From Corynespora cassiicola (taxonomy: Eukaryota; Ascomycota; Dothideomycetes; Pleosporales; Corynesporascaceae): a stretch of 64,000 nucleotides of DNA. This document shows, piece after piece, positions 1 to 64,000 of the stretch. The first letter of the stretch is position 1; each line of letters begins with the position of its first letter. Below the pieces are notes generated by a model. It saw only the letters and a program-made list of their open reading frames with translations, made no database searches and was not told the DNA's origin. Made by a program: the position numbers and the translations under genes. The stretch lies in the NCBI GenBank assembly GCA_022059125.1, contig JAEUWY010000006.1:1302001-1366000 (forward strand). Direction: 5' to 3'.

Positions 1-75
1 CTGGCGCTCGCACTCTGTTTGTTGTCTGGATTTGCTCCAACTTTGCTTGCGGCAACCTCATTACAGTCTACCAGA

Positions 76-1896
76 ATGACTACAATTATCGAAAAACGAC
101 CAGAAGGAATCATCTACACGGCTGCCAAGACGTATCCTGTGCCAGATGTGGACCTTCTAACGCTTTTGTTTGGTGAGACACGGAACCACGTGAACACGCG
201 ACAACAGCCATTGTATTGCTAACTTTTGCAGATACTGATTCCTCGTTGGCAAAGCCTGACACTGTCATTCATGCTTCTGCAGCAGACCCTCGCCTTACAC
301 TTACAGTATCCCGGGCCCGGACTCTCACAGAAGCCACCTCTTCAGCCCTGCGCAGGCACTTTGGAATCGGAGCAAATGGGACAGGGAAAGACATTGTTTC
401 CGTCATATCTACAGGCCATTATCTTCTCCCTGTCCTTACCTATGGTATTATCGGTGTCGGGGGTGTATTTTCAGCTGCATCTGCCGCAAGTACTGGCAGT
501 GAGCTAAGCAAGCAGCTGCAAGGTGCTGAATCCAAAATTTTAGTTGCCGTAGAAGCTACCAAAGATGTTGCTATCAAGGCTGCAGAGGAGGCCGGCTGGG
601 GCAAGAATGGTGGAGGTAGAGTATTACTGATGAGTGAAGGAAGCGAGTGGAGTATCCAAGTTGTTCAGACCACCGGAAAACTCGGCAAGAATCTTATCGA
701 CGAAGCACAAAGTCTCCCTTGGGAAAGGATCACAGATCCAGAGACCCTGGAAAACAGCCTGGTCATTTTGATTTACAGTTCTGGCACGACTGGGTTGCCC
801 AAAGGTACGTTCAGTGCAAATGCCATCCTATCGAGACATCATACTAAATCTCAACCCAGGGGTTAAACTCTCCCATCGGAACCTTGTCGCTGAAGCTGTC
901 ATTCCAGGCGACATGTTCAAACAATGGATTGCTTCTGAGAACCCAAAGTTTGAATACCGGACGCTCGCACATCTTCCTGTTGCTCACATCGCTGGCATCC
1001 AAGGATATTTTATCAATCCCTTCCACATGGGCGGCACCGTATATTGGATGCCGCGTTTCTCATTCCCGGAGTTCTTGGCTTACAATAAGAAGTACCGCAT
1101 CACGTACTTCTTTACCGTTCCGCCCATCTACCTTCTCATCGCCAAGTCACCTGAAGTCACTGATCAGTTCAAAACACTCGAGATCGCGATCTCGGGCGCT
1201 GCACCGCTGGGAAAGGAACTCCAGCATGCTGCAAGTGCAAAACTCGGCGACAAAGAATGCTTCATCGCACAGACATGGGGTCTATCCGAGACGACTGGCT
1301 CCGCCACTGTGATGCCGTTCAATATGACGGATGACACGGGCTCTGTGGCCTGCCTCATGCCCAACATGGTAGCCCGCATCATCGACGACGATGGAAACGA
1401 CGTCAAACCCGGTTCCCCTGGCGAGGTTCTCATCAAGGGCCCCGTCGTGTGCAAGGGATACCACAAGAATCCAAGCGCAAACAAAGAAGCCTTCACTGGC
1501 GACTGGTTTTACACGGGCGACATTGCGGAGTTCCGCAACGGCTTGTTCTACATTGTTGACCGCAAGAAAGAACTCATCAAGTATAAGGGCCTACAGGTCG
1601 CGCCTGCAGAGCTCGAAGCGCTGCTCGTCAACCATCCCGACATCCTTGATGCAGCGGTCATCGGTGTGGATACGGACGACGGTACAAACGAAGTTCCCAG
1701 AGCGTACGTTGTGGCAGATAAGAAGAAGATTACTGAGGAAGCAATCAAAGAGTACGTGAAGAAAAATGTCGCAAGTCACAAGCAGTTGAGGGGTGGAGTG
1801 GTGTTCTTGGATGCTATTCCCAAGAGCCCGAGTGGAAAGATTCTGAGAAAGGATCTGAGAGTACTGGCGAAGAGAGAGAAGGGTGCGAAACTGTAG
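76..1896 (+). CDS. 4-coumarate-CoA-ligase-like acyl-CoA ligase, probably peroxisomal
   Basis: Three exons (76-172, 232-804, 860-1896) with GT-AG introns of 59 and 55 bp give a 568-residue protein, the normal length for the ANL/4CL family. These enzymes activate a carboxylic acid to an acyl-AMP and transfer it to CoA. Visible motifs are the AMP-binding loop SSGTTGLPKG (residues 215-224, split by intron 2), GAAPLGKEL, the QTWGLSETTG stretch, WFYTGD, the hinge DRKKELIKYKG and the C-terminal SPSGKILRK with its catalytic lysine. The last three residues are AKL, a type 1 peroxisomal targeting signal. The ATG at 76 is chosen because upstream in-frame codons have no ATG before the window edge; a further upstream exon cannot be excluded. 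The acid substrate (hydroxycinnamate, fatty acid or other) cannot be told from sequence. Confidence 0.9.
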
Positions 1897-2529
1897 TGGA
1901 GTAGCTCTTGTTCGCAACGGTGTTTTCTGCCGAGTTGTAGTGGGATATCGGGTGCTGTCTCGCATGATTCCATCTCCAATATTGAATATTATAACTATCA
2001 TAGCTATTTGCAATGCAATACGAACATCTGTATGTACACTTCTCGTTTATCTCTTGGGAATACACGACGATCGGAGTAGAAAAGTCGGCACTCTCCGTGT
2101 ATACTTCAGGTGCAGTCTGGATAGCCCCTTCCTATCTGGCGTGGATCCTTAAAAATCTCATAGACTATTGTCAACATTTCATGGCTAGGAACATACTTTA
2201 ATTGGTGCTTGCCTAACTCAAACATTGCCCTAACATCCACTCAATGTCCATTTATCACCAAACCTTGTTTCATCTATGCATCCTCTTAATAATTCACAAG
2301 GAAAATCAATATTGGCTAATCTTTACATAGTCTCATGCTTGTTAGATGGTGGGATCTCAAACCTGACTCAGAATGTCATAACAATGTCCAGCACACGGAG
2401 TTGGGCGCATTGAATGAAGACCAATAAAGTTGGACTTGGTATTAAAAGACAATTTGCGCAAATTACAGTAGAATAGCTCCAGATGTGATCATTGGAACAG
2501 CTAAAGCGGCAGTGTAATGAAGGTCGCTT

Positions 2530-2691
2530 CTACGGCTTCTGAGGAGTGCCGGCGATTGGAAAGTGCAAGGGCCGAATCAGCTTGAGCATCGATCCTCGAA
2601 AAGATTGATGATCCACTCCCACGAAAAACTCATCCCAACCCCACTCAAAGACGTCGGCATCATTCATGACTACGTGAGGCACTTGTCCGTT
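2530..2691 (-). pseudogene. Possible 3' exon or remnant of an unrecognised gene
   Basis: On the minus strand an open frame runs from a TAG acceptor (exon start 2691) to a TAG stop at 2532-2530. It encodes about 53 residues with protein-like composition, including VPHVVMNDADVFEWGWDEFF and LKLIRPLHFPIAG. Further upstream on the same strand a donor-like GTATGA and coding-looking pieces up to about 3240 are present, but I could not join them in one frame. I do not recognise the family. Either the gene is degraded or I am missing exon boundaries. Confidence 0.3.
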
Positions 2692-3319
2692 CTAGTCTCA
2701 GGAGCATGTCATGCATGCATCGTATCTTAATGACTAAGAAAGAAACATGTCCTTCAACTTCATACGGAACTTTCTCAAATCCATCCTTCCTCCACCGCTT
2801 GTATGGAGATCTTTACTCCCGTTTGGGCTTTATGGTTGGTTTTGGATCTCAACCGGCCCCCTGACACCGCAACATTTGTACCAATGGGGGAAGCAACCGC
2901 GCCGCTTCCGGTCAGGAACAACAGACATCAATCACTGATCTTCGATAGAATCTTCCTCCCCTTCGATGAAACCAGTGAGTCCATGAAAGCATTGCTGCCC
3001 GATCGTGAACCTTGGCAGATGAGGCCGGAAAGCGAGTCATGCTCCTCTAGCTCGTGATGAAAACGCTAGCGCGGCAGGAAACCTCCCAACAGTTACTGTA
3101 GAAGAAGGACAGGATATGTGCGAAACAGACATGCATCTGATGAAGAAGGATGGACAAGGCTTCCGAAACCCCTTTTTCGCCACTGTAGATGAGATCGGTA
3201 GTCGAGAGACACTGCTCTTGAGTAATGGCCACTGACCAAGTCATGAGGTTACTTTATTAGTTTACATTCACGATTTCTACGCGAAGGAGAACCTGTACAT
3301 CACCCTTTTGCCTGCAAAC

Positions 3320-4180
3320 GTCTTTGCGCGATCTTGAGGGCATCCAGCGGAGCATTCCGAATCGATGTGCAATCAGATCTCCCGGAATTTGGGATGATTT
3401 TCTCGAGGTCCGGCTCGCGGGTGCGCGCTCGCCGGTTCAAAGTTTATGCATACGGATACAAGTATCCTGGAGGTGGGATATTGGCCGGCACGATAAGACA
3501 ATTAGTCATGACCATTGCAGAATACATGACGGTGCACTTCATCAAGACAAAGGCTGGAGATCCATCTCATCACGAAGGTAAAATGGTTTTTCGCATTGGT
3601 CTTCTGCAATGAGTGTTCCTTCAGCCAGCCTCGAGTGACACGTAGCCAAGCCATGACAACAACTGTAGCCATTGAGAGCGCGAAGACGCGAACAATGCGT
3701 TCAACTCCATACACAATGGATTACTATTCACAGTGGTATTCATCTTGCGATTGGATCTCGATGCAAGAGCATCCAAATTCGTGACACGTTGCACAAGAAG
3801 GGATCGCCCAGGACAATGAACTTGGACACTTTCTCTCCGGATGGAGATATGCTTCGGGTAGTTGTCTGCCGGCATGCTTGCTATTTCAACGCAATCAACG
3901 GCAAAAATTGCATGCGCGGTTTAATTTGTCCCGCCTCTCCCTATCTTGACTACAATTGGGGCTGTGGAAACACTTTCGAAGACCCAGAGCAGCATCATGC
4001 ATCTACAAAAGTGATCACTCGGGATGAAGGATGCCTTGGCCTTTGCTTTTTTACGTCACATGGGAGTGAATACGAGGGTGGACTTTTTTTTCTCGAATGT
4101 TGCACAACAACGTCTAGAGAGTATGTAAAATTGCATGACTATTCTCGATTTCTTCCAGGAAAATTGATTGAGTGATCCAT
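3320..4180 (+). other. Coding-like fragments, no assignable gene
   Basis: Two plus-strand open stretches (about 3334-3612 and 3672-4175) have mixed composition and several cysteines in the second. They are offset in frame and contain no start, splice series or domain that I recognise. The stretch 1897-3319 around them holds the presumed 3' end of the ligase transcript and the minus-strand fragment at 2530-2691. This may be a decayed gene or an unannotated lineage-specific one. Confidence 0.2.
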
Positions 4181-5567
4181 CTCGGACATCTCTCCGATGG
4201 TGCCGACAAGGTCTGGGAATCCCTAACGTCACTAGCCCATTGAAGTCATTGATAGATGCGTTTTAGGGTCGTGCGCATTACCTACCCCCCATGCAATTTG
4301 TTTTCTTCTGTGGTAAGGGGCATGCACGCTACGAACCTCGGAGGGGAATGAGTGACGTCGCCCCCAGCACGGAGAAAAGAAAGGATGAAAAAGCCTACAA
4401 GCTTTCCGGCGATGAGAGCCTACCAATCAGTTTGGGCACTGTTTTGTAACGCTACTCAGTACACGTGAATCCCGTAAACCCAGAGAACCTATGGTAGGAG
4501 TTGAATAGGTTGGCAGTTCATTGGGCACGTTCCCAAAAGCTTCCCACTTTTTTTTTCCAACCAATTTCTTCCCAGGAATGATCTTCAAAACTCGAAAAAG
4601 TTTAGCGTTCCGACCTTCAAAAGCGAAGTTTTGTCGTGCAGCGAGTTTCACTTCAAACTCCGCCCCAAAAATATCCCAGCGCGGCTTGGAATAGATTCCA
4701 AGTAAATAGCAAGATATAAATAAAGAAAGTACCCACCTACTGCATCTCTCAGGTAGCACCGATCACCCGGCATTCCACCAGCGACTTATATAGAAACACC
4801 TACAGGACGCGTTTTTGGAGGCGGGTGCCCCAAAAAGCATCATGATAGCGCAGCCACACTCCCCAATCGGAGGATAAACCCCCCCACCGCTCAAGAAAAA
4901 CGCCAAAAACGAAACAAACGCCGACGACCAAGTAAGAAAAAAGGGGGGTGGTAAAGGGCCAAAAAGACGCAGGCAGACCTGACGCACGCCACACTAAACT
5001 CCGCTCCCTTCTCCGTCCTCCCGTTCCATTTTCGCGTACCGTACCTCCCGTCCGGCCGTCTGTCCGTGGCCCCCGCCGCGAGCGGGGGGCACGCTCCCCC
5101 TCTCAACGTCCGAAGCGGAAAAGAAAACATCACGGGGACATGGGGCCAAGGAGGAGCAACGCGCCCACCCCCTTCCCAGTCTAATCGTGTCTCTTTTTTT
5201 TTTCTTCGATTTCCCCCCGTAGAATAGCCGGGTCCCGAAAGGGCCCGGGTTATACATCGAATGGGTCCATCAATTGCCCATCCTTGGTCCACGCCCGATG
5301 GGAGGACAGGCAGGCAGGCAGTGGACATGGACATGGATTCGGGGCCTCGCAAGGGCCAAAAAAAAAAGTCCCGAATCCTTCAGCCGATGAACAGGTGCAC
5401 AATCAGTCGTGGGGCACTGCATCGCAAACTTGCCTTTTCTCTCCCTCTTAGCCATGATGTTTGCATGTGAGGAAAAAAACCGTCAGAGCAAAAGAATACC
5501 CACCTTGGCACTTCTGGAGCCGAATGTCTCGAATGGGGAAAAAAAGGGTTACGAGGAGATGTCATTT

Positions 5568-5584
5568 GGGGGGGGGGGGGGGGG
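5568..5584 (+). repeat. 17-base G homopolymer
   Basis: An uninterrupted run of 17 G residues, with A runs at 5539-5545 and 5596-5603 nearby. It could form intramolecular G-quadruplex structures and is also a place where sequencing length errors are likely. Confidence 0.9.
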
Positions 5585-8265
5585 TGTTAGGCCAAAAAAA
5601 AATAATGCGGGGTCCCCGCACCCACTCTTTCTCACCCCCCAACCCATCCCATCCCATCCCGACACCCACCCACCACCCAACACAGCCATTCCATTCGGGC
5701 AGGACCTTGGGGGACCAAACCAATCGAGTGAATGAGCGAGCGAATCGACGCAAGGAGGCGGGTGTGAATGCACGCAAGCTCGCACCCGCAGGACTCAAGG
5801 GCATGTAAGCACTGCACATCCAGAGTTCAAACAGCGACTTGACCTCAAGGGTTTTCTTTTCGCACCTTTTTTTCGAGAATGAGAGGGCAGCCAAAAAAAA
5901 AAAGGTTTCGTTCTGTGCCAAGTACATGTCCCTCCGATCCTCCCGGGTGGGAAGGGAGCCGCCAACGTCCATCATCCCCCCCTCCCCCATTCACAAGGTT
6001 TCAGGGACAAAAGGGAGGGGCGTTTTTTTTTTTTTGGTTTGCGCCGAGGGGGGGTTGCGATGTGGAGGCAAAGTAGGGTGGTGGGCATGTATGCATGATG
6101 GACAGATGGGCAGATGGACAGGCATGTGGAGCCTTGCCAGACGTGCAGGCAGGGCGAGAGGGGAAAGGAAATGTTAGGGTGGATTGCGTATAACAAGACT
6201 AGGCACTAGACATGTGTGTACGTCCGTATGTTGAGTAGCACGATCTACATGGTACGTACAGCTGTCAAACCTTGATCAAGGCCGAAGGGGGGGGCGGGAG
6301 GTGGGGAGGGGCTGCCTTGTCTCGGGGAAGTGGGAATTACAGATGGTTGGGTGTTGGAAGAGAAAGGCGAAGGAGAGATGGACAAAGAGAGGGTCCGTCC
6401 GTGAGTCGCGCCCTTGTTTTTACCTACGCGAGGGTGCGCTAAGCCTCCTGCAGCTTATTGTTATGTGCCTAAAGTTCCAACGACAATAAGTATTTTTCAG
6501 GACTGTGGCACCCCCGAGGTGCATGGTCCCTCTGTTAGTCCCACTCTCCCTCTCATCATTGATGTACGTACATGGGTGGGTGCGTAAGTATGTGCATGCG
6601 TGCATGCATTGGCGATTGGTGATTAGGGTGCATGGCTAGTGACTCGTACTATTGTTTGAATCGGTGCGGAAAGGCGCTTGTGGCACTCAAGTGGCGGAGG
6701 TTATCAAACAAAGGGTGGGTAGAAGCAGACGGTGGATAGCAGAGAAACGCCATGCAAGGTGTGAGCAAGGAAAATCTTTTGGCCTGATTTCGCGCTTCGG
6801 CAGTTGATGGCGTAGTCGCTATCCTCAAGGGTCCCACTGTTTGACAACGGGGGAGAAAGCACAAGGTTTTTGATATCCATCAGGATCTGCCACTCCGCGA
6901 GTAGAGAGTGGAGTCTGCCGTCGGTGGGCTTTGCAGTAGCTTGGAGACACATCACATGTCACACGTAGCGAGACGCGCGCCCGTCACGTAGTTGCGGCAA
7001 GATCAAAAGTATGATGGCAAGGCGCCAGACGGGGCAGGTTGAGTTCAATGAGAAGAAAAAGACGTTGATCATAAGCGTTCACTAAGGGTGGTAGCTACGA
7101 ATTTCGGAGTTGAACGCAAGGGCTAGCGTTCCGTACTTTGTCATGTCATGCAGATTGGATGCCGGCCGATCATTCACGACACCACACTACCACCAAATCC
7201 CATCGTCACCTATCGACAAGTTCCATGCAGGAAATCAGCTTTTCGCTGGCATGCCTTGCCGTTGGAGATGCCGGAGTAGTCATGGTAGCGAGATTGCATG
7301 TGGTACGCTTCTGTCTTGAACGGCGGGGTGGACGAATCAGCCACAGCTGGTCGCCTCCGAAACATCTTGTTGGCCTATCTCAACGGTTGGCGGTGTAGCC
7401 ATCTTGACGAACCTCACACGAAGCGCGAAACAGAAGATCTCGATCATTGCAGCGTTCTGGTGGTCCATCATTGGGTTTTCGACGGTCCAGAAGGGTCTCC
7501 CATGACTCTTAAGAAAGTTTTGAGAGATGGAGTTTGAAAGGGACTTGAGCAGACTAGCAAACCTTCATGCACATGGCGTCAAAAGGAGAAAATGGGGGCT
7601 GAAAGGACAAGTAAGGACCAGGCAAGAGGGAGAGGAGGAGTGGGGAGGACATCTAAAAAGTGAGGCTGAGGAAGGAGCCGAAATGGAAGGACGGCCTGAA
7701 GAGACGTAGCCTCCTCGTCAGCGCTTGGGGTTCTGGCCCCAGCCTCGGTGGCTACCAACTCTACCTCGCACCCGGCTCTGCTCAAGGCTGAAGTTGATGC
7801 CTCAGGCTCCATGTGTCAATAATGTCGGGGTGGGGAGAAGGTTCGCCAGTGGTGTTAGCAGCCACGAGCGTGCGGATCAAGCAGTGATGCCAAGACCATG
7901 CTGTGCATACGCACAATCACGACATACAATCACACGAGTAACCGTCGGTTCGACGGTCCCTCCAGCTAAGTCCAAGGCTAAACCTGGTTGCGGGGATCCA
8001 ACAAGGGCGCGAAGGAGACAAGGAGCATGTGCGTCTGGCGCTGGGCAGTCGATCCAAGTCCAGTTCCGACACGGACCAAACCTTGGGCATGGCCCTTCAG
8101 CTTTGAAGCGCCCGAGGAGTGACGCAGCGCTCGAAATAGGCGGGCGCGAGACACTGACAAGTTGTTAACATGCAAAGGCTGCTAAGGGTACCGACCGGAT
8201 CGACCCGCGGCGGCTCAAAGTGGAGTCGAAGTGAATTGAGTTGGGGCGTAGCGTCGTGGACCCGA

Positions 8266-8336
8266 GAGGGCGAAACGGGACGGCAAGCAGCCACGATCAG
8301 GTATCGGAAACGCGGTTCAAAACCGCGATCGCCCTC
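8266..8336 (+). other. tRNA-sized cloverleaf-like fold (not a clear tRNA)
   Basis: An 8-bp closing stem (GAGGGCGA at 8266-8273 with TCGCCCTC at 8329-8336) encloses three hairpins: GGC/GCC (8282-8292), CGAT/ATCG with a 5-nt loop (8294-8306) and CGCGG/CCGCG with loop TTCAAAA (8311-8327). The last resembles a T arm, and GTTCAAAAC fits the Pol III B-box pattern. The anticodon arm is too short, there is no A box and one base separates the T stem from the closing stem. It is more likely a decayed tRNA or a chance fold than a working tRNA. Confidence 0.3.
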
Positions 8337-10676
8337 AATCAAACAAACGAAAGCAGGGACCTCGCCTAACGAGAGGGCATTGACGCAACAAGTGTCCTTT
8401 AGGCATCACGAGACAGAGAGGCATTTAGACCTTTTGGACGGCAACGGTTTTGTTGAGAAACGTGACTGAGCAAGGCATAGCTGCGGAGATGAGAGGAAAC
8501 GGCGCGTTTGAGGCCCGAAAACAGCGTCGGCAGTGATTGGAGGAAAAACGGCTTGAGCATGGCGGCGGATGGAAAGAGGCTTTGGCATCCGTTTCTCCTC
8601 GGTGAGGGCGCGGTCGCTGCGTCAGTGGAGAGGGTTTGATGGCAGTTGGAGAAGACGAGGGAGGGGAACGCACTCAGGCGTTGATCCCCAAGGGCCCAGG
8701 AGATGCGCCCAGGAGTGCTACTATGCTACCCCACTTATGCATCTCGCTAGCCATCCATCGGGTAATTATGCTCCATTGGCCCCAAGCCCGCTGCCCGCCG
8801 TGGGCACTCTCTTGTTCGAGCCGAGAAACGTCTACTACCATGGCCAGCCCTGGGGCGCGCCATGAGTGCGAGTTATACCCATTTATGTGTAGACTACTCG
8901 ATTAGGCATGATGACATCTCGCGACGCGTATCCTGGAGGGACTTGGCGCGACAAAATGGTCCGACTTGGGTCCGACCACTCCCGCAGACATATCGATTCG
9001 GTACTGGATGTCGCGAGTCTGTACATCAATTCCCAAATGCACCCGCACCGTGTTTCCAAAAAGTCATGACTTCATGCCGGAAGTGGCGACCCGCTCCGAG
9101 CCAAAACGGCTTCAATCAAGACTCCTTGCACCCCTCGAAATCTCCGTTGCCAGAAGCGTTGCCCTGGAGCCCATGAGATCAGCCTTCGTCCCAGCGGCCT
9201 TTACCGAATTCTGCCAGTGCCCAGTCTATGGCTGGCGGAGCGCATTCCCGGCCAAATGGGACGAGGTTGGCAGAGACCCCTGGAATAAAGTTGGAGCAAG
9301 TGTTACAGGTTCATGAAAAGACGTGTTATCGGCAGGGATGCCCAAATCTCTGCTTAACAATGATGATAATCCCCGGTCTTCGGCGCTGTTCTAGACAATC
9401 GCGAGGGAATATCGGGGCGCTGAGACGACAATAGACATTTGCGGGGTTAACCGCGCCGTAATTGAGACTACAGCTTTCTGACCCCCGTTGGCGCGCCTGT
9501 AGCGTCTGTTGGATTCTGACACCTGAGCTCACCGAGTGGATAATGCCAGACTGGCGAATCACGTCATGGCTCGACTCTCGTATTCGGTCGTTCTGTGCAT
9601 CGTTCGGTGCGTTTTTCTTTCGTTGTCCTGCAGGTGGGCGCATGTGGGACTACTGCTGTTGGAGCGATGGTTTGCATCGTGGTATGCCCCTCGGTGCATG
9701 CTAGGATAGAACCGGAAGCTAGCCCCGGCTGAGCCACCTGGCCAATGACAAGAAACGTCTGACAGGTCAAGTTGATGCCCAAAAAAATATCTCAGACGTA
9801 GCATGAGCTGTAAACCGACTTTATCCTCGAGTCCGAGTCCTTCAATCTCCAGGCGGCCAGTGTGCGAGAGTCCAGACTGACTGACGTATGCGCGTGCTAA
9901 ATATCGAAGTGACGTTCGGATTAGCATAAGTCCACATCGATTGAAACGGTGCGAGTGTCGGGAACCCCAGGTCAAAAGCCAAGTTGTGTGGGTACTGGCA
10001 CCTAAAATAAGCTGCGAGCTAGGGGTGCGAGCATGGTCTGAAAATATGCTGTGAGAAATGCTGGATTTGGTTTGTCCCGCGACTAGCATCGCGTTGTATC
10101 TTACAGCCAGATGTAGCCTGACTTCTGCCTGGCCTCCAGTCTTACTCATACAACCAAACCTCCGATGGAAACACGAAGTATGCGCGAGTGAACCCCGTAG
10201 CAGGATAATGACGAACCCAGACCCCGAAACTAGAAAATGACAAGAGAGGGCAAAAAAAAAAAAGAAAGCTCGTAATGGTAGAAACGGGAGTTAGGGTCGA
10301 GTTGTACGGTATTGAGAGATGCTACCGCCCCCCCTCCCCAATTAAAAGCGAGTTAGAATCGAAAATTGGTACAAGACCTCGATTGACGCCACAACCGAAG
10401 TGAAGAAGCAAAAAAAGTGATTGTCCCTCCCTGGCCGGCTGAAGTACTTTTCTTGGTCCACGGCTACATAGCCCGTTTCGTTCCACGCCTGGCATCCATG
10501 GTAGACAAGTAGAGCGCCATGAGTTCCAACCCCCGCCCTAGTCTCATATGTGGATGCTGCGAACGATTAGAGGAGAAATTCGCTGGTCCCTTCTATAAAC
10601 TCCGTGACAGAAAGAGGTGCCACAATGGCGAAATCCTAGATTAACAAGTGCAAACACAGTCGGCTTTGCTTTTTTT

Positions 10677-12192
10677 TCAAGCGCCGGAATAGAACTGTGA
10701 CATTCCGTGGTGGGTGTAAGTCATGGGAGGAGCGCCTTCTTCCTGCACTTGGTCCAACTGGCCGGGCTCCGAGTACCACTGTGCGCTCATCGAGCGGCCT
10801 GGCATGGGCATCTCAGCAGCCTGGTTTTGCATCCCCCCATATGGATTCCATGGCGGTGGGTAGCTATATTGATGATTAGGTAGAATGGGCGCGGAAAGCG
10901 GAGCGGAAGAATTTCCCGCGGTCGCGCCACTGTGTATGGTCGAGGGATTGGTGTCTATGGTGGGATATGGATATGGAGATGTTCGTCGCGGATAATCCTG
11001 CTGGATTCCGAGTCCCTGAGCAGAGTACTGCTGAGGCAGTCCCTCGATGTTCCCGTAGGACATGGAGCGGGTGGGTGGCTGGAAATTGGGCTGCGGCCAG
11101 CCATGGTTTTCAGGGTGGCCGCCGTACGACATGTTTGACGTGGTGCTCATCGTGGCCGGAGTCTGTGCGCCCGAGATGTTAGATTCACTGCCATAGGCAG
11201 AGGTCGTTGTTGGAGAGGGTCGCCAGTATCCCGAGGACGAAGGAGAACTCTCTGCCAGCGAGGACGAAGGCAGGAAACCCGTGGTCGGCGGCCATTGCGT
11301 ATCTATGGCGTGCGGGTAGGCAAATTGGGCGTTTTGGGCATGTACTGGGCCGTTTTAGCAGACAGTCTCGAGGAAGAGGGCTCGCCAACTTACTTCCGCT
11401 CGAGTGCGGGACTTGGTGGGGGTCAATCTCCGTTTCAGGCTGTACTCCGTACCTGCCGGCAGCTGGGTTTGCGGATGGTGGGCCAGCAAACGGGGCCTCG
11501 CCCGAGATGGATGGAGGGTGGCGGGGGGATGAAGTCGTCGACGAAGTCGGGGCGCCCGTATTCGAATCCTTCGCAGCACCGGACTGGGAGCGCTGGTTCT
11601 CGGGGTTCTGTTCGACGGGGTAAAAGTTGCATTCCTTTTTCAGGCGGATGCAGTTTGCGCAGCGGCCTTGGGGGTCGTCTGGGGAGAGGAGGCATCGAAT
11701 CTTCCTCCGTCGGCAGTGCCCTGTGAAGTATGCAGGTCAGCTCTGCAGCTTGACCTTTTTTTAAAGGATCGTGTTGATTAGTGTTTCCTGCTTACCACAT
11801 GCGACAGAGGTTCGATGGTACCCCAACTTGTTCCGACGCTTGTCGGCGGTTGGCGACAGCTCGCCTGAAGTCCCGAGGGCTAAATTGCGCATGTGTGGAG
11901 TGGAGGAGGAACGGCGGATCTCAGCAGGGACTTTGCCTTTGGAAGGGCGTCTCTTTTTGGATGCGGATTGCTGGGGTGAGGCAGCAAGTGGGTGGGTGGT
12001 GAGCTGGGGGTTGGAGAAGTCGGCAAGGTCCTCTTGGGGTCTGGCGAGTGAGGTAGGGTCGGTCACGGGTAGGACTCCAGTGGGAAGTGGCAGGGGATTA
12101 TAGGACATTGCGGTGCTTCGGGGGTGTATGAGAGGCGCCGCGTGGTCTAAATTAGCAGGTCTCTTCGCAGGACGCTCCACTCCCACAGCCAT
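10677..12192 (-). CDS. Zn2Cys6 (GAL4-type) transcription factor
   Basis: Exons 12192-11796, 11720-11394 and 11344-10677 (introns of 75 and 49 bp) give 463 residues. The binuclear zinc cluster occupies residues 132-163: C132-x2-C135-x6-C142-x10-C153-x2-C156-x6-C163, preceded by the basic stretch RRNKLGYHRTS. Intron 1 cuts the cluster between C132 and H134. The rest is Ser/Pro/Gln/Tyr-rich and disordered-looking, ending with MTYTHHGMSQFYSGA. No fungal_trans middle homology domain is visible, and the protein is short for the family. It should be a nuclear DNA-binding regulator; targets are unknown. The ATG at 12192 is the first in frame. A GTATGT donor (revcomp near 12342) and a CCCAG acceptor near 12268 suggest a 5'UTR intron. 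The gene stands alone in a very large intergenic space. Confidence 0.85.
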
Positions 12193-13931
12193 AAGAGGCG
12201 CAATGCTGTCGCGCTGCTCGAATATCAAGAAGCGAAGTCAGACGTTGCATTGAGGTATATCCTGGGAGGATCAGAATGGGAAGGTAAGAGGAAACTAGGC
12301 GAGCGGCGGGATTGGTATTTCAAACAGGCGGCATACATACCTAGGTCGTCAGGCGGAGAGGTTTCCCAAACGTTGGAGCCCGCACTACCAGATCTTGAGT
12401 GGTGTCGGGAGTTGCTGGCGGGGAAGGTTGCGGACGATCAACCATGCCATGGGATTTTAGGCGCAGTCAATTCTGCAGGTGGGAAACCGACAGCTAGGGC
12501 CAGCGGACGGCGAAGTACCGGTTCCAGCAATGGTGAGGGAGAGGGTACTCGTGCACTGCAGTCGGAAGCTAAGTAAGCTCGCAGGCGCAGACGCGGTCAC
12601 GGCGCGACCTAGCCTTGACACAGCTGGGGGCGCATCCGCAATGGCCTTCAATGGCAATGGCGGGCGGGCAATGGGCGGACAATGAATGGCGGGCAGAGCT
12701 GGGGGGCTCGGGGCAGGGCAGGGCACAGGCCGTCGACGACGACTTTCGTTCTGGCGTCGTCTGGCAGCGAATGCAGGTTGGCAAAAAGAAAAAGGCGCCG
12801 AGGGCAAAAGAATCAAAATGGAATTTTGCAGGGCGCTGTTTGGCTGAGTGTCTGGATGATTAAAAGTGGCGAAGGACAGCACACGCTACCACCGCAAGTG
12901 GTCGGTCACGACAAGATGGAGGAACCATCCTGGCGCCTTGGCTTCAACAGGACGATCTTGGGCCGGACTGGCAGGAGGTTTGATGAACCCTGCTGTGTTG
13001 GCGGTGCCGCTGGAGCGCTGGAGCCAACTGATGTGCGGGATGGATGAAGGGCACACACAGGCCAGAGGGGGTCCGTGCGCGAGTGAAGGACGGCTCCGTC
13101 CCTCGGAGGGCCTTGGTGGACGCACTACGCACCGGCGCCGCTTGGGTAGCTGTCACCAGCCGACCGTCTGGCGCAGTGACAGGCTAGCGTCTGAGGCCAG
13201 GGCAAAGGCGACGAGCTAGGCGTGGGAGGCGGGCATTGAAGCTTTGGCGCCAAAACGCTGTCGCGGTGGCTCTGTGGGAGGCAGTCTGGTGGTGGCCTGC
13301 ACCCGCATGTGGCAGACGGGGCCGGGCGGCGGAGGCTGGCGGGCGCTGGTGGACTTGGACGTGGGCATGGGCATGGGAGCGGGCGTGGGCGTGGGCGTCG
13401 ACGAGGTGGTTAATTTAGACTGGCTTGTGCGTGAGAACGACGACGGGGGATGGCGGCCGCGCCAGGGGTCCCGTCGACAAGTGTATCGTAATCCAACGCA
13501 GGCCCGTCTCGATGTGAGATGGAGGAACTGTCTTCATGCTTGCTGGGCCCGCTGGAGCGTCTGGGAGCTGCTGGGTTGCATGGTCGAGGGGAGCGGAGAA
13601 AAGTGCACGAATGGCAGCAAGGCCCCACGCCATCACGACCGCGACGACGTCTCTTCCATCGATCCCATCCAGCAGGGCCCATCCAGGGCAGCGGCCAGCG
13701 GGCACGACGATGAGGGCGCAGGCAGGGATTCGGCCCATCCCATGGCACCATGGCAGCGCCCTCGCAGACGCGACGGCCGCCGTCCTGCGACAGATGGCTG
13801 CACAGCGCCAGTCCTTTCTCCACACTCGTTCATCTCGCTACCGAGGCCCTGAAAGCCTCAGCTTCATTTCCAGAACACCGCGGTGACGACGGGCGGCCAA
13901 GAGGCTGGAGGCTGGAGGCTGCAGGTGCTTC

Positions 13932-13966
13932 GCTGCACGCTGCACGCTGCACGCTGCACGCTGCAC
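13932..13966 (+). repeat. Tandem repeat, 5 x 7 bp
   Basis: Five perfect copies of GCTGCAC. The unit contains GTGCAG/CTGCAC half sites, so the array could bind a protein repeatedly, but this is not evidence of function. Confidence 0.95.
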
Positions 13967-13991
13967 GCAGAGGGCCAGCCAGGACCGGTGC

Positions 13992-14012
13992 AGAGAGAGA
14001 GAGAGAGAGAGA
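13992..14012 (+). repeat. AG dinucleotide microsatellite
   Basis: A 21-bp uninterrupted (AG)n tract, close to the 7-bp and 6-bp arrays on either side. Confidence 0.95.
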
Positions 14013-14030
14013 CAGAGATGGATGCAGGCC

Positions 14031-14054
14031 GGTAGCGGTAGCGGTAGCGGTAGC
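14031..14054 (+). repeat. Tandem repeat, 4 x 6 bp
   Basis: Four perfect copies of GGTAGC immediately after the AG microsatellite. Confidence 0.95.
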
Positions 14055-17000
14055 AGGTCGCGACGAGCCCAGGCAGGGAGGCAGGCGAGGCAGGCCAACT
14101 GCAGCGACCCGACAGAGTGGCTAAGGAGACTGTGCATTGCATGACGTTCGCAGCGCGTCTGGGCATCATCGACGGCCGGGCACGTGACGAGCGGAGCCGT
14201 GGACGGCAGCAGCAGCCCACCCACCACCCACCCAGGGCCGCCGTCGCGATATCACCCGGGCGGTGCCTGGCCATGCCATTTCTAGCCACCAGACCACCTC
14301 CAGCAGCGTCCAACATCCAGCACCCAACACCCAGCATCTCCCGGCGCAGAAGCTTCGATCGCGCGCGTCCGCCATCCGTTTGCAGACGCACGCCGACGGC
14401 CGCTCCACATGGCAGTGCTCCTGGGCCGTTCCCATCGCGACGACTGCCGACCACCTAGCGCGCGCAGGGGGCCCACCTCCACGCCTTCGCAGCTTTTTTC
14501 TTTTTCGAATCGACGCGGCCAGCGGCCCTCGGCCAAGATAATCCCACCTTGGACGCCGCCCATCCGCTGAGCGTCATGTCATCGAAACTCCAGCCCAGGC
14601 GTCGCTGCTCCCAGCCTGCCCGCCTGCCCGCCTGCCCGCCTCCCAGCCTGTCATCCGCGAGCGCTCCACCTGCCATGTCCCTGCAGCCAGAGCTAGCGCA
14701 GCGCGCTGCTCGTGATGACTCGGTACTGGCTCCTCAGGTACCGGGTCACCGGTGTTGTGCCATCGAGCCCTCAATTTCCAGAAATGAGGCTCTCGCCGGA
14801 GCGCGACGTGCTGCACCTGTCCACCGCCTCCGTTCTGCATTCTGGCTAATAGCACCATCTGAAACACGCTCTACCGATCGATCCGGCCCAACTGCCCTGC
14901 TCGGCCCTGTCCTGTCCTGGCCCTCAGCAGTCGTCGTCCTCTAGGCCTCCTCCAGGCCTCCTCCCATCCGCCGCCATGATTGACACCGCCCAGCTCAGCG
15001 CCCGCGAGGCTGCACCGTGCCGCCACGCCTCCGGCCCGCGGCTTCAGTGCGTGCGTGCGCGCGCGCGACTGAGGGCTGCCGAGCGACAATCCGGAGCAAT
15101 AAGGCAAATAAGAAAGGACCGCCCCGCGAAGCTCTCTGCTATGACCTCCAATTTGATCTTCATTTGATGCCACGGCTCCGCTAGGCCCTGATTGGCTCCG
15201 CCGCCGCTCGGTCCCCTCTGCGTGGGCCAAACACATCACCGGCGATTAGTGCTGGTGCATGCGAACGAGAAAGCCACCTCTCGCCTTCGCGTCTTCGCTC
15301 GTCGCTGCTCGCTGCGAGGGGGGGAGAAGGGGTGGGTGGAGACTGCCTGGCCAGCAGACTCCCTATCGTAAAAAACCTCAAACATGATCGCCTGCCACCT
15401 TCCGCTTTCAGGCCTCCACATTGCTGCTTTGACGCTGCTGCATGCATCTCACCGCATCCACTTGCACCCACCGCACCCACTGCACGTTTACTGGGTACGT
15501 TGCCTGCACACCCAACAGGCCTCTTGCATACGCAACTGCATGCCACCCCCATCTTCTGGATGTGTCCCCCCAAATCCCATCCCCCCCCAGCGCGCCAGTT
15601 TCCTTATCCGCGGCTTCCAATATCCCATCCACCGTCTGCTGGGCCATTAGTCGTATTCGTGCATGGCTAGGTGCCCAGCTGTATCGCCTCCCCGGTCACC
15701 ACCTCCTCCACCACACCCAGCGCCGCTGCTGCTACTACGATTGCGGTATCAACTTCCTTTATTAAACCCTGTGTGTCAATACGAGCACCCCCCCCCCCCC
15801 AGAGAACCCACCTGGACACATCCAGCACGCAGCCGGGCTAGCATGTCACCGCTGCAGCTCCACGTTTCGACACGTGCTTGTGTACCAAATTCCAGGACCT
15901 CTCCGTCCGCCTCTCTTGTGTCAGCCTTGGCGAGTCAAACTTTAACTCTGCTCCGTACGGCCGACTACGCCACACCGACGTTGCCTCCAACGCTCACCTC
16001 CTGTACGCCGGTGCAGTAGGTTGTAGTGCCTCCAAGACATTCTCCTTGCGCCGTCGCCTCTTCGGGACGCTCGCCGGCTCGCACCATCAAGTCGCATTGA
16101 GCCTGTGGAAACCTTGGTCCAAAGCGTAAACAAAGGCGCCCTTCAGGCAAACGGTCTGCTGATTGCGATTCAGGCTTTAACAGGCTTTAATATCAATACA
16201 ATCAAACACCAACACCGCAATGCGAGAGAGGGGCCCCTCGGACATTACGTACCTCGCCCTCCGAGCTAGTCGATCGAGTACAACGGGCCCCGACGTGTGC
16301 CAATATGCCATTTCGTTTGCAAACTGTAATAGCACTATATCTCTAGCACATGGCCTTCTGGACCCTGCACCACCGCCTCAAAAATAGGTCAGACGGCGCC
16401 TGACTGCTTGCGTTCGACTAGATATGCAGCCGTGGATCGCGTCAGCTGCTTGGGCAACAAAGACGTCCAACAGCAACCGATTTACCTGCGACTCCCATAC
16501 GGGTCACGCCTATTCATGTATGGTCGGCTATTCCTGGCAGTCGTATGCGATGCAGCGATGCAGCGATGCAGTGAGATGACTGTCTGCTTTCCGTCGCGTT
16601 GCGTCCCGAGGTTCTCGGGCCTTGCAGTCGGCGAATAAAGCTAGAAGCTGCTTGTTTCTTCAGCCCTGTGTGCCTTGTTCCACCACCGCCCGCCCGCTGT
16701 AGCACAGCTCAAGGGCTGGATGTGCGTGTGGAACCGCTACATTCACCCATGGAACGTGCGTTTCACGTTCCGCAGCCCGGTGTTGTGGCTGCGTCTTCAA
16801 CTCCGGTACCCTCGCTTCCTCTGTCACCCCCGCCTCCACTCTGTTTGAACTACACCTCTACAAGCCCCACCATAGCGCCCCACAAACAGCTGCCCAAGCT
16901 ATACGCGTTAGGTCTCTGTCCTTACCGCGACGATCGTCTTTCAGCTTCCGAAAAGCCAGCGACACCCTCAGCACATCTTCACCGAGGATCTGCAGGCCCA

Positions 17001-20000
17001 AGCTCGCCTTCGCTGCCAAGTCAAGCTGTGCTGGATTTGAGCAAACTCTCGACTCGCGAGTGAGACATGCATTGAGGAGATCGCCGCCGCCAATGTTTGT
17101 GCTCGGGACGCACTACGGGAGCCAACGCTTTACCGCAAACCTATAACCATTTCCCAGGAAACAGTACCGCCGCAGCTCTCCCGACCGTCTGCCACAGGGC
17201 GTGCGGCCATCATTGCGATATCCAGCCAGCTCGCTCGCATTTAGTAATTCGTCAGCTAAGAGCGTGGGGGTGTCGACCATGCCAGGGATGGCGACCGCCT
17301 TCAGCCCTTGTCTGCCATTATTCGTCCGCAACCGCCTTCTGTTCCCCTATTCTTATTCCAATGGTCTATGCCTGAGCATAGTCATCCATTTACATGTCGG
17401 AGTTGCAGCCTGATCAGTTTAGCATGCTCCGCAATTGCATATCGGCTTCTTGTACCCTCGCTTCATCACGAATCAATTCTAGAGCACTGAGCATCTTGGC
17501 GAATCTGAATCAGTCTACTCCGCAGATACATACCCCAGATCGATCGGAGATTTTGCGTTCGCCATGGCAAGCGCCACGTGTATTGCACGATAACTGCCTC
17601 GGGCATCAGGCCTCAATTCTCATGGGGACCTTGCAACCCGAAATTTGCCATCTCTTAGAATTGTCCAGACTAGTTCTCCGAATCGTGCTCCAGCAGTCGC
17701 AACCCTCCCTAATGGAGACCCTTCACCGACTCGTCTGGGTAAGGTAGCATCGCGCTGGTCTGCGATTTTTTTGCATGTGCCGATATCAAAATTTGACGCT
17801 CCAACCAATACTCTGGCATAACAACTACCAGCCAATGCATGCAGGGCAAAATCTCGGCCGGATCAACTCTGAAAAGTAGACCCTCAGAACCGCCGACTAT
17901 CATGAACGCGCAATCCTTGCCACGCGACTCATAATAGTACACATTATCACACCACCAGCACTCTCCTTCGCCATCGCCATGTCCGACGCCTCCGCGGTCA
18001 TCGCTTGACCTGCGCAATTTTTCGACCTTTCACAAAAAAAAGTCTGCGCGGAGAAATCCACTCGCCCTTCCCTTTGGCTCGTCCCGCAGGATTCCGAAAT
18101 TCCCCCATTTCCGACATGATCGTATTGGGTCCCCATTTCCGAGCAGGAATTTTGGCTCGCTGCACACTTGCACACTAACGCACATGGATTCGTCTCCCAC
18201 CCACCACCCAATCAGCTTACCTAATAACCCCTCCACTCACATTTTCTCGGAGCCAACTCCGCCCAGCAAAACGCCACACCCGGCCGTCAAAGCAGCATGC
18301 GTTGGGGTCGACGTTGGGAAACGTTTGTTCCCTATACTCCCAGTGAGATTGGGAGGCGCAGCTGCAGATTGGTCCAGGCGGTCTGAAACGCTGAGCGAAA
18401 AGGTTAACGAGGGTTTGATGCCTGATGGAATGCCTGAGCGTGAGACATGCTCACTACCACCGCCAGCACCATCGGCTCCTTGAACCAAGCAATCGGAGCA
18501 CGACGATGAAGGGAGGGTGCGAAGGGAGCAGAGGGAAAAAAAAAAAAGGTCTGAGGGCATTGTTTGAGCTGCAAACGCATGCTCCATGCTCCGATCCGAG
18601 TGTTGACAGTTGCTCCGTCGGAGTGATGGCACCGCGAAATTGTGAGTCCGATCTGGCTTGCTAGCTAGTCATTCGCTCGGGGGTCGTGGCCCCGAATTGG
18701 AGGGGGAACGTGATGATCGCTGCGTCGAGGGTTTGGTGGGTTTGCGATTCATTCGGCTCCCGTCGATTCGGCGTGCGGCACTTGTCGCTCCAAGCCGGCT
18801 CGCGATGGCTCTCGCTGGCTCTCTGACTCTATTCGGAGAATTCTACGTCGCCGACGTCAGCGCAACGCCTGGCCTGAGATGGGCAGCATACGCGAATTCG
18901 TCACCTGACGTACCGTACTTTGCGCTGGAAGCCTTAAAAACCGTCGACTCAGTGGCCGTACTAGATGGCGCCCAATCTACCATGGGTAGACTTGTGGTGT
19001 ATGGCCCCTTGTAGTCGTAATCCTGTTTCGGCAGTTGTCGTGCCTTGCTTGTCTTCCCATTTAGGAAAGGCAGGCACCAGACTTGAAGGTCGTGATGACG
19101 GTGAGTACGTGGTCCCCCTATTCGAGATTCCTTACACTTGTCGTTCCTCCTTTTTTGGTTTTGTGGAGCCTAAGGTGTTCGAATGCAATAGGATATTGAG
19201 TAAAGTATAAGGTGTAGGACCTCCTAGAGCGTACGGCGCATAAGCTTTGGACGACCCAGCGCTTGGTAGGTACCGCTCATTGGCACCGCTAATCAATACC
19301 TACTCGAGTAGGTAAACTGCATCACTACCACTACTACATAGAAATATGCTTCGAGCTCCGCGGCGAACAAATCCTTTTTTCCAAAGCGTACGTACATCTT
19401 CAATCCATCAAGCATCTTCATGTGAAAAGAGAAAACGCCTTGGAATATCGATTTCTATGAATAGTTCAACTTCCTCTCCGACGGACCCTCCTGCCAATGA
19501 CTCGCCCGCTCGGACTTGGTATGGGCAGACGGGATCAGGATCTAAGATACTATCCAATAGCTAAGCGCCGCCCAGAAGCGTTCGAGCTGACCTGACGTGG
19601 CACGCCTCGCAGCTTGTGTATCCCCAAACCCTTACGTAGGAGAATGATTAACCCACTCGGCCGTGTAAACCTGCGGTCAAGACCGACCCCCAAGACATTT
19701 TCAGCCATGGGCCCTGGACCCCCCTCCCCCAAAGCACAGCCCCCCTTGGGTACACGAGCAAGCACGCGCCCCACATCACCCCCCATGACCTACGTAGCCC
19801 AGAGACGCACCGGAAACACGATCGACGGTTCTTTTCTGTGTGCAAATCCCCCTTCCCCCCACCCCACCGCGCCCTGTTCCTCTCAGATCTAATACCGCAG
19901 GTTCGGCTAGTTCTAGAATATTGAGTGAGGGCGGGAAGGAGAAATGGGGGCGGTGAGAGGCTAGGAGGTGGGTGGTCTGCTTTCGTCTCTCGCAGACTCA

Positions 20001-20921
20001 CTCAGGCACGCTCATTGCCTCGGACCAAACGTGTAGGGTGCCAGACGCTCGTTCAAACGGCTCTGGTCCCACATGTCTGGGCGAGCGAGCGAGCGAGCGG
20101 GTGTATGCTGCCTACCATCGCTTTTTCAGATTGCTGTAGTCGCCGTGTGATTAGCATTGTCCTGGTGGGTGGGTAAGCGGGTTGGGTGCTGAGGCCTGGA
20201 CCCTTGGTGTTGTAGTGAATGTGAAACGGACGTGTACGCATGTATGATCTGGCAGGGATTGGAAATGGGCGAGTGTATTAAGCTTCGGGGTTCCGGGCTT
20301 GGGGGCGATATTTGGGGTGCTGGAAGGGGGGGTTTCGAGGTTGTGGGGTTTTATGCTGGGTTCGGCGGGTTGAGGTTCCGCATTAGTGTTTGATAATATG
20401 GGAATTAGGGAGGTAGGCGGGTTTTTGTAATTTCAATGCATCTCTAGATGATGGGTTGCATCAGTTTGATTGAGGATATTGCTAGGTCGGAGTGCTATAT
20501 TGACACGTTGAGCGTTGCGATTTTTTTCGGCTTTGTAATGTATGCATCATGATTTCAACAACGAAACACGAGTCCATAGGCCTTGCGCACTTCATAATTA
20601 TAGTAGTTTGATTCTAAAGCGAGCATTCTACTATCTGATGTATCAGAAAGACGCGAATCCATAAGCTCACAACATCTATACGAGTTGCTACTGCTCTAAT
20701 AACGTCCCAGGTTCCTCGAGGTGGGTAGGTGCAATTAGATGCCAGGATCGCAAAAATTCAGCCACACCCAGCAACTCACCCAAAACGCTTTACCTCCTGA
20801 CGGTCACAAAGTATTTTAAATGCTAAAGATGACCTGCTTAATTGAGTCTATTAAAAAAATCAATTGACACTCATTCCAAAACAGGGGAGAAGAAAGGACA
20901 GCAACGAGTGCAAAAAAGTGC

Positions 20922-20928
20922 AAAAAAA
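20922..20928 (-). terminator. Pol III terminator-like T7 after tRNA-Lys copy A
   Basis: Seven T residues on the minus strand about 22 nt beyond the 3' end of copy A. A shorter TTTT directly abuts the tRNA (T73 plus three T). Confidence 0.6.
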
Positions 20929-20950
20929 GAAGGCAACTGACTATTTAAAA

Positions 20951-21083
20951 GCCCGATGCGGGGCTCGAACTAATAGTTGTTAGAATGAGTTGTTATTATG
21001 AAGGAAGATATTCATACCCCGCAGCCTTGAGATAACCTCTTGCATATAAGAGTCTCACGCTCTACCGATTGAGCTAACCAGGC
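20951..21083 (-). tRNA. tRNA-Lys(CUU), copy A, with anticodon-loop intron and T-arm insert
   Basis: Read from 21083 down, the gene gives a full cloverleaf: acceptor GCCTGGT/ATCGGGC (two G-T pairs), D stem GCTC/GAGC, anticodon stem TGAGA/TCTCA, loop CTCTTAA with anticodon CTT, and T stem GCGGG/CCCGC with loop TTCGAGC. Two interruptions must be removed: a 13-nt intron after position 37 (plus coordinates 21046-21034) containing AAGAG complementary to the anticodon loop, as in standard tRNA introns, and a 48-nt insert at 21017-20970 between T-stem position 53 and T54. The base after the acceptor stem is T. It lies 18 bp downstream of copy B, with which it may be co-transcribed. Confidence 0.85.
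20970..21017 (-). other. 48-nt spliceosomal-intron-like insert in T arm of tRNA-Lys copy A
   Basis: On the minus strand the insert begins GTATGA and ends TATTAG, with CTAAC placed 9 nt before the end. Outside these motifs it shows little similarity to the inserts in copies B and C. Its removal joins GCGGG to TTCGAGC and gives a canonical T arm. Boundaries are ambiguous by one base, because the exon and the insert both end in G. Confidence 0.75.
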
Positions 21084-21101
21084 AGGTGACCAGTTGCGTA
21101 A

Positions 21102-21236
21102 GCCCGATGCGGGGGTCGAACTATTAAATGTCAGGATAGGTAACAGTTGTGTCATGCAGGAGATTCGTACCCCGCAGCCTTGAGATAACCTCTTGTGTAT
21201 AAGAGTCTCACGCTCTACCGATTGAGCTAACCAGGC
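21102..21236 (-). tRNA. tRNA-Lys(CUU), copy B, with anticodon-loop intron and T-arm insert
   Basis: Read from 21236 down, the mature part matches copy A except for the T loop (TTCGACC instead of TTCGAGC). A 13-nt anticodon-loop intron follows position 37 and again carries AAGAG. The T-arm insert is 50 nt (21170-21121). There is no T run between this gene and copy A, 18 bp downstream, so the primary transcript probably continues into copy A. Confidence 0.85.
21121..21170 (-). other. 50-nt spliceosomal-intron-like insert in T arm of tRNA-Lys copy B
   Basis: Starts GTACGA and ends AATAG, with CTGAC 9 nt before the end in place of CTAAC. It differs from the copy C insert at several positions although the two tRNA bodies are identical. 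Confidence 0.75.
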
Positions 21237-21808
21237 TATTGACCAATTCTAGTCATGTGATTTGATGAAAATGATCCGAATTAAAGCACATTTGTACTAC
21301 TGAATTGAAGCTTTTTCTATGTCGATTCAAACTGTGCAATGCTTACTCGAGGTCTAAAGCTGGTCGAAAATTTTTCTGGTAGCGGCCAGACCGGCGTTCT
21401 GAAAATTTGCTGTGTGGAGAAGTTTTCGGCAAGGGACCGCAGCCTTTGTGCACCCACCCACATACAAACAAATAATTACCGCTATCTAAGGGCAAATGCT
21501 TGATTAAGAAAGACATTTCTAATATAGTGGCAATGGATCTCTGGTTTTTTAATGATGAGCACTATGCGGTGCTAGAGTTATTGCGCAGTGCTTGTGTTTG
21601 TAGTGCATTGACTGTACATCTAACTGAAATCTTTATCCAAGTAGAACATTTATTTCCATCAAAGACTGTTGTTATTCTGTTATAAGCTATGAACTATATG
21701 TGTGTGCGTTTTGTAACTGCTTCCACCGCACAGCGGTGGTTCCTGATGTTGTGTCCGTCAAATCCAGAGCTCGACAGCAAAAAGCGAAACCCGAGATGAA
21801 ATCTCAGC

Positions 21809-21816
21809 AAAAAAAA
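21809..21816 (-). terminator. Pol III terminator-like T8 after tRNA-Lys copy C
   Basis: Eight T residues on the minus strand about 15 nt beyond the 3' end of copy C, a standard Pol III stop. Confidence 0.7.
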
Positions 21817-21831
21817 GATAATAATTTAGAA

Positions 21832-21969
21832 GCCCGATGCGGGGGTCGAACTATTAAATGTTAGTATAGGTAATAGTTGTGTCATGTGGGAGATTCGTAC
21901 CCCGCAGCCTTGAGATAACCTCTTGTGTATAGTAAGAGTCTCACGCTCTACCGATTGAGCTAACCAGGC
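21832..21969 (-). tRNA. tRNA-Lys(CUU), copy C, with anticodon-loop intron and T-arm insert
   Basis: Read from 21969 down, the mature sequence equals copy B. The anticodon-loop intron is 16 nt, three longer than in the other copies, and keeps the AAGAG complementary to the anticodon loop. The 50-nt T-arm insert lies at 21900-21851. A T8 tract follows 15 nt after the gene, so this copy looks like an independent Pol III unit. It is about 600 bp from the A/B pair. Confidence 0.85.
21851..21900 (-). other. 50-nt spliceosomal-intron-like insert in T arm of tRNA-Lys copy C
   Basis: Starts GTACGA, has ATACTAAC 9 nt before the end and finishes AATAG. It has the best branch-point match of the three inserts. 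It lies at the same tRNA position, 53/54, as in copies A and B. Confidence 0.75.
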
Positions 21970-22628
21970 TTTGTTCTGATTGGTGAAAGTAAGGCCAAAC
22001 ATCCAGTATATATTCTAACATATTTCACTCATCACGCAAATTTTTTTCTCTAAACCCGCTTCTTAGTTGCTTCTTGCATTTACAGAACTGAATTGTGTGT
22101 GAGGTGCTGACAGGGCAAATGTGGGTCGCGGGGGAAAATTCTGCAAAGTAGCGCCGCCATGTAATCTGCAGCCCATACGCGAACACCAACATTGCTTGAT
22201 ATCTGCGACAGGTGGCAGAAGAGTCTGATAGTATTATCTAACAGAATTCTAGTGGTACGCGCTATCTAGGAAGATACGGATCTTTATATGTATACACATA
22301 TGCAATGCCACCTTGATTCATGCTATTACTATGATGAGGAATGACGAGGAATGTGGCAAAATTGATGAGCATGTTCAGTGGTTCGTAGGGGTCAACAACC
22401 AAATTTGAAGCTCTCTACCTCAACACTATGAGGACACAAAAGCTATTACTTCAATGTCCAAGCAACTAGGTGCTACTTTTTGCATCCCCAATTCAACCTC
22501 GGGTTATGATTATTCAAAATTTATTGATTTGGGACTCAAAACAAATCCCGAGCACTATCAAAGGTTGCATACATCGCTAGTTGCAGAACGCCACACACTA
22601 GATCTGATATAGAGTTTTATAAACTCAG

Positions 22629-22892
22629 TTATATATTTAGAAAACTATGATTAATCATTTTGAGGTTTTGAGTACTCTTTGAAGCGTAGCGTGTTGCATT
22701 GGAATCTAGTACGTTACTTTCAATTGCTCCAGGGGCTAAGAATAGCTTGCTATTCGTCTCTTTCTGAACCTTTGAAGCTCCCCAGAGAAAGCGCGTACAG
22801 GTTTGAATGTTGAACATAGATACCTTCAGAACTTGATAGTCTAAATCAGCAGGAGCGCTTAGTTTGCTAGAACATCCTTCTGTCCAAGCCAC
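22629..22892 (-). pseudogene. Unrecognised open frame, probably a gene remnant
   Basis: The minus-strand open frame has an amino-acid composition like real protein (for example FLWGASKVQKETNSK), but no start context, partner exon or known domain. Flanking sequence in the same strand has stops in all frames. It is likely a fragment of a decayed gene in the A+T-rich compartment. Confidence 0.25.
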
Positions 22893-23339
22893 AAAATAGT
22901 AGTAACGTACAATGTCTTCATTTGTGGGTAATGTTTCTCACTATAACACCCCTTCAAACGCATAAGATAGGGAGATCGATACTACATCGGATGTGCCTTT
23001 GTAGGATCATTAAGGTTTTGCAATGCAGTGTAGCTGTGGCATGTTTCTTTTTAGAAGAGAGTAGGACAATAAAACGCAGATTGTAAGGTGATCAAGGAAG
23101 TTTACTAAAGCCTCAGTGTTGAGATTGTATATATTCATAAATAATAAACGCAAATCATTTTCTGGGAGAAATTAGAGACCTAAGCGCTCAGCAGCTTAGA
23201 TGAGATATTATATGTCGTCGAACCTTTTCTATTGCCCTGCTCCAGGATGATTTTAACGAGTTAAATTCGTCACGTAAGTAACAGCATGTGATGTGGTGAA
23301 TTTCCAGCGCATCATTTGACAGTGAGATTAAAAGGCTCA

Positions 23340-24139
23340 AGATGAAGCTTCAGGTCGAACAAAGAGATCTCACGCAAGATGTTCTAGGAATTCGGTTTCC
23401 GGATGAGAAAATGGATGTCAGCACTGCAAGCATGGAAGTAAGTTTGAAACGTAAGGGAAGTAATCGATAAGGCTATTAAAGCGACTTGGGTCAACGACTA
23501 TGGCTTATTGAGGATGCAGGCGTAAAAGACTCGGGAATGCAAGATAGAAAATATCGAATCTTGATTTGAGTCACTCGAAGCGTTGGAATAGTGCACTGCT
23601 AAAGTTAATATGTAAACAGATACAGACTCTGACAAGCACTCTGATGGGTCTCTATTAGGACATACAGGAGCAATGAGACAAGTTTCGTAGTAACGTGGTA
23701 AAAAAACATGAAGAAGCGAAACTCCAACGTCTCCACCGATAACCGAGACAAACAATATCTCCAATAACATGATCGAAATGGAGAAAGAACTCATCCTTCA
23801 AGATGGATTTCTCCAAAATATGGGGATCGGAGTCACAGACCTGCCGGACGACGGAGTCACCTCGGTGATAGAACCACTACGGTAACTCTCATATTTAACA
23901 ATGATTTGTCTTGTAAAAGCAATGTCGGGACCACAGAGGCGTGCAATAGATTTATAAATAGGAAGAATGGGGGTTTGTTACTCGATAACAATGCGAAATC
24001 AATGCTAGCATTGAAGAAAGCCCGATACTATTTGGATGTAATTGTCGGTAGTTGGAAATTGGAACGTAGCCTTGAACTGACCCTGCTCAAAACCTCCAAA
24101 ATATGTACCCGTAAAAACCCGAACCAAGAAATGCAATAG
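23340..24139 (+). pseudogene. Decayed coding fragments
   Basis: Plus-strand pieces look coding (around 23341-23440, LQVEQRDLTQDVLGIRF; around 23760-23880, EKELILQDGFLQNMGIGV; and 23906-24139), with donor-like GTAACT and GTAAGT at their ends. They are separated by stops in all frames. The heptad-like, charged composition suggests a coiled-coil or ankyrin-associated N-terminal region, but I cannot name a family. Confidence 0.3.
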
Positions 24140-24206
24140 TGAGTGGCCTGAATATATACCCAGTTCGACAAAGGAGCCTCCGCCCTTGATTAGCAACGCC
24201 ACAATC

Positions 24207-24420
24207 ATCTTCTCCAATTCAACCTCTACTCCAACCCCCAATCCATCCTCCAATCCATCTTCTACCCCAAGCCCCAATACCTTCCCCTAATTTTCCTCCA
24301 ATTTAATTCCTAATACCATCTCCAATTTAATTCCCCAATATGATATCTATTACAACCTCCAAAATGGCCTCCAATCCAATCTCCAATTTGCCCATGGTCT
24401 CCATTCTCCCATTTCAGCCA
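24207..24420. repeat. Degenerate pyrimidine-rich short repeats
   Basis: Irregular repetitions of motifs such as CTCCAATCCATC, CCCCAAT and CCAATTTAATTCC, with no exact period. The reverse strand is correspondingly G+A-rich and gives a spurious Gly/Val/Glu open frame. Confidence 0.6.
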
Positions 24421-25301
24421 CAGCCAAAAACCTACAGACCACCCTAAACTCCCGTTCGCTTAAAAAACCTCATAGATCAACCTGTACTTGGATTAAGCCA
24501 ACTGCGACCCACAAATCCCCGCTCCTTACTCCGACCGCACAAAGACAGCAAGCATTACCTAAACCAGCATAGTCCAATCCATCTACAACACCCCATCTCA
24601 ACATACTCACAACTCTCAGCGTCGTACATCCCCCAGGCCAACAATACTGCGGCCATCAATCACGTAAATTACCCTCACAGACCCTTACCTTCGAGCCTCG
24701 CGGCAACACTAGCCACGACACGTCCCGATTCCAAGCCTCTCACCCCCCTTTTTTGTTTTCACTTTGTTTGTTTCCTTTTGCCACAAAACACAAACATCTC
24801 TGCCCGGTGCCATCCCGATTCGACGGTAAAAATACATCAACGATTCTTTTCCCAGCCGTTTCCATGGTGAAAGCCCTCAACGCCAAACATCACAGGATAT
24901 TGCTGAAACGGACCAAGCGCCACCCTACCCCATCACCACACAACAACACATATCATTGAACAGAAGTGATGTAGGCGAAAAAAAAGCAGCACGCACTCCC
25001 TGCGCTTGATATTCTGTCTGCGACTGACAAATGTTTGTTCTAATATTACACGGCGTTTCATCTCGTATTCATGTTCCGATCCCATATCGCTCAGCGCCAG
25101 GTCAGCAAAGGAAAAAAAAAGTGGAGCAATAAAACATGTCAGAATGCCATTCCTCCCCAGCAGCCCACTGCGGCTCATTATTTGCCTGAAAGAAAAGTTG
25201 TGCTTCTTGATTAGGCTAGAGCCTTGGGGAGGGCAGCTTTTAGAAAGCCAAATCCGCGGGAACATCCAGTGTCCGGCATGCGGTAAGTAAGGTAAGCTAA
25301 T

Positions 25302-27419
25302 TTAGAAGATGGTGTCAAAGCTCTCTTCGACAATGGGGAGGGGTTTTCGGGCGCTCGATGGCTTTCCGTTTTCGTCTGTGGTCTTTTTGTGACGAAAGGT
25401 AACTGCAAAAGAGGTTAGTGAGTGCGAATTCAGGTAAAAAGTTGCACGGCAACTTACATCCGACGAATAGGCTTTTGCCCATCTTCTCGTCTCGTTCTGC
25501 CATCGCCTCAAGAGCGGCCTGCTTCTCATGCACTTCTTTGTACTTGGCCATGTCGGACTCGCTGCCGAAATCATCAAAGTATCCTGCGTCCGTTTCAGAG
25601 TCTAATTCGGGAACAAATGGTGCCTTGTTCTCCCTCAATTTGTTCCAATCAACCTCGGAAAAGTATTGATGAGCGTGAATCTCAGCAATGCCATGGAAAC
25701 GAGAGGTTTTTGAAGCAACGAGACGGGTGATAAAGTCCCAAGTACGCTTTGACAGAAAATACGTAGGATCCTCGTAGACTGGTTTACGAAGGACTCTCTT
25801 CCACTGTTTGAGGTTCTGCCACGTCTCGTCGACAGTGGCACCCGCAAAGGGCGGATAGCCAGCCAATGCCTCAAATAGCATGCACCCCAAGCTCCAGTAG
25901 TCGACAGTGAAGTCATATGGCTCTCCTTTGAGGACTTCTGGGGCCATGTAGTCGGGGCTTCCGACAATGCTCTTGGCGTAGTTCACCTCGCGCTCTCGCA
26001 TGGATCGGTAATTGTCTCGGCGCTCAGCAGCAGTACGCTCCTCCATAGGTCGCCCAAATGGAGAAACTACATCCCCCACCGACTCCAACTTGATGCGCAT
26101 CGATTCAATCTTGGCCGGAGCAAGCATACCAGCTGCTAGTCCGAAATCCGTCAATTTGACGTGGCCAGTGCTATCGATGAGGAAATTTTCTGGCTTCAGG
26201 TCGCGATGGATATAACCCAGTTGGTGTAACGAGTCGATGCAAGAGAACATCTCGGCGATGTAGAAGCGAGCGTGTCGATTGTGGAGAACGCCTGTGTTGT
26301 TCAGTAGCGTCCGGAAATCACCGCCAGGAACGTATTCCTATTCCTGTTAGACAAAATACCAGAGGGGATAACAAGAACTCACCATTGCAAGATAGATGCT
26401 CTTCTCATCCTGGAATGCATACAAGAGTCGCACCAGCCACTCGCTCTTTGCTGTAGTCAGAATATCACGCTCTGTCAGGACGTGACGGACTTCGTCAAGT
26501 TTGAACAGCAGCTTCTTGCTCATGACCTTCAGCGCGCACACTTCACGTGTATCCTTCTTCTGGGCTAGATAGACCTGCCCATATCCACCCTGACCGACCT
26601 GTGTGAGGATCTGGAAGTCGCCTTGCCTCAAGCGCGTGCGTCGCTTACGAAGGTTGGCTCGCTCTCGGCCAAGGTATTGCGCGAGGGCGGCATTGTATTC
26701 GGCCTCGGGAGTCTCGGGAGGTAGGGGGTTTTGTGCCTTGAACTGGGAAAGGCGGGTCTGACGGTTGTGTACATAGCTCAGCATATCATAGTAGTAATCG
26801 AGGAAGTCTGCACGCCTGTCAGTGGGTTGGATCGCATAGGGAACTGGCACAACACACATAGCTGCGTGACATTTGCCATGCGCTTCACCGACGGCTTCCT
26901 GGCCTTCTCCAATTCCTCTGGAGAGAGCCTCTGGGGACCATGGAGGTAGCGGGTCGACTGGTCTGCTTCCCGAGTGCGATACGGCTCCTGGCGCGATTGC
27001 GCTGCATGGGTCAGGTAGCTGGGCTCTTTTGACACGGCTGGACGGCCACCCGGGGGCGTGTTCTCCTTGTTGGACTTGCGCGTCGGACTGCTAGGTCCAA
27101 GAGTGGTAGCATCGGTGGCCGAATAGTCGAGCTCGTCGGCTGATTGGAGATTGGCCTTGTTGGGCGAAGTTGGTGTGCCAGGCTTCGACTTGGACGGGGA
27201 GCCGAGGGTGGGGAGCAGTCTCATGGCATTTTCGAAGACATGCGGCAGGTCGAAGGCACCTGGCGGCTGGTGGTGCTTGCTAGGGCTGCCCTGGGGCGTC
27301 TGCTGCGGGCTGATGAAGGCAGCCCGAGAGGGAGTGGCAGGGCGGTCCATATCGTTGGCGCGGGTGTGGAGGGGCGGAGGCGGGATGGGGAGCTGGAACT
27401 GCTCTCTGTCTGCTGCCAT
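25302..27419 (-). CDS. sidB: Dbf2/Sid2-type (SidB) AGC protein kinase of the septation network
   Basis: Exons 27419-26858, 26807-26383, 26337-25458 and 25402-25302 (introns 50, 45 and 55 bp) give 655 residues. After a Pro/Ser-rich disordered N terminus comes a MOB-binding-type helical region (about 188-250), then the kinase domain: GQGGYG (259-264), Lys281, YIHRDLKPEN (Asp375), DFG (393-395) and the activation loop SIVGSPDYMAPE. An NDR/LATS-type insertion lies between DFG and APE. The C terminus has the hydrophobic motif FVGFTFRHKK, which is interrupted by the last intron. The family acts with Mob1 in the mitotic exit/septation initiation network at spindle poles and septa. For intron 1 the GTGCAG acceptor is used rather than the nearer GACAG because only it yields QLYFLDYYYD. 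The gene is preceded by a run of GCC triplets directly at the ATG. Confidence 0.93.
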
Positions 27420-28268
27420 GGCGGCGGCGGCGGCGGCGGTGAGTGACTGCTAGGGCAGCTCGCCTCCAAGTCGCTATGGACGGCGCAGTGGATTCGGAGA
27501 AGGAGCGGCGGCGGGCAAACCCCCGTTGGGCTGGGTTGCGACAGCAGGCGGGCGGAGAGGAAGCAGCAGCGCAGCAGCGTGGTATAATGTCGGGCGGGCG
27601 ATTGGGGGAGCGATCAGCGAGAGTGGGCAAGGGCTGGGCTGGACTGGACTGAGGATCACGGATTGCTGGGGACGGGGGGTTTTGTTGTCGGGCTGAATGG
27701 TGGGGTTGTTTGCGCCCATGTTTGCCAAGCCAGGCCTTCCGGGCAACGAATCATGTCCCGATCCGACCTGCATTCCGACGCTATCAACACTTCCGCCAGC
27801 ACCGCCAGCAGCCGCCAGCATTAGCGTAGACGTCACCGCCTGTGGGCCCAAGCAGCCGCTTAGTTGTACTATCGTATTGTTGCCTCCCTATATGCAGTCT
27901 TGATCATACACACCGCCGTTCGTGAGGCATCCCCGATGTACTACAGTATGTGCACACGCCTTTGGAACTCCACGAGCCGCCCCAACCCATACGAACCCAC
28001 GAACGCCATTGCCCCTTCAGGCTGCAGTGCAAACAACAGAATGCCGCTTTGATGCCCGAGTCAAGAGGACTGATCCGCCCTGTAGAATCGAAAAAAGAAT
28101 AGGCCCCGCCGGCTGCTTCTCGAGTGTGCTGCGACCAAGCTTGGTCCGCCCTGGTATCGTGTCGCTCGCCCATACGCCATGTCGCCGGTAATCATGTGTA
28201 ACCCGCATATTATCTCATTACCACTTCCAAACACCCTACACGGCCCCGTTGTCTGTTCGCCATCCTGC
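27420..28268. promoter_or_regulatory. Promoter region of sidB and 3' flank of the RING gene
   Basis: 849 bp without a gene. On the minus strand it contains a (GCC)n tract touching the sidB start codon and, beyond it, mixed-composition sequence. I see no clear TATA box. Confidence 0.5.
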
Positions 28269-29699
28269 TTAGATGTGAGCAAAGTCCCCCTCTAGATCTC
28301 GGCTGAGCAACTGCTCAAATGCCCGCCTGTCGACCCCAGAATTAAGCGTAAAGTAGGCCAGCATCTCGGCGCTGAGTCCGGTAGGAGGTCGCCCCGTCGC
28401 CGGCTCGATCAGCAGCTTGCGGCACATGGGGCAAGTGATTTTGTTCTTGTGCGTCTTGCACGTCTCAAACTACACACGGGTCAGATCAAGGGGCGACAGG
28501 CTGGTTCTAATGGCACTCACCCAAGTGTTGATGCAGAACTCGCCAAAGACGTGCCTGCACGGGAGTTGAATCGCCACCTCTTCCTCTTCCGACGGTTGTA
28601 CATATTTGGTGGCGTAATCCTTTTGGCAAATATCGCACGTAGGTGACGACCCTTCTGGGAGGTCACTAGGCAGGAAATGGCGCAATTTGTCTTTGAGTAT
28701 CTGCATCTGCGCATGGGATGGCACGTTTGGATTGTCCAACGGGGCACGCATTCGAGCACGGATCTCAGGCACCCGTGCCACCCGCGGTCGGCGGTGGCTA
28801 CGAGCGCGAGCAGCCGACTCTTCCTCTGGAGAGGCGGTGAAATCGGCCGAGAAGCGGTCATAGTTGCGGCGACTCGAAGTCCTGGGCGACACACTCCGAT
28901 CCGAGTGACGATTGTGGGGGCTCATGAACAATGGCATACGGCGTTCTGGACCGCCTGGTGCTTGACTTGAATGGGGATGCTGCCTCTCATACGATGTTCT
29001 CCGACTCGGCGAGGAGACGTGACGGACTTGATCCGAGCTTCCAGAGTTACCGCCCCTCACTGCCCCTCGTACATCACCTGCCGCCTGCACGCCATGATCA
29101 CCAAACCGACCCGAAGGCGGACCCGAACCAGCAGAAACCGAGCCAGGCCGCCGCCCTGGATATGAATTGAACCCGTGCGCCGGCACCGCTGAGACGTGTG
29201 AGTGGGGCGGCAGACTATATGGCGACAGGCCGCTTGGCATTAGTGGAGGCTCAATCAACGGAGGCAGATCGCTGGAGTTTGGACTGTCTGCAAAGTCTGG
29301 ATGCGAGCTTTCGGGTGCTTGGGGAGCGTGAAAAGGACTTGGAAACAGCGCGGGCGATCCGTTTGGGCCATGCTGAAACAAGGCGGGCGGGCCTGGGTAG
29401 TATGGAGGATGGCGAGGGGCGCCTTGGAAAGGAATTGGTTGGTACCGGTTGGGGGGGATGTACTGGTACGAGGTGGCCTGCGGGTCGGGGAGCTGTGTCC
29501 GGTAGGGTGCAGACTGGAGGTGGTGGCTGCTGCTGCTGCTGAAGGAGGTTTCGTAGCTCGAGAAGGGCCCATAGTTGGTGTAGCTTGGTTGGAACGCTGG
29601 CGGCGCCGACGTTTCCGAATCCTGGTTCCGCAGGCCAGGCGGATTCGGCGGCATAGGGAAAGGGCCTTGGAGGGGCGTGCTGTAGTTGGTGTCGGCCAT
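28269..29699 (-). CDS. RING-finger protein, probable E3 ubiquitin ligase
   Basis: Exons 29699-28521 and 28469-28269 (intron 51 bp) give 459 residues. The first 330 residues are disordered and rich in Pro, Ser, Tyr, His and Arg. The RING sits near the C terminus: CDIC (355-358), LPCRHVFG (Cys381, His383), FCINTW (Cys389), then across the intron TCKTH and TCPMC (Cys406, Cys409). The spacing CRHVFGxxC followed by a distant CPMC is the variant RING common in fungal proteins. A 50-residue tail follows. No membrane segment is present. Substrate and pathway are unknown. The gene is head-to-head with fumarase across 1.8 kb. Confidence 0.85.
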
Positions 29700-31531
29700 G
29701 AGCGTCTCTTAGATTCTGGAGCTGCGGCCTGGCTGGCCAGAGGTTCCTTTGAGGCGAGAGACGGATGCAGAGGTGCTGCGGTGGGTGACAAAGGCCGTGG
29801 CACGGGATGCGGTGAGGCGGGCTATTCTTCTTGGCCAACTGCAGCTCGAGCCCGGCAAAGGTGGGTTTGGGCAGGGCCGGGAGGCAGAGTCGGGTCTGAT
29901 GGTTGAGGGTGAGGCAGAGGCAGAGGCGAGGTGAGGCTGGAGCAGCGTCATGGGCCGAAGGCTTATCTACCAGTTAGTCGGCGGCCGGGGGAGGTGCAGG
30001 CCCCAAAAGCGTCGTGTGATTGAACGCGTCTTGCAAACACCCGTAAATGAGCCGACTGCGTGGGGCAGGAGGGCGAGGGGCAGCAGACGGGCGGGAGGGA
30101 GGCAGAGGAGTGAGGTTGTCGAGACAGGGCCAGCAGGGCGGAGAGGGGAGAGTTGAGGGGCAGACTGACCGACGCTGTTAGTGTGACTGCGGCGACGGGA
30201 CCGTCATATAAAGGCAAGGCAGTCCAGGCGCATACGGGCGAGGAATGGTGGCAGACAAGAGAGCCGTCAGCTGGCTCGGAAGGCGACTTACTGAGACGGA
30301 ATTGTGGAACAGCAGGTGAGCCAGTCGCTTCGCCGTCAATTTAATCGGGCGCTGAATCGTGCGGCATGCTCTATTCACATCACGACGGCAGCCGCCTGGA
30401 CAAGGCCGCCGCATTCACCGGCAGGAGCCTGGATCAGAGCAGCCCGAGGCCCAGCTCCAGGAGCGTGCGCTGCGAGGGCAGAGGGCAGAGGGCAGCGGGC
30501 AGGGAGTCGGGAGCAGGGAGCAGGGAGCAGGCAGCCCGGTAGGCACGGCGTCACGCTGCGATGCGGCCTCTCTACCAGGGACCTAGGTCAAGATGGCCGG
30601 GTGCGGTCTGCACCTTGAGCACTGCTATTTACAGCCGAGACAGCAGGTACAAAGTCAGTCCTGCGCCAGGCCGGCCAGCACATCGAGGCCCAGAGCCCCA
30701 GGCTCACGACTGCGCCTGTTGCTACGTCTGCGGCAAGTACATGGCAGGAGACGACGCAAGCACGGACAGGACGGGCGTGGCGGGCATGGCGGGCATGGCG
30801 GGCAGGCGGGCAGGCCAGCCAGGAACATTGGCTTTGCTTCACTCAGCGGGCGCTGCAGGCGAGCTCGCTCGTAGGCTCACGGTGCCACGGAGCCGAGCAT
30901 GGCGGGCGAGGTCCAGATGGCCGCCCGGCGTGGTGGAACTCTACCACCGCGGCCACAGCCATCTAGCGGGTGCTCCGTGTGGGAGGAGAGGGGGGAGGGG
31001 GGAGGGGAGGGACAGAGGGAGAAACAGAGACGCAGCGCGCGCCGGGGGCGCTCCTAGCCCGGCGGCGAGATCGAAGATGAGAACGCGGTCAGCGCGACGC
31101 GTGCCGGCGACGCAGCGCACGGGGGAGGGGGAGGGGGCGGCGGGGTGGTGAGGTAGTCAAGGTTGGCGGCGCGGCGGGGGCGGCGGGGGGCGTGCAATTG
31201 TGCTGTGCTGTGTTGTGCTGTGCTGGACTGCAGAAGACGGGGCGAAGAAAGTCTGCGGTGTGTGTGTGGAGGTGCTGTCTGCGCTGCTCGATGCGGTCGA
31301 CCCGCGCGTCGGCACCACGGAACCAGCTCCGCTGTCGCCAAGCACGTCCCCCTCCGGCTATTTCCGCAATCTTTTCCGAAACTCCCCAAGCTCCCAGATC
31401 GTCGCAGCGAGCTCCAGGCCTCTTGTGCTGTTTTTTCTCTCGCCGTTCCCTTCTCTGCATCCTCCTCTGCACCCAATTGCATCCTCCCCCCCCTCAAGCG
31501 CCCGCCCCGCCCGTCAGCTGGTCACGCTGCC
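29700..31531. promoter_or_regulatory. Divergent intergenic region between RING gene and fumarase
   Basis: 1.8 kb of G+C-rich, repeat-prone sequence that must contain both promoters. It includes direct repeats of GGGCATGGC near 30780-30800 and a G-rich tract at 30981-31011. Open frames are abundant because of base composition and are not supported. The frame running into fumarase upstream of 31532 lacks a conserved start. Confidence 0.5.
30981..31011 (+). other. G-rich tract with G-quadruplex potential
   Basis: At least four runs of three or more G separated by one to four bases, about 520 bp upstream of the fumarase ATG. It fits the usual G4 pattern. Confidence 0.6.
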
Positions 31532-33274
31532 ATGTTCCGATCCGTTGTTGGAAAGATTCGGCCTGCCGAGGCCGGCGCAGTCCTGCGTCCTGCTGCTCCA
31601 CATGCGCGAACCGTGACTGCCCCCTCTCTGGCATGCAGCTATGCCCTACCCCGCCAGGGCAGCAGGCTCCTCTCCTCCTCCACTTCCCTCAGACCCTCCT
31701 CCTCCAGCTTCGCCCAGCTGAAAGCACCGAACGCTCTCCAGCGCCGCCAATTCGCCTTTACCAGCAAGATGGCCTCCACCAGGACAGAAAGCGACGCCTT
31801 TGGCGAGATCCAGGTCCCCTCGGATAAGTACTGGGGCGCCCAGACGGAGCGCTCGCTCGAGAACTTCAAGATCAACCAGCCCCAGGACCGCATGCCGCCG
31901 CCCATCGTCAGGGCCTTTGGCATCCTCAAGGGCGCTGCCGCCACCGTCAACATGAAGTTCGGGCTGGGTAAGCTCCCGTGAGACAGCCTAGAGCTACCCC
32001 GCTGACGCACCGCGCAGACCCGAAGGTCGGAAAGGCAATCCAGCAGGCTGCCGACGAGGTTGCTTCGCTGAAGCTCGCCGACCACTTCCCTTTGGTGGTC
32101 TGGCAGACGGGCTCTGGCACCCAGTCCAACATGAATGCCAACGAGGTCATCTCCAACCGCGCCATTGAGATCCTCGGCGGCCAGATGGGAACCAAGAAGC
32201 CCGTCCACCCCAATGACCACGTCAACATGTCGGCCTCGTCCAACGACACCTTCCCCACCGTCATGCACATCGCCGCGGTTCTCGACTTCGAGGAGTCCCT
32301 TCTCCCCGCCCTCAGGAGCCTCCGCGATGCCCTGAAGAAGAAGAGCGAGCAGTTTGACAAGATCATCAAGATCGGCAGGACTCACTTGCAGGACGCCACC
32401 CCGCTGACTCTGGGCCAGGAGTTTTCGGGCTATGTGACTCAGCTCGACTTTGGCATTGAGCGCATTCAGTCATCTCTGCCCCGCCTGAGGATGCTGGCGC
32501 AGGGTGGAACGGCTGTCGGTACCGGCATCAACACCTTCAAGGGCTTTGCTGAGGACATCGCTGCCGAGGTCACCAAGATGACGGGCCACGAGTTTGTCAC
32601 TGCCCCCAACAAGTTCGAGGCTCTCGCTGCACACGATGCCGTCGTTGAGGCTTCCGGCCAGCTCAACACCCTGGCTGCTTCGCTGTTCAAGATCGCCCAG
32701 GACATCCGATTCCTCGGATCTGGCCCCCGCTGTGGACTCGGGGAGCTCAAGCTCCCCGAGAACGAGCCGGGATCGTCCATCATGCCCGGAAAGGTCAACC
32801 CAACCCAGTGCGAGTCTTTGACCATGGTCTGCACCCAGGTGTTCGGTAACCATGCCGCTACCACCTTTGCTGGATCGCAGGGTAACTTTGAGTTGAACGT
32901 CTTCAAGCCTGTCATGATCCGCAACCTGCTCCACAGCTCTCGCCTGTTGGCCGATGGCATGCGCAGCTTCGAGAAGAACCTTGTCGTTGGAATTGAAGCC
33001 GACGAGAAGCGCATCAGTGCCCTCCTGAATGAGAGTTTGATGTTGGTGACGTGCCTCAACCCCATCATTGGTAGGCGGAAACCTCCCTTTCCATCCATAG
33101 ACACTAGCTAACACCACTCAAGGTTACGACATGGCTTCCAAGGTTGCCAAGAATGCCCACAAGAAGGGCCTCACGCTCAAGGAGAGCGCCATGGAGCTTA
33201 AGGCTTTGAGCTCCGAGGACTTTGACACCCACGTTCGCCCAGAACTTATGATTGCTCCCAAGGAAAAGAAATAG
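31532..33274 (+). CDS. Fumarate hydratase, class II, mitochondrial/cytosolic
   Basis: Exons 31532-31967, 32018-33070 and 33123-33274 (introns 50 and 52 bp) encode 546 residues. Fumarase interconverts fumarate and malate in the TCA cycle. Diagnostic sites are the class II superfamily signature [11 protein letters not shown] (397-407), [10 protein letters not shown] and the [17 protein letters not shown] stretch. The first 79 residues are Arg/Ser/Ala-rich with almost no acidic residues, a mitochondrial presequence. Met80 starts a protein that aligns with bacterial FumC-length enzymes, so a second, cytosolic isoform could arise by leaky scanning or by retrograde release, as known for yeast fumarase. 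SMC5 follows in the same direction after 338 bp. Confidence 0.96.
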
Positions 33275-33564
33275 ACCTAGATTGTAAAAGTAAAAGCAAC
33301 ATGTATGCGTAGATAGTGAACCGATTGGATGATTCCATGATTCAAATTCACTCCAGTGAAATGGCCCAGCGAAATGGCCCAGGAAAGCGAGCCACACTGC
33401 CTACCACGCAGGGCGCGTTTGATGATCGCGTAATCAGGTGATTACACCACCGCGCTTTGGTAATTTACCTAATAAGGACTAGCGCCTCACAGTCCACTTG
33501 CCTGCCCGGGCTGGGCCGCGAGCCTTGGATGCCCCCCCAAACCTTGGAAACGCGACCTGCCTAG

Positions 33565-37030
<3,466 letters not shown>

Positions 37031-37939
37031 GTGCACCTATAATAAGCCCAATGGTGGACTCGCATGGGATCGGTAACACGTGTACACTCATCAACGACTT
37101 GCGGTTGGCTGGGCAAGACCCGACTGCCCAAATGGGCCTTGCAAAGCCCAAACAAGTCCGATTTCATTATATTTGGGCGGGCATTGGCGCAGACACTGCA
37201 CGGTTAGAATCTGGCCCGTGGCATGATATAGATATCCATTTGACGATTTTATGGGTGGCGCTGGCGTTTGTTCTACCAGCCCAGTTGGTTACCTTGACAG
37301 AAAAGAACTGTCATGCTCTCCATTGCTAGCCTCGAGCTAGTGACTACAGGTGACGGGGACAGGTGTGATTTATGCAACGCCACGTCCTCACCTGGCCATA
37401 TCTCTGCCGTATTGCAGGCCTTGATGGGCAGCGATGGCAAGACAACTTCCAGATCTCACGCTGTCTGTGAGGCTGGTTGCTGTCACTCCCGCCAGGTGTT
37501 TCCGTTAGTGCGCCAGGCAACGCCTCTTACAGGGCAGTGGCGCACTGCCTCAACGCGTATCATATCGACACGCTCGAGTAGTCTACGTTAGTATGGTGTG
37601 CAGATTGTCAACATGTTACACCGTCCTTCTACCTTGGCAGAACAAACCAGTTGCCTTTATTGTGTACTCGAACGGCTATCTGCTGAGATGCTTGCCTATT
37701 TTGGTCAAGAGGACTATTGCTGTTTCCTCATCACCGTATCTTGCAGCATCTGTGGCACTGGGGATAGGATCTCTCCGGGTGAGCGCAGTCCATGCCTAGG
37801 CCTACATAAAGCACGTTACTGTATCGTCCCCGCCGTCTGTGAGGACAACACCGACCAACACCACAAAACCCCCACTTCGCCAACATTCTCCCAAACACCC
37901 TGCTCTGCTCCGAGTCTATCCTGCTAGCAAATCCTTACC
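37031..37939. other. Intergenic, no gene seen
   Basis: Mixed composition, stops in all frames at short intervals. Presumably the SMC5 3' flank and the promoter of the next gene. Confidence 0.5.
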
Positions 37940-38649
37940 ATGCTGTCCAAACCCCTCCTCCCCCTCCTCCTCCTCCTCCTCCTCCGTCTTTTCGTCGCCC
38001 CTCTCGCCTTCGCCGTACCCACCCTCCCCCAGACCGAAGACCACCCCTCCTTCATCCAAGCCAGCTGGCTCATCCCCCGTCTAGAAATGCACTTCATGGC
38101 CCCCGACACGGGGCTCCCCGGGAACCCTCCGTGGCCCGCGCAAGCCCGATTCGACAGCACAATCGACTTCGACTTCGACATCACCGAGGGCAAAGTGCGC
38201 TGCAGGGGCGCCTGGCCCAACGGCACGCTCCCCACCGCCCGAATGCTGTGCGAGGACGCGCAGGGGAGGTTGCTGGAGGACAGGCGGGCGGAGTGGGGCA
38301 AGATTGAGTTTGGGATGGAGTCGTGGACGGAGCTTGGCGGGAACAGGCGGCCGGAGATGGCGTATACGTTGAGTGTGTATCGTGCGCTGGGGGGGCGGTA
38401 TGTGCTGTTTGGTCTGCCCGAGGGGGGGCGATTCGGGCGTGGACTAATGTGGTTTTTAGGCAGCTTGTCGGCTCGGCGAATGTGTCTGGGAACAAGATTG
38501 GGGAGCCCACGTCGTATCTTACGTGCCTGCTCGGTCGTCCCATGGATGGTCTTCGGTGTAAGATTCACAGTTATTTGAGCACGACTCAGGAGCTTATTCT
38601 GAACGCGACGGAAGTGGAAATGACGCCGTCATCCACGGGCAGTGTCTGA
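37940..38649 (+). CDS. Secreted protein of unknown function
   Basis: Exons 37940-38397 and 38460-38649 (62-bp intron) give 215 residues. The N terminus MLSKPLLPLLLLLLLRLF followed by AFA is a clear signal peptide, its leucines encoded by a CTC repeat. The mature part has four cysteines and several N-glycosylation sites (NGT, NVS, NAT), and carries no domain that I recognise. It is likely exported or cell-wall associated. The second exon is well supported: the donor GTATGT and acceptor TTTTTAG keep frame and reach the TGA at 38647. Confidence 0.7.
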
Positions 38650-39555
38650 ACGGTGGAGATGTTTTTAGGTGATTATGTCTAGACGTGAAGTTCGAATAAT
38701 TCGTATTCTACACTCTCGGACTCGACATTCCGTATATTGTGTTTTCAAGCCGGTAGCCAGGGTCCAAGAAACGGTGAGGTTGTACAAAAGCAAGATGCTC
38801 ATGTTGTCAAGTCGTATAATTCTGAAGGAGCTTGATTTCTGATTGGATGATCTATAAATCGACAAATGCAGACTTCCTCGTCGTCAAGGGTTCTGTTGGG
38901 TTGTACTTTTCCGCCCACGGTGACCCCCGGCTATTTGCAGTTTCACAATCCCTATCGTAACTGTCCATCCAGAATGGATGAGACGCTCTTCTAAGAACCC
39001 CACGATTCTGTAGGTCGTATTTCGAAACATTATCATCTCGTTCAAGGAACAGTACTATCTGGGCATTAGAAAGCCAACCCAAACATGAGGAGGACCCGCC
39101 CTGGTTAACGGCAATGGCCCCCGCTTTACCCTCTAGCGTCTATTCGCCCCGTCACCCTTTCGGCCCCATCGCAATTATCCGCATCAATGAGAGCTCAACC
39201 TCCTCACGCGATCCTTGCACCAGACAGGCTCCGTGCAGGCGATCAATACCCGCGGCCTTCCACTGCCGTTCGGCATCGGTGTTCTTGCCTGTTCACCGCA
39301 GCGCTGCGTCCGCGGGCCCTCCCGTGCATGCACCCTTATTCGTGGGACCCAGCGGCATGTTCTCGAAAGGGACCGTATCGAATGAGGCCATGAGGTCCTG
39401 CGTGATGCATGATGCAGCCCTAGGGTCAGAGAAGGGCCTGGACATTGCGAACTCCATAAGAGGAGCGTTGGCCCTGGGAGGGGTCCATTGCGCCCCAGGG
39501 TACGCCACCCCGAGTCTCTTCGTTTGGTGGACAAGATCCCTCGAGTTTGATCATC
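38650..39555. other. Intergenic, no gene seen
   Basis: About 900 bp with no supported gene; contains the promoter of the GMC oxidoreductase gene. Confidence 0.5.
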
Positions 39556-41484
39556 ATGGTTTCGTTTTCTAGCGTTTCCGTTACGGTCGCTGCGGCTCTA
39601 GTGCCCCTTGCCGTAGCTGGGCCCTTGCGGTTACGTGCTGATCAGGCTGGAGCTCCCTGCGACGCGACATTTGACTATGTCGGTACGTGAACACCTGCGA
39701 TGGGAAACATGGATGTGCTGACCGATTGCCAGTGGTTGGAGGTGGAACAGCCGGACTCACCATCGCTGCTCGTCTCGCTGAGTTCGCATCCGTAGCTGTC
39801 GTTGAAGCCGGGGGCTATTATCAGGTTGACTACGGCAATGCTAGCGTCGTGCCTCTCCTGTCCCTGACCGCACTCGATGTCATCGATCCGTCTGAAGCCT
39901 TCCCACGTCGCCCTGAAATCGATTGGGAGCTCTTGACCGTGCCTCAGGTCCACGCAAACAATCGCATAGTTCACTATGCTCAAGGAAGGACTCTGGGAGG
40001 CTCCTCTGCCCTCAATACCATGTCGTTCACTAGGTCGGTGGCGAGCGCATACAAAAAATGGGCGGATCTTGCAGGAGACGAAAGCTACACTTTCGACAGC
40101 CTCCTGCCGTACTTCAAGAAGTCGGTTCGGCTAACGCCACCGAACCTCGAGAAGCGTAACGCAGCGAATGCTACGCCCGAATACGATCCACGGTTCTGGG
40201 GCAACGGAAGCCCTTTGGATGTCTCGTGGAACAACTATGCGGACCCCAGTCTTACATGGCTCGCCAAGTCGTTGCAGGCGATTGGAATGGCTATCAACCC
40301 AAAAGGATGGGGCAGTGGCGAGCTGTATGGCGGATCGTGGGTTCCATCGACGATAGATCCTGCGCATGCGACTCGCGAATCTTCCCAGACCAGTTTTCTG
40401 AGGTATGCCCTCGAGAAGACCGATATCAGAGTCTACCCCCACAGTTTAGTGACCAAAGTGCTCTTTGACGGGAAAAGGGCGACCGGGGTGAGCGTTGACA
40501 CCAACGGTACTGCATACAAACTGTCTGCGCGGAAAGAGGTGGTAGTTAGCGGAGGCACTTTTCATTCTCCGCAACTCTTGATGGTTTCTGGTAAGTTTTT
40601 CATATGATAGAAAAAAAAAAAAGGCTACGAGAAGCTCACAGGTGGAAGGAATCGGTCCAAGATCAACATTGGAAACCCTTGACATTCCCGTCGTTGTCGA
40701 CCTTCCTGGAGTCGGCCAAAACCTTCGCGACCCAGTCAGCATAAACACTGCACGCTTGATAAACACTCCCAGTGCGCAACAAATTGTTGCGAACCCAGCG
40801 ACTGAGCCAGAAGCATTGCGACAGTATAAAGAAGAGGCGGCAGGCCCTTACAGCTCCGCAGCAGGATACATCTCGTACGATCGGTTGACAGATGAGCTCC
40901 GAGCCAGTCTGCCTCCCGCGACACGAGAGAAACTTGCCAGCCTGCCCGCGGACAATCCTGAGTACCAGTTTATTGCAGCAACGGTTGTGCAACCGGACGG
41001 AAGCGTTAGGGGTGCCTTGGGCTCAACCATCTGTAACACTTTCTCCAGCGGAAATGTGACCATCTCGACCGCCAGTGTATTCGATCCTCCCGTCATCGAC
41101 CTCGGGTGGTTCAGTGATTCAGCAGACATCGACGTTCTTGTTGCAGGTGTCAAGCGCATGCGACAAGCCTGGGCATCGGATCCTGCACAGACGATCAGCG
41201 CGGGACCGGAGGTTCTGCCAGGGGCCGACGTTGACACTGACGAAGAGATTATCGAATTTATCAGGGCGAATACGATGCATCTCTTCCACCCAAGCTCGAC
41301 GTGTACGATGGGCAAGAAGGGGGATGCATATGCGGTGGTGGATTCAAATGCCAGAGTGTTTGGGGTGGAGGGCTTGCGTGTGGTTGATGCGTCCATTTTC
41401 CCATTCTCTATCCCGGGACATCCTCAGGCAACTGTTTACATGCTTGGTGAAAAGATTTCTGATAGTATCAAGAAGGGATTGTAG
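39556..41484 (+). CDS. GMC-family FAD-dependent oxidoreductase, secreted
   Basis: Exons 39556-39682, 39733-40590 and 40649-41484 (introns 50 and 58 bp) encode 606 residues. The N terminus MVSFSSVSVTVAAALVPLAV is a signal peptide. The dinucleotide-binding motif GGGTAG (45-50, following DYVV) and the GGSSALN flavin loop identify the glucose-methanol-choline family. C-terminal catalytic residues fit: His542 in FHPSSTC and His586 in PGHPQATVYMLGEK. Such enzymes oxidise alcohols or sugars and pass electrons to oxygen or quinones; the substrate is not predictable. For intron 2 the GGAAG acceptor at 40648, rather than the CACAG seven bases upstream, restores the conserved SGIGP. Confidence 0.9.
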
Positions 41485-42425
41485 TTTTAGGGGCCAACCT
41501 GAACGAAATTCCCTTCTTGACATTAGTTTGTAGGACGGAGACATTGTATCTCGCGCCGCCTCATCTACCCGCATATCCTTGGGAATTGGCATTGCGAAGG
41601 GATGGAAGCCCAGGTAATAGACTGATTCTATCGAATTCCTGAGGTTTCACAGCTCATTGCCAGCTCTTCAAAGTGCTCTACGCCGCGACCTCCGACATGA
41701 ATTGTTGAGTTCGCAATTTCCCTCCAACTCAGCACTCCCTCCAACATTGAGCCTTTGGGCCAAATTACCCCGTATTACTAGCCTCAAACCAAGCAATACC
41801 ATGCAACGGAACAAGCCTTCGCCCTAGTCACAGGCAGCGGAATCTTGGGCGAGGTCCAGACCTCAGCCTCAAAATGCCAAGCCACGACAACGAACATGTG
41901 GTTGCTATTACAATCTCCCGTCCCAGCGTGCAGCCTCTGTCTTCCCACGAAACCTGCAGGCTAGGTCTCAGCCCTGAAGTGGCTTCTCGCTTCTCTTTCG
42001 ACCGCATTGGGCCTTCGAGTTGCGCCAAGTGATGCGTCTTCGTACCTTACAGTTTAACATTTCAACACTGCCGTTCTATCGCTTCAGCTCGCAGCCATCT
42101 TCGCCTTCTTGCTTACGGGTTCCATTATAGGGCCATCGATGGAGATGCGTGTCGGGTTCTAGGAGGAGTTGCGAAGATTCGGTTGGCTGCTGGAGTGCAT
42201 GCTGGCGAATGAGGGGGCTTGGCTGTGAAACCGCGTCTTCCTCAACCTCCGCTTCCATGCAGTTTATCGGGAGGCAGAGAAAATGTGGCTTTAGGGGCTT
42301 TAATTCTAATAGCATGCATCGTCGGATACTTATCATGGCTGCATTTCCTCTCCGCCTGGGCTAGTGGCATTCCCCTTTCTACATTTTGTTCTTGATTTCT
42401 GTGGCATCAAAAGTTGGCGAGCAAC
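41485..42425. other. Intergenic, no gene seen
   Basis: About 940 bp with no supported coding sequence on either strand. Confidence 0.5.
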
Positions 42426-43794
42426 ATGTTAAAAACCACGGCAGTTTTCTTACCTGTCTTCTTTAATTCTGTCTTTGCTCGGAGAGGGGGTGGTGGAGGA
42501 GGAGGAAGTGGAGGAGGGGGTGCAGGCTTAGACACAGTCTTTTATCAGCCAACAGAATGCTACGCCGGCTTCCTGAATCCCTACCCTGCATTCTCTAACG
42601 AAACTGTTGGTGGAAACAACGAGACCAATATAAACAAAACGACGGGATACTCTTACTACTACATTGAAGAGAACTATGGGCTTAGAAAGGGTGAGTGGAC
42701 AGTGATCAAATTAACTCTGCCCGGTGGATGCAGTGCTCGAAATCGACCAAAAGGAGGAAGAGCGATAGCCGAAATGCCTTTTTAGTGGACATTGATTGCT
42801 GATTCTACCAGATGTCAACTATCTCTCCACTCTCTACCCTCATGTATCCTGGGAGATGGAAATCCTCGACGCTTACTACAACGGCTCGATGACCCTGACC
42901 CTCACCCCGTCGGCCCCTAACGCTACCTACGACTGCCCAGAGCTCAAGTCACAAGAAATAACAGACATGTTCCTCCGCATCGGCCCCCAGACCCGCGGCA
43001 ACGTCTCTCGCGAGTCCTACGGCGATAAGAACCCATACTACTTCCACTTTGGACGCACCATCTTCAAAGAAAACTGCCCCTTCACCCCCAACAAAGCCTT
43101 TGTAAACTTCGAATCCAGCAACGACAACCTCCAGTCCCCGCAAATCTGGACCCTCAACCAGAAGAAATCCGGCGACACATTCGAGCTCGACGGCACGCTG
43201 ACCAACACGCTCGCCTCGTACAACAACTTTTGGAACTACCTCGTCAACGTCACGACCTTTTACAACGGCAGCACGGCGGGCTCCGACGCCGACTATCCGG
43301 TCAAGACGTGCCCGACGACGTTCTCGAAGAAGGCGCTGCGCGCTAATACCGGGGCGAAGATGAATGCGACAATCACGGCCACGTCTGCGGACCTCACCTT
43401 TTCGTTCCACGACGAGAAGGCGCCCGGGTGGACCATCACGGGATCGTTCTCGGGGAAGCATTGGGAGAAAGGGCCGAGGGTGCTGTTTGACAAGGACACC
43501 ATCATGACCGAGGGCGAGACGGTGCACGTGAAGCCGCGCGCACCCAAGCCGGGGACCTGGGATAAGTTCGGCAAGTACGTTGCCATCGGCGCGGCCGTGT
43601 TTGTGGTTCTCATCATCCTGTTTCTCTTGTGGAAGTGCTGCTCGTGCCTGTTTGATTGCTTTAGCTGTTGTTGCGCGTGCTGTGGGCGGGCTAAGCAGAA
43701 GAGGGAGGAGCGCAAGTGGAGGGAGGATTACGATGCAGGGATTAGGGAGGGTGTGGAGTATAAGGGTGCGACGCATACTGTGACGGCGAGGTAA
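42426..43794 (+). CDS. Single-pass membrane glycoprotein with cysteine-rich cytosolic stalk, unknown function
   Basis: Exons 42426-42690 and 42812-43794 (121-bp intron) give 415 residues. Order: signal peptide (about 1-19), Gly-rich linker ([14 protein letters not shown]), an extracellular domain of about 300 residues with many N-glycosylation sites (NET, NKT, NGS, NAT, NVS, NVT), one membrane helix (about 344-362), then a juxtamembrane cluster of eleven cysteines (364-380) typical of palmitoylated segments, and a charged C-terminal tail. I recognise no catalytic motif. It could be a cell-surface sensor or adhesion protein. The intron is longer than those of its neighbours. Confidence 0.75.
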
Positions 43795-44950
43795 TTAGGT
43801 AGCCATGGCAATGCCGAGGGGAGTTTCTGTGGGCTTTCGGCTTAATGTACTGGTAAATCGAACGATAGGGTGTCTGGTTCCAATGCGGTGGTGTTGCTGG
43901 GGTGTAGAAAAACGCTGCCACTTGATCCATCGCGTAGGAGCATGAACCAGGATTCTGGTTTTCAGTACGGAATGATTCCACCTCTCCATGAATACATCCG
44001 CTCGAGATTCAAGTGAGGAATATATGCGAGATTGCCTGACGAGAACGACGATTTCTACTTTTAGCATCATTGTAGGATTACCATGACTGGGATCATGGCC
44101 CAATGAGCATCAAGATACCCTAACGAAGGATTGAACCTACCATTTCAGCCGTAGCCGTTAGTACAACGAGAGCGCAGGGTGAACATTCTCATCTGAGGCT
44201 TTATGCACTGTCAGTCTGAGACTTATTCCGATCGTACGGCTCGGTACGGAGTAATGGTTAGGCGCCCTGCATTTCTGTTGATCAATATCGATGCCACACG
44301 AACATGACGTCTCATACGCATGGCCGTTAAATCAGACACAACACCACTGGGGCCCCATACGAGAAATAATAAGGTGCCTTACAGCGGGATTCCAGTTTGG
44401 GGAATGGCAAGGATAAGCGCTTGAGGCGCCCAAGGAAGTCCTAGACGTATTCCTTCGCACCAAGCTCGTATTCCTACGCACAATCTTCTCAAATTAGCAG
44501 TGAGATGATATCCCCAGTGGACCTCCGTTCTGTACGAAATTCAAGCTCTCGTATGAGGAGTTACCAAGGAAACAAAGTCACATCATATCGCAACCAAGGT
44601 AAGTTGTCACCACTGCGTGACCGTTTGCAAGCGCAGATGACATAAACTCCACTTTGATAGTGAGCTCGGTATCAAATGAGGTAAATTCCTGTAGGATTGT
44701 CCCATGCTCAAGTAGGCGCGGCCAAGACAATGTATGTGTCGCCATGGGCATGATGGAGAATCTCAAGTTCGTATCTTCAATACATGTCGCGGATGCCTGA
44801 ACAATCTAGAAGATGCACAGGGGGGGTTGCGATTGAGTATAAATACAGCCGCGGATTTCATCATTGACGAACCACCACCAGCAAAGCATCTTCTACAACA
44901 TCATTCTACTCTACCCAAGTAACAATCGATCAAGAAGGAACTCCATCACC
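43795..44950. other. Intergenic, with promoter of the small secreted protein gene
   Basis: No supported gene. A tRNA-like hairpin on the minus strand at about 44110-44165 (CTAACG paired with CGTTAG) was examined and not accepted as a tRNA. Confidence 0.5.
44838..44845 (+). promoter_or_regulatory. TATA box of the small secreted protein gene
   Basis: TATAAATA, 106 bp before the ATG at 44951, a usual distance for a strongly regulated fungal gene with a short leader. Confidence 0.6.
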
Positions 44951-45211
44951 ATGCGTTCTCTTGCTATCATTGTGTCCCTCATCTCCCTTGCTGTCGCATC
45001 TCCGACCTTGAAACTCGAGGAGAGGCAGGTGAAATACTGTTTGGCCATCTGCTATCCTTTTGAGCCTACTTGTCCGGATACTTGGGTAAGTCACATACCT
45101 AGACAGAGACGATATGAGCTAACAATTGTCATGCAGTGGGCTGAGAAGCAAGAACCGTGCTGGACCTGCTGCAATGAGCGTGAAGAGATTCCAAGATCGC
45201 AGCCGGCCTAG
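44951..45211 (+). CDS. Small secreted cysteine-rich protein (effector-like)
   Basis: Two exons (44951-45085 and 45137-45211, intron 51 bp) encode 69 residues. The signal peptide ends near VASP (16-18). A short pro-like segment KLEER precedes the mature part, which holds six cysteines at 30, 34, 41, 53, 56 and 57 in about 50 residues. It has one WW pair at the splice junction. The small size, signal peptide, even cysteine count and TATA promoter are the profile of fungal effectors, antimicrobial peptides or hydrophobin-like surface proteins; the hydrophobin CC-pair pattern is absent. No specific family recognised. Confidence 0.75.
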   Translation: MRSLAIIVSLISLAVASPTLKLEERQVKYCLAICYPFEPTCPDTWVSHIPRQRRYELTIVMQWAEKQEPCWTCCNEREEIPRSQPA

Positions 45212-46046
45212 GACAAGACTCGATAGCTGCAAGTCACTGCATGTCTATAAGTCTCATGGCTCCTTAGTTCGTAGTCCTGTACGCAGGTTCTATGTACTTG
45301 GATCGAGATGAAATGTTCACGGGATCAATCATTTCGTGGTGAAAGGCACTATTGTGCGTCTTTGTACACTCACTTGAAGATATAGCTACAATGAGGGCAG
45401 TTAATGATTAGAAAATGGCTTAATCCAGAATATGGAGATGGATCATGTGTGACTGATGAAAAACACGTGAATGATGATAGTTTCATAACATAAATTTTAC
45501 CCAGCCGTGACTGAAACACCTGACATTTGGTCACTAGTCCCCTCCGCATATACTATAATAAGAAACATACCAGAAAGAAAAGAGAAGCGAGAAGAAATAG
45601 AGAAGGTTTGAACAGAAGAAATATCCCCCGAGCAAAGAAGCTAGAGAGTCTGAGCGGCTTCCCACTGAACTTCAGGATGCATTTCCCCTTTCTCCTCATT
45701 CACCACCAACTTGACCCCATGTAGTAAATTCACTAGTTGTCTTGATGGAGCATGTCGAGAGCGAGAGTACGGGTTTTTCGAGGGTTGGGCGTCCAGTGGT
45801 GGGAGTAAGACTCATCAATAACAGAGATAATGATAGGAATCCAGAGTATGTCATTTTTAACTATAAAACATAGGTATAAAGCAATCGCCCTTACCTATCA
45901 TCTCAGCGAGACCGCACTGTAAGATGCTTGTTACTGTTAAACGGTCGTCACGGCCCATTGGCTCTGGTAGTCGAGCATTATTACAGGACTAATAATGCTC
46001 TATCTTGACACTCGAGGAACATTCTTCCATAATACAGTATCTTCAT
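45212..46046. other. Intergenic between convergent genes
   Basis: 835 bp of A+T-rich sequence with the 3' flanks of the small secreted protein gene and the 2-methylisocitrate lyase gene. Nothing else seen. Confidence 0.5.
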
Positions 46047-48070
46047 TTAGAAGCCTGTTGTGATTGAGTCAGTATCATGATTCAATGGTAACAAGGACTA
46101 TTGTTGTAGTACGTACCGGCTTCAGTATTACCCTCACCCATGCTCTTGCTACCGGAACTTCCACTCTGAATTGAGCCAAGGATGCCATCAATATATCCTG
46201 CGCCACTCCACTTCTGGTGTGTCAGGACATCGCAGCCGATTTCCTTCTCGCGAGATTGCACAAGGTTCACGTAGGCAAGCATTCCTTCGTCCTTGAAAGC
46301 GCGGGAAAGCTCGCAAGTTATGGTCGCTGTCGAATGAAGACCGGCGAGCGAAATGAGTTGCAGGACGAACCTGTCGGGGTGAGTAAATGTACTTTGGTAG
46401 CAGGGCAACAGACTTACCCATGTTTCGCCAAGTCCCAGACGAAGCTCTTGAGTGACTCTTCCGTGAAGCCCTGGCCCATCCAGTTGAAACTAGGGGAGAG
46501 ATTATAAACAAACTTTTTGCCGGGATATTTCTCTCGGATTTCGCCAGCAAATTTTCCAGCTTTCTCGACGTTGGGGCCAGCAGTCTCAACCCAGAGTAGA
46601 TCAGCATACGGCGCGAACTCCTTGGCGCGCTTGGTAGCCGCTTCCATGCCAGCATTGTAGTGGTAAAATCCTTCGCGTGTCCGGGGGATATCCCAATTGA
46701 AGTACGTGGGCGACTTGGTATAGCTGTCAGCGACTTGACGACGCTTCAGCAACGAATAGTCGGGATTCGCCTTGATCTCCTTGAGGTAGGAGTCGACGAC
46801 AGACTGTGACGCGCCTTCCTTCTCGAGCTGCTGTACAACAGCCTCGTCGAAAGTGACAAGCTTGTGCTTCTTCACCCATGCAGCCTCGTATGCGTCAATC
46901 TCTTTTCCTGGCGCTCCAGCTGCCTCCATGTTCTGCAAGGTCTCTGCCAGTGGCTCCGTCTCTTCGGTGACACCCTTGATGAACTCATGGTCCCTGACAT
47001 CAACAGCGCTGCTGATAAGCTTGCCACTCTCAGAGTCCGTTCGAGCAATGACAAGGTTCTCGCATCCCATCATGTCCCACTGGAAGCGTGCAGCTACAAG
47101 ACGATTGATGTGGTCGCCCACGGGGACCAGCACCTTTCCTGCGAGATGTCCACATTTCTTGCCTCCATGGAGCTGATCCTCGAAATGTACAGCGGCGGCT
47201 CCGTTTTCGGCGAAGAGTTTTGCGAGTTTGATGACAGCCGACAGACCGCCATGACTATGAACATGTTAGCGCCGTTCCAATTTGGTCGAGATGTAGTAAA
47301 ATTACCCGGTGTCGCCGTCAGCGATAATTGGTCGCATGTAGTCGAGATATGGCGTTTTGGCTCGCTCTTCCGGAGTCATCTTCCTCCTGTTGTCCCAGTT
47401 CTTACGGTCATGAAGTTGTTGTGCCTTGAACAACCGCTGCACCTGGTTCGGCACGGTATTGTACGGGTAGTCGCCAAAGTCGGCCGATACTTCGTTGGTG
47501 GTTGTCAGGACGGAAGAGCATGCCCATCCGGAGACGTAGAGCACTTCCTGGTTTGCAGCCTGCTGGGACATTTGCACAGGGTCAATTGCACCCACTAGAT
47601 TTTAGAAGCACCAAATCAGTCATTTCACTATCTATTGGGAGTAGCTTGGACGCACTTGTATGTACGGGCTCGCCCTTCGCTGCCCTCTCCTCGAACAAAT
47701 TGAAGAGTTTCCGCGCCATCAGAGAGCTGGGATACGTCTGCTGCAACGCTCCGCGCTTGCTCACCACATCCTCAGCCGAGTATGGGCGCTTGATTCCCTT
47801 GTATCGCGGCGAGGCCCACCAGTCCTTTACGGCCTGCACTTCGGCATCGAAGAGAGCATCCTCAGCTTGGCCAGCTTTGGCAGCCTCTGGGAGGAGTTGG
47901 AACGAGTCGCCTGGAAGCGCAGACGAGACGGGCGGGTCTACCGGACCGAGTGTCGAGCTCGACATGCGGCACGCGGTGGTTGAGAGCGGGCGAAGCAGCT
48001 GCGACGTTCGGTTCGTTAACCTCAGAGAACGGCTCTGGCGCGCGACGGACCGCGATACAGTGCGAAACAT
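46047..48070 (-). CDS. mclA: 2-methylisocitrate lyase, mitochondrial
   Basis: Five exons (48070-47656, 47594-47306, 47254-46418, 46370-46117, 46054-46047; introns 61, 51, 47 and 62 bp) give 600 residues. It belongs to the isocitrate lyase superfamily, with catalytic KKCGH at 267-271 (Cys269). A basic Ser-rich presequence (first ~35 residues, [15 protein letters not shown]) indicates mitochondrial import, as expected for methylisocitrate lyase and not for glyoxysomal isocitrate lyase. It cleaves 2-methylisocitrate to pyruvate and succinate in propionyl-CoA detoxification. Its head-to-head neighbour encodes 2-methylcitrate synthase, which supports this assignment over isocitrate lyase. The last exon is only 8 nt, encoding the end of EAGF. 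The start at 48070 is the first ATG; upstream in-frame codons are not ATG. Confidence 0.88.
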
Positions 48071-48643
48071 TTCGTCTGGTGTAGAGAGAGAGACAGGCTT
48101 CACCCAGCGAAGCCTGGCCCTGGCGTCTATGTATATGTTCCTGGCGGTGAGGTTGGTAAGCAGTTAGTCGCAGTCAATGACTATGGCGTGAGGCGAGAGG
48201 CGAGTCGGAGCAGATTCGGTGTCGATGTTTGCCACGCGCTGCTCACCCTTCGGCTCGCTGGAATTTCTCGCCCGCGGATGGGAGTCACGCTTTGTACAAA
48301 TGGTGGAAGTAGCCGTATTGGGGTCATTGCGGGTTCCCCATGGTGTCGGCGAGGGCCCGGGGATAACTTTCTCCTCCTCCCCGGACCGAGGATAGCCACC
48401 CGTCCCTAACCGCATTAGGCCATTACCGAGGGGGAGCTCGATGCTCACGGTCGCATCAACGGCACAGTGTCTCGTGAAACCCTTCCGCCGAGGGTTGCCG
48501 CTGCTTTTTCCTCTCTGCTATTTCCTCGTCCTCGCGCTTCGCTTTCCCCACACCGCCCTTCATCTTGTTGTCCGGTGTTGCGTGAAGACCAGCTGCTTTC
48601 CCGCAAACCCCAACATCCTTGCTACCCCTCACAAGCTCCAGCC
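48071..48643. promoter_or_regulatory. Shared bidirectional promoter of the methylcitrate pair
   Basis: 573 bp separate the two divergent start codons, so the genes share one control region. An inverted CCAAT box (ATTGG) lies at 48317-48321 and C-rich, CreA-like strings (CTCCCCGG) at about 48377-48385. Pyrimidine-rich tracts precede each ATG. Confidence 0.6.
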
Positions 48644-50281
48644 ATGGCCATGAGCGCACGATCAGCTACGAGGGCTCTGAGAGCTGTCAAGGTAGGCCTC
48701 TTCTCATACTGAAAAGGTCAATTGGAAACTAATTTGGCTTTCCTTAGCCCTCAGCAATCCGCCCGTTTGCTTCTGGTATGCAATTGAGCCCTTGGCTACG
48801 TCATAGCAGTTATTGACGGGTCTCGCAGTGCAGGCATGCAGCTACTCTTCCTCCTCTGAGCCGGATCTCAAGGAAACCTTCAAAAAGGTCCTGCCCGCCA
48901 AGCGCGAGCTGCTGAAGAAAGTCAAGTCCCATGCCGACAAGAAGATCGGGGATGTCAAGGTGGAGAACACCTTGGGTGGAATGCGGTACGTTCCCTTGTC
49001 AACGAAGCCGACGTGCCCAAACTGACAAGTCTAAAGAGGATTGAAGGCAATGGTGTGGGAAGGTTCAGTCCTGGATGCCAACGAGGGCATCCGATTCCAT
49101 GGACGCACCATCAAGGACTGCCAGAAGGAGCTGCCCAAGGGCACTTCTGGCACTGAGATGCTCCCCGAAGCCATGTTCTGGCTTCTCCTCACTGGAGAAG
49201 TGCCATCCGTAGCTCAGACTCGTGCCCTGTCCCGGGAACTTGCCGAGAAGGCTGGCATCCCCAAATTTGTTGAGAAGATGCTCGATGACTTCCCCAAGGA
49301 CCTTCACCCCATGACTCAGTTCGCTTGTGCCGTTTCAGCACTCAACTACGAATCTAAATTCGCCAAGGCATACGAGAAGGGCTTGAACAAGGCCGATTAC
49401 TGGGAGCCTACTTTTGACGACGTGATCAGCCTGCTCGCAAAATTGCCCACCATTGCCGCCAAGATTTATCAGAATGCCTACCGCGGCGGAGGTGCGCTGC
49501 CCGCCGATGTCGACCTCACCCAGGACTGGTCCTACAACTTTGCTGCTATGCTGGGCAAGGGCGGAAAGGAGAATGAGGGTTTCCAGGATCTCCTTCGTCT
49601 GTACCTGGCCCTCCACGGTGACCATGAGGGTGGCAACGTCTCAGCGCACACCACACACTTGGTAGGATCCGCACTCAGTGACCCCTTCCTTAGCTACAGC
49701 GCTGGCCTTCAGGGTCTTGCCGGTCCTCTGCACGGATTGGCTGCTCAGGAGGTGCTCCGTTTCATCCTTGACATGCAGAAGGATGTTGGCACCAGCTTTA
49801 CCGAGTCGGACGTGACCAACTACCTCTGGAGCACACTCAAGTCAGGACGTGTCATTCCCGGATACGGCCACGCTGTGCTGCGGAAACCCGACCCGCGCTT
49901 TGAGGCGCTGATGGATTTTGCCAATGCACGACCAGAGATTGCAAACGACCCTGTATTCCAGCTAGTCAAGAAGAACTCTGAGGTTGCTCCTGGCGTGCTG
50001 ACCGAGCACGGAAAGGTGAGCTTGTATCCAGCCGTAGACACATAGTCTCAGTACTAACGCATAGGCAGACCAAGAACCCCTTCCCCAACGTCGACTCGTC
50101 CTCGGGAGTGCTCTTCCACCACTACGGCTTCAAGGAGACGCTCTACTATACTGCAACCTTTGGTGTTAGCCGTGGTCTTGGACCGCTCGCCCAGCTTGTC
50201 TGGGACCGTGCATTGGGACTTCCCATCGAACGCCCAAAGAGCATCAACCTCCAGGGTATTTTGGACCAGGTGGGCGCATGA
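48644..50281 (+). CDS. mcsA: 2-methylcitrate synthase, mitochondrial
   Basis: Exons 48644-48691, 48748-48775, 48829-48985, 49037-50015 and 50069-50281 (introns 51-56 bp) give 474 residues. It condenses propionyl-CoA (and acetyl-CoA) with oxaloacetate. The catalytic triad of citrate synthases is present: His310 ([12 protein letters not shown]), His356 ([13 protein letters not shown]) and Asp413 (PNVDSSSG). The stretch [16 protein letters not shown] followed by EGIRFHG resembles fungal McsA more than TCA-cycle citrate synthase, and the partner lyase next door agrees. The N terminus [11 protein letters not shown] is a mitochondrial presequence. The C terminus QVGA lacks a peroxisomal signal. Confidence 0.9.
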
Positions 50282-50872
50282 GCTTCTGCCACGGAACGTG
50301 ACACGACCAAAAGGCGTTGATGGCAGTTTGTATCTACTAGTCAGTAGCCAGCGATTGTTCAAACTATTCCCAACTGTTCAAACCTTGAGTGTACGTGATG
50401 GACGGGTGCGTGATGACAAAAGTAAGAAGGGCTACAGAAAAGCTACAAAAAAGCCTTGGAGTGGGCAGATGACGGTGAAGCGGGGCAGGGCGGGAGACGG
50501 AAGCAGGCCCGGGCAATGCTTGATCGGCAGGGGTCATCCTGGAGTGGCGGACCTGCGCGCCATGGAATATCGACGGCGCCCAAGAGCCGCGATCGCGAGC
50601 CACGACGATTGCTGCGTGATGCTGTCCTTGTAATTGTCTTTTCTCTCGCTGTCCGTCTCGTCCTGTCACTTATCAGACGACACAGTCGCTACCCTTTACA
50701 GTGGCTGCCATTCACCTGCCGATGACCCGCACCTGACGCTTGAACCAGGGCTCTGCTCTCCGGCCCAGACTACGTTTCAAAACAGCCCCCGATCATCGAG
50801 GGTGCCTTATCACTCCACCGAGGTCGCTAGACGGCGCGTCCCAGTGACCATCTCCATCTCAACGCTCCCGCA
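50282..50872. promoter_or_regulatory. Intergenic with beta-glucosidase promoter
   Basis: 591 bp, no gene. Mixed composition without an obvious TATA box. Confidence 0.5.
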
Positions 50873-53800
50873 ATGGCTCCGCTAGAGTCCCACGAACTGC
50901 GCCGGGGCAAGTACGCGCGCATCGACGCCCCTGTCGACGACGACACACCGACCCGCCGCTCCTTCGACTCCGACGACGCCTCCGAATACGAAGATCTCGA
51001 AGAGTACGACCCGCTCAACTACGATGCGGGCACCTTGAAGCGCCAGAAGAGCACCGGCGACCTCCGCACGCGAAAGCCCTCGTTCAAAGACGCCGAAATT
51101 GCCCAGCCTGCGAAGAGGAAGCCGAAATGCGCCCCGGGACAGTGCTGCTGCTGGCTGCTCACGTTTGTCGGCGCACTCGTGCTGCTGCTGGCCACGGGTG
51201 GCGTCTGGGCATGGCGGAACTCGAAGCCAAAGGACGGCCTGAGTCCGCCGTGGTATCCGACGCCGAAGGGTGGTACAGTCAAGGAGTGGGAGGGGAGCTA
51301 CAAGAAGGCGGCCTCGCTGGTCGAGCAGATGACGCTGGTGGAGAAGGTTAACGTCACAACGGGCACGGGATGGAGCATGCAGATGTGTGTTGGAAACACA
51401 GGGCCCGTCCCTCGGCTCAAATTTCCTGCCTTGTGCCTTCAGGTACGACTGTCGGACGGAAACCAGGCTTGAGTATCTACTGACTGGCGTTTAGGACGGA
51501 CCCCTCGGCATTCGTTTCGCTGATAATATTACGGCGTTCCCGGCAGGCATCACCGTTGGAGCGACCTGGAACAAGGAATTGATGTACTTGCGAGGCAAGG
51601 CCCATGGAAAAGAGGCGCGTCTGAAGGGTGTCCATGTTCTTCTCGGGCCTGCCATGGGTCCTCTGGGAGCGCTGCCAGCAGGTGGACGCAATTGGGAAGG
51701 GTTCGGAAGCGACCCTGTCCTCCAGGGCATTGCAGCAGCCCAGACGATCAAGGGCATACAAGAAGAGGGTGTGATTGCAACCGCGAAGCACTACGTGCTC
51801 AACGAACAGGAACACTTCCGTCAGGCTTGGGAATGGGCTACGCCGAATGCCATCTCGAGCAACGTTGATGATCGCACTCTCCACGAGGTCTTTGCTTGGC
51901 CCTTCGCTGATTCGGTGCGGGCTGGCGTGGCTTCCGTCATGTGCTCATACAACCAGGTCAACAGCAGTTATGCTTGCCAGAACAGCAAGCTCATGAACGG
52001 TATTCTCAAGGACGAACTCGGCTTCCAGGGCTTCATTCAGAGTGATTGGCTTGCACAGAGGTCTGGTGTTGCCAGTGCTCTTGCCGGTCTGGATATGACC
52101 ATGCCTGTATGTGTTCTTGTGCTGACCAGACTGGGTCGTGCTAACTCTTTCAGGGCGACGGCTTGAAATGGGCTGACGGAAACAGTCTTTGGGGAGCTGA
52201 GCTCACCAAGGCCGTTTTGAACGGAAGCGTTCCGGTGGATAGATTGAACGACATGGTTACTCGAATCGTCGCCGCTTGGTACCAGCTTGGCCAGGACGAA
52301 TGGCCTCTTCCTCCGCCTGATGGCGATGGCGGCCCGAATTTCTCATCATGGACGCACGACAGGATAGGCAAGCTCCACCCCGGCAGCCCCTCGGACAAGG
52401 AGACTGGTGTCGTGAACCAATACGTCAACGCCCAGGGAGAAGGCGAGGACTTCCACGGAAACCTTGCACGTCGGATCGCAGCCGAGGGAACTGTTCTAGT
52501 CAAGAATGAGGGCAATGTCCTGCCCCTCGACCGGAACGGTGGAAAGAAGTCGAACGAGGAGATCAAATTCCGCGTTGGCATCTTTGGTGAGGATGCTCGT
52601 TTGAGCCATGACGGTATCAACCAATGCGACGACCAGGGTTGTAATGAAGGAACTCTGGCTAGTGGCTGGGGTTCGGGTGCTGTCAACTTCCCATATCTCA
52701 TTGAGCCCGTCTCTGCTCTTCGGGGTGCTTTCAACAATGAATCTGTCTACGTCACTGATTGGCTTGAGAACAAGCTGCCTAAGCAAAAAGAGATTGTGGA
52801 AGATCAGGACCTTTGCATCGTTTTCGCAAACTCCGATGCAGGAGAAGGCTATTTGAAGTGGAGCGGTATGTACCCCACTACACTTTCCAATCGCGTCGAT
52901 GCTAATAAATCTAGACGTCCGAGGTGACCGAAATGATTTGTATCTCCAGAAGAACGGCGATAAACTCATTCAAGATGTATCAAAGGGTTGCGGAAAAGGA
53001 AAGGGAGACGTTGTGGTTGTAATCCACACCGTCGGTCCCGTCATCCTCGAGAAATGGATCGACCTGCCCAATATCAAGGCCGTGTTGATCGCTAACCTGC
53101 CAGGCGAAGAGTCCGGAAACGCGCTTGTCGACGTTCTCTTTGGAGATATTAACCCTTCAGGCCACCTTCCGTTCACCATTGCGAAGGAAGAAGAGGATTA
53201 TGGTTCTAGCAGCAAGATCAAGTTTCTGCCTAGCCCCAAGGACAGCCTTGCACCGCAACAAAACTTTTCGAACGCCCTCTACATCGATTACCGCCACTTT
53301 GACAAACAGGGTATCGAACCGAGATACGAGTTTGGATATGGCCTTTCGTATACCACATTCCATTTGTCATCCCTTTTGATCACCTCCAAGGGTCCAAAGA
53401 CTCCCTTTCCCGCACCTCGACCTTCTGGAATCGCTCCTCCGAGCTATTCTACCGAGGCTCCCGATGCCAAATCCGCTCTTTTCCCTGATGGCTTCCATAA
53501 GATCGAGAAGTACATCTACCCGTACATCGAATCGACCGAAGGCACAGAAAAGCCCGAAGTTGTGGTCTCGCAGCTCCAGAGTCCGCTCAGCGATGCCGGA
53601 GGTGCCGAGGGCGGTAACCCAGACCTGTACACCACAATCCTCAGTGTTTCGGCCTCGGTCACCAACATTGGCATGGTGGATGGTGATGCAGTCGTGCAGA
53701 TCTATGTATTCTTCCCGGAGAACTACAAAGATCACGAGACTGGTGAGCCTGTCGAGTTCCCTGTGAAGGTCTTGCGTGGCTTTGAAAAGTTGCACGTCAA

Positions 53801-54008
53801 GGCTCATCAAGAAGGCCCAATCAAGGGTGTCAAGGGCAGCCAGCATGGTGGCGGTGGAAACAGAGAGATGGTACAGTTTGATCTCACCAGGAAGGACCTG
53901 AGCTACTGGGACGTGAAGAGGCAGAACTGGGTGATGCCCACTTCTGGCGAGTTTGGCATCAAGATTGGTTTTTCAAGTAGGGACCTGCCTCTTGGTGGTA
54001 CTTGGTAA
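50873..54008 (+). CDS. Beta-glucosidase, GH3, type II membrane-anchored
   Basis: Exons 50873-51442, 51495-52106, 52154-52865 and 52915-54008 (introns 47-52 bp) encode 995 residues. A charged, acidic 90-residue cytosolic tail is followed by one membrane helix (about 94-114) with three cysteines at its start; no cleavable signal peptide. The GH3 N-domain contains KHYV (288-291) and the nucleophile Asp374 in [12 protein letters not shown]. The C-domain and a fibronectin-III-like end follow ([13 protein letters not shown]). It releases terminal beta-D-glucose from oligosaccharides or glycosides. The layout matches the membrane-bound bglE class of fungal beta-glucosidases, suggesting a surface or secretory-pathway role rather than secretion for cellulose digestion. 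Confidence 0.92.
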
Positions 54009-54347
54009 ATTTCTTTGGGTTATGGAAGTATAACGTGTATTTCTTTTTCATAAATCGTGTTGATAGACCGTGCTGTCGAGAATATTACCTATCCGTTCAC
54101 TGTTCAAGATGGTTCTCAGATTAGGCAAACTCGACCCGAGTACTGGGGATTTCACCGCCCTCTACTCATGCCCATCTCATCTTGACCGTCTCGTTTCTGA
54201 ACAGATGGTCTAGCTTCGTGCCAGTCGGTCTTGGCAAGTGGTGAATTATCAATTCAACTCCCGCAGCGTTTGCTCACCCTACACTCCACAGCCCAAAACA
54301 CCGGTCGACACCAACAATCATACGCCACCTTTCAAGGACTACACAAC
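54009..54347. other. Short intergenic region
   Basis: 339 bp with no coding signal. Contains the beta-glucosidase 3' flank and the next promoter. Confidence 0.5.
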
Positions 54348-55502
54348 ATGAAATTTCTTCGCAGCTGTCACAAGCGGGAGCCCTCCGAGGAGGAGGTGCC
54401 CTACCCCAACATCCCCATCTACGCAAAGAAGTGGCCTCCGTCACCCGATCCTGACGAGATCTCTCCAGCCAATGCCAACTTGCCCTCCGTGGTAGATCCT
54501 ACGCAGCAGCACCAGCCGGAGACAAATCAGCAAGAACAGGCGAACGAGGACAAGCCCGCCTACGTCCCAACTCATGACCCGCGTCCCCGATTCCCAGAGT
54601 GGGGCGGCTGGCTCGCGGCCGTGACTCGTCGCGTCGCCATCGTATGCCACGGCATCACCCTAGGCTTCGTCCAAGTCCTCAGGTTCGAGAACGATCTCCA
54701 GGGCGACAACCCCGCAGCGATTGAAGCTCAGGTAAGCCTCCCCGATTCTCGTCCTCTCACCCCAACCTCGCACACGCGAATGCAAGTACACCAAGCTGAT
54801 GGCTCCAAAACAGTATCACCGCACAGTGATCCAATCAAATGTATCCCCCCCCTTCCACCCCCAAGTCTAACTGACTAACCACCTCCCCCTTTCTCCCCCA
54901 CAGACCGCATTCTCAATCGTCGTCGGCCTCATCGAGTACCTCGCCATCATGCATCCCCGCCTCTTCGTCCCCATCCCCACCAACCCATGCCCCCCTCCCG
55001 GATCCCCACCCCAGAAGCACTACTTCTGGATCACGTACCGCCTCCCCGCGACTCTCATGGTGCTGTTCGAATCCCTCAGCATCATCGGCACCGCTTACAC
55101 CATGGACTTTCTCGCGACCCGGGACTTGTACTTTGACGGGCGGGAGTGGCACTGCGAGAAGGGCCTGTGTGGCAGGACGGTGGCGCTGAATGCGACCGTC
55201 ATATTCATGTTTGAACTTTTATGCATGTGAGTTCTCCATGTACATGTTTGGTCCTCTTCATGTTTGAATTTCTCTTTTCGGCACCTTTTCTCTCTTTTCT
55301 TTCTGTCTCGCTGGGGGTGCTGGAGATGCTGTGGCTGTGTGGCTAATCGATTTTGTTTGGCAGTGTTCTTCACATGGGCTTCCTCATCGAGGCTCTCTGG
55401 TACGCAAAACTATCTGATCTCGATCGCCGCCTCAACGACTGGCTCATCGCCGGCATGGATCCGCAGCAACAACTGCGGCATCAGACTAGGGACGTGGTAT
55501 GA
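54348..55502 (+). CDS. Membrane protein of unknown function
   Basis: Exons 54348-54731, 54904-55226 and 55364-55502 give 281 residues; the introns (172 and 137 bp) are long for this window. The N-terminal third is hydrophilic, Pro/Gln-rich and probably cytosolic. Hydrophobic segments follow: one around GWLAAVTRRVAIVCHGITLG, one in FSIVVGLIEYLAIM, one in LPATLMVLFESLSIIG and a long one in FMFELLCMIVLHMGFLIEALWY. A lumenal/extracellular loop with two cysteines (HCEKGLC) lies between. No family recognised. It could be a small multi-pass protein of the plasma membrane or ER. Confidence 0.7.
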
Positions 55503-55815
55503 GGGTCAGACAGTCACGGTAGGAGACGGGTGCAAAGCATAGGTTTGCCGGATAAATAAAATCATAAAATTTCTCAAAAAAAAATTCCTTCCCCTCCTTC
55601 CGTCTATTTTTGGACCAAATCTATCGTGTTGAGACCGGACACGTAAAACTCGTGTGTATACGTCCGAACCATCATGCTCATTAAGCCCCAGCGATAGGTC
55701 GGTCAACGGTCAATCAATGAAGCGGTCTATTCACAACGCCTTCCCAATGCAAAGTCTAAGATGTGATATCACGCTGCTGAACCATATCCAAAACCAACAA
55801 CTTTTCTCTTCTCGT
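55503..55815. other. Convergent intergenic region
   Basis: 313 bp between the 3' ends of the membrane protein gene and the EF3 gene; only A/T-rich 3'-end sequence. Confidence 0.5.
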
Positions 55816-58800
55816 TTACTCGGCCTCGTCGTCAGTGTCCAGAGGCTTGGGAGTACCCTGCTTCTCGTTAGTGCATGTTCAAAAGGTAGATGGGCGGGGC
55901 GATAAAGTACCTTGGGGCTGTTCAACCATTCAATGTGCCTCAATCTTCTCCTAACCTCGCGCTCCTTCTGCTGGGCGCGGGTCATCTTCTTCTTCTTGCG
56001 GGCCCTGAACTTCATGTCGTCCTTGGGGCCTTCGGCTTCGCTCATGACCGGAGTACCAGTGGTGCTGGGGTTGGCGGAGCTGACGTTGGAGCTGGCAACG
56101 CTGGATCCAGGACGAGAGTCCTCGAAGCGGTCCATGGATACGGCCAAGTGACCCTTGTGGGTAACACGACCGTCGGCAACGTGCCACTGTTCAGGGCAAA
56201 GAGCGCCCACGAACTCTTCGTTATGGGAAATCATAATGACACCACCCTTGTAGTCGCGGATGGCGACAGCGAGACCACCGAGCGAGTCACGGTCCAAAAA
56301 GTTAGTCGGCTCGTCAAGGACCAACAAATGGGGGTTGTTCCACATGGCACCTGCCAAGACGACCTTGACCTTTTGGCCTCCCGAAAGGCCAGAGATCTCG
56401 TTGTGGTTGGCAATTTCGGGGTCCAGGCCCAGATCCTCAAAGTGCTTTGAGATGACTTTGGGCTCCAAGACACGGTAACCAAGACCCTCACGCGAGGACT
56501 CGTGGTCATCGAACTCCTGGATCAGCTTCTGGAAACCGAGCTCAAGAAGAGTTTCGCGGGAGATCATGGTGTTGAACTTGGGAAGCATGTGCAGCCACTT
56601 GACCTCGTACTGGAAACTCTTCTTGTACTTTTGACGACCAATAAGCGCCTCAATCCTGCGGGGGCCCTTTCCGTCGCCAAGATCCACGGGCTTCTCCATC
56701 TGTGCCTTGTCTTCGGCAGTGAGGACACGGGTCTGCTTCATGAGCACCTCGCGGTCATCACCATTGGCATAACGCCACTGCAGGTATTGGTTGGGGGTCT
56801 TCTCCATGTGCATTTCGACGTGCTCCAGAGCGTGCTGCTTGATGTAACCAATACGCAAGTTGGGGTGCTTCTCGACCTTTCCTTCCTGGGGAATGACCTC
56901 TCCGGTGAGGATCTTGATGAGAGTGGACTTGCCCGCACCGTTGGCACCGATAATGGCGACACGCGACGACAGAGACAAGTTGACATTCGCATCATACAGG
57001 GATGGCTTGGAAGATCCAGGGTAGGTGTATGTGCAGTTGGTCATGCGCAGGATGGAACGAGTGTTTGACTTGACGCCGGTAAGGATACCGGGAGGGGGGA
57101 ACTTGAACTGAACCTGAGAAGCAGACAGAGTGTAGTAGCTCTTGGCCTCGGGCTTGACCTTGACAAAGTCGGCCAGGTTACCCTTGTAGCACACGAGCTT
57201 CTTGGTCTCGTAGTGATAAATGTCGGTGCAGACTTCGTCAAGGAATCCAGAGTCGTGAGAAACAATCAAGCTGGTGATCTCGGTGTGCTTCTTCAGGTAT
57301 TCCTGGAGCCAAGCAATGTTTGCCACGTCCAAGTGGTTAGTAGGTTCGTCCAGCAGCAGGACGTCGGCGCGCATGAGCATAGCACGAGCCAAAGCCAACT
57401 TCATCTTCCAACCTCCAGACAGAGAGCCGACCTTGTTCGACTGCCTGCCCTCGGGACCGGAAGTAAAGCCGACTTCCTCCAAGACCTGAGAGATACGATC
57501 TTGGCTCTCGTCCTTGAAACGTGGGTCGTTGGAGATGTACTGAAGGATACTGAGGTCGGCATCCTCGCCCTGGTTGTGTTCAACGAAGCAGGTCTTGACC
57601 TCATCCTGGGGAGGAAAGCCCTCAAGCTTGCCATCTGCGATGCTTCGCATCAGGGTCGACTTTCCGGCACCGTTACGACCGCAAAGACCGTAGCGATGTC
57701 CCTTGAGGAGGCGGAGGTTGGTATGCGAGAGCAACAGCATACCGCCGTATCCCAGAGAGAAGGTAGCGTTAACAATCTCAGTCTCACCATCGTCTTCCTT
57801 GATGGGCTGGCCGAACTTGCGGTGGTCCTCCTCGACGTAGAAGTTGTGCACACCCTCGGCGACCTTCTCAGCATCCCCCTCGTTCATCATCGGGGAGAAG
57901 TAAGGTGCAATCAACTGAGGGATGCGGTTCAGCTCGCGCTGGTTGACGACTTCGGCAACCATCTCGGCGGTGTAGTTCTTGACGAGGGTGGAAATGCCAA
58001 TGTCGGCAGGGAAGTGAGAGAAGTTGCCAGAGATGGTGATCTGCTTCTCGAGCGTCTTCAAGACATCCTCGGGCAAGGTGCGAGCAATCGCGCCGCTGTC
58101 GACATTGCCGTCCTTGTCGGCCATGGCCTTCTCGATGACGTCCAAAGCACGGGTGGCGATTTCTCGGACTTCTGGCAGCGAAGCGCGGTCCTTGACGCCC
58201 TTCACACCGGGTTGTAGCTTTGGCAAGAAGGCGCGGGCCTCGATGGGATCGTGAACCAGCTTTGTAAGGTTCTCGACGACAACGACGGTCTGACGGAGAA
58301 CTTCCTGGGAGGTGGTAGGGGTGTTCAGCGATCGCTCGAGCAGGGGAGTGACCATGGCGAGAACGGGAGAGGTGACAATGGCAACGAAGGTAGTCTGCGA
58401 CAAGGCATGGATGGCCTTCTGTTGACTTTGGGTAGAAGGGTCCTCGATGGACTTGACGAGGAGAGGTATCCGCGGGGCAATGTCGTCGTTCTGGAGCAGA
58501 GTGGTGAGGCTGTTCATGGTCTTGAAGGCCTGCTTGGCGACATCCGACTTGAGGTCGTGCATGCCGGCCTCGACGATGGGGATCAGGCCTTCGAGCTTCT
58601 TGCCCATGGCCTCGCGCAGCACATCCTTCTCCTTCTCGACCTCGAAGCTCTCCATGCCCATCTTGGCATTGTCAGCCATGCGGCCGATAAGCTCGTAGGC
58701 GCTGACAGCACCCTGCCACTTTCCCGACTTCTTGCCCAGGTACTTGACAAGCACGGGGAGCAGTCCAAAGACCTTGGCCTCGGCGGCCAGGTTGCGGAAG

Positions 58801-59234
58801 AGCTCATCCAGAGCGTATTGGGCAGACTCCTTGACGGAAGAGGTCTTGTCGGACAGAGCGTCGAGGGCAAGCGGGACCAGTCCCTCTTCTTGCACCAGGA
58901 AAACAATCTCTGCGGTCTTCTGGGCGCGCGGGAAGCGCTCGAACAGAGCGCCGAGGGCGTTCATGGCACCCTCCCTTCGGCCTGGGGTCTTCTTGTCGGC
59001 GGCGGCCTTCTTGATCTCGTCGAAGACGCCATAGCTCTTGAGGCCGCGGAAGCCAACCGAGTTCTGGAGGAGGGTAGAGAGGGCATAGGCCGAGTCGACG
59101 GAGGCGTTGGACGTCTTCGCGGTGAAGACACCGTGGAGCAGCGAGGACACGTCTTCCTGCGAGGGTGCCGGGGCGGTGCCGGACTTGTCGACGATGATAG
59201 AGGGGGCCATGGGAGGCGACTCGGAATGGGGCAT
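55816..59234 (-). CDS. Translation elongation factor 3 (EF3), ABCF ATPase
   Basis: A long exon (59234-55911) and a 42-nt last exon (55857-55816) separated by a 53-bp intron give 1,121 residues, slightly longer than the usual 1,050. EF3 is a fungus-specific ATPase that releases E-site tRNA from the ribosome and loads aminoacyl-tRNA with eEF1A. Features: N-terminal HEAT repeats (about 60-350), ABC1 with Walker A GRNGAGKST (519-527), SLSGG (604-608) and Walker B LLLDEPT (626-632), then ABC2 with GANGAGKST (763-771), a chromodomain-like insertion, GLSGGQK (949-955) and LLVLDEPT (970-977), and a lysine-rich C-terminal tail RARKKKKMTR. The start may be 59234 (MPHSESPPM) or the in-frame Met 8 codons later (59210). 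A GTGAGT lies just upstream, so a 5'UTR intron is possible. Confidence 0.96.
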
Positions 59235-59958
59235 GCTCCCACTCACGGGCGTTGTGTGCGGGCGAAGGAGGGAGGGCGAGAGAAAAGGGACAACTGAGGG
59301 GTTTTCTTATCGATATGCAGCGCAGTGGGCGGGTTTCGTTTAGCCTTCGCACGGGCTGAAGCAAGCTGAAGCAGCGAAGATGACTGCGCGGTCGCTCTTT
59401 TTGGGCGGCAAAAAGGGCGAGATCCTGCGCGCGCTTCGTAGGCAGCCTGCACCGTGGGAGAGGAGAGGGAGAGAGGGGAGGGGAGAGGGTATACAAGTAC
59501 AAGAAAACGAGGGAAGAAAAATAAGAGCCTAGTGTGCCTTGTCGGAACGGGGCGCGGGTTTAAAGTTGGGCTCGGGGCATGAAATTGTTCTGTTCTCCTT
59601 GGCCGGCCGGGGGGCCATTAGGCGGGCCCAGCAGTGCACGTTTTTCCCTGGACCCGCACTAGCTGCTTCCGTCGCCACGGCCGGCCCAGTAGGGCTGAGG
59701 CCCCTTCACTCTCCCTCACCCTCACTCACTCACTCACTCACTCACTCGCCCACCCATCAATCACACATTGCACGGCTCCGAGACTGGATTCAGCCGCCAC
59801 CTCTTCTTTCATCTTGTCTGCTTCGCCATGCTACGGTGCGCTCATTTGGCCGCTTCTAGCCCTCCGGCGCTTATCAACAGCTTGAGCATTCTGCAGTAGA
59901 CTCCACTCCGTCCGTCCAGGCACATTAATCACACGCTGCAGTCATCGCCTGACTCAGC
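59235..59958. promoter_or_regulatory. EF3 promoter and hydrolase 3' flank
   Basis: 724 bp, G+C-rich, no gene. On the minus strand it contains the EF3 promoter with C/T-rich stretches (59455-59500), as expected for a highly expressed translation gene. A CTCA microsatellite lies inside. Confidence 0.5.
59721..59747 (+). repeat. CTCA tetranucleotide microsatellite
   Basis: A 27-bp uninterrupted (CTCA)n tract. Confidence 0.95.
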
Positions 59959-60908
59959 CTACTTGGAGTGTTTTCCCACAAACTCCAGCAGATGCTCGGC
60001 CACCATCTCCGGGTGCGAAGCGCTCAGGAAGTGTTGGCCGCCCTCCACCTTGACCAGCCTTGCGTCAGGCGAGTTCAACAGGTACTTGATCCCTTCCTCG
60101 GCGCTAGCAAAAGAATACACCTGGTCACTGGTGCCCTGGGTCTTGTTAGCCCCCGCCGTCCATTTCAGCACGAGATGGCCGGTCCACTTACATGCAACCA
60201 TCTGACCGGGCACCTGATGTCCCACACCCGGTCCAACAAGCTGTCTCTATCCTTTAGGTTGATGGCCGCCATCCTGATTCTCTTTCTTCCGTCATCACCG
60301 TGATAATTGGCCTTGATCTCCTTGATCCAGAACTTCTTCACTTCTTCCTTCACATCAGGCCCAAAGCCAGAGTCGAGCAAGAGATCGCAGTACTGGTCCG
60401 GCGGCTCGAAGTCTGGCGTAGCATCGTTGGTCGTCCACGCCGAGATGATGGGTTGAATGAGCTCGGGCGCATTCCAGCAGCCGAGCTCGCGGGCGCGCTC
60501 AGACTCCGAATCCAGTGATGTGCCCATGGGAATCAGACCCTGAATGCGTTCGGGAGCCAGCAGCGCCATCCTTACACACACCCATCCGCCCTGACTGGTT
60601 CCCAATGCAAAGGCCCTTTCGATCCCCAGCTTCTCCATGACCTGCAGGTTCATCTGGGCCGTGTCCCAGTACGTCCAGTTGTCCGTCTTCGCACGCGTCT
60701 GTCCATGGCCCAGCAGCTCAATGGCGACGAGATTCATCATATCCGTAAGGGCCTTGTTCTTGAATTGCTCACGGTATAGCTCCGAGGACGTGGTCATGGA
60801 ATTGACCAGCACCACCGTGGGCTTCGATTTGTCGATGGGGCCGGCGGACTGGTATGCCGCCGTGATACCGCCGAGATGCGGCACCTCCACTGTCTTTGTG
60901 TTTGGCAT
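59959..60908 (-). CDS. Alpha/beta hydrolase
   Basis: Exons 60908-60192 and 60135-59959 (56-bp intron) give 297 residues, a single alpha/beta hydrolase domain. The nucleophile elbow is GTSQGG (serine within the GxSxG pattern), preceded by VNSMTTS near the oxyanion-hole strand, and the catalytic His is in EGGQHFLSASHPE near the C terminus. No signal peptide or targeting signal. The sequence is of the small fungal type found both in primary metabolism and in some secondary-metabolite clusters, so its substrate is open. The first ATG at 60908 (MPNTKTVEVPHLGG) is preferred over upstream non-ATG codons. Confidence 0.85.
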
Positions 60909-62543
60909 CGTCGTCTGTTCAGGTGCAAAGATTCTTCGAATTTTCAGTCGGGCGTCTCTATTGCTCAGCCGATTTCTCAAACCCCCCGCGTTTTTTTATA
61001 CTTACGTATACGCGCTATGCCGCGAAGGCAAAAAATGTACCCCGCTATCATACCCATGTGGACCCCGACATGACGTTACGTACGGAAATTTCTCCCTTCT
61101 GGTTTAGGTGATGGCCCGTTTCGCTTCACACTGTATCGGGTGGGGGATCAGACGATTCCTGAATCAATCACTGCCAGTGGTACTGGTGTACGCAAACTCC
61201 TGGAGTAACGGTGTCCTATGCGACAGCAAACGGAGGATAGGAGATATTGCATATCGCATTGAAAAATGGCCAGGGATCGTCGCGTATAATGGCTTCGGGA
61301 GCCCTCGGTGCAACACGTCGATGTGGGCCAGCAGCATATGCTCAGCAAATTCGATTTGATTCATCCTCAAGTCTTTTCCAGGATAGTGCTATCGGGAGAA
61401 ACCCTCTAGAACAAAGGTGTATTCACCAGGGGCTTGTATTCCGGGCTCCAGTCAGTGCCTCAAAGACCTACGCTAACCAACGACCTTCTTCTGCTACATC
61501 TAGTGTTCCCTCCTAATCGACGTCTGGATACCTCGGCAGGGGCTTGATTTCTACCACTCCTAATCATCATCTGGATGATCTCTGTCATCGGCAGCTATAT
61601 GGTTTAGATCACTGTGTTTGTCTGATCTGTACAGCTTGACATGAATCTGGCCAATCCAGCCTTATTGATTGAACCACAGTGCATACCCAAAGCCAAGGAA
61701 AACAAATATGCGTAGAATTTGGTTATCTGGGCCACTCCATCAGTCGAGACAATATGGAGAACATAAAAGCATAACGTTCCCAAATAGCACGACGCCAACG
61801 CGAAACGTTTTTTATGCGACAAATATCTGCGACGGAGTCTCGCAACACGAGCGAAACACACTACGCGGTGGTGACTATAGCTGACAGACTTATCACACCC
61901 TATTGCATATCCTGATCCTGACATTGAATTGTTGAGCCATGACACCCTGCTTCGAAAAGCTCACGTGGAAGGAAACGCGAGCCGAGCATTCATAATGCGA
62001 CCGCAAAACATTGGGATGAGCCATTTTTTCAATGCGCTCAAAGTCTGAGACATGTTTTCGATAAAAAGGACGCATTGAACCGCATACAAATGATTGAGGT
62101 GACTATAAAGTTTGATTCCAAACGTTAAAAGCATAATAGAATCTTTGACAGTAATCATGTTCCAGAGCGTCTTCGCTCAAGCGCCTAATGACGAAGCGGC
62201 GTTCTCCGATCTTGAGAGCAGGATCTATGCTGCTTGCCCTCTTCCAAAAAATACCTGATTTACAGCGAAGGTGGAGCGAGGGTGTTAAGCTTCAACGGGA
62301 TCCCTAGTGAAGGCAGCGGGGCATTCTCCTGGCTGATCGGCCAGATCCACCCTAGCCTCGGTACGCCTCGCACGCCTCCATGCATCACCACGTCATTCCC
62401 GATCCTCTCGCGATCTCTTCGTCCCACTTCTTTGATCCACCTGACCATCATAGCTTCAGAATGCCGTATCATTTATCCGTTGCCTCTGCCATGCAATTTT
62501 CACTTTCGCATCCTCTCGCCCGTCCAATTGAGCGTCACCCGCC
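60909..62543. promoter_or_regulatory. Divergent intergenic region between hydrolase and transporter
   Basis: 1.6 kb without a supported gene on either strand; must contain the promoters of both genes. Confidence 0.5.
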
Positions 62544-64000
62544 ATGTCCTTCCTCATCGACCACGCCCGGGCTGCCTACAACGACAAACAGACGCATGTC
62601 GTCTTGTTTTCATCGACCGCCATAGCCCTCTATGGCTACGATCAGGGAATGATGTCGCTCATAAACACCAATTACGACTATCTCAACACAATGGGCATCG
62701 CCGAATCGTCTCCCATCGTCGGCATCATTGTGTCCGTCTACTATCTCGGCTGCGCCGTCGGGGCCGTGCTCTTCTCCAAGTTCGCCGACCAATTCGGACG
62801 AAAGAAGGCTATCTTCTTCTGCCTGGCGACCGCCTCACTCGGAAACCTCATAATGTTCGTAGCGGGATTGGGTTACAAACAGGGAGCATTAGCAGTAATG
62901 CTTGCCGGGCGAATTGTTATGGGACTCGGTGTAGGGGGCATCGACTCTGTGATACCAACCTATTCTTCTGAGCTGTCCAAGGACGAGGCTCGAGGAAAGG
63001 CCCTAGCCCAAGAATTCCAGTCAAACATCTTTGGCCTGCTCATGGCCTTTGGTATAAATTTAGGCGTCACAGTAGCTCTTGGGAAATGGAGCCAATGGGC
63101 GTGGAGGACCCCAATCATCGTGATGCAGGTATACCCAGTGGTTTTGATGGGCTTCATCGAAACACTGCCGGAATCTCCAAGGTGGTTCATATTCCAAGGA
63201 CGTGAGAACGATGCCCAAGCAGCATTAAATGAAATATATGGCAACGAAGGCGACGCTAGACTAGACGAGCTTCTGGACGCGCATGAGAGAGAGAAGGGAG
63301 ACGTAGTCTCGTACTTTGATATGGTCACCCCTGGCCATCCTCAATTCCATCCGACCATGATAACTATCATGGGCCAGATCAACCAGGCTTTGACAGGATA
63401 TGGCGCTGTCTCAGTGTACGGTCCACAAATATTCGAGGCAAGTAATTCTGCTTTAGTTCGCTTATATCGACGGGGAGCCGATATCTAGCTAATCTTCCCC
63501 TCCATCCTAAGCGCAGTTCTATCCAGAGTAGCATACTAATATCTTGCAGCTTCTTGGCTTTCCTGTACGGACTTCGGAATACCTCACACTAGGCAACTAC
63601 ACATCATACTTCTTCCTCATGACAGGGGCATGGCTCCTCATCGACGCTCTCGGCCGCCGCAAACTCCTTATCCAAGGCTCCATCCTCCTTGCCACCTGCT
63701 TCCTCCTCCTAGCCATATTCGGCGGCATAGCCAACAACTCGAAAGCCCTCTCTGTCCCCACCATCATCCCCGGAACGATCGGCACCGTCATTCTATTTAT
63801 TGCCACAGGCGCCTTCGGCATCGGTTGGCTCGCGACCGTCTGGCTCATCCCCACAGAGATTTATCCAACCACAGCCCGCGCCCAGGGCACCGCCATCTCT
63901 GTCATCATCTGGGGTTTTGCCAATTTCGCAATCACCTTCCTCACACCCGTCATGTTCAACAACCTGTCCTACTTCATCTTCCTTGTCTTCGCGGGAACCA
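62544..64000 (+). CDS. MFS sugar transporter (partial, runs off the window)
   Basis: Exons 62544-63437 and 63550-64000 (the coding sequence continues beyond the right edge). Visible family motifs: FADQFGRKK in the loop between helices 2 and 3, AGRIVMGLGVGG with PTYSSELSKDEARG after it, PESPRWF at the end of helix 6, and PTEIYPTTARAQG near helix 10. At least ten hydrophobic helices are present. It is a proton-sugar or sugar-uniport carrier of the plasma membrane. The 112-bp intron begins with GCAAGT and not GT, and ends CTTGCAG; only this donor keeps the frame (IFE|LLGFPV). Confidence 0.92.

Follow-up and report, generated by a model that had tools for sequence, protein, structure and literature searches.

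Putative minimal spliceosomal introns in the T arm of nuclear tRNA genes of three isotypes in Corynespora cassiicola

Beyond protein-coding genes, spliceosomal introns are known from the U6 snRNA genes of Schizosaccharomyces pombe, Rhodosporidium and other fungi, where they are usually ascribed to reverse splicing, U6 sitting in the core of the spliceosome itself, and from the rRNA genes of ascomycetes. What of tRNA genes? The nuclear tRNA introns known to us are all cut by a protein endonuclease, and a nuclear tRNA gene with a spliceosomal intron has not, to our knowledge, been reported, which is not to claim that nothing is in print. Insertions in the D or T arm of eukaryotic tRNA genes have been described; most affect a single member of a large synonymous set and are supposed to mark pseudogenes, with the tRNAs of nucleomorphs and of Cyanidioschyzon as exceptions, and archaeal tRNAs can carry introns at position 53/54 (PMC4090602). 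The string 'spliceosom' has 0 occurrences in that review (PMC4090602).

Here, we describe inserts at 53/54 of nuclear tRNA genes that look like introns of the mRNA type. Our best explanation, to which we give a probability of roughly 0.85, is that these genes yield Pol III pre-tRNAs with minimal U2-type introns that would be spliced by the spliceosome at 53/54, the 37/38 introns of the Lys and Ile genes being left to the tRNA endonuclease. Compared with fungal U6 introns, the inserts are alike in being mRNA-type GT-AG sequences in a short Pol III RNA and, very likely, in being removed by the spliceosome, as their signals suggest; they differ in their hosts, tRNAs of three isotypes interrupted at one site rather than a core RNA of the spliceosome. 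With the introns of ascomycete rRNA genes they share the mRNA type and a fungal structural RNA as host, but rRNAs are Pol I transcripts and not tRNAs. As to U6 in the present genome, no intron was found among the 9 matches listed, all of them full-length to the model (48 of 2690 candidates scored).

The window—the whole stretch of 64,000 nt analysed, positions 1302001-1366000 of contig C6 in assembly G000 (44.35 Mb, 23 contigs)—holds three tRNA-Lys(CUU) genes, all on the minus strand together with their parts: gene 1 (20951..21083, covering positions 1-72, with the discriminator at 20950), gene 2 (21102..21236) and gene 3 (21832..21969). The Rfam tRNA model (RF00005) scores them low, with 37.3 bits at 20950-21083, 37.4 bits at 21101-21236 and 29.3 bits at 21880-21969, and at gathering thresholds Rfam gave no match other than tRNA in the whole window. 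ARAGORN, run on the whole window in bacterial-code mode, called no tRNA; all three genes were called, as tRNA-Lys(ctt), after removal of the insert. As stated in a preliminary description of this DNA, each gene is interrupted by 48-50 nt exactly between position 53 and T54, that is, between GCGGG (49-53) and TTCGA (54-58). The putative T-arm introns lie at 20970..21017 in gene 1 (48 nt; GTATGA...CTAAC(20983-20979)...TAG), at 21121..21170 in gene 2 (50 nt; GTACGA...CTGAC(21134-21130)...TAG) and at 21851..21900 in gene 3 (50 nt; GTACGA...CTAAC(21864-21860)...TAG). The other particulars of that description were read again in all three inserts: the GTAYGA start, the CTAAC, CTGAC and CTAAC (genes 1, 2 and 3) ending 9 nt upstream of the intron end, the final AG (TAG throughout) and, with the inserts out, a 5-bp T stem, GCGGG/CCCGC, closing a TTCGAxC loop (TTCGAGC or TTCGACC). 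What it did not state is that, besides the T-arm insert, all three genes carry a normal intron of 13-16 nt at 37/38, read from the sequence at 21034..21046 (13 nt), 21187..21199 (13 nt) and 21917..21932 (16 nt), respectively. The T-arm junction is ambiguous by one base, as the upstream exon and the intron both end in G; with both cuts shifted one base upstream the product is identical, and GT-AG ends occur only in the 53/54 register.

Gene 2 stands in tandem upstream of gene 1 (20951-21236), both interrupted, with a 17-nt gap and no T5 run between them. A tandem of two Ile genes on contig C20 (1493937-1494187), the second of them interrupted, likewise has no terminator between its members. Judging by this arrangement, the Lys-Lys and Ile-Ile pairs are probably dicistronic pre-tRNAs.

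How far does the phenomenon extend across the genome? Searched with 28 nt from the 5′ part of the Lys gene, the genome gave 7 copies with zero mismatches (control, 0), and probes of the His and Ile 5′ parts at ≤3 mismatches found 3 His genes, all interrupted, and 5 Ile genes, 3 of them interrupted (controls, 0). This makes 12 interrupted genes of three isotypes with the same 53/54 site, namely 6 of the 7 copies found for Lys(CUU), 3 of 5 for Ile(AAU) and 3 of 3 for His(GUG). The T-arm inserts are a real, recurrent set and not an isolated oddity. The interrupted Lys(CUU) genes first described are real, with the correction that the genome also has one uninterrupted Lys(CUU) gene, at C4:4367346-4367432.

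Pattern searches were consistent with these numbers. The pattern GGTANG...YTRAY...AGTTCRANNC matched 20 loci, against 13 for a reversed-pattern control, and a test of A box and acceptor pairing splits the 20 cleanly into 12 tRNA genes, the three His and three Ile genes among them, with 7/7 acceptor pairs and 8 loci without an A-box match in the 230 nt upstream. With any branch site allowed there were 24 matches (control, 33): 12 are the tRNA genes, 11 have no CTRAC, and one (L049, C6:2049388) has CTRAC near its end and no A box. Patterns set in other contexts gave 37 matches (control, 104) and 86, Lys gene 2 included (control, 101). Eleven of the 37 are interrupted tRNA genes; the 30 loci checked consist of 8 tRNA genes and 22 loci that are not, among them one (L075) with an A-box match and 3/7 acceptor pairs that we counted as non-tRNA, and the 7 matches beyond those loci of 3 known tRNA genes and 4 outside the reading. 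For the 86-match pattern, the flanks of a minority of matches were read. No thirteenth interrupted gene appeared among the places read from the any-branch-site and other-context patterns, searches that are blind to inserts departing both from GGTANG at the 5′ splice site and from CTAAY at the branch site. Since raw counts in such searches are not above those of the reversed-pattern controls, it is the tRNA-gene setting that marks the 12. Six further A-box matches in the assembly resemble those of Phe and Tyr tRNA genes.

An Rfam scan of the genome, in which 63 of 1206 candidates were scored, 53 listed and 50 fetched (30 + 20 loci), picked up neither of the two uninterrupted Ile(AAU) genes. Of the 50 fetched genes, 29 have a 37/38-type intron according to ARAGORN, and isotypes such as Ala, Gly, Thr and Arg are among them. 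Five tRNA-Leu(AAG) genes (L099-L103; C5:993712, C8:687312, C1:2361474, C6:3349179 and C5:1936603, all in G000) share, in the 100-nt downstream flanks that were read, a trailer of 37-38 nt before the T run with the form TCGTCCG-hairpin-CGGGTTTCGGGA or near it; by eye, the hairpin stem varies among copies with pairing kept.

What kind of intron might the inserts be? All 12 start with GTANG, contain a CTRAC that ends 9-13 nt before the intron end and finish in YAG; their lengths are 48, 50, 50, 51, 52 and 54 nt in Lys, 54, 55 and 57 nt in Ile, and 56, 58 and 59 nt in His. The six protein introns that we read in the window measure 50-53 nt, within the 45-62 nt given in the preliminary description for the shortest protein introns there, and each joins into an in-frame peptide. 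All six open with GT[AG]NG[CT], and in five of them a CTRAC ends 10-11 nt upstream of the intron end; in the sixth, from a gene that we take to be oxidoreductase-like, the sole counterpart is a CTCAC that stops 2 nt short of the end. Two are introns of a fumarase gene on the plus strand, at 31968..32017 (50 nt; GTAAGC...CTGAC...CAG, joined KFGLDPKVG) and 33071..33122 (52 nt; GTAGGC...CTAAC...AAG, joined NPIIGYDMA), both in frame and in agreement with aligned fumarases. Aligned solved homologues back these two junctions and one in the methylcitrate synthase gene; the second methylcitrate synthase junction and those in the SMC5 and oxidoreductase-like genes are based on an open joined frame only. 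In both signal and size, then, the T-arm inserts look like the protein introns of the window.

Such a combination of signals is rarely met by chance. For any single insert, a GT[AG]NG start, a CTRAC in the last 20 nt and an AG end coincided in a fraction of ≤0.0006 of 5000 dinucleotide shuffles; the branch motif alone occurred in 0.9-12% of dinucleotide shuffles, or in 3-7% with the ends held fixed. A combined probability for the 12 inserts is not given, because paralogues are not independent. Across the six Lys rows of an alignment (A1), the exons are 99% identical and the signal columns, as chosen by us, 97%, as against 55% for the intron interior; in the Lys copies, splice signals are kept and the interior drifts. 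Between isotypes, insert interiors are hardly alike (z mostly <2; 9 of the 12 inserts compared), the best likeness, between Lys L031 and Ile L114, reaching z 3.5 and that of His with the others at most 1.8, a degree of likeness that would suit one shared origin as well as separate gains.

The position of the inserts is identical to that of archaeal 53/54 introns, and the ectopic introns of C. merolae and of cryptophyte nucleomorphs likewise lie outside 37/38, some of them in the T arm and often beside a canonical intron (PMC4090602). Might a tRNA endonuclease, as in archaea, C. merolae and nucleomorphs, cut the present inserts as well, their GT-AG look being coincidental? Archaeal tRNA introns at 53/54 and the T-arm or other ectopic introns in nucleomorph and red algal nuclear tRNAs are precedents (PMC4090602), but we consider such cutting very improbable here. 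Ectopic introns measure 3-24 nt in the Guillardia nucleomorph and carry BHB motifs in C. merolae, and the archaeal 53/54 introns have BHB-type sites served by the archaeal endonuclease (PMC4090602). In contrast, the 4-bp central helix of such a site, sought between two 3-nt bulges from the 5′ exon end to the intron end, was seen in 0 of 12 genes in the offsets tried, by a simple test of that helix only. Further against an endonuclease, GTANG, CTRAC and YAG stand in all 12 inserts and have no known role in that pathway, and the eukaryotic enzyme, which uses the mature domain as a ruler, should be thrown off by a T-arm insert. Canonical 37/38 introns are present as separate introns in the interrupted Lys and Ile genes themselves and differ from the T-arm inserts, which sit at 53/54, in site, size and signals. 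Nor are the inserts self-splicing introns, 48-59 nt being too short for a group I or II catalytic core. A search of viral and prokaryotic contig collections with the Lys insert pattern gave 0 matches, a result with no bearing on other fungi. The reading that remains preferred is that of minimal U2-type introns.

Could RNA polymerase III still read genes that are interrupted in this way? Of the two internal promoter elements, the B box (52-62) is cut in two by the insert after position 53 and the A box is untouched, and all 12 genes match an A-box regular expression and have 7/7 acceptor pairs, G-T counted. Because the intron ends in AG, the B box survives at the 3′ junction, where AGTTCRANNCC scores 12.3-16.6 on a matrix built from 49 uninterrupted genes of this genome (L014, with its shorter flank, left out); these 49 genes themselves score 7.9-18.1, with a median of 16.3, and 12 of them also have A at position 52. 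In the window, the junction-spanning B boxes lie at 20961..20971 in gene 1 (AG/TTCGAGCCC; score 14.9), 21112..21122 in gene 2 (13.3) and 21842..21852 in gene 3 (13.3). A B box at the 5′ junction was considered as well, since GGTACGAATC resembles one in some Lys copies. Scored in the 53/54 register, the 5′ junction gave -12 to -24 in all 12 genes, and the idea was dropped because the resemblance does not extend to Ile and His.

The downstream layout fits the same polymerase. Runs of T5 or longer follow 5-22 nt downstream in 11 of the 12 interrupted genes, the twelfth being the first of a tandem pair and running into the next tRNA gene, and TTTT occurs inside 0 of 12 inserts, a layout given here as plain counts. 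In the window, terminator-like runs of T7 (20922..20928) and T8 (21809..21816), both on the minus strand and read from the sequence, follow genes 1 and 3. A CATCAA-like element lies 16-31 nt upstream in 10 of the 12, interrupted genes being the only ones looked at for it. Together, these features suggest that the interrupted genes are transcribed by Pol III. The likeness of their splice signals to those of mRNA introns would also suit loci embedded in longer, capped RNA polymerase II transcripts, spliced in the manner of mRNA with the tRNA released later. To this we give the least credence of all, given that the B box is kept at the 3′ junction, that terminator-like runs follow closely with none inside the inserts, and that the upstream element recurs. 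A longer 3′ trailer peculiar to the interrupted genes was also considered and dropped, as the distance to T5 is 5-22 nt (11 of 12) versus 0-59 nt in 47 of the 49 uninterrupted genes, with no clear difference on plain comparison.

If Pol III transcribes them, are the interrupted genes of any use to the cell? With their inserts, ARAGORN called 0 of 12 correctly (one was miscalled); with the inserts removed, 12 of 12 were called correctly as Lys(ctt), Ile(aat) or His(gtg). The T stem has 5/5 pairs in 11 of 12 genes, the exception being one mismatch in an Ile copy (L112). That mismatch, the fact that one of the seven Lys(CUU) copies and two of the five Ile(AAU) copies are uninterrupted, and the precedent of eukaryotic T-arm insertions, mostly in single copies supposed to be pseudogenes (PMC4090602), might suggest that the interrupted genes are pseudogenes and that intact copies supply the tRNA. 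Against this stand acceptor stems fully paired in 12 of 12, splice signals kept in 12 of 12, exons far more alike than intron interiors among the six Lys copies (99% versus 55%), and a tRNA-His for which the genome probes found no uninterrupted copy; stems decayed as in a pseudogene were not seen beyond L112, and dispensability could apply to Lys and Ile, which have uninterrupted copies. We consider it very improbable that the set consists of pseudogenes, and favour functional genes that would be spliced.

For Lys and Ile, the one and two uninterrupted genes would make splicing dispensable. Lys alone cannot show a need for splicing, given its uninterrupted copy on C4; it is His that makes that case. 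The 5′ probe gave the three interrupted tRNA-His copies, a looser probe gave these three plus one 3-mismatch match at C6:3557190-3557214, and the joined tRNA-His 3′ half had no genome match within 3 mismatches. The extra match, to the D-arm/anticodon probe, may be due to chance or to a tRNA-His that has decayed or diverged. There was no His among the 50 fetched Rfam tRNA matches (63 of 1206 candidates scored), a list that weighs little on this point because of the fraction scored and the two uninterrupted Ile genes missed. An uninterrupted His gene too diverged for the probes might exist and would lie beyond the reach of the Rfam scan. If the assembly is complete here and there is no such diverged copy, insert removal would be the sole route to mature tRNA-His. 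The gene set suggests that the mRNA splicing machinery is needed for some essential tRNAs, and we infer that tRNA-His supply depends on the spliceosome.

Some features count against easy splicing. The 3′ exon of the interrupted genes is very short, at 19 nt plus trailer, and a Pol III RNA is without the cap that aids splicing. In predicted folds of the unspliced RNAs, moreover, the 5′ splice site is often paired (mean unpaired probability 0.05-0.57), and five of the 12, from three His and two Ile genes, form no T stem; this folded context could hinder the spliceosome. The His insert is predicted to pair with the 5′ exon: in all three copies (L108-L110) one hairpin, GCCAGCC/GGTTGGC, ties the end of the 5′ exon to the beginning of the intron, and a second one holds the branch site in its loop, with a stem that varies among the three copies and, by eye, mostly still pairs. 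We considered a structural intron and rejected it: with z from -1.7 to 1.4, the inserts do not exceed shuffled sequence in fold stability, even if the two hairpins are common to the three His copies.

How, then, might a tRNA be made from such a gene? In the mechanism that we favour, RNA polymerase III would read the gene from its internal promoter, with the A box intact and AG/TTCRANNC serving as a B box that is set one intron length farther away from it. The spliceosome would recognise GTANG, the CTRAC branch site and YAG of a minimal U2-type intron between G53 and T54 and excise a lariat of 48-59 nt, which would restore the 5-bp T stem and the 7-nt T loop, and the 37/38 intron of Lys and Ile would be taken out in a separate reaction, by the tRNA splicing endonuclease and ligase. 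The preliminary description had proposed minimal spliceosomal introns in Pol III genes and had staked this on conserved splice motifs; the motifs are present in 12 of 12 loci of this genome, and the proposal gains from nine more genes, from two additional isotypes, from the likeness of the signals to those of protein introns in the window and from a tRNA-His for which no uninterrupted gene was found, with splicing itself deduced from these features. Going further, we hold it fairly probable that tRNA-His(GUG) supply is wholly spliceosome-dependent, that the 53/54 site recurs in three isotypes because an AG-ending intron placed there leaves the B box readable, and that nuclear tRNA introns have here another route of removal, joined with endonuclease splicing in the same Lys or Ile molecule.

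If true, this would have the spliceosome act on short, uncapped and highly folded Pol III RNAs, with the twelve genes forming a natural series on which minimal substrates of the spliceosome could be tested and the intron AG that completes the B box offering a testable reason for the 53/54 position. Standard tRNA finders can miss a whole isotype in such a genome, as is exemplified by ARAGORN, which called 0 of 3 unspliced His genes. Most of all, if the inserts are removed in the way that their signals indicate, the fungus would have its tRNA production tied to the spliceosome.
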